Below are positions 1-35,611 of a DNA stretch of 35,611 nucleotides, one piece after another (the first letter of the stretch is position 1; each line of letters begins with the position of its first letter). The DNA is taken from NCBI GenBank assembly GCA_945873105.1, contig CAMCBW010000054.1:1-35611 (forward strand), in the 5' to 3' direction. The notes under the pieces were generated by a model that saw nothing but the letters and a program-made list of their open reading frames with translations, ran no database searches and was not told where the DNA came from. Made by a program: the position numbers and the translations under genes. The DNA is from Tangfeifania diversioriginum (lineage in GTDB: Bacteria > Bacteroidota > Bacteroidia > Bacteroidales > Prolixibacteraceae).

Positions 1-554
1 CCATCCCTGACATGCTCTTCGATGAACCCATGAACACCCTCCTCATCGTGGTGGTCGGTATCAGACCCACCCTGGTCGGAGGGGGTAGAGATCAGCAGCA
101 TGCCTCCCGGTTGCAGTGATTCCCCAAAATTCCGGAAGACCATTTCATCTTCCAGAATATGTTCCATTACGTCGACCGAAAGGATCAGTTGGTATTTGGC
201 AGGAGCCTTGTATTGCGTCAAATCGGCTACTTCAAAAGTGACGAGATCCGATTTTCCTATTTGCCGGAAGAAATGGTTGCAGTCGTCGATCTGCTCCTGC
301 TTGACATCCACACCCAATATTTGGGCTTTGGGGAAAAGCCGGGTGAGACGAAAACAATACTGTCCAAATCCGGAACCCGCATCCAAAATATTCAAGTTAG
401 CTTGCGAACCAAGCTGACTGGACTGCAGCAATGCTTTTTTTACATGCCAGGCTCTCAGCAGCAGCAGATCCAGCAAATGGTAAAAAAGCTTGCGCAAGAA
501 GGGGGATCGGTTGAAAACATTTCCCAGTTGTCGCTTGATTGGATCGTAGTGCAT
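1..554 (-). CDS. Class I SAM-dependent methyltransferase (3' end beyond window)
   Basis: This gene runs off the left edge, so only the N-terminal ~184 residues are visible. The start is the ATG at 554; an in-frame stop lies three codons upstream. After a basic, leucine-rich N-terminus of ~50 residues comes glycine-rich motif I (ILDAGSGFGQY), then an acidic SAM-binding segment (ILGVDVKQEQ), then VDVMEHI and LQPGGMLLISTP, which are the usual post-I to III motifs of a Methyltransf_11/25-type Rossmann methyltransferase. The substrate cannot be told. A small molecule, lipid or quinone-like acceptor fits the family, but this is inference. The gene begins 21 nt after the rbfA stop on the same strand and has no promoter of its own in that gap, so it is probably co-transcribed with rbfA. 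Confidence 0.85.
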   Translation of the reverse strand, partial: MHYDPIKRQLGNVFNRSPFLRKLFYHLLDLLLLRAWHVKKALLQSSQLGSQANLNILDAGSGFGQYCFRLTRLFPKAQILGVDVKQEQIDDCNHFFRQIGKSDLVTFEVADLTQYKAPAKYQLILSVDVMEHILEDEMVFRNFGESLQPGGMLLISTPSDQGGSDTDHHDEEGVHGFIEEHVRD

Positions 555-575
555 GAGCAATCAGGATTTTAAAAC

Positions 576-917
576 TTACTTGAGAAGGTTGTCAATCTTT
601 TCGATGTAATCAAGACTATCGTCCAGAAAGAACTCCAGCTCCGGAACATGTCGAAGCTGAAAGCGAACCGCCTGACCCAGTTCCCCGCGCAGGTGACCCT
701 TGTGCAGTTTAATTTCAGCGACCACGGCAGCAGCTCCTTCAGAAGGAAAGATACTGAGGTAACACCTTGCAAGCGACATATCCTTTGTAATACGCACAGC
801 CGTTACCGAAACCATTTTGCCCTTGGCCAGTGTGAGCGCCTCACGCCGAAAAAATTCGCTCAGCTCTTTTTGGATGAGTCGGCCGATTTTGTTCTGCCTG
901 GTTGTAAATTGTTCCAT
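576..917 (-). CDS. rbfA: Ribosome-binding factor A
   Basis: RbfA binds the 30S subunit near helix 44 and the 5' helix of 16S rRNA during late maturation and cold adaptation. The 113-residue product has the family's length and KH-like layout: an N-terminal helix with KIGRLIQKELSEFF, the middle strand VSVTAVRITKDMSLARCYLSI, and the C-terminal signature RHVPELEFFLDDSLDY near residues 88-103. Two ATG starts are possible, at 926 (MCTMEQ) and 917 (MEQ). I prefer 917, because RbfA homologues start directly before the TxRQxKI segment and the candidate promoter would leave only a few bases ahead of 926. It is followed closely by a methyltransferase gene. Confidence 0.93.
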   Translation of the reverse strand: MEQFTTRQNKIGRLIQKELSEFFRREALTLAKGKMVSVTAVRITKDMSLARCYLSIFPSEGAAAVVAEIKLHKGHLRGELGQAVRFQLRHVPELEFFLDDSLDYIEKIDNLLK

Positions 918-939
918 GGTGCACATGTTATATTTGACA

Positions 940-947
940 CAAAAATA
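940..947 (-). promoter_or_regulatory. -7 box of rbfA promoter
   Basis: Read on the minus strand this is TATTTTTG, matching the Bacteroidota -7 consensus TAnnTTTG, ~22 nt before the rbfA ATG. I see no clear -33 TTTG at the expected distance. Confidence 0.5.
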
Positions 948-958
948 GGCAAAATCAG

Positions 959-990
959 CGGGTTCTTCATTTTTTTATCTTTTGAACCCG
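959..990. other. Stem-loop between divergent rbfA and hexokinase
   Basis: CGGGTTC at 959-965 and GAACCCG at 984-990 form a perfect 7-bp inverted repeat around an AT-rich 18-nt loop. It lies between two divergent promoters and ends no gene, so it may be an operator or a chance palindrome. Confidence 0.4.
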
Positions 991-1031
991 TTAAAAAAGA
1001 TTAACCCACCATTTTAGCAAAAATAAAATCC

Positions 1032-1039
1032 TACTTTTG
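1032..1039 (+). promoter_or_regulatory. -7 box upstream of hexokinase
   Basis: TACTTTTG matches TAnnTTTG and lies ~98 nt ahead of the hexokinase ATG, giving a leader of ~90 nt. No convincing -33 element is seen. Confidence 0.5.
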
Positions 1040-1136
1040 GTACAAATCATTGTGGGATTGACAGCTGACACAAACTTACACTGTCAGGTTCCGAATGATC
1101 CTGTTCAGCAATTTATTACCCAACAAAATTTATACC

Positions 1137-2345
1137 ATGAAGGAAAATATTTTCAAATTGTCGACTGGTCAGCTGAAAGAGATCGCCAAAGATCTTCAGC
1201 AAAAAGTGGAAAACGGATTGAACAATGACAACACAGAGATCCAGTGTATCCCTACCTACATCAAGCCCAAATCACAGGGGGTAGAGGGACAGGCAACGGT
1301 TCTCGACCTTGGCGGAACCAACTACCGCGCTTCTGTGGTAAGTTTCAGCGATGGCAAGACCGACATTTATCCACCGGATGGTTGGAGCAAGGATCTTAGC
1401 ATCATGAAAACCAAGGGATTTACTGCCCAGGATCTGTTTGCAGAGCAAGCCTCTTTTCTCAAGGATTTGAAGATGCCCGACAAATCCCCGATTGGATACT
1501 GTTTCTCCTATCCTGCCGAATGTTTGCCGGACGGGGATGCCAAACTGCTTCGCTGGACCAAGGGAGTCGACATCCCTGAGATGATCGACCAGCCGATCGG
1601 CAAACCTTTGAAAGAGTTTTTGAATACCCAGAGTGCGGCCGAATTTACCGCGGTAAAAGTGATCAACGATACCGTTGCCAGCCTTTTTGCAGGTTTGTCG
1701 GACAGCTCCTTCGATGCCTACATCGGCTTAATCGTTGGTACAGGTACCAACATGGCCACTTTCATCCATTCTGACAAGATCGGGAAACTGGACAAGGAAT
1801 TGAACTGGTCGGGATTAACTCCTATCAACCTCGAATCAGGCAACTACCGTCCATTGCATCTGACGGCCATCGACGACCAGGTAGATGTTGCTTCAGGTAC
1901 CCAGGATGCCCAAAGATTTGAAAAAGCCGTTTCCGGAATGTACCTGGGCAAGATCTTCACAACCCTTTTCCCCAAGGATGGTTTTGACGAGAAGTTTGAT
2001 GCCAAGTCGATGACCGACATGATCAACAAACCAGACAAGAACAAAAAGAAACATGTAAAGGCTGCCCGCCGCATCTACAAACGGTCGGCCAAGCTGGTCG
2101 CTGCTTCATTGGCCGGTCTGGTGGCAGTGATGGTTGCCCATGATCCATCCATCAAAAAAGTTTGTCTGACGGCAGAAGGAAGTCTCTTCTGGAGCAAGGT
2201 AAAGAGCTGCAAATCCTACAACAAACAGGTCGGAAAATGCCTGAAAGAGTTGTTGGCAGAGTTGGGACACAAAGATGTTAAGGTGAAGATTGTGGGAATC
2301 CACAATGCGAACCTTATTGGATCGGCTGTCGCTGCGTTATCCTAA
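1137..2345 (+). CDS. Hexokinase (eukaryote-type, ATP-dependent)
   Basis: Phosphorylates glucose and related hexoses to the 6-phosphates at the entry of glycolysis in the cytoplasm. The 402-residue product carries the hexokinase I/II fold rather than the ROK or bacterial glucokinase type: phosphate-1 loop VLDLGGTNYR (residues 55-64), sugar-binding FSYPAE (123-128), INDTVA with the expected catalytic Asp at 178, and GTGTN (201-205). Bacteroides and relatives are known to carry this eukaryote-like class. The ATG at 1137 follows the A-rich stretch AACAAAATTTATACC; a longer frame from 1095 exists but adds 14 residues unlike the family N-terminus. zwf and pgl in this window would use the glucose 6-phosphate product. 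A palindromic repeat element starts 8 nt after the stop. Confidence 0.93.
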   Translation: MKENIFKLSTGQLKEIAKDLQQKVENGLNNDNTEIQCIPTYIKPKSQGVEGQATVLDLGGTNYRASVVSFSDGKTDIYPPDGWSKDLSIMKTKGFTAQDLFAEQASFLKDLKMPDKSPIGYCFSYPAECLPDGDAKLLRWTKGVDIPEMIDQPIGKPLKEFLNTQSAAEFTAVKVINDTVASLFAGLSDSSFDAYIGLIVGTGTNMATFIHSDKIGKLDKELNWSGLTPINLESGNYRPLHLTAIDDQVDVASGTQDAQRFEKAVSGMYLGKIFTTLFPKDGFDEKFDAKSMTDMINKPDKNKKKHVKAARRIYKRSAKLVAASLAGLVAVMVAHDPSIKKVCLTAEGSLFWSKVKSCKSYNKQVGKCLKELLAELGHKDVKVKIVGIHNANLIGSAVAALS

Positions 2346-2352
2346 AAAAGCA

Positions 2353-2477
2353 AGTGCCTAAAATGCCTAGAGTGCGCTAGAGTGCCTAGAGTACTTCACC
2401 CAGTGCTCAATTACATCGAAAGCTGGGAGTTCCCAACTTTAGGCACTCTAGGCACTTTAAATACTCTAGGCACTTTT
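2353..2477. repeat. Palindromic GTGCCTAGA repeat element, copy 1
   Basis: The left arm consists of several imperfect copies of AGTGCCTAGAGT or AGTGCCTAAA (2353-2394). The right arm holds their reverse complement, TTTAGGCACTCTAGGCACT and variants (~2439-2477), so the whole can fold into one large hairpin. The segment GGAGTTCCCAACTTTAGGCAC before the right arm recurs in copy 2 (4674-4792) with one change. The element ends one base before the ATG of the next gene, so that gene's ribosome-binding region is made of repeat sequence. Confidence 0.85.
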
Positions 2478-2478
2478 C

Positions 2479-2922
2479 ATGGTAGATTTTCTTCAGCAAT
2501 ACGGCCTTTGGGGCCTCTTCCTCTCAGGATTCCTCTCGGGATCGGTATTGCCATTTAATTCTGAGGCGGTGATGTCGGTACTGATTCTTGCCGGGGTCAA
2601 TATCACTTCGGCCATTGTGGTTGCCACGGCGGGAAATACCCTGGGGGGTATAACAATTTTCTACCTTGGTTACCTGGGCAAGATGGAGTGGATCGAAAAG
2701 TATGGGAAGGTCAAAATGGAGAAGATCCACGCCATCAACCCAAAACTGCAAAAGTATGGCCCCCTCTCAGCCCTCCTCTCCTTCGTTCCGGTTATCGGGG
2801 ATCTGCTGATACTTGGGTTGGGGTTTTTCAGGATTTCGCCCAAACTCACCATCCTCTTTATGTTTGTGGGAAAGTTAGCGAGATACTGGCTATTGGCACA
2901 GACATTGCAACTAGTGATGTAA
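2479..2922 (+). CDS. VTT/DedA-like (YqaA-type) small membrane protein
   Basis: A 147-residue inner-membrane protein with about four hydrophobic segments: a first helix with a Gly/Ser-rich SGFLSGSVLPFNSEAVM turn (residues ~16-31), a second around 34-62 with AGNTLGGITIFYLGYLGK, and two more in the C-terminal half (LSALLSFVPVIGDLLILGLGFF and LTILFMFVGKLARYWLL). The pattern 'P..SE....L...G' followed by 'GN..G....Y..G' is that of the short YqaA members of the VTT/DedA superfamily, linked to membrane lipid scrambling or envelope homeostasis in better-studied relatives. The exact role is not known here. The ATG directly follows repeat copy 1. The C-terminal domain is compact, and I see no sign of truncation. 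Confidence 0.75.
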   Translation: MVDFLQQYGLWGLFLSGFLSGSVLPFNSEAVMSVLILAGVNITSAIVVATAGNTLGGITIFYLGYLGKMEWIEKYGKVKMEKIHAINPKLQKYGPLSALLSFVPVIGDLLILGLGFFRISPKLTILFMFVGKLARYWLLAQTLQLVM

Positions 2923-3108
2923 ATTTTGGATTTTCGATTTTGGAATAGGGAACTCCGGAGTATTATTCATCTATCGAAGACGAATTGCTAATAAATGAAA
3001 ATCGCTAATTTTGGTTGGAGCAGTTAAATTGTGGGTTTAATTTCTGGATAGGAGTACCGATGACCGGAGTCCCCCAATCCAAAATCCAAAATCCAAAATC
3101 CAAAATTG
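2923..3108. repeat. Inverted repeat with 9-bp tandem units between VTT gene and dtd
   Basis: Left arm (~2922-2961) has ATTTTGGATTTTCGATTTTGG followed by GGGAACTCCGG. The right arm (~3056-3108) is its reverse complement, CCGGAGTCCCCC followed by four units of ATCCAAAAT. The arms enclose ~95 nt with no gene. dtd starts 2 nt after it. I see no coding potential. Confidence 0.8.
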
Positions 3109-3109
3109 T

Positions 3110-3565
3110 ATGAGGGTTGTTGTTCAAAGAGTCACCAATGCATCCGTTGCTGTTGATGGGAAAATAATCTCTTCCATCGGATACGGGTTGCTGGTACTTG
3201 CCGGTTTCGAACACAGCGACACGGCAGAGGATCTCGACTGGATGAGCGGCAAATTGGTCAACCTGCGAATATTTGCTGATGAGCTGGGGGTGATGAACCT
3301 TTCGGTGAAAGAGATCAGCGGAGAGATTTTGCTGATCAGTCAGTTTACGCTCCATGCAGCAACCAAAAAAGGGAACCGCCCCTCCTATATCCGGGCTGCA
3401 CCACCTGAAATTTCCATCCCATTGTACAACCAGTTCATTGATAAAGTGGCTGACCAGTTGGGGAAAAGTATTCAAACCGGCATTTTTGGCGCTGACATGA
3501 AGGTAGCACTGCTCAACGATGGTCCGGTAACCATCATCATCGATTCGAAAAACAAGGAGTTCTGA
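3110..3565 (+). CDS. dtd: D-aminoacyl-tRNA deacylase
   Basis: Hydrolyses the ester bond of D-aminoacyl-tRNAs (and Gly-tRNA-Ala) to keep D-amino acids out of translation; acts as a cytoplasmic homodimer. At 151 residues it has the full family length. It begins with the standard MRVVVQRVTNASVAVDGK, contains SQFTLHA (residues 77-83) and ends with NDGPVTIII (136-144), the two motifs that line the active site. The Gly-cisPro motif of the family corresponds to GPV at 138-140. The ATG sits 2 nt after a tandem repeat (ATCCAAAAT units), so no Shine-Dalgarno is visible, as is usual in this phylum. The neighbouring gene deoC is unrelated in function. Confidence 0.95.
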   Translation: MRVVVQRVTNASVAVDGKIISSIGYGLLVLAGFEHSDTAEDLDWMSGKLVNLRIFADELGVMNLSVKEISGEILLISQFTLHAATKKGNRPSYIRAAPPEISIPLYNQFIDKVADQLGKSIQTGIFGADMKVALLNDGPVTIIIDSKNKEF

Positions 3566-3607
3566 TCATCAGGCACCGGGGAGAGTTAGAACCGGATTTT
3601 CCGCTTG

Positions 3608-3774
3608 CCACTAAGGCGCTAAGACACAAAGTTTCACGAAGAAAAAATCAAGACAATATTCGTTAGAACTGAATAGTTAATTAACTTTATTGCCTCGATA
3701 GCAGACAAAAATTATGGGCCTAATTCATCCAACCTTGGTGTAAACTTTGTGACTTGGTGTCTTTGTGGCCTAGT
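3608..3774. repeat. Imperfect inverted repeat between dtd and deoC
   Basis: Left arm ~3608-3638 contains GACACAAAGTTTCAC. The right arm ~3740-3774 contains its approximate complement TAAACTTTGTGAC followed by TGTCTTTGTGG. The arms are short tandem variants of ACACAAAG. The ~100 nt between them are AT-rich and I see no gene. Confidence 0.75.
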
Positions 3775-3799
3775 TTATAGATATTTTATACAACAATAT

Positions 3800-4669
3800 A
3801 TGAACGGGTTATTAGAAAATAGAGATCGTAGCTTCCAGGTAAATGAAGTCCAAAACGGATTGGCTGCGATCCGCATGAAAATGGGAAGCGCGCTTTCCGG
3901 GGAGGAGTTGAAACTGGCCTTTTCCTGTATCGATCTGACCACACTGGGAGCGGAAGATACGCAGGAAAAGGGTAAAAATCTGGCTGAAAAGGTATCCCTC
4001 TTTCCCCGCCATTTTATGGAATTGCCCAATGTTGCCGCAATCTGCGTCTATCCAACCCTGGTGAAAACTGTCCGGGAAAATCTGAAAGATCACAATGTGG
4101 CATTGGCCGCTGTTGCGGCCGGGTTTCCCTCTTCCATGACTTTTCTGGAGGTGAAGGAGCTGGAAACCGCTATGGCTGTTGCGGCTGGTGCCAACGAAAT
4201 AGATATCGTCATCTCCATCGGAACTTTTCTGGAGGGAAACATTGACCAGGTGATGCAGGAGATCTCCAGCATCAAGAAGTGTTGCGGGGAAGCCCACCTG
4301 AAAGTGATCCTTGAAACAGGTGCGCTTAAGACCCCGGAAAAAATCTGGAAAGCCTCCATGTGTGCCATGCAGGCGGGAGCCGATTTCATCAAGACCTCTA
4401 CAGGGAAGATGGAGCCTGCCGCCACGCCCGAGGCTGCCTGGGTGATGTGCAGTGCCATCAAAAAATTTCATGAGCTTACGGGCATAAAAATAGGGTTCAA
4501 GGCTGCCGGCGGGATCGTCGAAAGTGCCGATGCGCTCTATTATGTAGCCATTGTAAAGGAGATTCTAGGTGAAGACTGGTTGAATCCCCAACTCTTCAGA
4601 ATCGGAGCCAGCCGATTGGCCAATAATCTGTTGACCTCCATCACAGAGGAAAAGATTTCTTACTTTTAA
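3800..4669 (+). CDS. deoC: Deoxyribose-phosphate aldolase
   Basis: Splits 2-deoxy-D-ribose 5-phosphate into glyceraldehyde 3-phosphate and acetaldehyde, the last step of deoxynucleoside catabolism. The 289-residue TIM-barrel protein shows the class I aldolase residues: NEIDIVI with Asp135 (proton relay), FIKTSTGK with Lys198 as the expected Schiff-base lysine, and IGFKAAGGI with Lys234. The ATG at 3800 was chosen because residues from there match the N-terminal helix of longer DeoC forms; the upstream extension to 3749 is encoded by the repeat arm. It is longer than the E. coli enzyme, mostly by an N-terminal extension of ~40 residues. Repeat elements flank it on both sides and no other deo genes are adjacent. 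Confidence 0.94.
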   Translation: MNGLLENRDRSFQVNEVQNGLAAIRMKMGSALSGEELKLAFSCIDLTTLGAEDTQEKGKNLAEKVSLFPRHFMELPNVAAICVYPTLVKTVRENLKDHNVALAAVAAGFPSSMTFLEVKELETAMAVAAGANEIDIVISIGTFLEGNIDQVMQEISSIKKCCGEAHLKVILETGALKTPEKIWKASMCAMQAGADFIKTSTGKMEPAATPEAAWVMCSAIKKFHELTGIKIGFKAAGGIVESADALYYVAIVKEILGEDWLNPQLFRIGASRLANNLLTSITEEKISYF

Positions 4670-4673
4670 AAGA

Positions 4674-4792
4674 AGTGCCTAAAGTGCCTAGAGTGAACTA
4701 AAGTGCCTAGAGTACTTACGCTTTAGCCCCTCTTTGTTCGGAGTTCACAACTTTAGGCACTCTAGACACTCTAGTGCACTTTAGGCACTTTA
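4674..4792. repeat. Palindromic GTGCCTAGA repeat element, copy 2
   Basis: Same design as copy 1: left arm of AGTGCCTAAAGTGCCTAGAG units (4674-4712), a ~35-nt loop, and a right arm of TTTAGGCACTCTAG units (~4752-4792). It shares GGAGTTC-CAACTTTAGGCACTC with copy 1 just before the right arm. It lies between the deoC stop and the next ATG. Confidence 0.85.
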
Positions 4793-4802
4793 ATTCATAC
4801 TC

Positions 4803-5282
4803 ATGGAAACAGCAATTGACCCGATCTGTTGTCCCAAATTTGACCCCATCCCCTGGGACAATGTTAATTTCGAATGGAAAGACAAACTGTTTGTCAAAGG
4901 TTCTGTCTGTACATTTTTCTACATGCCTTTGAACTTTGGTGGAGTGATGAGAAAAATGGACGAAAAGATCAGGGCAGCAGGAGCAGATTGGTCGGAAGGA
5001 ATCTGCCTCTCCGACCATACCTCCAAATGGAACCAGGATCTTTACATCTCTGTGGACAAGGAGGTAACGGGTCTTGAAAGCAAAACCCTGACAGGCAATT
5101 TCTTCAGCAAGGTCTACGAGGGATCCTTTCAGAATTCCGGAAAATGGTTTGCTGATTTCAAACAGATCATGGAGGGGAAAGGCATAAGTCAACCCGGGAT
5201 TTATGCCTGGTACACCACCTGCCCGAAATGTGCCAAGAAGTATGGGAAGAATTATGTGGTGATGGTGGCACAGGTGGGTTGA
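4803..5282 (+). CDS. Conserved protein of unknown function with C-terminal CPKC motif
   Basis: A 159-residue soluble protein. I recognise the general pattern from many bacteria (start with CCPKFDP.PWD, a middle segment SDHTSKWNQDLYI, and the end YTTCPKCAKKYGKNYVVMVAQV), but I know no proven function; databases often label such proteins loosely as hydrolases or give no role. Visible features are a Cys pair near the N-terminus (residues 9-10) and TTCPKCAKKYGKNY near the C-terminus, a CxxC that might bind a metal or be redox active. There is no signal peptide and no membrane segment. The layout of an effector-binding (GyrI-like) fold is possible but unproven. It stands alone after repeat copy 2 and is convergent with the sigma-factor pair. 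Confidence 0.7.
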   Translation: METAIDPICCPKFDPIPWDNVNFEWKDKLFVKGSVCTFFYMPLNFGGVMRKMDEKIRAAGADWSEGICLSDHTSKWNQDLYISVDKEVTGLESKTLTGNFFSKVYEGSFQNSGKWFADFKQIMEGKGISQPGIYAWYTTCPKCAKKYGKNYVVMVAQVG

Positions 5283-5303
5283 TACGGCTAACGCCAATTG
5301 TCG

Positions 5304-5654
5304 CTAATTTGTCTGCCTCCGTCGGCTGAACAACAGTCGCAGGAGCACCTTGTCAGCAAACAGGATAAAATTCAGGGTCAAAACCAGGAAGCCGACAACT
5401 ACCCAATTCGCAACGAAGAAGTTCAGTGTCCGGAAGAGCAGATCCTTGTCCACCAAATAATATACACCAGTTAGCAGGGCTATCAGTCCGAAGACAATCG
5501 CCGTCAGGTAAAAATATTCCTGGAGGTCCGTTTTCCATTGTTCTTGCCGAATAACCGAGGCGGTAACCCTTTGTGCAAATCCTTCCTGCAACCGGAATTC
5601 TGGCGCAGCACCGAGCGACTGCTCTATCATATCTGTCAGTTCATCCTTTCTCAT
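5304..5654 (-). CDS. Small two-helix membrane protein, putative anti-sigma or sigma-linked protein
   Basis: A 116-residue protein whose start overlaps the end of the upstream ECF sigma gene by 14 nt, a spacing typical of sigma/anti-sigma pairs. Residues 1-45 are cytoplasmic-like and charged; two hydrophobic segments follow (about 47-68, EYFYLTAIVFGLIALLTGVY, and 78-103, ending FADKVLL), then a basic tail LFSRRRQ. It lacks the HxxxCxxC zinc motif of ZAS anti-sigma factors, so assignment as an anti-sigma factor rests on position and membrane topology only. It could also be a simple membrane partner of unknown role. Confidence 0.65.
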   Translation of the reverse strand: MRKDELTDMIEQSLGAAPEFRLQEGFAQRVTASVIRQEQWKTDLQEYFYLTAIVFGLIALLTGVYYLVDKDLLFRTLNFFVANWVVVGFLVLTLNFILFADKVLLRLLFSRRRQTN

Positions 5655-6225
5655 TGGATATCTCCTTTACCAATTTCAAACTGTTATCGTCCACAATGTG
5701 TTTCAATTTCTCCCTTAGCAGTGCCTTTGCCCTGAAAAGGTAGCTCTTTACCGTGCCTTCCGGCATTCCCGTAATCTGTTCAATCTCCTGGTAGGAAAAT
5801 TCCTCCAGGTGAAACAGGGTCACCACCGTACGGTATTGGATCGGCAGCAGTTCGATCTGCTCCCGCACATAGCGCTTTAAATCTGCTGTTTCGTAGTTTT
5901 CATTCCTGAAATCGGTCAGATTGCGCAAGGCTACCGAATCCTCCGGATTGACCTCTTCAAATTTTTTAAATTTTCGCAAATAGTTGATACTGGTATTGTA
6001 GGCAATTGTGGCAATCCAGGTAGACAACTTGCATTCGTTGCGGTACTTGCCGAGATTTTGGTATACCTTGATAAATACCTCCTGGCAAACATCCTCCAGC
6101 TCCTCCTGCCGCTGCACCAACCGGCCGGTAATGTGAACCACCAACTTCTGGTAACGGTTTACCAGAAAAGTAAATGCATTCATGTTCCCCTCGAGGATCT
6201 GGTTGATTAGCTCAGTATCATTCAT
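5641..6225 (-). CDS. ECF-type RNA polymerase sigma-70 factor
   Basis: A 194-residue two-domain sigma factor. Region 2 spans about residues 10-80 and includes the core-binding and -10-recognition segment DVCQEVFIKVYQNLGKYRNECKLSTW. Region 4 spans about 125-175 with LLPIQYRTVVTLFHLEEFSYQEIEQITGMPEGTVKSYLFRAKALL, a clear helix-turn-helix for the -35 region. There is no region 1 or 3, as expected for the extracytoplasmic-function class. It overlaps the downstream small membrane protein gene by 14 nt, which suggests translational coupling and post-translational control by that product. The target regulon is not evident; a two-helix membrane protein gene (6956-7336) nearby is a candidate member, by proximity only. 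Confidence 0.92.
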   Translation of the reverse strand: MNDTELINQILEGNMNAFTFLVNRYQKLVVHITGRLVQRQEELEDVCQEVFIKVYQNLGKYRNECKLSTWIATIAYNTSINYLRKFKKFEEVNPEDSVALRNLTDFRNENYETADLKRYVREQIELLPIQYRTVVTLFHLEEFSYQEIEQITGMPEGTVKSYLFRAKALLREKLKHIVDDNSLKLVKEISNEKG

Positions 6226-6355
6226 ACCTCTAGTATGACACTATTTCTTGAACAATGTTGCAAATTTTGTCTTTTTTTGCACCTGGCTGGTTGGACTGAA
6301 GTGTTTGAGGTTGTTATGACTGATTACTTTATAATGTTAAGAGTCTGGTATTGAC

Positions 6356-6796
6356 CTACTCATCTAAGATAAAGTAAGTTAAAAAAATCGATTGATCAGT
6401 AGTTAAATACACCAGCCTGTCTGGGTATAATCTATATCTTGATCTTTGGGTGCTTGTTTTAGATATCACATCAATATCACAATAATGACCATGCGGAATA
6501 AACTTACAGTCGGTGTAATGAATTGTCTGGGAAAGAAAATCAATCACTGTAAACCCATAAGTATTTAGCTTAGAAATATAACCGTAAGATATCACATGCT
6601 TTCCTCTATTTTCGCTATGGACAAATGTTTTACCTTCCAGAAACTTTACCGCATCGGATTCAGATTTAAATGGAGATTGCGCATTGGTTGTAGCAGAAAA
6701 CAGCAAGAAGAGGGCAAGCAACGTGAGTATTTTCACTGAGAATGAGGCCTTGGAAACATCTTCACGGATTTTGAACGTTAATTTCTTGTTAAACAT
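6356..6796 (-). CDS. Small secreted protein of unknown function
   Basis: A 146-residue protein that I do not recognise. It has an unusually long N-region (MFNKKLTFKIREDVSKASFSV), then a hydrophobic core LTLLALFLLFSATTNAQ with a likely signal-peptidase I site near residue 39. The mature part (~107 residues) is rich in beta-forming residues, with repeated Tyr and Thr/Ser and two Cys (in TDCKFIPHGHYCDID) that could form a disulfide outside the cytoplasm. The coding sequence is more AT-rich than the neighbouring housekeeping genes, which may mark recent acquisition or weak constraint. It stands 130 nt upstream (on the minus strand) of the ECF sigma gene without overlap; the 130-nt gap holds no clear terminator. 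Confidence 0.6.
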   Translation of the reverse strand: MFNKKLTFKIREDVSKASFSVKILTLLALFLLFSATTNAQSPFKSESDAVKFLEGKTFVHSENRGKHVISYGYISKLNTYGFTVIDFLSQTIHYTDCKFIPHGHYCDIDVISKTSTQRSRYRLYPDRLVYLTTDQSIFLTYFILDE

Positions 6797-6955
6797 GGTC
6801 GTAGGTTTTAAAATATGCTGAGACTATACGGTACTTTAAAAATAATAATTTATATAGTTGATTGTTTAATCTAAATTTTTTAAAATAATGATTGAGCTGC
6901 AACATTTTGCTAGCTACCCTTGTCACATGATACAAACACTTTAAAACTTGAAAAT

Positions 6956-7336
6956 ATGAGCGAAGTATTAATGTCAGCAGTGGTATTATTTGCCTTCTAC
7001 CAGATCATCAAAAATTTCACCGATTTCCTGCTCCGCAGGAAGATCATCAAGGCCGGGCATTTCGAAAACGCGGGGATATTGGAACAGAAAATAGCCTCCT
7101 CCATCAGTGAGAACCAGGAAGCCAACAAATATCCCTCCCTCAAATGGGGGTTGGTCGCCCTCTTCGCCGGACTGGGTTTTATCCTGATACACCAGATGGG
7201 TCCCGGAATGAGCAACGAGGATGCCTACCGTAATTACATGCAAGAAGGCCTCTTGCCTTTTGGCATTGAATTGGTCTCCATCTCGATGGGCTTTATTGTC
7301 TATTTCCTGATCGTCAATTTTAGTAAGAAGAAGTAA
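6956..7336 (+). CDS. Two-helix membrane protein, DUF6249-like
   Basis: A 126-residue protein with three hydrophobic stretches: an N-terminal helix (MSAVVLFAFYQIIKNFTDFLL), a middle one (WGLVALFAGLGFILIHQM) and a C-terminal one (GIELVSISMGFIVYFLIVNF), with a charged linker REKIIKAG...ENQEANKYPSLK-like segment between the first two. This layout (first helix, basic linker, YPSLKWG-type start of the second helix) resembles the DUF6249 proteins often found near ECF sigma operons in this phylum; the family call is from memory and unverified. The ATG at 6956 follows an A-rich stretch (TTAAAACTTGAAAAT); the 12-codon upstream extension to 6920 is less likely. An element with 31-bp inverted repeats begins 15 nt after the stop. 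Confidence 0.6.
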   Translation: MSEVLMSAVVLFAFYQIIKNFTDFLLRRKIIKAGHFENAGILEQKIASSISENQEANKYPSLKWGLVALFAGLGFILIHQMGPGMSNEDAYRNYMQEGLLPFGIELVSISMGFIVYFLIVNFSKKK

Positions 7337-7350
7337 AACCCTTTTCAATT

Positions 7351-7533
7351 TTTGCCCGTCAGGGCATTAAGATCAATAGAAAATTTTGATTATCAGATAC
7401 GTTTTCCCGTCAGGGAATAAACGGGAAGCAAGAGCCTTCTTGAATTAAATTGCTACCTGGGGTTTATCCCCTGACGGGGAAACCGTTTTTCCATTGCTTT
7501 TCTTCTATTGATCTTAATGCCCTAACGGGCAAA
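7351..7533. repeat. 183-bp MITE-like element with 31-bp inverted repeats
   Basis: The outer arms 7351-7381 and 7503-7533 are reverse complements over 31 nt with a single mismatch; they begin TTTGCCCGTCAGGGCATTAA and end with AATGCCCTAACGGGCAAA. A second nested inverted repeat (7401-7421 with 7463-7483) again has the core CCCGTCAGGG or its near complement. No ORF lies inside and I see no flanking target-site duplication. It may be a non-autonomous mobile element or a transcribed double hairpin after the 6956-7336 gene. Confidence 0.85.
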
Positions 7534-7536
7534 TCA

Positions 7537-7581
7537 AAGTACTCCAGGCACTTTAGTCACTCTAGTTCACTTTAGGCACTT
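7537..7581. repeat. GTGCCTAGA repeat family, half copy 3
   Basis: Contains CAGGCACTTTAGTCACTCTAG and TTCACTTTAGGCACTT, matching the right arm of the elements at 2353-2477 and 4674-4792. The left arm is missing; the 183-bp inverted-repeat element abuts where it would be, as if inserted into or beside it. It ends 4 nt before the stop of the polyprenyl synthase gene. Confidence 0.75.
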
Positions 7582-7585
7582 CTTT

Positions 7586-8560
7586 CTAACTTTCCCTGGT
7601 AGTGATGTATCCTACAAATGCAACCAATGCCCGTTTGTATTCAGAGTCAGGATAGCTCTTCAACTGCTCCAGGGCCTTTTGGTGGTACTGCTGCATCACA
7701 GATTCGGCATAATCGAATCCTCCCTTCTCTGCTATGAACTTAGAAACCTCCGTAAGATCAGTGGAGGTTTTACTTTTCTTGCGCACGATCTCGAGTATCT
7801 TTCGTTTTTCGGAGGAACTGCCCTGGTTCAATGCATAAATCAGGGGCAAAGTAATTTTCTTCTCGTGAAGATCATTCCCGGTAGGTTTTCCCAGCAGATT
7901 GGATTTCTGAAAATCGAAAAGGTCGTCCTTGATTTGAAACGCAATCCCGGCATACTCGCCGAAAAGGCGCATCGTTTCAATGGTTTCAGCATCTTCCGTG
8001 ACGGAGCAGGTACCTACGGCTGCACTGGTGGCCATCAGCGAGGCTGTTTTTTTCCGGATGATCTCAAAATAGACAGATTCGGTGATGTCAAGCTTCCTTG
8101 CCTTCTGGATCTGCAGGATTTCCCCTTCACTCATCTCACGTACGGCAGCAGAGATAAACTGCAGGATATCATAATCTTTGTGCTCGATCGACCACAACAA
8201 CCCTTTGGCGAGGATAAAATCCCCCACCAATACCGCAATCTTATTTTTCCAGATGGCATTGACGGAGAAGTATCCGCGACGCTGATAAGATTCGTCTACC
8301 ACATCGTCATGCACCAGAGTGGCTGTATGCAACAATTCGATGGTAAGAGCGGCATGGTAGGTACGCTCATTGAAGGTGCCATTCAGCTTGGCTGAAAGAA
8401 AGACCAGGATGGGACGCATCTGTTTTCCCTTGCGCCGGAGGATGTAATTCATGATGGCATCCAGGAAGGGGATGGAACTTTTGGTTGCTTTTTTGAAATA
8501 GGGTTCAAATTGCCTCAACTCCGCTTCTACCGGTGCCGTTATTTCATTTTTTGATGCCAT
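7586..8560 (-). CDS. Trans-type polyprenyl diphosphate synthase (long-chain)
   Basis: Condenses isopentenyl diphosphate with an allylic diphosphate to build an all-trans polyprenyl chain, probably the side chain of menaquinone. The 324-residue all-helical protein shows GKQMRP (45-50), the first Asp-rich motif DDVVD (85-89) and the second DDLFD (212-216). Small residues (Ala80, Thr81) sit 4-5 positions before the first Asp motif, the position that limits chain length in farnesyl and geranylgeranyl synthases, so a long product is inferred. The ATG at 8560 is preceded by a TAnnTTTG box at 8584-8591. It stands alone, so the exact product length cannot be told from context. Confidence 0.92.
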   Translation of the reverse strand: MASKNEITAPVEAELRQFEPYFKKATKSSIPFLDAIMNYILRRKGKQMRPILVFLSAKLNGTFNERTYHAALTIELLHTATLVHDDVVDESYQRRGYFSVNAIWKNKIAVLVGDFILAKGLLWSIEHKDYDILQFISAAVREMSEGEILQIQKARKLDITESVYFEIIRKKTASLMATSAAVGTCSVTEDAETIETMRLFGEYAGIAFQIKDDLFDFQKSNLLGKPTGNDLHEKKITLPLIYALNQGSSSEKRKILEIVRKKSKTSTDLTEVSKFIAEKGGFDYAESVMQQYHQKALEQLKSYPDSEYKRALVAFVGYITTRES

Positions 8561-8583
8561 GCTCTGTACGCTCTATCTATTGC

Positions 8584-8591
8584 CAAAAGTA
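8584..8591 (-). promoter_or_regulatory. -7 box of polyprenyl synthase promoter
   Basis: TACTTTTG on the minus strand, 23 nt before the ATG at 8560; matches TAnnTTTG. No clear -33 partner. Confidence 0.55.
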
Positions 8592-8658
8592 ACAATTTTT
8601 CGGGCACTCCGGCTTTGTTTGTATCTGTTCTAAATTAAACATTTTACCCGTTTGTTCC

Positions 8659-8689
8659 ATTGATTAACTACATGTTATCTATATATTTG
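8659..8689 (+). promoter_or_regulatory. Promoter upstream of ArsR gene
   Basis: ATTG (8659-8662), 19 nt, then TATATTTG (8682-8689). Spacing and -7 box fit the Bacteroidota promoter. The transcript would have a ~115-nt leader holding a palindrome and a hairpin. Confidence 0.55.
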
Positions 8690-8738
8690 TATTAATGAAT
8701 TGACATTGTTTATCCTCAAATAGTGACCCTCTTATGAG

Positions 8739-8763
8739 CCAATGCTCATTATGAAGCATTTGG
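8739..8763. promoter_or_regulatory. Candidate ArsR operator palindrome
   Basis: CCAATGCT (8739-8746) and AGCATTTGG (8755-8763) form an interrupted inverted repeat with one extra base. It lies downstream of the predicted promoter and upstream of the ArsR-type gene, where autorepressors of this family bind. The assignment is inferred from position and symmetry. A separate small hairpin, TCCGC-TTTT-GCGGA, follows at 8780-8793. Confidence 0.4.
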
Positions 8764-8813
8764 TTGAGTGAGGTTTACCTCCGCTTTTGCGGAAATAAAA
8801 AAATATTTTACCC

Positions 8814-9116
8814 ATGAACCCGAACGAACAAACTCTGGAAAAGTTGACGCTTGCAGCTGAGATGCTCAAAGCCATAGCCCACCCGATGCGCATCACCATC
8901 GTCAGTTTTTTGGAAGGTGATAAAAAACTTACGGTAACTGAAATCTATGAAAAACTGGGAATAGAGCAATCAGCTACCTCACACCATTTGGGTATTTTGA
9001 AATCCAAAGGTGTACTTGCTTCAACGCGTGACGGAAAAAATACCTACTATTTTCTAAAACACGCTGCGCTAAGCGGAGTGCTGTCGGCCATCGAGAGTTG
9101 TCACTGCAACGATTAG
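8814..9116 (+). CDS. ArsR/SmtB-family transcriptional regulator
   Basis: A 100-residue winged-helix repressor. The pattern LKAIAHPMRITIVSFL (residues ~18-33), then LTVTEIYEKLGIEQSATSHHLGILKSKGVL with the recognition helix SATSHHLGILK, then a wing (STRDGKNTYYFLKH) is the ArsR fold. The usual ELCVCDL metal site in the recognition region is replaced by LTVTEI; the only Cys residues are at the extreme C-terminus (ESCHCND), where some family members bind metals between subunits. A metal or redox signal through this CHC tail is possible but inferred. There is no target gene directly downstream, as polA follows after its own promoter, so it may act elsewhere or on itself. Confidence 0.88.
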   Translation: MNPNEQTLEKLTLAAEMLKAIAHPMRITIVSFLEGDKKLTVTEIYEKLGIEQSATSHHLGILKSKGVLASTRDGKNTYYFLKHAALSGVLSAIESCHCND

Positions 9117-9130
9117 GGTGATTATCCATT

Positions 9131-9174
9131 AAAAGCCTGAAGCCGGTAAAATGATTTGCCGGCTTTATGCTTTT
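9131..9174 (+). terminator. Hairpin terminator after ArsR gene
   Basis: Inner stem AAGCCGG (9140-9146) with CCGGCTT (9159-9165), outer stem AAAAGC (9131-9136) with GCTTTT (9169-9174), ending in a T-run. The right side of the loop also supplies the -33 TTTG of the polA promoter. Confidence 0.75.
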
Positions 9175-9185
9175 TAGTAGTTTTG
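9155..9185 (+). promoter_or_regulatory. polA promoter
   Basis: TTTG (9155-9158), 19-nt spacer, TAGTTTTG (9178-9185): a full match to the Bacteroidota promoter, placing the transcription start ~14 nt before the polA ATG at 9206. It is embedded in the preceding terminator hairpin. Confidence 0.75.
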
Positions 9186-9205
9186 ATTCGACTAATTTTC
9201 GTTCG

Positions 9206-11968
9206 ATGAAGAAACTATTTTTAATTGATGCCTACGCGCTAATCTACCGCTCCTATTTTGCCTTTATCAACAACCCAAGGGTAAACTCCAAGGGCATGAA
9301 CACCTCTGCGGTATTTGGCTTTGTCAATACACTGGAGCAGATCCTTAAACTCGAACAACCTACCCACCTCGCTGTTGCCTTTGACCTGCACGGCCCTACT
9401 TTTCGCCACGAACTTTTTGACGCATACAAGGCAACCCGGGAAGCCATGCCGGAAGCCATACGGATAGCCATCCCCTACATCCGTCGGATGATCGATGCTT
9501 ACCATATCCCAAAATTGGAATGCATTGGATATGAAGCTGATGATGTAATTGGAACCATGGCCAAGTGGGCAGAAAAAGAGGACTTCAAAGTATACATGGT
9601 CACTCCCGACAAAGATTATGCCCAACTGGTTTCCCCCAATATTTTCATGTACAAGCCCAAAAGAATGGGCAACGAAATGGAGATCTGGGGTGTGGAACAG
9701 GTATGCGAAAATTTCCAGATAGCCCGTCCGGATCAGGTAATCGACCTGCTGGGATTGATGGGTGACTCCTCCGACAACATCCCGGGCTGTCCGGGTATCG
9801 GGCCGAAGGGTGCCCAGCAACTTATTGCGCAATTTGGGGGGATAGATGGCATCTACCAATCCATCGAACTATTGAAAGGGAAGCAGAAGGAGAGTCTTGT
9901 GAACTTTGAAGCGCAGGTAAGACTCTCCCGGAAATTGGCTGAAATCATCCTGGAGGTGCCCCTCAACCACTCGCCGGATGAACTTGTCAGGATGGAACCA
10001 AACCACCAGCAGTTGAATGAGTTGTTTACAGAGCTGGAATTCCGCAACATGCTCTCTAAAATCCCCAGGAGTGAAGTTGTTCAGCCCAAGCCTGTCAATC
10101 CGCAAGGTTCACTTTTTGATTTTTCAGATACCCCTGTTTTTGTGGAGGCTTCCAACCTTGATCAAATTCACAGCTATGAACACACCTACCACCTGGTTGA
10201 GGGTGAAGCGGCACGTTCCAAACTGATCGCTGATCTTCACCATGAAAAGGAGTTTTGCTTCGATACGGAGACCACCGGGCTCGATCCGCTGTCGGACCAA
10301 CTGGTGGGAATCTCCATTTGCTACCGCAAAGGGTTGGCTTTTTACATTCCCATACCGGCAGACCAGAAACTGGCCAAAGAGATCGTCGCTGAATTCAAAC
10401 CTCTTTTCGACAGTGAAACGATTACCAAGGTAGGCCAGAACATCAAATTTGACGCATTGGTGCTTTCCGGGTACGGGATCAAACTGCACGGCCCCATCTT
10501 CGACACCATGGTTGCCCACTACCTGATCCAGCCTGAGTTGCGCCACAACCTTGACTTTCTGAGCGAGATCTACCTGGGATACAAAAAGATTGCCACCTCT
10601 GAACTGATCGGCAAAGGGAAAAATCAGACCTCGATGCGTTCCGTCGACTTGCAGACGATCAAAGAATATGCCTGTGAGGATGCAGATTTTACCCTTCAGC
10701 TAAAACCTCTGCTGGAAAAGGAGCTCACAGAAGGCAATGTACTCCGGTTGTTTGAGGAGGTGGAGATGCCATTGTTGAAGGTATTGATTGAAATGGAGCT
10801 TTCAGGAATGAGAATCGATGTGGAGGCATTGGACCAGTATGCAGTCATTCTGAGGGAACAGATCATCCAACTGGAAGAGGAGATTACGGCCATGGCCGGC
10901 GAACCATTCAACATCTCCTCCCCCAAGCAGCTGGGACACATCCTTTTCGACAAGCTTCTGCTCGATCCCAAGGCAAAAAAGACCAAGACCAAACAATATT
11001 CCACCAACGAGGAGGTATTGACCCTGTTGCAGGATCGCCATCCAATCATCGGCAAAGTATTGGAGCACCGAGGTTTAAAGAAATTGCTTTCCACCTATGT
11101 AGAATCACTTCCCAAACTGATCAATTCGAAAACCGGAAGAATCCACACCTCCTACAACCAAACGGTTGCCGTAACCGGAAGGTTGAGCTCTAACAATCCC
11201 AACCTGCAGAACATCCCCATTAGGGATGAAAATGGGCGGGAGATCCGTAAGGCTTTTGTTCCGCGGGATGCGGATCATCTCTTCCTCTCTGCCGACTACT
11301 CACAAATTGAGCTGAGGATCATGGCTGCCCTCTCGGGCGACAAGGTAATGATTGAGGCTTTCGCGAATGGAGAGGACATTCATGCAGCCACTGCGGCAAA
11401 AATTTACAACATCCCGCTGGGAGAAGTTACTTCTGACATGCGCAGGAAAGCCAAAACTGCCAATTTCGGGATCATTTACGGCATCTCTCCTTTTGGCTTG
11501 GCACAACGGCTCAACATTCCAAGGAATGAGGCGAAACAGTTGATCGATGACTATTTTATCAATTTTCCGCAGGTAAAACAGTACATGGACGATCAAATCA
11601 TTTTGGCCCGTGAACGGGGATATGTAGAAACAATCATGGGAAGAAGGCGGTACCTCAAGGACATCAACTCTGAGAATGCAGCGGTGCGGGGTTTTGCAGA
11701 ACGAAATGCCATCAATGCTCCCATCCAGGGATCGGCGGCGGACATCATCAAAGTAGCCATGGTCAGGATTCAGCGAAGGTTTGATGCCGAAAACATTGCC
11801 TCCAGGATGATGCTTCAGGTACACGATGAATTGAACTTCGACCTGCTCAAATCAGAAACTGAGGCGGTGAAAAGAATTGTCAAGGAGGAGATGGAGCATG
11901 CCGTTGAACTGGCAGTTCCCCTGGAGGTGGAGATGGAGGCTGCAGCAAACTGGTTGCTGGCGCACTAA
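9206..11968 (+). CDS. polA: DNA polymerase I
   Basis: Fills gaps and removes RNA primers during replication and repair. The 920-residue protein has all three domains. The 5'-3' exonuclease (1-~290) begins KKLFLIDAYALIYRSYFAF and has DYAQLV and LMGDSSDNIPGCPGIGPKGA. The 3'-5' proofreading domain has an intact DEDD start, CFDTETTGLDPL with Asp353 and Glu355. The polymerase domain has motif A LSADYSQIELR (Asp697), motif B RRKAKTANFGIIYG and motif C QVHDELNFD (Asp874). Proofreading is therefore probably active, unlike in the Taq-type enzymes. The ATG at 9206 fits the promoter at 9155-9185; a 13-codon longer frame from 9167 would include that promoter. Length is normal. Confidence 0.98.
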   Translation: MKKLFLIDAYALIYRSYFAFINNPRVNSKGMNTSAVFGFVNTLEQILKLEQPTHLAVAFDLHGPTFRHELFDAYKATREAMPEAIRIAIPYIRRMIDAYHIPKLECIGYEADDVIGTMAKWAEKEDFKVYMVTPDKDYAQLVSPNIFMYKPKRMGNEMEIWGVEQVCENFQIARPDQVIDLLGLMGDSSDNIPGCPGIGPKGAQQLIAQFGGIDGIYQSIELLKGKQKESLVNFEAQVRLSRKLAEIILEVPLNHSPDELVRMEPNHQQLNELFTELEFRNMLSKIPRSEVVQPKPVNPQGSLFDFSDTPVFVEASNLDQIHSYEHTYHLVEGEAARSKLIADLHHEKEFCFDTETTGLDPLSDQLVGISICYRKGLAFYIPIPADQKLAKEIVAEFKPLFDSETITKVGQNIKFDALVLSGYGIKLHGPIFDTMVAHYLIQPELRHNLDFLSEIYLGYKKIATSELIGKGKNQTSMRSVDLQTIKEYACEDADFTLQLKPLLEKELTEGNVLRLFEEVEMPLLKVLIEMELSGMRIDVEALDQYAVILREQIIQLEEEITAMAGEPFNISSPKQLGHILFDKLLLDPKAKKTKTKQYSTNEEVLTLLQDRHPIIGKVLEHRGLKKLLSTYVESLPKLINSKTGRIHTSYNQTVAVTGRLSSNNPNLQNIPIRDENGREIRKAFVPRDADHLFLSADYSQIELRIMAALSGDKVMIEAFANGEDIHAATAAKIYNIPLGEVTSDMRRKAKTANFGIIYGISPFGLAQRLNIPRNEAKQLIDDYFINFPQVKQYMDDQIILARERGYVETIMGRRRYLKDINSENAAVRGFAERNAINAPIQGSAADIIKVAMVRIQRRFDAENIASRMMLQVHDELNFDLLKSETEAVKRIVKEEMEHAVELAVPLEVEMEAAANWLLAH

Positions 11969-11972
11969 AGAA

Positions 11973-12080
11973 AGAGGGGGAGACTGGGGGACAGGGAGAA
12001 GGGAAGAGATGAACTCCCTAATTTTGAATCCCCGAGGAGCATGTCAAAAGGTCGAATTGTCCCACTATCGAATCGTCGAA
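11973..12080. repeat. Purine-rich repeat after polA (AGTCTCCC family, reverse orientation)
   Basis: GGGGGAGACTGGGGGACAGGG at ~11976-11997 is the reverse-complement version of the pyrimidine-rich tracts at 15506-15558 and 21474-21510. It is followed by short TCGAATTGTC / ATCGAATCGTCGAATT repeats at ~12051-12083. I see no gene and no clear terminator stem. Confidence 0.65.
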
Positions 12081-13049
12081 TTACTCTTCGTTTCTCAATT
12101 GCAGAAAATTTTCCCGGACGGCAATCTCATATTTGGAGAGGTTCACCGATTTCTTCACCCGTTTGAAAGACTTGTGCGGATTGGGAAAGAGGAAAGAGAA
12201 GTATTCCCAGAACTTTGTCATCCGCGTAATCAGGTGACCCTGTCCGCTGAGCATCGTGGTATAGTTTTCAAGGATTTCCTGGTGGAAATCCTCCAGGATC
12301 CTTGCCTTTTCCATCCTACCGGGAAGTTGTTCTCCCCGCAGTTCCCTGGCCAGAAACGGATTTCTCAGCAAGCCCCTCCCGATCATCCAGGTATGGAGTG
12401 GGTCAAACTTGCCCTTTGCAATTTCAAAATCCTCCCGTGTAAAAAGATCCCCGTTGTAAACCAATGGAGGGCGAACCAGCCCCTGCAATTGCTTGAAGAG
12501 ATCGTGGTCAGGTGTACCCGAATAGAGTTGTCTGGCAATTCTGGGGTGCACGATGATCTCCGATATCGGGTAATCATTTAATACAGGTACCACTTCCAAG
12601 ACCTCTGCAGCAGATGCCAGCCCTGCCCTCAGTTTAACAGAGATGCTTCCCTTTACCATCGGGATGGATTGATCGAGGATCTCCCTGATCTTATCCGGAC
12701 TGGGCAACAGGCCGGCACCCATGCCCTTGTTGGTAACCATGGGATAGGGGCATCCCAGGTTCCAGTTGAGCTCTTGATAACCGGATTCCACCAAATATTT
12801 GGCCAAAAAAATAAAATCGGAACTGTTACCCGCCATGAACTGCGGCACCAAAGGGTATCCTGAGCAATTCTCCATGGCAGTGTCCCGCAGGTGGGATTTC
12901 TTCAACGAACCATCCTTTTGCACCAGTAAATAGGGGGAAAAATATTTGTCAATGCCCCCGAAATGACGGGCATGAGCCTTGCGGTAGACAAAATCGGTAG
13001 ATTCCTGAAGTGGGGCAAAATAGATAACTGGCTGCGAATTATTTTCCAT
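12081..13049 (-). CDS. tRNA-dihydrouridine synthase
   Basis: An FMN enzyme that reduces specific uridines in the tRNA D-loop to dihydrouridine. The 322-residue TIM-barrel protein begins IYFAPLQESTDFVYR (FMN phosphate-binding start of the fold), has the catalytic Cys100 in NWNLGCPYP, Lys139 in SVKLRAG, His168 in IIVHPR and VYNGD (198-201) near the FMN site. Members with the QESTD start differ from the classic DusA/DusB EGVTD, so I leave the subtype open. The only plausible start is the ATG at 13049, and a TATCTTTG box at 13054-13061 ends just 5 nt before it, so the mRNA may have little or no leader. It is divergent from the DUF4271 gene. Confidence 0.92.
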   Translation of the reverse strand: MENNSQPVIYFAPLQESTDFVYRKAHARHFGGIDKYFSPYLLVQKDGSLKKSHLRDTAMENCSGYPLVPQFMAGNSSDFIFLAKYLVESGYQELNWNLGCPYPMVTNKGMGAGLLPSPDKIREILDQSIPMVKGSISVKLRAGLASAAEVLEVVPVLNDYPISEIIVHPRIARQLYSGTPDHDLFKQLQGLVRPPLVYNGDLFTREDFEIAKGKFDPLHTWMIGRGLLRNPFLARELRGEQLPGRMEKARILEDFHQEILENYTTMLSGQGHLITRMTKFWEYFSFLFPNPHKSFKRVKKSVNLSKYEIAVRENFLQLRNEE

Positions 13050-13053
13050 CCTG

Positions 13054-13061
13054 CAAAGATA
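13054..13061 (-). promoter_or_regulatory. -7 box of dus promoter (near-leaderless)
   Basis: TATCTTTG on the minus strand, ending 5 nt before the ATG at 13049. Since transcription in this phylum starts about 5-8 nt after the box, the start codon would be at or beside the mRNA 5' end. Confidence 0.6.
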
Positions 13062-13130
13062 TTGATTAGCTGGTACATTTGAAACTATCGAATGTAGGAG
13101 GCAGATATTTACGCTTTCCTCTCTTTTTGT

Positions 13131-13138
13131 TATCTTTG
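13131..13138 (+). promoter_or_regulatory. -7 box of DUF4271-hemD-rnpA promoter
   Basis: TATCTTTG followed by CCCC, a classic start-site context in this phylum, 22 nt ahead of the ATG at 13160. Confidence 0.65.
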
Positions 13139-13159
13139 CCCCACAATATTATTCGTACA

Positions 13160-14272
13160 ATGCTGCTCTCCTCTTCCTCACTTTTGTCGGTTTCCAAGAC
13201 CAAATCAGGGCAGGCCTCTCAAAAGGGAGCCAAAGTAGCTTCACAAAAAAAAAGTACGAAAAAGGGACAGGCCACCTTAAAGAGTGCTAAACCGGTTGAG
13301 AAGGCATCCAATGAAGAAGATGCCCTAATACAGGCAGCAGAGCGATACCACCAGCAGATCTCCGGCAAAAAAATTGAACCTTCGGTGACACTGAGGAAAA
13401 ATACGGCGACATCCATTCAAAACAATCATTCGCCGATGGTTGAAGCCACCTTTGCTGAACGCGATTTAAGCGTAAATATCTATACCGGTAATCCCGGAAT
13501 TTATCAAACAGAGGGAGACACCCTCAATTTTTGGAGTTTTACCCCTGTACCAGTTGATACCATTCCGGTAGCTACCACCTTTTCTGCCTTACCGGAGAAA
13601 CCCTATGGATTTCAGGGTAAGCAGATGCAAACAGTAGGACAGGACTGGTCATTTTTCCTGATATTGGTTGGCTGGACCGTTTTTGCCTCGCTACAGTTCG
13701 GTTTCTCCAAATACATTGTGCAGGTATTTCAAAGTATTTTTAATTTTTCCATAGCTGCACGTTTGTTCAGGGAGCGGGGATACAACAACAATTTTGGCAT
13801 CTTCAGGCTTAATGTCATCTTCTTCCTATTTCTTCCCTTCCCTATCTTTCTGATTGCAAGAGACAACGGGATGTCGATGATGGGATCTTCCGGAATAGAG
13901 TTTTACCTGATCGTATTTCTGGTCGTGAATGGCTATTTCATGCTCAAAATAATGCTTTACAAAATATTGGGATCCATATTCTCCAAAAGGGAGACAACCG
14001 GGGAACTGATATTCAACATGATGCTATACCACAATGTATTGGGACTGATATTGTTGCCCGTAGCCACCCTGCATGCCTGGGTACCCGGATTTGCCCCATT
14101 TTCGTTGTTCATTGTCCCTGCGCTGATTGCCATTTTCTATCTTTTGTCCATCGTAAGAAGTATTTATTTTGCTTTCAGGGAGGGTATTTCAATATTCTAT
14201 TTGATTTTGTACCTTTGCACCCTTGAAATTCTTCCGATCCTACTGGTAGTCAAATTGGCAACGGGAGCTTAA
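13160..14272 (+). CDS. DUF4271 membrane protein
   Basis: A 370-residue inner-membrane protein. Residues 1-~170 are non-membrane, low complexity at first (Ser/Lys-rich, SQKKSTKKGQ) and then hydrophilic. Six or so transmembrane segments follow: SFFLILVGWTVFASLQ, LNVIFFLFLPFPIFLIA, EFYLIVFLVVNGYFML, the segment around LYHNVLGLILLPVATLHAWV, FSLFIVPALIAIFYLLSI and ISIFYLILYLCTLEILPILLVV. The GELIFNMMLYHNVLGLILLP stretch and its place directly before hemD match the DUF4271 family of Bacteroidota. Its function is not known. I chose the ATG at 13160 because the TATCTTTG promoter box at 13131-13138 lies inside the longer frame that starts at 13079. It leads the hemD-rnpA operon. Confidence 0.85.
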   Translation: MLLSSSSLLSVSKTKSGQASQKGAKVASQKKSTKKGQATLKSAKPVEKASNEEDALIQAAERYHQQISGKKIEPSVTLRKNTATSIQNNHSPMVEATFAERDLSVNIYTGNPGIYQTEGDTLNFWSFTPVPVDTIPVATTFSALPEKPYGFQGKQMQTVGQDWSFFLILVGWTVFASLQFGFSKYIVQVFQSIFNFSIAARLFRERGYNNNFGIFRLNVIFFLFLPFPIFLIARDNGMSMMGSSGIEFYLIVFLVVNGYFMLKIMLYKILGSIFSKRETTGELIFNMMLYHNVLGLILLPVATLHAWVPGFAPFSLFIVPALIAIFYLLSIVRSIYFAFREGISIFYLILYLCTLEILPILLVVKLATGA

Positions 14273-14309
14273 TTAAGGGGAATAAGAATAATTCTAAATA
14301 AGCAATAAA

Positions 14310-15062
14310 TTGAAAATCAAGAAGATATTAGTTACTCAGCCCGAACCGAATTTTCAGAATTCGCCCTACAATGATCTGGCTGCAAAGAACAATTTAAAGA
14401 TCGATTTTCGCCCTTTCATACATGTTGAAGGGGTTTCTGCAAAAGATTTCAGAAAAGAACGGATCAATATACTTGATTTCTCTGCGGTGATTTTTAACAG
14501 TCGTACTGCCATTGATCATTTCTTCCGCATGGCACAGGAGATGAGGGTCGTGATTCCTGATACCATGAAATACTTTTGCATTTCAGAGGCAACTGCCCAC
14601 TATCTGCAGAAATACATTGTTTACAGGAAACGCAAGATTTTTTATGCACCCGGGAAGTTTGCTGAATTGCTTGAAGTTTTGCTGAAGCACAAGGAAGAGA
14701 GCTTCCTGATTCCACTTTCCGACATGCACAAGGATGAGGTCCCGGAGAAGATGATTTCGGCCGGTCTAACCTTTAAACCTGCGGTCATGTACCGGACAGT
14801 ATGCAGCGACCTGTCTGACCTTAAGGACGTGAACTATGATGTACTGGTATTTTTCAGTCCATCCGACATCAAATCCTTGTTTTTTAATTTCCCGGATTTC
14901 AAACAAAATGAGACCAAAATTGCCACTTTTGGCTATGCCACTGCCAAAGCAGTCAGGGATGCCGAGTTGAATGTGGACATTGAAGCACCTCTACCGGAAA
15001 CACCCTCCATGACATCGGCCTTGGATAAATACATAGCAGATTTCAACAAAAACCACAAGTAG
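14310..15062 (+). CDS. hemD: Uroporphyrinogen-III synthase
   Basis: Closes hydroxymethylbilane to uroporphyrinogen III in tetrapyrrole synthesis. HemD sequences are poorly conserved, so the call rests on the two-lobed pattern and on context: KKILVTQPEPN at the start, AVIFNSRTAIDHFF (residues ~60-73), ISEATAHYL, then VLVFFSPSDIKSLFF and IATFGYATAKAVRDAEL in the second lobe, plus the family gene order DUF4271-hemD-rnpA. The start is a TTG at 14310: no in-frame ATG lies upstream before a TAA at 14295, and the next Met would lose the first strand. The length of 250 residues is normal. It begins 37 nt after the DUF4271 stop and ends 4 nt before rnpA. Confidence 0.88.
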   Translation: MKIKKILVTQPEPNFQNSPYNDLAAKNNLKIDFRPFIHVEGVSAKDFRKERINILDFSAVIFNSRTAIDHFFRMAQEMRVVIPDTMKYFCISEATAHYLQKYIVYRKRKIFYAPGKFAELLEVLLKHKEESFLIPLSDMHKDEVPEKMISAGLTFKPAVMYRTVCSDLSDLKDVNYDVLVFFSPSDIKSLFFNFPDFKQNETKIATFGYATAKAVRDAELNVDIEAPLPETPSMTSALDKYIADFNKNHK

Positions 15063-15066
15063 GAAT

Positions 15067-15483
15067 TTGACAGATTTAGTTTCCCATACTTTTCGCAAAG
15101 AGGAAAAGTTGTGCAGCCAGAAATTGATGGGAGATTTGTTTCTCACCGGCAATAGCTTTTTGTCCTATCCGCTAAGAGTTGTATGGAAAATATATGATCA
15201 ACTTCCATCGAATTCACCCGCTCAATCCGGTTTTTCAGTTCCAAAAAAGAATTTCAAGCGTGCGGTAGACCGAAACACGCTGAAAAGGAGAATAAGGGAA
15301 TCCTTCCGGCAGCACAAGACTGTTTTGTATGAGCAACTTGCTCAATCTGATAAGCGGCTGGTGCTCATGCTTGTCTATATCGCCAAGGAGGAACTCCCAT
15401 ACGTTAAGATTGAACCGTCAGTGGTGAAGGCAATTAAAAAGATCATGGGGCAATTGACAGATTCTTCACCCGACAAGGAATAG
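15067..15483 (+). CDS. rnpA: Ribonuclease P protein component
   Basis: The basic protein subunit of RNase P, which removes 5' leaders from tRNA precursors with the catalytic RNA rnpB. The 138-residue product has the expected N-terminal TFRKEEKLCSQKLMGDLFLTGNSF and the signature RNR-type motif at 65-81 (RAVDRNTLKRRIRESFR). The start appears to be TTG at 15067, preceded by AGGAA; the first in-frame ATG, codon 21, would remove conserved residues. It lies 4 nt after hemD and is probably translationally coupled. Many bacteria have yidD right after rnpA; here there is none, and a C-rich repeat tract follows instead. Confidence 0.93.
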   Translation: MTDLVSHTFRKEEKLCSQKLMGDLFLTGNSFLSYPLRVVWKIYDQLPSNSPAQSGFSVPKKNFKRAVDRNTLKRRIRESFRQHKTVLYEQLAQSDKRLVLMLVYIAKEELPYVKIEPSVVKAIKKIMGQLTDSSPDKE

Positions 15484-15505
15484 AACAGTCTGGTTTTTAT
15501 ACTCT

Positions 15506-15560
15506 CCTGATCAGTCTCCCCTTCTCCAAGTCCCAAGTCCCCCAGTCTTCCAGTCCCCTT
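15506..15560. repeat. Pyrimidine-rich AGTCTCCC/AAGTCCC repeat tract
   Basis: Contains CAGTCTCCCCTTCTCC then repeated AAGTCCC, CAGTCTTCCAGTCCCC units. Related tracts occur at 21474-21510 and, in reverse orientation, after polA at ~11976. It separates the convergent rnpA and DAHP synthase genes. No terminator hairpin is obvious. Confidence 0.65.
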
Positions 15561-15581
15561 AACTGCAGTGGTGTTTCTAAC

Positions 15582-16673
15582 CTAATCCCTGTCCATGATA
15601 TCGGATTGCTGGCGGACAGAATCCTCGTGGATCAATTGGAACAAAGCTTTCACAAAGGCATCATCCAGATTGAGCTTCTCGGCCAGCCGGCTGCGGTCTT
15701 CCATGATCTGTGCCCAGCGGTTGATCTGGAGAGCAGTAACCTTGTTCTCCTTTTTGTATTGGCCAATTTGTTTGACGATTCCCATTCGTTGAGCCAGTAC
15801 CTCCATTATTTCATGGTCAATTGAATCAATCCTGCCACGCAGGTTCTCCAGCTTGTTCTCAAATTGGGGATCCTCTGAGCTTGCATACCTGATGACCAAC
15901 CTGTCCAGGATCTTTGCCAGATCTGCCGGAGTCACCTGTTGTTCTTTGTCACTCAATGCACAGGAGGGATCAATGTGAGATTCAATCATCAGACCCTCCA
16001 TGCCGATATCAAATGCCTTTTGTGAGATTTCGAAAAGATACTCCCTTTTCCCTGCAATGTGACTGGGGTCGCAGATGATCGGCATATTGGGAAGGATCCG
16101 TTTCAGCTCTATGACTGTTTTCCAGTTGGGGAAGTTTCGGTACTTGGTTTCACTGAAAGGTGTAAATCCCCGGTGAATGGCCACCAGGTTTTTCAAACCT
16201 GCCTGGTTCAAACGCTCCAGTGCTCCGACCCATAGCTGAACATCCGGATTCACCGGATTTTTTACCATGATGATCTGGTCTGTTCCCCTGAGTACATCCG
16301 CAATCTCCTGAACTACAAAGGGGGAGGCCGTAGAGCGGGCTCCAATCCACATCACATCCACACCTGCCTTCAAGCACTCTTCCACATGCTGGGCATTGGC
16401 AACTTCTGTGCCGGTGAGCAAACCTGTCTCCTGTTTGACCAATTTTAGCCACTCGAGACCAATAGAACCAACTCCTTCAAACATTCCCGGACGCGTACGG
16501 GGTTTCCAGATTCCTCCCCGGTAGACAAATACACGCTTGTCTTTGGCAAGTTCCCGTGCGGTAGATAGTGCCTGTTCCTCAGATTCCAGGCTACATGGCC
16601 CGCTTATCAGCAAAGGGTTGTCAATTTTTGGCAACCAGTGGCTGATGGGCATTACTTTTAAATTCGTTACCAT
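15582..16673 (-). CDS. Bifunctional DAHP synthase / chorismate mutase
   Basis: Carries out the first step of the shikimate pathway (phosphoenolpyruvate plus erythrose 4-phosphate to DAHP) and the conversion of chorismate to prephenate. The 363-residue fusion has a class I-beta (KDO8P synthase-like) DAHP synthase at ~15-265 with GPCSLES (25-31), KPRTRP (57-62), a metal-binding Cys in GPCS, and ICDPSHIAGKR. An AroQ-type chorismate mutase follows at ~275-363 (LENLRGRIDSIDHEIMEVLAQRMGIVKQIGQYKKE). Fusion of these domains is known in this class and permits feedback control through the mutase domain. It lies 5 nt after tyrA in the same operon and is under the leader attenuator at 17691-17824. The start at 16673 is taken; 16652 is also possible. 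Confidence 0.94.
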   Translation of the reverse strand: MVTNLKVMPISHWLPKIDNPLLISGPCSLESEEQALSTARELAKDKRVFVYRGGIWKPRTRPGMFEGVGSIGLEWLKLVKQETGLLTGTEVANAQHVEECLKAGVDVMWIGARSTASPFVVQEIADVLRGTDQIIMVKNPVNPDVQLWVGALERLNQAGLKNLVAIHRGFTPFSETKYRNFPNWKTVIELKRILPNMPIICDPSHIAGKREYLFEISQKAFDIGMEGLMIESHIDPSCALSDKEQQVTPADLAKILDRLVIRYASSEDPQFENKLENLRGRIDSIDHEIMEVLAQRMGIVKQIGQYKKENKVTALQINRWAQIMEDRSRLAEKLNLDDAFVKALFQLIHEDSVRQQSDIMDRD

Positions 16674-16678
16674 CTCTT

Positions 16679-17578
16679 CTATTTTTTAGTATATAATTTT
16701 ACAATTGTCTCTTCATTTTTGGTCATGGAGGTGGTTGCTCCACTCAACACTGTACGTATTTTGTTTGCCTCAAGTATCAAATTGAACAACTGTTCCTCAT
16801 CCTCCCGTTTCAGGGCTTCCCTGAACTCCTTCAAATGGTGGATGTAGGCCGTTACAGCCTCAATGACATAATCCTTGTTCTGCCTGAAGATAGGGGTCCA
16901 CATCTCGGGGGAGCTTTTGGCAAGCCTGACCGTCGACTGGAATCCTCCCGAGGCAAGGTCAAATATGATGTTCCGTTCTTCTTTGGCCAATACCGCATTG
17001 GCCAGGGCAAAGGCGGCCGCATGAGGCAAATGCGATACGAAGGCTGTGGTATGATCCTGCTCATCACTACTCATGTAGGCTGTAGACATTCCCAGTGACT
17101 GGTACATCTTCTCCACCAGTGCCAGATGCTGGGGCCGTGACTGTTCGTGGTCACAAACAATGGTCAATTTACCGGCAAAGAGCTTTGCCAGCGCTGCTCC
17201 CGGACCGCTGTTTTCAGTTCCTGCCATGGGGTGTGTTGCCACAAAATTACCCCGAAGCGGGTGGTTGGCTACAGCGGCGACAATCTGCCGCTTGGCAGAC
17301 CCGACATCGGCTACTGTGGTAGAGGGTGAGATCAAATCGAGCACATCTGGCAACAATCGGATGATCTGGTCGACAGGCAGTGCCAACAATACCAGATCTG
17401 CTGATTTGATACCACTTTCAAAATCTGTCACCTTGTCAACAATGCCCAGCTGAACAGCTTCCATGGCATGTTCCTCCAAACTGTCTACCCCAGTGATCTC
17501 AGTGGCAAACCCACATTTACGCAGGTCGATCGCCATCGATCCGCCGATCAGCCCTAATCCTATCACCGTTAATCTCAT
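16679..17578 (-). CDS. tyrA: Prephenate dehydrogenase
   Basis: Oxidatively decarboxylates prephenate to 4-hydroxyphenylpyruvate in tyrosine synthesis. The 299-residue protein has the Rossmann start RLTVIGLGLIGGS (GLGLIGGS, 7-14), the acidic end of the second strand (ITGVDS), the substrate loop HPMAGTE (116-122) and FVSHLPH with the conserved His. The C-terminal dimerisation helices end at KLYTKK. There is no ACT domain, so end-product control probably comes from transcription attenuation upstream and from the partner enzyme. It is the first structural gene of the aromatic operon; the start at 17578 is followed within 5 nt of its end by the DAHP synthase-chorismate mutase gene. Confidence 0.95.
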   Translation of the reverse strand: MRLTVIGLGLIGGSMAIDLRKCGFATEITGVDSLEEHAMEAVQLGIVDKVTDFESGIKSADLVLLALPVDQIIRLLPDVLDLISPSTTVADVGSAKRQIVAAVANHPLRGNFVATHPMAGTENSGPGAALAKLFAGKLTIVCDHEQSRPQHLALVEKMYQSLGMSTAYMSSDEQDHTTAFVSHLPHAAAFALANAVLAKEERNIIFDLASGGFQSTVRLAKSSPEMWTPIFRQNKDYVIEAVTAYIHHLKEFREALKREDEEQLFNLILEANKIRTVLSGATTSMTKNEETIVKLYTKK

Positions 17579-17590
17579 ATCTAACTTTAA

Positions 17591-17686
17591 GTTATGAGTT
17601 ATAAGTTATGAGTTATGAATAAGGAGAATTTGATCAACAGATACCTGGGTCAAAAAACTCATCACTCATAACTTATCACTTATAAC
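17591..17686. repeat. Inverted repeat of GTTATGAGTTATAA units in tyrA leader
   Basis: Left arm 17591-17620 is built of GTTATGAG / GTTATAA units; the right arm 17657-17686 is its imperfect complement (CTCATAACTTATCACTTATAAC). It lies between the attenuator terminator and the tyrA start, so it would be part of the read-through transcript as a long hairpin. Confidence 0.75.
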
Positions 17687-17690
17687 CCTA

Positions 17691-17725
17691 TTAAAAAAAG
17701 AGGCCTCCACCAGGGAGACCTCTTT
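17691..17725 (-). terminator. Attenuator terminator upstream of tyrA
   Basis: On the minus strand AAAGAGG (17725-17719) pairs with CCTCTTT (17703-17697), and an inner CTCC with GGAG, separated by a one-base mismatch and a 5-nt loop; it is followed by a run of seven Ts (17699-17693). It stands 31 nt after the leader peptide stop and 112 nt before tyrA. No structural gene precedes it, which marks it as an attenuator rather than a gene end. Confidence 0.85.
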
Positions 17726-17755
17726 GTATGTTATCGTTTTGTTTCAAACAATGCC

Positions 17756-17824
17756 TTACTCGCCGATCTCCTGTTGGAAGCGGGGATAATAAAACCAAAA
17801 ATAAAGTGCATTGCCAGAAATCAT
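17756..17824 (-). CDS. Aromatic leader peptide of the tyrA operon attenuator
   Basis: A 22-codon ORF starting ATG at 17824 and ending TAA at 17756, too short for usual gene callers. It encodes M-I-S-G-N-A-L then YFWFYY, then PRFQQEIGE: seven of 22 residues are aromatic, including all three aromatic amino acids in one run. It sits 24 nt after a TATTTTTG promoter box and 31 nt before a terminator hairpin with a T-run, immediately upstream of an aromatic biosynthesis operon. Codons 18-20 (CAGGAGATC, 17765-17773) can pair, with one bulge and a G-U pair, with the 5' half of the terminator stem (17711-17720), giving a possible antiterminator. This is the design of classical amino acid attenuators such as pheL and trpL; the function here is inferred. 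Confidence 0.85.
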   Translation of the reverse strand: MISGNALYFWFYYPRFQQEIGE

Positions 17825-17847
17825 CGTTCTTAACTTTTATTCTGTCG

Positions 17848-17855
17848 CAAAAATA
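17848..17855 (-). promoter_or_regulatory. -7 box of tyrA leader promoter
   Basis: TATTTTTG on the minus strand, 24 nt before the leader peptide ATG. It matches TAnnTTTG; a -33 partner is not clear. Confidence 0.6.
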
Positions 17856-17993
17856 GCATTATTATTGATAGATAGAAGAAAAAACAAGGGGTTTCGTTTA
17901 TTTTTTTTGAAAAGAGGATTTTCTATTGCCAAATATCTCCTTGTCTACATACTCCCTGGGGCCATCGTCACCGCTTCAAGGTGATCCTTTTGG

Positions 17994-18956
17994 TCATTTC
18001 CCGGGATCCGCTTCAGCTGGACTCCCTGCCTCCCAGGTATCCAGCACCCCCTTCTCATTTTCCGGCCTGGCCTTGCTCCGGGTTACCAGGTAGACCCCGC
18101 AAAAAATAAGCACAGCAGAGAAAACCTTGGTCAGGGAGAAGTGATCCATGCCCAACGCTACTGCAATCAGGGAGGCAATCAAGGGCTGGAAGTTGTTGTA
18201 CATGCTGATGGTTGTTGGCCTGATGCGCTGCTGGGCCAGAGGAATCAGCAAATAGGCCAGAAAAGTTGCGATGAATAGGGTGTAGAGCATCTGAAAGAGT
18301 GGAGTAATCTCTGGATGATGGTAGACCGGAGCAGCCATCAGTTGCTTGTAATAGAAAGGGGTTACCAATACCGATGCATAAAGAAACATCCATTTCATCA
18401 GGGTGATTGGGGAGTAACGGATGGTCAATGGTTTGGTAAAGACCAGGTAAAAGGCATAGATGAAGGCACTTCCCAATACCATTATATTGCCAGTCATGTT
18501 ACTGGTATGGTTCGCCGATGCCTGATGACCATTGAAAACCAGCAGGATGGCGCCACTTGCCCCTACCAATACCCCCGTTACTTTCAAGGCAGATATCGGC
18601 TCTTTCAGGAGGATCGCCGCAAAAATCATGGCAAAAAGCGGTCCGCTCGTGATGATGATGGAGGCATCGATGGGGGAGGTCAGGCTCAGACCGGTGATGA
18701 AAAGTCCCTGATTGAAGACGACTCCGCACAAAGCCCCAACAAAGAAAAAACGGTGCTCCTGCCAGGTTACCCTTTCGCGGGTCATGAAGAGGGAGGCGAC
18801 CCAAAAGGCCATAGTTCCGAAGAGAATCCGGGAAAGGGTAAGACCCTCGGGCGAGATCCAAACCGGTAACAGGGATTTGGAGAGCGGTATATTGATCCCA
18901 AATATCAAGGTTACCGCAAACATGATGAGATGTCCGGCTCTTCTATCCCCTGGCAT
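17994..18956 (-). CDS. DMT superfamily (EamA) transporter
   Basis: A 320-residue inner-membrane protein with ten predicted helices in two EamA repeats: the first from HLIMFAVTLIFGINIPLSKSL to ~residue 140, the second beginning GNIMVLGSAFIYAFYLVFTKPL. The pattern N.P..K..L, then LSRILFG.MAFW and GPLFAMIFAAILLKEPIS at the end of helix 4 is standard for drug/metabolite exporters. The substrate is unknown; amino acids and metabolites are typical. The C-terminal tail (~25 residues, ENEKGVLDTWEAGSPAEADPGK) is charged and cytoplasmic. It has its own promoter at 19026-19055 and lies upstream of the tyrA leader on the same strand, but the leader promoter separates them, so a link to aromatic amino acids is only a guess. 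Confidence 0.88.
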   Translation of the reverse strand: MPGDRRAGHLIMFAVTLIFGINIPLSKSLLPVWISPEGLTLSRILFGTMAFWVASLFMTRERVTWQEHRFFFVGALCGVVFNQGLFITGLSLTSPIDASIIITSGPLFAMIFAAILLKEPISALKVTGVLVGASGAILLVFNGHQASANHTSNMTGNIMVLGSAFIYAFYLVFTKPLTIRYSPITLMKWMFLYASVLVTPFYYKQLMAAPVYHHPEITPLFQMLYTLFIATFLAYLLIPLAQQRIRPTTISMYNNFQPLIASLIAVALGMDHFSLTKVFSAVLIFCGVYLVTRSKARPENEKGVLDTWEAGSPAEADPGK

Positions 18957-19025
18957 ATGAATGGGTTCTATTCAAGTTCAACAATATTTATGCTCAGACT
19001 GGGCTTGTCCGAACGGATGCAGCTG

Positions 19026-19055
19026 CAAAAGTAAGTTTAATTGGGCCAATACAAA
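19026..19055 (-). promoter_or_regulatory. Promoter of DMT transporter
   Basis: On the minus strand TTTG (19055-19052), 18-nt spacer, TACTTTTG (19033-19026). It lies ~70 nt before the start at 18956. Confidence 0.7.
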
Positions 19056-19112
19056 GAAATGTTTGCTTGAAATATGACAGGGCCGTGAAAATGAACTATT
19101 TCAGAAAGAGAT

Positions 19113-19838
19113 TCAGGTGAGGAGACTGGCTGCCTGTTCATCGGCAAACCACAGCATTTGACCGTTCACCGCCCGAATGTTGCCTGCAGGCAACATTTTA
19201 CCTTTTACTCCTTCACTCCAGATCTCTGACAGTGGTTTTGCCTTGTTTTCACCTGTGACCTGGAAACAGATTCTTGACGCATGGTTGATCACATTGCCAG
19301 TCAGTGTAACTCTTTTTTGCTGGGTGACCGGATGGGTTGCCACCGCGCACAGGCGCCCGGATTTCAACAAATCAAGCTGGTTGGGAAAAATTGAGGCAGT
19401 ATGTCCATCCTCCCCCATCCCCAGCAGCATGAAATCGAAAATGGGCCATCCATTCTGCGCGGGAAGAGTGTTTCGAAGTGCCGTCTCATATACTTCAGCT
19501 TCCTGGTAAGGCTCCTTCTCGCCCCTGATCCGGTGGACATTTTCAGCTGGAATGTCGATTTTGGAAAGGAGCAGTTCACGGCACTTGCCGAAATTGCTCT
19601 CAGGATTCTCTGGTCCGATCATCCTTTCATCCACCCACCAGAAGTGGCACTTCTGCCAAAGCCTGGATTCAGCATAGTTGGCTGCCAGTGCCGCGAAAAG
19701 CAGGTCGGGGGTTTTGCCACCAGAAAGGGCGATATGATAGCGCTCGCCGGCTGACTCAGCCACCCAGTTCATCAGCTCGTTGCAAAGGTGGTCGGCCAGT
19801 AGGATGGGATCCCTGAATATTTGAAGATTTCTTTCCAT
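19113..19838 (-). CDS. pgl: 6-phosphogluconolactonase
   Basis: Hydrolyses 6-phosphogluconolactone to 6-phosphogluconate, the second step of the oxidative pentose phosphate pathway. The 241-residue DevB/SOL-type protein has HIALSGGKTP (phosphate-binding loop, ~36-45), HFWWVDERMIGPENPESNFG, and LLGMGEDGHTASIFP with the conserved GxDGHTAS catalytic segment. It follows zwf on the same strand with 5 nt between, so the two consecutive enzymes are co-expressed. The third enzyme gene of the branch, gnd, which often accompanies them in this phylum, is not in the window next to them. Confidence 0.95.
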   Translation of the reverse strand: MERNLQIFRDPILLADHLCNELMNWVAESAGERYHIALSGGKTPDLLFAALAANYAESRLWQKCHFWWVDERMIGPENPESNFGKCRELLLSKIDIPAENVHRIRGEKEPYQEAEVYETALRNTLPAQNGWPIFDFMLLGMGEDGHTASIFPNQLDLLKSGRLCAVATHPVTQQKRVTLTGNVINHASRICFQVTGENKAKPLSEIWSEGVKGKMLPAGNIRAVNGQMLWFADEQAASLLT

Positions 19839-19843
19839 ATTGT

Positions 19844-21355
19844 CTACAATTCACAGTATTCTCCGTCGTTCGCCAAATTTTTGCAGGGTCTGCGCCAAAC
19901 GCCCTCCTCCACCAGCCCATCCACCATCTCGGGACCCCAGGTACCAGCGGGATAGCCAAATATTGGAATTTCAGGATTGTTTTTCCAGGCATCAAGGATG
20001 GGTTGCACATATTCCCAAGCCTTTTCGACGGCATCGCTTCTCGAATAGAGGGTCGCATCACCCTGCATGCAATCGAGCAAGAGCCGGCTGTAGGCGGAAG
20101 GAAGGTAACTGGTGGAGAGTTCGTTGTAGTGAAAATCCATGTTCATGGTCTGGACCCGGAATCCTGCCCCTGGAACCTTCATCCCTATTTTCAGCAACAC
20201 CCCTTCATCCGGTTGAATTCGCAGTACCAGCTGGTTGTTTATTGGTTCGTTATCGGAATGGTATGTGAAGAGATGGTGTGGAGTGGTTTTAAAATAGATG
20301 ACCACCTCTGTCACCCTGGTAGGTAGTTTTTTCCCGGTACGAATGTAAAAAGGAACGCCGGCCCACCTGAAATTATCGATGAAGAATTTCATCGCTACGA
20401 AGGTCTCTGTGCGTGAGTCAGGCCCCACACCACTCTCTTCCCGGTATCCTTTTACCGGTTGTCCATGGATGTGAGAGGCGGTGTATTGACCCCGAAAGAC
20501 CTGTTTCGCAACATCCGCTTCCCTGATCGGCCGCATGGATTGAAAAACTTTCAGCATCTCGTTCCGGATGGCATTGGCTTCCACCACCACAGGAGGTTCC
20601 ATGGCGATCATCCCCACCAGCTGCATCAGGTGGTTCTGCACCATGTCGCGCAGGGCACCCGAATGGTCGTAGTAACCGCCGCGATCCTCAACCCCAAGGG
20701 TCTCCGCAGAGGTAATTTCAACATGGTGAACAAAATTGCGGTTCCAGATTGGTTCGAAGATTCCATTGGAGAAGCGGGTGACCAGCATATTCTGGACGGT
20801 CTCCTTACCCAGGTAGTGGTCGATACGGTAGAGCTGGGACTCCTCGTAATTCGATAGCAATCCTTGGTTGAGCGCGCGTGCAGTAGAGAGATCAGTTCCA
20901 AATGGTTTTTCAATGATCACTCTTCTGAATCCCGTTGCCTCAATATTTAACCCAGCTTCGGCCAGGAATTGTGGTATGACCTGGTACATTTGAGGAGGAG
21001 TAGAGAGGTAGAAGATGTAATTGGGCGGAATGGAAAGAGCCTCTCCAATCTCCTCCAACCGAACTTTTAGTGTTTTGTATTCAACGGCATTGGAAGTATC
21101 TATCGATTGGTAAAACACTGATTCCAGGAAACGATCGATCCTAACTGCTGTTGCGGCAGCAGAAGGTAAAAATTCCTTCATCCTCTCCCTGAATAGCTGA
21201 TCGGAAAGCACTGTCCTGGAGACACCCAGGATGGCGAATTTTTCCGGCAATAGCTGTTGCTCGTACAACTCAAACAGGGCAGGAATCAGTTTCCGCTTGG
21301 TAAGATCGCCGGATGCGCCAAAGATTGTCAGGATGTGGTTTTCAGGATGGTTCAT
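19844..21355 (-). CDS. zwf: Glucose-6-phosphate 1-dehydrogenase
   Basis: Oxidises glucose 6-phosphate to 6-phosphogluconolactone with reduction of NAD(P)+. The 503-residue protein has the dinucleotide-binding GASGDLTKRK (13-22), EKPFGTDL (149-156) and the active-site RIDHYLGKE (177-185, with catalytic His180 and Lys184 in that motif). The full length and C-terminal beta-sheet domain are present. It starts the zwf-pgl operon; the upstream 156 nt (21356-21511) hold a pyrimidine-rich repeat and no clear TAnnTTTG box close to the ATG. With hexokinase in this window it completes entry of glucose into the pentose phosphate branch. Confidence 0.97.
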   Translation of the reverse strand: MNHPENHILTIFGASGDLTKRKLIPALFELYEQQLLPEKFAILGVSRTVLSDQLFRERMKEFLPSAAATAVRIDRFLESVFYQSIDTSNAVEYKTLKVRLEEIGEALSIPPNYIFYLSTPPQMYQVIPQFLAEAGLNIEATGFRRVIIEKPFGTDLSTARALNQGLLSNYEESQLYRIDHYLGKETVQNMLVTRFSNGIFEPIWNRNFVHHVEITSAETLGVEDRGGYYDHSGALRDMVQNHLMQLVGMIAMEPPVVVEANAIRNEMLKVFQSMRPIREADVAKQVFRGQYTASHIHGQPVKGYREESGVGPDSRTETFVAMKFFIDNFRWAGVPFYIRTGKKLPTRVTEVVIYFKTTPHHLFTYHSDNEPINNQLVLRIQPDEGVLLKIGMKVPGAGFRVQTMNMDFHYNELSTSYLPSAYSRLLLDCMQGDATLYSRSDAVEKAWEYVQPILDAWKNNPEIPIFGYPAGTWGPEMVDGLVEEGVWRRPCKNLANDGEYCEL

Positions 21356-21439
21356 AATAATCTATTTATGATCTCTTTGTACGAAGTATACCTTGTTCAA
21401 GTTCTCCAATTCGTGATTGGGGACTATTCTCCATTTCAC

Positions 21440-21510
21440 CGTTTCACCGTTTCAATTTTAATCCTCTTGTTATCTCCCTGTCCCCAAGTCTCCCTGTCCC
21501 TTAGTCCTCT
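21440..21510. repeat. Pyrimidine-rich repeat tract between rsgA and zwf
   Basis: Has tandem TTTCACCG units at ~21433-21453, then CTCCCTGTCCCCAAGTCTCCC and CTGTCCCTTAGTCC (~21474-21506). It is the same family as 15506-15560 and the reverse tract after polA. No gene seen. Confidence 0.6.
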
Positions 21511-21511
21511 C

Positions 21512-22462
21512 CTAAAAAGCTGCCCTGTACCTCCCGTTGTCCTCCCCCATCAAAGAGCAGTAGGAGTCGTACCTGGAGGTGGAAATTTCTCCTTTTGTAA
21601 CAGCCTCCTTGACGGCGCATCCAGGTTCGTGCAGATGGGTGCAGTTGAAAAACCGGCACTGCTCGAGTAACCTGAATATCTCGGGAAAGTAGTGTGAAAT
21701 TTCTGTTTTCTCCATGTCAATCACGCCAAAACCACGGATTCCAGGCGTATCAATCAGATAGCTATCCTTTGAAAGCAGATGCATTTCTGCGAAGGTGGTG
21801 GTGTGCTTGCCCTGCTGGTGATGGTCAGAAATCTCATTCGTCTTGAGCTGAAGGTCCGGATTGAGGCAGTTGAGCAGGGAAGATTTACCCACCCCTGAGT
21901 GTCCTGAAAAGAGCGTCATTTTGCCTTGCAATTGATCCAGCAACTGATCAATGTTGTAGTGTGTTTTGGCGGAGACCTGAAAACACCGGTACCCAATTCG
22001 CTCATAAATGGATACCAACTCTTCCAGACGGACCAAATCTGCCTCATTGTACAGGTCAGTTTTGTTGAATACAATCCCGGCAGGTATCCGGTAGGCCTCC
22101 GCAGAGATCAGGTAGCGATCGATAAAGCCAGTCAGGGTAACCGGATAATTGACCGTTACTATCAGGAATAGCTGATCTACATTGGCTGCGATGATTTGGC
22201 TCTCCTTCGACAAATTGGAGGATTTGCGAATGATGTAGTTTTTCCTCGGTTCAATCTCATAAATTACCCCACACCTACCACTGGGGGTGGTATCATCCTC
22301 CTGAATCTCATACCTGATACGGTCGCCGACAGAAACAGGATTGGTGGTGCGGAGACCTTTCATGCGTAGTTTCCCCTTGATGCGGCAATCGATTGTATCC
22401 CCATCATCATTTCTAACCGTATACCAGCTCCCTGTTGAACGAATAACCAGACCTTTCTCCAA
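21512..22462 (-). CDS. rsgA: Ribosome small-subunit biogenesis GTPase RsgA
   Basis: A circularly permuted GTPase that checks late maturation of the 30S subunit. The order of G motifs shows the permutation: NKTD (133-136, G4), SAK (G5), GHSGVGKSS (187-195, G1), then DTPGIRGF (238-245, G3). An OB-fold precedes (1-~75, GSWYTVR), and a zinc finger follows with Cys269, Cys274, His276/278 and Cys282. I set the start at the TTG at 22462 (316 residues). The longer frame reaching 22510 would contain the promoter (TTGTTG at 22510-22505 and TACTTTTG at 22487-22480), and residues from 22462 match the family N-terminus (MxKGLVI..TGSWY). Confidence 0.94.
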   Translation of the reverse strand: MEKGLVIRSTGSWYTVRNDDGDTIDCRIKGKLRMKGLRTTNPVSVGDRIRYEIQEDDTTPSGRCGVIYEIEPRKNYIIRKSSNLSKESQIIAANVDQLFLIVTVNYPVTLTGFIDRYLISAEAYRIPAGIVFNKTDLYNEADLVRLEELVSIYERIGYRCFQVSAKTHYNIDQLLDQLQGKMTLFSGHSGVGKSSLLNCLNPDLQLKTNEISDHHQQGKHTTTFAEMHLLSKDSYLIDTPGIRGFGVIDMEKTEISHYFPEIFRLLEQCRFFNCTHLHEPGCAVKEAVTKGEISTSRYDSYCSLMGEDNGRYRAAF

Positions 22463-22479
22463 TATGCTATATTTATTTT

Positions 22480-22510
22480 CAAAAGTAGTCAAATTGCGCA
22501 AATTCAACAA
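22480..22510 (-). promoter_or_regulatory. rsgA promoter
   Basis: On the minus strand TTGTTG (22510-22505), then TACTTTTG (22487-22480), spacing 17-20 nt. It places the transcript start ~10 nt before the TTG start codon at 22462. Confidence 0.65.
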
Positions 22511-22532
22511 TGCAGCAATTTGATTTGGGAGG

Positions 22533-22566
22533 TTTGGATCGAATCAGGGAGCTTTTATTAACTTTG
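22533..22566 (+). promoter_or_regulatory. Promoter of short ORF and S41 protease
   Basis: TTTG (22533-22536), 22-nt spacer, TAACTTTG (22559-22566) followed by GCCC. It puts the mRNA 5' end just before the ATG of the 39-codon ORF at 22578. Confidence 0.7.
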
Positions 22567-22577
22567 GCCCTTGCAAC

Positions 22578-22697
22578 ATGATCGTGTACAAAGAAATAAT
22601 GAATACCCACGAGAATATTTTCACACCAACTGAAAATGAATATCTGGGTATTCCATGTGGCAATTTAAAAACAATTTATATACACATGAAACAGTGA
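22578..22697 (+). CDS. Possible 39-codon ORF coupled to the S41 protease gene
   Basis: ATG at 22578 is the first start codon after a strong TAACTTTG promoter (about 12 nt downstream). The frame runs 39 codons to a TGA at 22695-22697 which overlaps the protease ATG at 22697 (TGATG). I do not recognise the peptide (it starts MIVYKEIMNTHENIF and ends YIHMKQ). It could be a real small protein, an upstream ORF that couples translation, or a decayed gene start. The position and overlap are seen directly; its expression is inferred. Confidence 0.45.
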   Translation: MIVYKEIMNTHENIFTPTENEYLGIPCGNLKTIYIHMKQ

Positions 22698-24391
22698 TGA
22701 AGACAAATCGGAATTTAAAGGCAGCATTGGCGCTGTCGATTGCTATCATCTTGGGATTATCGTTCTGGAGTTTCAGGACGGATCAGAAAAATTTTGCGAT
22801 ATCAAAAAACTTGGATATATTTTATACCCTTTTTCGTGAACTGAATCTTTTCTACGTGGAGGAGATTGAACCGGAAAAGTTGATCAAGACCGGCATCGAT
22901 GATATGCTCGAATCACTTGATCCTTATACGACCTACATTCCGGAGGAGGATATGGATGATTTCAAATTCATGACCACCGGAGAGTATGGAGGAATTGGAG
23001 CGCTGATCAGCAGGAGGGGAAACCAGATCGTTGTGGCTGAGCCTTATGAAGGATTTCCGGCACAGAAAGCAGGATTAAAAGCCGGGGACATATTTGTAGA
23101 ACTGGATGGCAAACCGGTTGCCAAATCTACCGTCGAAGAGGTATCGGCAGGATTGAAAGGGCCGGCTAAAAAGGCATTGAAATTGAAGATGCTGCGGCCC
23201 GAATCCAAAAAACCCTATGAAGTTGAATTGGTTCGGGAAGAGATAAAAATTGATCCGGTAACCTATGCCGGGATGCTAAATCAGCAAACCGGGTACATCA
23301 GGCTCTCCAGTTTCACGGATGGATGTGCCGACCGGATCAAAGATTCATTTCTTGAGTTGCGCGACAAGAAAGGTGCTACGCGGATGATCCTTGATTTACG
23401 TTCCAATCCGGGCGGCTTGTTGGGTGAAGCCGTTAAGATGGTCAATCTTTTTGTAAAAAGAGGGGAAGAGGTCGTGAGTACCAGGGGGAAAGTGGTGCAG
23501 TGGGACAAGACCTACCGTGCAACAGAACAACCCATTGATACTTTAATGCCGATGGTCGTCCTGGTAAACAGGGGATCAGCCTCAGCTTCTGAGATTGTCG
23601 CCGGTGCCTTGCAGGACCTCGACCGGGTGGTGGTGATGGGGAAAAGGACTTTTGGCAAAGGACTGGTTCAAACGACCAGAGATCTGAGCTACAATACCAA
23701 ACTGAAGGTCACCACGGCAAAATATTACATTCCCAGCGGCAGGTGCATACAGGCAATCGACTATGCGCACCGCGACAAGGATGGCAGTGTAGGATCGATT
23801 CCGGACTCCCTTATGCATGAGTTCTCCACCAAGAAGGGACGGAAAGTCTTTGATGGCGGGGGTATAATTCCCGATGTGAAAATGGAGCAGGATACCCTTT
23901 GTGACTTGGCATACAAACTCATACAAGAAAATATCGTATTTGATTTTGCCACAAAATTTGCCAACAGCAATCCCTCGATTGCCGCTCCTGATCAATTTGT
24001 AATCACAGACCAGGTTTTTGATGATTTTCACCAGTTTATCCTGACCAAACCATTCACCTACGAATCGAGGAGCGAAAAGATGTTGAAGGGATTGATTGAA
24101 ACAGCCAAAAAAGAGCGCGCCTTTGACGAGAATAAATCGGAGTTCGAAGCGTTGGAGAAAGGATTGGTAATCAGTGTGGAGCGGGATTTGAAAAAATTCA
24201 GGAAGGAGGTCTGCAGCGTTTTGACCGACGAAATTGTCTCGCGATACTATTACCAGAAAGGCGCAGTAATTGCCTCGTTCAAGGATGATTTGGACATTGA
24301 AAAAGCAAAGTCGGTACTGGCCAACACCAAGGAATATCATGCCTACCTGCAGCCAGTTGTAACGGCCACCAATCCGGTCAAAAAGAAATAG
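22697..24391 (+). CDS. S41 family carboxyl-terminal processing protease
   Basis: A periplasmic serine protease of the CtpA/Prc family that trims or degrades envelope proteins. The 564-residue product has an N-terminal signal anchor (LKAALALSIAIILGLSFWSF), a PDZ domain at ~75-165 (GGIGALISRRGNQIVVAEPYEGFPAQKAGLKAGDIFVELDG), then the protease core with NRGSASASEIVAGALQD, where Ser296 is the expected nucleophile by alignment to E. coli Prc, and KRTFGKGLVQ with Lys321 as general base. The C-terminal ~150 residues are helical and family-typical. The start at 22697 overlaps the short upstream ORF; the in-frame ATG at 22655 would precede the signal anchor by 14 residues. Confidence 0.93.
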   Translation: MKTNRNLKAALALSIAIILGLSFWSFRTDQKNFAISKNLDIFYTLFRELNLFYVEEIEPEKLIKTGIDDMLESLDPYTTYIPEEDMDDFKFMTTGEYGGIGALISRRGNQIVVAEPYEGFPAQKAGLKAGDIFVELDGKPVAKSTVEEVSAGLKGPAKKALKLKMLRPESKKPYEVELVREEIKIDPVTYAGMLNQQTGYIRLSSFTDGCADRIKDSFLELRDKKGATRMILDLRSNPGGLLGEAVKMVNLFVKRGEEVVSTRGKVVQWDKTYRATEQPIDTLMPMVVLVNRGSASASEIVAGALQDLDRVVVMGKRTFGKGLVQTTRDLSYNTKLKVTTAKYYIPSGRCIQAIDYAHRDKDGSVGSIPDSLMHEFSTKKGRKVFDGGGIIPDVKMEQDTLCDLAYKLIQENIVFDFATKFANSNPSIAAPDQFVITDQVFDDFHQFILTKPFTYESRSEKMLKGLIETAKKERAFDENKSEFEALEKGLVISVERDLKKFRKEVCSVLTDEIVSRYYYQKGAVIASFKDDLDIEKAKSVLANTKEYHAYLQPVVTATNPVKKK

Positions 24392-24418
24392 CCGTTAAGA
24401 GTTTAACGACTATTTCTT
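24383..24418. terminator. Bidirectional terminator hairpin
   Basis: AAGAAATAG and CGTTAA (24383-24399) pair with TTTAACG and CTATTTCTT (24402-24418), a ~16-bp stem with one mismatch. The left arm includes the TAG stop of the protease gene. It serves the two convergent genes, with A- and T-rich flanks. Confidence 0.75.
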
Positions 24419-24438
24419 CCTATAGGATAGCAATCAGT

Positions 24439-24942
24439 TTACACAAAATGAAATTTACCCGGGAATAAAAAGGTAAGTCCGAACAAGAGTGAAACTATAA
24501 CAGCCAGAACGATAAAGAATACAATTATACCTGTTTTGTATCTTTTGTTGCTCCTTACCAGTGCTTGCAAAGCCAGGATCTTGGTGATTTTGTCCAGCAT
24601 CTTTTTTAGCGCCATCTGATCTTTCACAATGTAATCATATGCGCCAAGTTTCAAGGTATTTACGGCAACATCCACACTATCCTGACCGGATAAGAAGATA
24701 AATTCGGTCTGTGGGTGAATTTTCTTAACCTGCTTTAGCACGGCTATACCATCAATGCCTTCCAGAAGATAATCCTGGATGACAATGTCCGGATGCTCAT
24801 CAATTCTTTGTAAACACTCTTCTCCGCTGAAGAAGCTTTCAATCCTGTAAGATTTTTTGGATTGAAGATAGTTGACTATCAACTTGTTGTAAACAGGGTT
24901 GTCTTCAACTATAAAAATTAACGGTTCTGTCTGTTTTTGCAT
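24439..24942 (-). CDS. Membrane-anchored receiver-domain protein
   Basis: A 167-residue response regulator with a receiver domain at ~6-125 and no DNA-binding or enzymatic output. The receiver is intact: Glu13-Asp14, phosphoacceptor Asp57 in VIQDYLLEG, Ser85 and Lys107 (YIVKD). After a linker (LALQALVRSNKRYK) a single transmembrane helix follows (~138-160, TGIIVFFIVLAVIVSLLFGLTFLF) with a short tail PGKFHFV. The receiver would face the cytoplasm while tethered to the membrane. No histidine kinase is adjacent. It may act as a phosphate sink or as a scaffold at the membrane; the role is inferred. Confidence 0.85.
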   Translation of the reverse strand: MQKQTEPLIFIVEDNPVYNKLIVNYLQSKKSYRIESFFSGEECLQRIDEHPDIVIQDYLLEGIDGIAVLKQVKKIHPQTEFIFLSGQDSVDVAVNTLKLGAYDYIVKDQMALKKMLDKITKILALQALVRSNKRYKTGIIVFFIVLAVIVSLLFGLTFLFPGKFHFV

Positions 24943-25295
24943 GATGGTTAAAATTATGCTAAATAAAAAAACAAAACACTCACTTTACAACTTTGCCAAT
25001 AAAATTTTATTGCAGGAACAATGAGGTAGAAAAAGAAATCGTGGGATGACAATAGCTTTTACGTTGTTTTAGTTTTGATAGTTACAAAAGATGTCTTTAA
25101 ATAGCTCCTATTAGCAGAAAACACCACCTGAAATTAATTGTACAACCCAGACCTTTATTCGAATGAAATTCTCAAAAGATCGATTATGAACCGTACTCTT
25201 TTGTAAAAAAAATGTAATTTAGCAGAAATCAATGATTTTTTTCGATTCTGCCCAAGATATTCCGAATCAGTTAAATATAATTAATTACCAAGAAT
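24943..25295. other. 353-nt AT-rich intergenic region
   Basis: Divergent spacer between the receiver protein (minus) and the SPOR lipoprotein (plus). It contains a perfect 16-nt palindrome CAATAAAATTTTATTG (24997-25012) and a possible -7 box TAGTTTTG (25070-25077, plus strand) ~220 nt upstream of the lipoprotein gene, without a good -33. I see no ORF, tRNA or clear structured RNA. Confidence 0.5.
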
Positions 25296-25745
25296 ATGAG
25301 AAATCTAAATTTGTTTTTTTTACTTATTGCCTTCGTTTTACTGGCAGGATGTAAAACCCAAAAAATAGCTCCAAAACCGCAACCTGTTGCCCAGGAAAGT
25401 GCCGCTCCTGTCAAGGATGTTCCGGCGCCAAAGCAGGTCAAGCCCGTCAATGTTGCTTCAAAAGAGGAACGTTTTTCAGTTGCAGAAGGTGAAACTGACA
25501 ATTATGGAACCAACAAGTACTTCGTAATTATGGGAAGTTTCTCAGTTCTGGAGAATGCCAAACGTTTAAAAGAGACCCTGACAGCAGAAAATTTCAAGCC
25601 TTTGATTGTGATGAACGAAAATGGAATGTATCGGGTCTGTGGAAACAATTACGACCAGGAGTCTGCTGCCCGTGCAAGAATTGCTGAAGTCAGGAGTGAA
25701 TATCCCAAATACAGTGACATCTGGTTGTTGATCAAAAAGCAGTAA
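25296..25745 (+). CDS. SPOR-domain lipoprotein
   Basis: A 149-residue envelope protein. The signal peptide ends in the lipobox LLAGC (Cys19), so it is probably lipidated and held in the outer membrane. Residues 20-~70 form a Pro/Lys/Ala-rich flexible linker (KPQPVAQESAAPVKDVPAPKQVKPV). The C-terminal ~75 residues fit a SPOR domain (KYFVIMGSFSVLENAKRLKETLTAENFKPLIVMNENGMYRVCGNNY), which binds glycan strands stripped of peptide stems, often at division sites. It stands alone between two oppositely directed genes and shares a terminator hairpin with frr. The start ATG at 25296 fits the signal peptide. Confidence 0.9.
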   Translation: MRNLNLFFLLIAFVLLAGCKTQKIAPKPQPVAQESAAPVKDVPAPKQVKPVNVASKEERFSVAEGETDNYGTNKYFVIMGSFSVLENAKRLKETLTAENFKPLIVMNENGMYRVCGNNYDQESAARARIAEVRSEYPKYSDIWLLIKKQ

Positions 25746-25746
25746 G

Positions 25747-25784
25747 AAAAGGAGATACTGATCAGATGGTCAGTATCTCCTTTT
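25747..25784. terminator. Bidirectional terminator shared by SPOR gene and frr
   Basis: AAAAGGAGATACTGA (25747-25761) pairs perfectly with TCAGTATCTCCTTTT (25770-25784): 15-bp stem, 8-nt loop, T-runs on both strands. The frr stop codon falls in the loop, so the right arm is also frr coding sequence. Confidence 0.9.
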
Positions 25785-26328
25785 CCTTTGCCTGTAACAT
25801 CAAGTCTATTTTCTTTGTATAGCTGTCGGTAAGTTCCTGAATTTGTTCGACGCTTACCTTCTCTTCATCCTCTGAGATTTCTTTTGCCTTCAGCATTTTC
25901 TTCAGGAAGTCGTTGCCATCTTTTCTGGCAGATCGGACACTCACTTTGGCCGTTTCGCTCTCCTTGTGTGCGTCCTTAACGAGGCTGCGTCGACGCTCTT
26001 CTGTTGGGACAGGAACATTTATTCGGATGATTTCTCCGTTATTTTCGGGATTAAACCCCAGATTCGAATTGATAATTGCCCGTTCAATGGTGTGAATCAT
26101 TTTTTTCTCCCAGGGCTGAATAGCAATGGTACGTGCATCCGGCGTGCTGATGTTGGCCACCTGAGGAAGTGGAGTCATTGCGCCGTAATAATCAACGTTT
26201 ACCCCGTCAATCATTCTGGTAGATGCTTTTCCTGCCCGGATGTGGGCAAGTTCATGATCGAGGTGGGCAATTGCATGCTCCATCCTTTCGATGGTCTCGT
26301 CAATCAACATTTGAATTTCCTCATTCAT
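25762..26328 (-). CDS. frr: Ribosome recycling factor
   Basis: Splits post-termination ribosomes together with EF-G. The 188-residue product has the triple-helix bundle layout with HIRAGKASTRMIDGVNVDYYGAMTPLPQVANIS (~29-60), the hinge domain with IQPWEKKMIHTIERAI, and GEIIRINVPVPTEERRRSLVKDAHKESETAKVSVRSARKDGNDFLKK in the long helix region. It follows pyrH by 50 nt in the same direction, the usual pyrH-frr pairing. Its 3' end forms the arm of the terminator shared with the SPOR gene. Confidence 0.97.
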   Translation of the reverse strand: MNEEIQMLIDETIERMEHAIAHLDHELAHIRAGKASTRMIDGVNVDYYGAMTPLPQVANISTPDARTIAIQPWEKKMIHTIERAIINSNLGFNPENNGEIIRINVPVPTEERRRSLVKDAHKESETAKVSVRSARKDGNDFLKKMLKAKEISEDEEKVSVEQIQELTDSYTKKIDLMLQAKEKEILTI

Positions 26329-26378
26329 ACAGCAAAATATTTACAGCTTTTATAGAACAGTACAGTACAATTTTTCGG

Positions 26379-27092
26379 TTATCCGTTGTACACATAGGTG
26401 CCAACCGGTTCGCCATGTACTACCTTCAATAGATTTCCCTTCTTATCCATGTTGAATACAATAATGGGGAGGTCGTTTTCTTTGCAGAGCGTAGTCGCAG
26501 TAAGGTCCATGATCCGAAGACCCCTGGAATAGACCTCATCGAAAGAGATCTTGTCAAATTTAGTGGCATCTGCATGCTTCTCTGGATCGGAGGTATAGAT
26601 GCCGTCGACCCTGGTTCCTTTGAGCATCACATCGGCGCCTACCTCGATGGCACGCAAGGAGGCTGCTGTATCCGTCGTAAAGAAAGGATTTCCGGTACCT
26701 GCCGCCATAATAGCGACCTCGCCCTTCTCCAGTGCTTTGATAGCCAGCTCTTTGGTGTAGAACTCACCAATTGGCTGCATCGCGATGGCTGTCAGAACCC
26801 TGGCTTTTATTTGCAGGGATTCCAATGCCGAAGCGAGGGCCAGACTGTTGATCACCGTAGCCAGCATGCCCATTTGATCACCCTTGCAGCGATCGAATCC
26901 TTTGGAGGCACCACTCAAACCGCGAAAAATGTTTCCACCTCCAATGACGATTCCAACTTCTATGCCAATGGAAATTATTTCCTTGATCTGGAGGGCATAA
27001 TCAGCCAATACTTCAGTATCGATACCGTGCTGCAATTTCCCTTGAAGTGATTCTCCCGACAACTTCAATAATACTCTGTTGTATTTTATCAT
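26379..27092 (-). CDS. pyrH: UMP kinase
   Basis: Phosphorylates UMP to UDP with ATP. The 237-residue amino acid kinase-fold protein has LLKLSGESLQG near the N-terminus, VIGGGNIFRG (phosphate loop), GDQMGMLATVINSLAL, and GTGNPFFTTDTAASLRA with KGTRVDGIYTSDP. I set the start at the ATG at 27092 (MIKYNRVLLKLSGES), not 27110: the promoter TTTG-18 nt-TAAATTTG ends at 27112, so transcription would begin about 27105, after the 27108-27110 ATG. It has its own promoter after the tsf terminator and leads into frr. Confidence 0.96.
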   Translation of the reverse strand: MIKYNRVLLKLSGESLQGKLQHGIDTEVLADYALQIKEIISIGIEVGIVIGGGNIFRGLSGASKGFDRCKGDQMGMLATVINSLALASALESLQIKARVLTAIAMQPIGEFYTKELAIKALEKGEVAIMAAGTGNPFFTTDTAASLRAIEVGADVMLKGTRVDGIYTSDPEKHADATKFDKISFDEVYSRGLRIMDLTATTLCKENDLPIIVFNMDKKGNLLKVVHGEPVGTYVYNG

Positions 27093-27111
27093 TTTAGCTT
27101 TATTATCCATA

Positions 27112-27141
27112 CAAATTTAAGTTAAAAAATTTGATTACAAA
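27112..27141 (-). promoter_or_regulatory. pyrH promoter
   Basis: On the minus strand TTTG (27141-27138), 18-nt spacer, TAAATTTG (27119-27112). It decides the pyrH start: a transcript starting near 27105 excludes the ATG at 27110. Confidence 0.75.
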
Positions 27142-27194
27142 CCTTATTTTAACCTATTGCAACGACATTTCCACCAATAAAAAAACCGTTGCGC

Positions 27195-27222
27195 AAAAAA
27201 AAAGCCTCCAATTGGAGGCTTT
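27195..27222 (-). terminator. Terminator after tsf
   Basis: A perfect 22-nt palindrome (27201-27222) made of AAAGCCTCCAA and its complement, followed on the minus strand by a run of nine Ts. It ends the rpsB-tsf transcript. Confidence 0.9.
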
Positions 27223-27244
27223 ACTATCAGGGGGAATACCATGA

Positions 27245-28069
27245 TCAGACGTTCAATGTAAAACGCTTGATCGCAGTTACTTTAAGGTCTTTGTCCACAC
27301 TTCCAAGATATTGACGAATGGTCATCTTGTTGTCTTTCACAAAGTCCTGGTTTAATAGGGTACTTTCCTTGAAGAATTTGTTCAGTGCGCCCTGGGCGAT
27401 CTTGTCGAGCATGTTTTCAGGCTTGCCTTCCAACCGGAATTTTTCCTTGGCAATCTTCAACTCCTGTTCAACAATTTCAGGAGCCACATCGTCATTGTCG
27501 ATGGCGACAGGACTCATGGCAGCAATCTGCATGGCTACATCTTTACCGACCTGAACATCCACTACTTTGTTAAAACCAACCAGCGTAGCCAGTTTGTTTC
27601 CGGGGTGGATGTAGGGTACAACAAAGGCAGCAGCGATACATTCGTAGAAAGGCAATTCAATCTTTTCTCCGATGATACCGGTTTGTTCCATTACCTGTTC
27701 CCCGATGGTGCGTCCATCCATGCTCAATGCCTTTACTGCATCCAGGCTGGTGCTTTTGTTCTCCAGTGCCTGATCCAAAATCTTATGGGTAAGGGCTACA
27801 AAGTTGTCATTTTTGGCTACGAAATCTGTTTCGCAATTGAGGGAGACAATCGCTCCAAAGCTTTGGTCGGCAGATACTTTGGCCAGAACCACACCTTCAG
27901 ATGATTCCCTGTCGGCACGTTTGCTGGCAACCAGTTTGCCCTTCTCGCGGATAATTTCTACCGCACGGTCAAAGTTTCCTTCGGCATCAGCCAAGGCATT
28001 CTTGCAATCCATCATTCCGGCGCCGGTTGCTTTGCGCAATTTGACTACATCAGCAGTACTAATTTCCAT
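27245..28069 (-). CDS. tsf: Elongation factor Ts
   Basis: Guanine-nucleotide exchange factor for EF-Tu. The 274-residue protein starts ISTADVVKLRKATGAGMMDCKNALADAEGNFDRAVEIIREKG, with the classic N-terminal UBA-like domain and TGAGMMDCK, then SLNCETDFVAKNDNF, the EF-Tu-binding core. The second core subdomain and the C-terminal helix follow (KFRLEGKPENMLDKIAQGALNKFFKE...). It is 33 nt downstream of rpsB, the near-universal pair, and is closed by a strong terminator. Confidence 0.98.
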   Translation of the reverse strand: MEISTADVVKLRKATGAGMMDCKNALADAEGNFDRAVEIIREKGKLVASKRADRESSEGVVLAKVSADQSFGAIVSLNCETDFVAKNDNFVALTHKILDQALENKSTSLDAVKALSMDGRTIGEQVMEQTGIIGEKIELPFYECIAAAFVVPYIHPGNKLATLVGFNKVVDVQVGKDVAMQIAAMSPVAIDNDDVAPEIVEQELKIAKEKFRLEGKPENMLDKIAQGALNKFFKESTLLNQDFVKDNKMTIRQYLGSVDKDLKVTAIKRFTLNV

Positions 28070-28102
28070 CTCAGAATAAATATTTTGAATTTATTGAAAT
28101 AA

Positions 28103-29002
28103 TTACTTTACCTCCTCAGGGAGATCTTCCTCTTCCTCCTCTGCAATTTCCTCATCATCCAGAATTGCATCGAGTTCTTCGTCAAGGATCTCCTCTTTGT
28201 CGTCAACCTCTTCTACCTCCTCATCGTCTTCAACGATGATTTTGGCTACGGCCTTCCGGCCTTTCTTCAGGGTTGAAAGCGGTTTTTCATCCTTGTCGTC
28301 GTTTTCACGCTCAACTTTACGGTCAGAAAGACCATCCTTGATGGCGTCGCACATCACTCCCACGATCAGATCGATGGATTGTGAAGCGTCGTCGTTGGCG
28401 GGAATGACGAAATCGATGCCATTGGGATCAGAGTTGGTATCTACCATTCCGAAGATTGGGATACTCAGGCGCTGGGCTTCGCGAACTGCGATTTTCTCTT
28501 TCATCACATCAATGATGAAAAGGGCGGCAGGCAGACGGGTAAGGTCAACGATTGAACCCAATATCTTCTCCAGTTTGGCCCTTTGACGGGAGATCTGAAG
28601 TTTTTCACGCTTGGAAAGGTTGTCCCAGCTGGAGTCCTTGATCATCTTGTCGATGGTCGACATCTTCTTTACCGCCTTACGGATGGTTGGGAAGTTGGTC
28701 AACATACCACCGGGCCAACGTTCAACAACGTAAGGCATATTCACAGCGGATACCTTCTCTGCTACAATTGATTTAGCCTGTTTTTTGGTCGCAACGAACA
28801 TAACCTTACGGCCTGAACGGGCGATTTGCTTGAGTGCATCGGCAGCTTCGTCAATCTTTACAATTGTTTTTTGCAGGTCGATGATATGAATCCCGTTCTT
28901 CTCCATGAAGATGTAAGGAGCCATGTTTGGATTCCATTTGCGTTTCAGGTGTCCAAAATGAACGCCTGCATCCAGCAACTGCTTAAATTCTGTTCTTGGC
29001 AT
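28103..29002 (-). CDS. rpsB: 30S ribosomal protein S2
   Basis: A small-subunit protein that docks S1 and sits at the head-body junction. The core is normal (FKQLLDAGVHFGHLKRKWNPNMAPYIFMEKNGIHIIDLQKT, RWPGGMLTNFPTIRKAV, LPAALFIIDV, PIFGMVDTNSDPNGIDFVIPANDDA). After residue ~235 comes a ~60-residue tail that is extremely acidic (Glu/Asp-rich, with DDEEVEEVDDKEEILDEELD), longer than in E. coli. The tail may interact with rRNA-poor partners or with S1; that is a guess. It leads the rpsB-tsf pair; the 108-nt gap to rpsI holds a possible stem (CCGG...CCGG) and a near-consensus TAAATTTT box. Confidence 0.97.
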   Translation of the reverse strand: MPRTEFKQLLDAGVHFGHLKRKWNPNMAPYIFMEKNGIHIIDLQKTIVKIDEAADALKQIARSGRKVMFVATKKQAKSIVAEKVSAVNMPYVVERWPGGMLTNFPTIRKAVKKMSTIDKMIKDSSWDNLSKREKLQISRQRAKLEKILGSIVDLTRLPAALFIIDVMKEKIAVREAQRLSIPIFGMVDTNSDPNGIDFVIPANDDASQSIDLIVGVMCDAIKDGLSDRKVERENDDKDEKPLSTLKKGRKAVAKIIVEDDEEVEEVDDKEEILDEELDAILDDEEIAEEEEEDLPEEVK

Positions 29003-29110
29003 AATAATTTGTTTACTTTCTGTTCAGTCAATTTCCCGGTAGTTCGCTTGGGAAGTCCGGAAAATTTAGATGCTAAACCTGTTATTAAAAATAAAAAGTG
29101 TTTGAATCGA

Positions 29111-29497
29111 TTAACGTTTCGAGAATTGGAATCTCTTGCGTGCTTTTGGTTGTCCTGGTTTTTTACGTTCCACTTCGCGTGGGTCACGGGTTAAAAATCC
29201 GGCAGCCTTCAGCTTGGGCCGAAATTCGGCGTTAACTTGCAGCAAGGCACGTGAAATCCCCAAACGAAGCGCTTCAGCCTGACCAGTCAGACCGCCACCG
29301 TCGAGATTGACTTTGATGTCATACTGACCGGCAACTTCACATAGGTGCAAAGGTTGCTGAACAACATATTGCAGGGTACCTACCGGGAAGTACTCGTTCA
29401 ATTCTCTCTTGTTGATGGTAATATTTCCTTTGCCTTCAGTAAGATATACACGGGCAACAGCAGTTTTTCTCCTGCCTAAAGCATTAATTACTTCCAT
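29111..29497 (-). CDS. rpsI: 30S ribosomal protein S9
   Basis: Ribosomal protein whose basic C-terminal tail touches the P-site tRNA. The 128-residue product has [15 protein letters not shown] at the start, [20 protein letters not shown] in the middle and the typical C-terminus [24 protein letters not shown] ending in the conserved K-R. It is 5 nt downstream of rplM, the standard rplM-rpsI operon. Confidence 0.98.
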
Positions 29498-29502
29498 GAT
29501 AC

Positions 29503-29958
29503 TTATCTAATATTGTCAAGGTTAATAACTTTTGGCATCTGAGCTGCATTGTCGTGCTCAGCGCCAACATATACATGCAAATTGGTGAACAGCTTGGCTC
29601 CAAGACTATTCTTCGGCAACATACCTTTAACGGCTTTTTCGACCATACGGGCAGGATGTTTGGCCATCATCTCTTCAGCCGTTGTAAAACGCTGACCACC
29701 CGGGTGCCCCGTGTGGCGGATGTAAACTTTGCCTTTCATCTTGTTTCCGGTCAGACGAACTTTCTCCGCATTGATAACGATAACATTGTCACCGCAATCC
29801 ACGTGAGGAGTATACCCCGGTTTGTGTTTGCCTCTGAGTACCAATGCAATTTTGCTTGACAATCTACCCAGGATTTGGTCTGTGGCATCTACCACTACCC
29901 ATTCTTTTTGTACCGTTGCTTTGTTGAGCGATACGGTTCTGTAACTTAAAGTGTCCAC
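29503..29958 (-). CDS. rplM: 50S ribosomal protein L13
   Basis: An early-assembly large-subunit protein. The 151-residue protein has [59 protein letters not shown] and the C-terminal [27 protein letters not shown]. It has its own TACTTTTG promoter ~160 nt upstream and a long leader with a long-range helix (see the leader entry), pointing to autoregulation by L13. Confidence 0.98.
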
Positions 29959-30113
29959 TTTCGGTTCAATTTATAATGTGATACAATCCATTTTTTGTCG
30001 GTTCACCTGTCGAATCAGCGCTGTACCAGTTCACCGGATTCCACTATCCGAAGAATTTTGCTAAGGTTGATACCGCCTCCAATCCGTACAACGACAAATT
30101 AGGATAAAATCGG
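29959..30113 (-). ncRNA. Candidate structured leader of the rplM-rpsI operon
   Basis: About 155 nt of leader between the predicted start site and rplM, long for this phylum. TTTGTCG (30098-30092 on the minus strand) can pair with CGACAAA (30000-29994), closing a ~91-nt domain. Inside it are a perfect 5-bp hairpin CGGAT/ATCCG (30035-30050), the palindrome CAGCGCTG (30017-30024), and GGTGAAC occurring twice. L13 leaders have been described in Bacteroidia (from memory), so this may be one, but I did not verify a match. Confidence 0.45.
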
Positions 30114-30118
30114 GACTG

Positions 30119-30148
30119 CAAAAGTAGCGTATTTTTTTAAAACAACAA
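30119..30148 (-). promoter_or_regulatory. rplM-rpsI promoter
   Basis: On the minus strand TTGTTG (30148-30143), then TACTTTTG (30126-30119), with 16-19 nt between, and GCAG at the expected start. Confidence 0.7.
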
Positions 30149-30185
30149 CTCCTGCTAAAAAATAAGTAGTACAATATCAGGAGTT
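30147..30185 (-). terminator. Terminator-like hairpin after the outer-membrane protein gene
   Basis: AACTCCTG (30185-30178 on the minus strand) pairs with CAGGAGTT (30154-30147) over a 23-nt AT-rich loop, followed by TGTTGTTTTAAAAAAATA. It is a weak intrinsic terminator between the 30213 gene and the rplM promoter. Confidence 0.5.
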
Positions 30186-30212
30186 AAAGCAGATATCTGG
30201 AGCAGAGTTGGT

Positions 30213-31340
30213 CTAATTGGCTTTTTTCAGGCACAAAAAGGAGAGATTGACCATCAGGTAGAGCCCTGCACTGGTGGATAGCTTGTTGAGCGAGGGGTTG
30301 TAAAAGAGGTCGCTTGTGAATCCAAACTTGCTCTGATCAAATATCTTGCGGTTGTATCGGTAGGAAAAGATAAACAGGTAATTGTTTTTTAAGGTGATGC
30401 TGCTTCCAATGATCCCATTTTGGAAAAGGGGCATTCCCAAGGGGGTAAAGAAGTTGCGACTTTGCCAGTAACTCGTGCCAAAGGTTCCATAATCGGTATT
30501 CATCGCTGTCTGGATGAAAAAAGCATACCCACTATTTCCCGGTAGTCCGGTTTCCTGCATCGGATAGACTGACTGAAGAAATGAGCCTTCCAGTCTGCCT
30601 GATTTTATGAGCGGGCTTTCAGATTGGTATTCATACCGGATGCCTTCAGATACAACGACATGTGTTTGTGCCGGATCCGGACTGGTATCAATCTCACCCC
30701 CTTCGTGGAGCCCGTTAAATGCCAGTGGAAATGTGAGCTTTTTCCCCTCCTTTTCAAACAATGTAAATTCGGCTGCTGTTCCAAACACAAATTCCTCCCG
30801 GTAAGGATCTCCCGCGAAAATCATCTTTTGCCAGTCGATCCAGACATCTGTCTTGAGCCAATGGTTGGCGAATTTAGCCTGGACACCTGCTTCCGGCTTC
30901 TCCTTTAGAAAAACCTCACTGTACTGCATGGGTTCTGCCAACCCATGATTCAGGTCCTGATTCAGGTTTCCCATCCGAAAAGAGAGACCTTTGACAGGCA
31001 TGTACAAGGCCGAAAACCATGGATACAACTTGTATTTTTCATACCCGTTGTAGGCCAGTACCTGGGCTCCCAGTTCCAACCTTAGCTTATTGTCAGGATA
31101 ATAGAGCAGTTTGGGTCGTAACCACAAGCCTGTCAGGGTAAGTCCATCCACATATTCACTTTTGTATTCGCTATCTTTAAAGAAGCTGAGGTTGTCGACT
31201 GTTATGAACAATTTCCCCTTGCCCGTTGAATCCATTGGTTGATCAGCAACAAAGGCCTTGCTTATCTCCTGTGAGTACAGTGCTGCAGAGAGCGCAATGA
31301 ATAGCATGGTGAGAATGATTCTGCTGCTGATTTGTGGCAT
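30213..31340 (-). CDS. Putative outer-membrane beta-barrel protein of unknown function
   Basis: A 375-residue protein with a signal peptide (IILTMLFIALSAALYS, cleavage near residue 23, followed by QEISKAF). The mature part is beta-rich, with alternating aromatic and hydrophobic residues and repeated turns (LWLRPKLLYYPDNKLRLELGAQVLAYN, SLTLKNNYLFIFSYRYNRKIF), which suits an outer-membrane barrel of ~14-16 strands, although the last residues (NLSFLCLKKAN) do not end in the usual aromatic residue. I recognise no specific family. It lies directly downstream of the POT transporter gene with 27 nt between, so the two may be co-transcribed; whether it helps the transporter is inference. Confidence 0.65.
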   Translation of the reverse strand: MPQISSRIILTMLFIALSAALYSQEISKAFVADQPMDSTGKGKLFITVDNLSFFKDSEYKSEYVDGLTLTGLWLRPKLLYYPDNKLRLELGAQVLAYNGYEKYKLYPWFSALYMPVKGLSFRMGNLNQDLNHGLAEPMQYSEVFLKEKPEAGVQAKFANHWLKTDVWIDWQKMIFAGDPYREEFVFGTAAEFTLFEKEGKKLTFPLAFNGLHEGGEIDTSPDPAQTHVVVSEGIRYEYQSESPLIKSGRLEGSFLQSVYPMQETGLPGNSGYAFFIQTAMNTDYGTFGTSYWQSRNFFTPLGMPLFQNGIIGSSITLKNNYLFIFSYRYNRKIFDQSKFGFTSDLFYNPSLNKLSTSAGLYLMVNLSFLCLKKAN

Positions 31341-31367
31341 CTTTTGGTTATTGAAATGAATGACTAC

Positions 31368-32855
31368 TTATTTTCGCACCAAGCGATCATAAAGGAAAAG
31401 GGCGATCATGGCAGCTATCCCGATACCTGTGATCACCATCCAGATGGAGGATGGATCGTACTTATCCCACAACAACCGGGTAAAAGTTTCATTGTTCATC
31501 CCCAACTTTCGGGCAGCCGCATAAAGGTAATCATTTTGGGAGAACTCTCCCCCGATAACGGGCAGCTGAAAATTGTGCGCAGCCATTTCCTGTTTGGCCA
31601 GAGATATTTTGTCTGACATGGCCTGGTAAACATTTCCTGATATGATACCTGCAAAAAAAACTCCGATGGCCACCGGAATAAAAGAGTATCCCATGTACAT
31701 GGCCGTTTTGCCGGGGGGAGCGATCCGCCCGATGTATTCTGTAATTTTGGGAGAACTTGACATCTCCCCAAAGGAGAAAAGCAGTAAAAAGAGGATCAGC
31801 AACAGTCCGTTTTGGGTTGAAAAGCACAATCCCATCCCAATGGAGGCAATCAGGATACCGGTGGTCATCACTTTCAGTGGCTGGAACCGCATGGCTACCG
31901 AAGATACCAGGATCTGGAACAAAATAATAAATCCGGCATCGATGTTGACCATCAACTCCGCGGGTATGGTCCCCTCCGGGGTTCCCAGTTTGGCCGCAAG
32001 CCATGGTGAAACCGAGTGGATTAAATTGTAGACGGCATGTGTATCACCCCACTGTTCAATAAAGACCGGAAGCGAGAGGAAAAGCTGGAAATACATGGTC
32101 CAGAAACCGGCAATAATTAGCAGGAAAAGCACAAAACGCCAATCCAGCAGGGCTTCCAATATGTTGCGGAACAATCGCTGCAGCTCTCCTGCCAAACTAA
32201 GGTTGAGTTGTGTCCCCTTCTCCTTGCCGGGTTCCTTGAAAAACAGGATCAACAATACAAAGTTGAATGCAATGACAGCAGCAGAGGCGTAAAAAACATA
32301 ATCCCAGGAGTATTTTCGGAAGAAACTGGTCACAAACGGACCAATAAATGCACCGATGTTTACCATCATGTAAAAGATGCCAAAGCCAATGGAGGAGCTC
32401 TCCTTGTCCGTTGTTTTTGCTATCGTAGCCGAGATAATCGGTTTGAAGAGTGCCGCTCCGATGGCCAGAAAAAGGTAGAAGACAAATACCATGGCATAGG
32501 AGTGGAAAATCGGCATCAACAAAAATGCCACAGTATAGATGGTATAGGCGATAAAAAGTGTTTTGCGGTAACCGATCCGGTCGGCAATGGCTCCGGTAAT
32601 GATTGGCAGAAAATAGAGGATCGCTGTTCCGATCCCCATCATCAACCCCTTCTGGGTCTGGCTGAAGCCCAGTCCTCCCTCATCGGTCGACCCGGTCAGG
32701 TAAAGGGCAAAAAGCATGTAAAACCCATACCAGGCCCATCTTTCAAAGAGCTCCATGGCATTGGCATACCAAAAGTTGGAGGGGAATTTTCGAAAAGCAG
32801 TAATTGGCGTCATCTGTTGGTTGCTTTTGATCGGCTCAAATGTAATTTTTTTCAT
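31368..32855 (-). CDS. POT/PTR-family proton-dependent peptide transporter
   Basis: A 495-residue major facilitator protein. The family signature ExxER is visible in NAMELFERWAWYGFYMLFALYL (ELFER, 34-38), which in POT proteins couples protons to di- and tripeptide uptake. The long N-lobe runs to ~210, then a loop with FKEPGKEKGTQLNLSL, then the C-lobe with the SSSPKITEYIGRIAPPGKTAMYMGY segment typical of this group. An insert of ~35 residues (SDKISLAKQEMAAHNFQ...) lies between the last two helices. It is followed by the outer-membrane protein gene on the same strand, which could form a peptide-uptake pair. Confidence 0.88.
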   Translation of the reverse strand: MKKITFEPIKSNQQMTPITAFRKFPSNFWYANAMELFERWAWYGFYMLFALYLTGSTDEGGLGFSQTQKGLMMGIGTAILYFLPIITGAIADRIGYRKTLFIAYTIYTVAFLLMPIFHSYAMVFVFYLFLAIGAALFKPIISATIAKTTDKESSSIGFGIFYMMVNIGAFIGPFVTSFFRKYSWDYVFYASAAVIAFNFVLLILFFKEPGKEKGTQLNLSLAGELQRLFRNILEALLDWRFVLFLLIIAGFWTMYFQLFLSLPVFIEQWGDTHAVYNLIHSVSPWLAAKLGTPEGTIPAELMVNIDAGFIILFQILVSSVAMRFQPLKVMTTGILIASIGMGLCFSTQNGLLLILFLLLFSFGEMSSSPKITEYIGRIAPPGKTAMYMGYSFIPVAIGVFFAGIISGNVYQAMSDKISLAKQEMAAHNFQLPVIGGEFSQNDYLYAAARKLGMNNETFTRLLWDKYDPSSIWMVITGIGIAAMIALFLYDRLVRK

Positions 32856-32953
32856 TCATTTATTATTTTGTAACCTGCAGTTAAGATCTATTATAGGGGA
32901 GAATCCGAAAGTCGATAGTAACTGAATTGTGAATATCAGTTTAAAAAATTGAG

Positions 32954-32961
32954 TAAATTTG
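32954..32961 (+). promoter_or_regulatory. -7 box of hicB-hicA-lipA-lipB transcript
   Basis: TAAATTTG, 19 nt before the hicB ATG at 32980, matches TAnnTTTG. The closest -33 candidate (ATTG at 32926-32929) is 24 nt away, slightly long. Confidence 0.55.
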
Positions 32962-32979
32962 TTCAGAAATATAGCTAAC

Positions 32980-33204
32980 ATGAAAACGATAAGTTTTACT
33001 GCCATAATAGAAAAAAGCCTTGATGGGTGGTATGTAGGTCAGATTGAAGAGTATCCTGAAGTTATCTCTCAAGGTAAAACCATGGAAGAGCTCAATGAAA
33101 ATTTAGTAGACGCCCTAAATTTGGTAATGAAGACACACAAAGAAACGACACAAGGGCTTTATCAAGGCAGAGAAACAATTCGCCGGAAAATTTTATTTGC
33201 CTGA
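32980..33204 (+). CDS. hicB: HicB-like antitoxin
   Basis: A 74-residue protein with the partial RNase H-like fold of HicB: TISFTAIIEKSLDGWYVGQIEEYPEVISQGKTMEELNENLVDALNLVM (residues 3-50). It lacks the C-terminal DNA-binding domain of longer HicB proteins, ending in a short basic tail RRKILFA, so autoregulation may need another way. It precedes hicA (antitoxin-first order), 81 nt upstream. The start at 32980 is chosen over 32959, which overlaps the promoter box. The fold and order are recognised; the toxin-antitoxin role is inferred from the pair. Confidence 0.8.
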   Translation: MKTISFTAIIEKSLDGWYVGQIEEYPEVISQGKTMEELNENLVDALNLVMKTHKETTQGLYQGRETIRRKILFA

Positions 33205-33241
33205 AATTTTAGCTGTATACATCTCATAACTAATGTATTTT

Positions 33242-33284
33242 GGAGATATTCCTTGAGACCTACCCCTTAGTTTAATTGATCTCC
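33242..33284 (+). other. Hairpin covering the hicA start region
   Basis: GGAGAT (33242-33247) can pair with ATCTCC (33279-33284), the latter ending one base before the hicA ATG. It could hide the ribosome-binding region of the toxin gene. Confidence 0.4.
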
Positions 33285-33285
33285 G

Positions 33286-33477
33286 ATGAAAAGGAATGAA
33301 TTCCTGAAGCATTTAAAAAATAACAATTGCAATTTACTCCGAGAAGGAGGACGACATAGTTTATTCATCAATGCAACAAATGGCAAGCACTCAGCAGTGC
33401 CGCGACATCCCGAGTTGTCTGACTTACTGTGCCAAATAATTTGCAAGCAGCTAGAAATACCCATAGTAAAAAAATGA
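33286..33477 (+). CDS. hicA: HicA-type mRNA interferase toxin
   Basis: A 63-residue double-stranded RNA-binding-like toxin. The core EGGRHSLF (residues 20-27) holds the conserved Gly and His24, the expected active residue of HicA, followed by a beta strand and the HSAVPRHPELSDLLCQIICKQLEI segment. HicA enzymes cleave mRNA when not bound by HicB. The TGA stop overlaps the lipA ATG (ATGA at 33474-33477), so lipA may be translated by re-initiation after hicA. The catalytic residue is intact, so it is probably active; this is inferred from sequence. Confidence 0.8.
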   Translation: MKRNEFLKHLKNNNCNLLREGGRHSLFINATNGKHSAVPRHPELSDLLCQIICKQLEIPIVKK

Positions 33478-34328
33478 ATATTCGTCAAAAACCCGATTGG
33501 CTGAAGATCAAACTCCCCACCGGAGCCAATTACAGACAGGTAAAACAAATCGTGGAAGGCAATCACCTCCACACCATTTGTTCCAGTGGAAGATGTCCCA
33601 ACATGGGCGAATGCTGGGGAGCAGGTACTGCTACGCTGATGATTCTGGGCGAAATCTGTACCCGGTCGTGCAAGTTTTGTGCGACCCTATCGGGAAAGCC
33701 ACTCCCGCCAGATTCGGAGGAACCCATCAAAGTTGCCGAATCGATCCGTTTGATGGGATTGAAACATGTGGTGGTCACCTCCGTCGACCGCGATGATCTC
33801 CCGGATGGGGGTGCAGCACATTGGGCGGAAACGATCCGACAGATCAGGGAGGTCAATCCGGGAACTACCCTGGAAGTTTTAATTCCGGATTTTGATGGCA
33901 GAGCTGAATTGATCGAACAGATCGCCCTGGCCAAACCGGATATCATCTCGCACAACCTTGAAACAGTTGCGCGTCTGACACCCCAGGTCAGAAGCCGGGC
34001 AAAATACGATACCAGCCTGAAAGTGATCGGGTTGATCGGCTCATTTGGGGTTACTTCCAAGTCCGGAATCATGGTTGGCCTGGGTGAAACCGCGGAGGAG
34101 GTACTGCAGTGTATGGACGACCTAAGAACCGTCGGCTGCGAAATTTTGACGATTGGCCAATACCTGCAACCCACAAAGAGGCACGTTGAGGTTGCTGAAT
34201 ACCTGCATCCCGACCGGTTTGCATGCTACCAAAGAGAGGGTTTGTCCCGAGGATTCAGGGTGGTGGAGAGTGCCCCGCTGGTCCGCTCCTCTTACCATGC
34301 CGAAAAACATCTGATCGCCAAAACCTAA
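33474..34328 (+). CDS. lipA: Lipoyl synthase
   Basis: A radical-SAM enzyme that inserts two sulfurs into octanoyl-lysine groups on lipoyl domains. The 284-residue protein has the auxiliary-cluster cysteines Cys36, Cys41 and Cys47 (CSSGRCPNMGEC), the radical-SAM motif Cys62-Cys66-Cys69 (CTRSCKFC), and the C-terminal RSSY (271-274) that ligates the auxiliary cluster through Ser273. The start at 33474 overlaps the hicA stop; a longer frame from 33429 lies wholly within hicA. lipB follows after one base. Residues MNIRQKPDWLKIKLP match the family start. Confidence 0.97.
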   Translation: MNIRQKPDWLKIKLPTGANYRQVKQIVEGNHLHTICSSGRCPNMGECWGAGTATLMILGEICTRSCKFCATLSGKPLPPDSEEPIKVAESIRLMGLKHVVVTSVDRDDLPDGGAAHWAETIRQIREVNPGTTLEVLIPDFDGRAELIEQIALAKPDIISHNLETVARLTPQVRSRAKYDTSLKVIGLIGSFGVTSKSGIMVGLGETAEEVLQCMDDLRTVGCEILTIGQYLQPTKRHVEVAEYLHPDRFACYQREGLSRGFRVVESAPLVRSSYHAEKHLIAKT

Positions 34329-34329
34329 T

Positions 34330-35040
34330 ATGAAAACGCTGCAATTCTTCGATCTCGGACTCTCCGAATATGGTGCTACCTGGGAAAAACAGGAGTCACT
34401 GATGAAAGGGATTGTCGATCTGAAACTCGCAAACCAAAGGCTGCCCGAGTCCGATCGGACCGAAACCCCGGGATACCTGCTTTTCGTGGAACATCCGCCG
34501 GTCTTTACCCTTGGCAAAAGCGGGGAGATGCACAATCTTCTGCTGAGCAGCACCCAGCTCGCGGAAAAGCAGGTCAGTTTTTACAAAACCAACCGCGGGG
34601 GCGACATTACCTTTCATGGTCCGGGACAATTGGTAGGGTATCCTATTTTGGATCTCGAAAATTTTGGGATGGGTTTAAGGCAATATATATACAATATAGA
34701 AGAGGTTGTCATTTTGACGCTTGCCCACTATGGGATCATAGGATTGCGCGATCCTGATGCCACAGGTGTCTGGCTGGATAGCGGACTTCCGGCTGCCCGA
34801 AAGATTTGTGCCATTGGGGTAAAGAGTTCCCGACATGTTACCATGCATGGATTTGCCTTGAATGCGAATACAGACTTGAATTACTTTCGCTACATGCATC
34901 CTTGTGGAATTGTTGACAAGGGAGTCACCACGATGCAACAGGAGTTGGGGGAAACTGTAGACCTGGAACTACTCAAAAAAACAGTTTTGAACAATTTTTC
35001 AACAATTTTCGACGCCAATATCATTTCTTTCCAACAATAA
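34330..35040 (+). CDS. lipB: Octanoyltransferase
   Basis: Transfers octanoyl groups from acyl carrier protein to lipoyl domains, before lipA acts. The 236-residue protein has RGGDITFHGPGQLVGYPI (89-106), ARKICAIGVK with the catalytic Lys158 and the MHPCGI motif with Cys192. It begins one nucleotide after the lipA stop, so the two are translated together. It is the last gene before the rRNA leader. Confidence 0.96.
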   Translation: MKTLQFFDLGLSEYGATWEKQESLMKGIVDLKLANQRLPESDRTETPGYLLFVEHPPVFTLGKSGEMHNLLLSSTQLAEKQVSFYKTNRGGDITFHGPGQLVGYPILDLENFGMGLRQYIYNIEEVVILTLAHYGIIGLRDPDATGVWLDSGLPAARKICAIGVKSSRHVTMHGFALNANTDLNYFRYMHPCGIVDKGVTTMQQELGETVDLELLKKTVLNNFSTIFDANIISFQQ

Positions 35041-35157
35041 TGGCCGCCTGACCCGTCGTTTTTCAGGGAAATCCTCTTCGTTTTTAATTTGTATGTCTCT
35101 GTTTTTCATTGATTTAATTCATCAATATTCTTTTTACCAAAAAAAATATTGATCTCC

Positions 35158-35187
35158 TTTGATGGAATGGAAAACTCTCTATCTTTG
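35158..35187 (+). promoter_or_regulatory. rRNA promoter P1
   Basis: TTTG (35158-35161), 18-nt spacer, TATCTTTG (35180-35187), then CACCCAC at the start site, the form often seen at rRNA and strong promoters of this phylum. Confidence 0.75.
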
Positions 35188-35330
35188 CACCCACGTTTAA
35201 GGGAATACCCAACGGTGTAAAAGCCGGTAAGTTTTTAGACGAAGTTCATTGAAGGGCACACCGGGATTGAGTTTACTGAATACCGGCAAAGCAAAACAGT
35301 CGATAAATTTTTAAAAAACAGCTTAAAAAT

Positions 35331-35362
35331 TTTGGTTGGAAACAAAAAGTACTGTACATTTG
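35331..35362 (+). promoter_or_regulatory. rRNA promoter P2
   Basis: TTTG (35331-35334), 20-nt spacer, TACATTTG (35355-35362), again followed by CACCCAC, as in P1. Confidence 0.75.
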
Positions 35363-35611
35363 CACCCACTTTCGCATAAAAAATGACGCAAGGAGTTTAA
35401 ATGCGAATAGAAACATGACACAAGTTCATTGAAGGATATTGAGAAGAAGGTAAGAAGAGAAAATACTGGGTTTCGGATATTCTTTGGGTTTAAGCTGAAT
35501 AGGCGCGAGTTTGTTTAGCGGGGATCTTAGGAGTAGTTTAACAGGTATTATTGAAAAGAAGTAAAGCCTGAGGTTCTAGGATATATATTAAAATTTTCTA
35601 TACAACGGAGA

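Follow-up and report, generated by a model that had tools for sequence, protein, structure and literature searches.

The pheL leader of E. coli is a Phe leader, and the enterobacterial ilvL and thrL leaders each carry codons for several end products. A leader encoding Phe-Tyr-Phe, aroR, precedes the DAHP synthase gene aroF of C. glutamicum, where attenuation by ribosome stalling is described as responding to Phe limitation and not to Tyr availability (PMC4046766, PMC11802643). Closer in phylogeny, leader-peptide attenuation has been suspected upstream of amino-acid operons in Flavobacteriaceae, and the same account places a structured 5' element with no Rfam match upstream of pheA in Flavobacterium psychrophilum and other Flavobacteriaceae (PMC9723704). 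Our literature search, which covered open-licence papers, found nothing published on leaders of tyrA or of DAHP synthase genes in Bacteroidota.

We describe such a leader from Tangfeifania diversioriginum. The window, that is, the whole stretch of DNA analysed, comprises the 35,611 nucleotides of contig CAMCBW010000054.1 (GenBank assembly GCA_945873105.1). With a probability of roughly 0.9, we conclude that a ribosome-mediated transcription attenuator controls the operon of tyrA and a DAHP synthase-chorismate mutase gene. Judged from its codons, the leader would sense Phe, Tyr and, perhaps, Trp, and the cell can probably turn the tyrosine pathway on only under a shortage of aromatic amino acids.

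Layout of the leader locus

All of the relevant elements lie on the minus strand, in the order transporter gene, promoter-like box, leader open reading frame (ORF), terminator, tyrA, and DAHP synthase-chorismate mutase gene. An earlier sequence-only reading had reported the box, a 22-codon ORF with the run YFWFYY and one further Phe codon (Phe16), and a terminator ahead of two aromatic-pathway genes with no structural gene in between. Each of these is present where it was placed and as it was described, and no other gene is seen between the leader and tyrA in the window. The features are as follows.

17855-17848, minus strand: promoter-like box TATTTTTG, matching TAnnTTTG, 31 nt 5' of the leader ATG
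17824-17756, minus strand: leader ORF MISGNALYFWFYYPRFQQEIGE, 22 codons plus stop (ATG at 17824, stop 17758-17756), aligned with 42 relatives
17815-17808, minus strand: segment A GGCAATGC, codons 4-6, pairing with A' across the aromatic codons
17803-17786, minus strand: control codons 8-13, Tyr-Phe-Trp-Phe-Tyr-Tyr (YFWFYY), from the sequence
17784-17776, minus strand: region 1, pairing with region 2 as a protector hairpin (RNAalifold and window folds)
17771-17765, minus strand: region 2 (R2) GGAGATC, 5' strand of the antiterminator, from the last base of codon 18 to codon 20
17754-17747, minus strand: segment A' GCATTGTT, just 3' of the leader stop
17739-17733, minus strand: segment A'' AAACGAT, a possible alternative partner of A' (helix count)
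17720-17714, minus strand: region 3 (R3) GGTCTCC, common to antiterminator and terminator (covariation)
17725-17693, minus strand: intrinsic terminator, with a 12-bp stem (17725-17697), loop (17713-17709) and T-run of seven T (17699-17693)
17578-16679, minus strand: tyrA, prephenate dehydrogenase, 299 aa (NF006307, 344 bits; cut-off 295)
16673-15582, minus strand: DAHP synthase-chorismate mutase fusion, 363 aa, matches to DAHP synthase and chorismate mutase models all below curated cut-offs

The leader thus has the clustered end-product codons, terminator, mutually exclusive antiterminator and protector hairpin by which trp-, phe- and his-type attenuators are recognized. TAnnTTTG is the consensus of the Bacteroidota -7 promoter box, and 39 leaders out of 41 that were scanned have a box of this type no more than 60 nt 5' of their ATG, a count that accepts the variants TAnnTTTA and TAnnTTAC and a 3-nt spacer. 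Two leaders (L010 and L011) have no box, and the sole match in L025, at -10, is too near the ATG to serve. Inspection by eye revealed no convincing -33 promoter box.

Only five bases separate tyrA from the fusion gene, a homologue of which follows tyrA in all 37 aligned loci with downstream sequence; the other six of the 43 aligned loci hold none. The T-run and tyrA are 114 bases apart, including inverted repeats of a 7-nt unit of the AACTCATAACT type at 17587-17690. Five of the window's six matches to these repeats fall in that interval (0.58 expected), and they could form a second hairpin. By eye, similar repeats occur at this place in some relatives of the same genus and are absent in others, a pattern suggestive of a small repeat that is mobile or expanding. 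On the other side of the leader, the gene at 17994-18956 (minus strand), which adjoins the aromatic operon, encodes a DMT-type transporter with weak matches, far below cut-off, to models of the aromatic amino acid exporter YddG.

Conservation of the reading frame and the paired strands

A tyrA search of 61 genomes, 37 of them from the window's family, gave matches in 48 genomes, including 36 of the family. An aromatic-rich short ORF precedes tyrA in every one of those 36, and the stems covary; conservation of this kind in related Bacteroidales is the check that the sequence-only reading had proposed. The 43 leaders that we aligned, the window's included, contain seven from a named collection with tyrA 67-68% identical to the window's; near relatives from that collection include Prolixibacteraceae and Mariniphaga. 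Duplicates (L031-L035, identical to L002-L006) were dropped from the counts, and a locus labelled Sphingobacteriaceae (L043; tyrA 55% identical), which has no aromatic ORF within 400 nt of tyrA, is not among the 43. Outside the family, twelve genomes of the order gave a tyrA match and nine were read upstream; an aromatic ORF precedes the operon or tyrA in seven of them, and none was found upstream in L122 or in L118, which is cut by a contig end. Chance is a poor source of such ORFs: the motif TWYTWYTGGTWYTWYTWY, as a pattern of two aromatic codons, TGG and three further aromatic codons, occurs four times in the 5.36-Mb own genome and never when read backwards. The three occurrences away from the leader are all tied to long ORFs, one in frame, one antisense and one out of frame.

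The aromatic codons number 151 for Phe, 146 for Tyr and 40 for Trp over the 43 leaders. As to the proposal that the leader could sense all three aromatic amino acids, Phe and Tyr codons are present in 43 of 43 leaders, and Trp codons in 37, being absent from six; Phe and Tyr thus make up the general signal, to which Trp is a usual but not a universal addition. The single Trp codon may go unsensed.

Could the peptide itself be the sensor? A nascent-peptide arrest of the TnaC type, in which the aromatic peptide halts its own ribosome, perhaps once a free aromatic amino acid has bound, would draw on an ORF that is indeed conserved and aromatic-rich, and arrest can be driven by free amino acids in the case of other leaders. 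The order and identity of the aromatic residues vary, however (YFWFYY, FYYWFYYF, YFYFYFYF, FFYFYYYF), and it is the R2:R3 pairing that the residues at the C-terminus track. The ORFs of L111 and L115, moreover, are only 18 codons long and stop before these residues, and GGGATCG is kept after the stop, untranslated; it is thus RNA pairing, and not a peptide tail, that is conserved there. Both observations fit a sensing of codons better than an active peptide, and we consider peptide arrest very unlikely.

Codons 18-20 had been proposed to pair with the 5' arm of the terminator, and they do so over 7 bp (GGAGATC/GGTCTCC). A helix of at least 7 bp is available to R2 and R3 in 39 of the 43 leaders, versus 6.7% of 860 controls with shuffled R2; in L013 it reaches at most 4 bp. 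Across the alignment (columns 69-75 with 128-134), 97.0% of cells are paired and five of the seven pairs show two-sided changes, with partners that change together from GGAGATC/GGTCTCC to GGGATC/GGTCCC, to GGAATC/GGTTCC (L016, L025 and L029) and to ACTCAGGGGT/GCCTCTGAGT (L021). The terminator is 94.6% paired, with two-sided changes in eight of nine pairs. Since R2, R3 and the 3' arm of the terminator change together, both of the alternative structures seem to be under selection. A hairpin with a T-run was detected in 39 of 43 leaders at one setting and in 41 at another, and in each of the 43 by at least one.

The covariation extends to two helices beyond those of the sequence-only reading. The A:A' helix, whose family form joins AACAAYAC in the codons just before the aromatic run to GTATTGTT just after the stop, is paired in 86.3% of cells, with two-sided changes in five of eight pairs, and seven of the eight pairs appear in the centroid fold of the window leader. 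R2:R3 and A:A' are jointly 91.3% paired, a value that drops to 32-48% once partners are slid by 1-3 columns, and across five measures the observed value was reached in 0 to 9 of 500 shuffles. RNAalifold, given no structure, returned the terminator together with a hairpin in which region 2 pairs with the codons that directly follow the aromatic run (columns 53-59 with 71-77; two-sided changes in four of six pairs). This hairpin resembles the 1:2 hairpin of classical attenuators; its exact register in the fold of the window leader departs slightly from that of the family consensus.

Tests of single loci speak less sharply. The R2:R3 duplex surpassed its shuffles at p<=0.05 in 19 of 41 loci (L022 and L027 are not among the 41), and the cognate arm was often not the best among all arms. 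Cognate duplexes averaged -11.9 kcal/mol and non-cognate ones -9.5, the cognate being better than the mean of its own non-cognate duplexes in 34 of 41, a test that is blunt because the arms are so alike. We make no claim for a nested A':A'' hairpin: it is attractive in the genus and near relatives and reaches at least 6 bp in 33 of 43 leaders, but also in 43% of shuffles, and its mid-segments fold better than 90% of shuffles in only 17 of 43.

The predicted switch

From these parts we infer transcription, translation, stalling and read-through at the leader. RNA polymerase would start just upstream, and a ribosome would begin the 22-codon leader. Were charged Tyr, Phe or Trp tRNA scarce, the ribosome would stall within codons 8-13, covering segment A and region 1 and leaving region 2 available to pair with the terminator's 5' arm (R2:R3), so that transcription would continue into tyrA. 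With charged aromatic tRNAs at hand, the ribosome would reach the stop and cover region 2, and the terminator would form. On a leader without a ribosome, A:A' and the 1:2 hairpin would tend to hide region 2, favouring termination in most leaders.

Folding the leader with a ribosome masked likewise predicts a switch between the two structures, which the sequence-only reading had held to be mutually exclusive. The folded transcripts end just after R3, and everything up to 11 nt past the A-site codon was barred from pairing. The probability of R2:R3 exceeds 0.5 in 36, 37 and 38 of 43 leaders with the ribosome at the first, middle and last codon of the run, respectively, and in 12 of 43 without a ribosome, where termination is favoured in the other 31. 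With the ribosome at the stop the count is 0 of 43, a value forced by the masking itself. For the window, the corresponding probabilities are 0.92, 0.92 and 0.86 at the three stall positions versus 0.31 without a ribosome.

Five leaders fail at all stall positions tested: L013, L021, L022, L040 and L114. Direct counting gives R2:R3 helices of 5 bp in L022, 7 weak bp in L114, 10 bp in L021 and 7 bp in L040, and for the last two the column register is therefore at fault. In all 43 leaders R2 starts 4.7-5.7 codon numbers past the run's last codon (the run being delimited by alignment columns). Going by the masked folds, a stall anywhere in the run should give read-through, which would make the leader an OR gate for the amino acids that it encodes. 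The terminator is the stable fold in the window leader, and the switch must thus be kinetic.

Leaders elsewhere in the phylum and comparison with known systems

Outside the family, a pheA homologue lies upstream of tyrA in 56 of the 66 loci of our tyrA scan, and a dense aromatic ORF precedes pheA in 53 of the 54 such loci with at least 450 nt upstream (reverse strand, 1 of 54). In three loci (L050 and L070, labelled Saprospiraceae, and L049, labelled Bacteroidetes) the 450 nt ahead of pheA hold a tandem pair of aromatic leader ORFs, which suggests double attenuators. A prephenate dehydratase match is present in 102 genomes of the phylum, and in 40 of these, the 24 of the window's class (own genome excluded) and 16 from other classes, mostly one per family, we also surveyed pheA directly. 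An aromatic ORF stands within 450 nt of pheA in 20 of the 24, with a terminator found for 16, and in 1 of the 16 from other classes; as controls, the reverse strand gave 1 of 40 and more distal upstream DNA 0 of 39 (the stretch of L199 is short). The own genome's pheA (L131) showed no aromatic leader. Phe makes up 0.52 of the aromatic codons in L045-L110 (n=54, mostly pheA-first) versus 0.44 in the family's leaders before tyrA (n=43; Mann-Whitney p 7e-6), a difference from which nothing firm follows because the groups are different clades.

Within the window's order, a Trp-rich ORF precedes trpE in 10 of 19 loci (0 of 8 in the window's genus at the threshold used), a His-rich ORF precedes hisG in 10 of 14 loci, the own genome not among the positives, and a Leu/Val/Ile-rich ORF precedes ilvD in 17 of 17, the own genome included. 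The three sets gave no cross-matches among themselves and none on the reverse strand; one of 20 trpE and two of 16 hisG loci yielded no gene start, and weak hisG matches (L236, L237) and ilvD fragments (L255, L256) were left unscanned. In five loci of the window's family (L200, L201, L202, L205 and L209) two consecutive Trp-rich ORFs precede trpE, one WLPWWG-like and the next WWW-like. The branched-chain leader of the own genome, upstream of ilvD (L242), is MKTSFDSLLLVVILILVCAG. Under a similar criterion, a dense aromatic ORF precedes 6 of these 50 trpE, hisG and ilvD genes, four of the six being trpE, and the ORF alone is thus not diagnostic.

A covariance model of the leader has a single match in the own genome, the window leader. 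Among 119 genomes of the order it matched six, two in the family and four outside, under strict filters that miss leaders seen otherwise. Three of the four outsiders (L259, L260 and L262) lie directly before pheA, the aromatic frame of L259 lacking an ATG, and the fourth (L261) has a tyrA-like match about 1.4 kb downstream. At L261:1504-1690, in another family of the order, two short aromatic ORFs follow one another, each with a hairpin-like sequence and a T-run.

These surveys bear on a second alternative, as improbable in our estimate as peptide arrest, under which the terminator serves only to end a small-protein gene or a short independent RNA, tyrA having its own promoter further down. 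The 114 bases with repeats that separate the T-run from tyrA in the window would leave room for such a promoter, but in many relatives the leader stop is about 75-80 nt from tyrA. A plain terminator, furthermore, has no need of an R2:R3 helix that covaries against its arm, and leaders of matching amino acid precede matching pathway genes. Least probable of all is a metabolite-binding riboswitch, T-box or protein-binding attenuator that overlaps the ORF by chance: the leader is structured and has alternative helices, but at its conserved core lies an open frame of aromatic codons, no Rfam family (T-box included) reaches its gathering score in the window, and with E allowed up to 1 the only matches around the leader are a microRNA model and Phe_leader, the latter itself a family of leader-peptide attenuators.

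An attenuator before tyrA therefore remains our reading of the locus. A wider version of it, to which we give slightly less than even odds, takes the leader as one pan-aromatic OR gate for Phe, Tyr and Trp at the first committed step, with A:A' shutting the operon off when the leader is untranslated, and as part of a Bacteroidia-wide system of matching leaders on aromatic, trp, his and ilv operons. If true, such matching leaders would imply tight coupling of transcription and translation in the phylum. Bacteroidota are held to make little use of Shine-Dalgarno initiation. The attenuator and the class- and order-wide scans open a general question to test: do ribosomes in Bacteroidota keep close enough behind RNA polymerase for attenuation, and can a single mixed leader report on three amino acids?

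Among described families, Rfam RF01859 (Phe_leader) gives a match of 31.6 bits (E 0.0014, 341 bases searched) in which the leader ATG and the terminator are in register, yet its gathering score of 55 bits is not attained, and the other strand also scores 21.5 bits. Of 16 relatives searched, 4 have this family as the match at the leader, and the best score among the 16 is 37.8 bits. Unlike pheL, the window leader mixes Phe, Tyr and Trp codons; it shares with ilvL and thrL the combination of several end products in one leader, which there are branched-chain amino acids or Thr/Ile and not aromatic ones. The C. glutamicum aroR leader is actinobacterial, and the passages cited mention only Phe-Tyr-Phe for it and say nothing of tyrA (PMC4046766, PMC11802643). 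The F. psychrophilum element belongs to the same phylum and pathway and, like this leader, has no Rfam match; it comes from another family, with pheA as first gene, and the passages cited give no peptide, antiterminator or tyrA case (PMC9723704). The aromatic ORFs that we found before pheA in Flavobacteriaceae are probably that published element. On the evidence of these passages, the nearest system in function is aroR-aroF of C. glutamicum and the nearest in phylogeny is the pheA element of Flavobacteriaceae. The mechanism is classical, and as a new case of such a switch the tyrA leader is well supported; it gives the Bacteroidota a family-wide, covariation-backed attenuator that stands outside all Rfam families at threshold.
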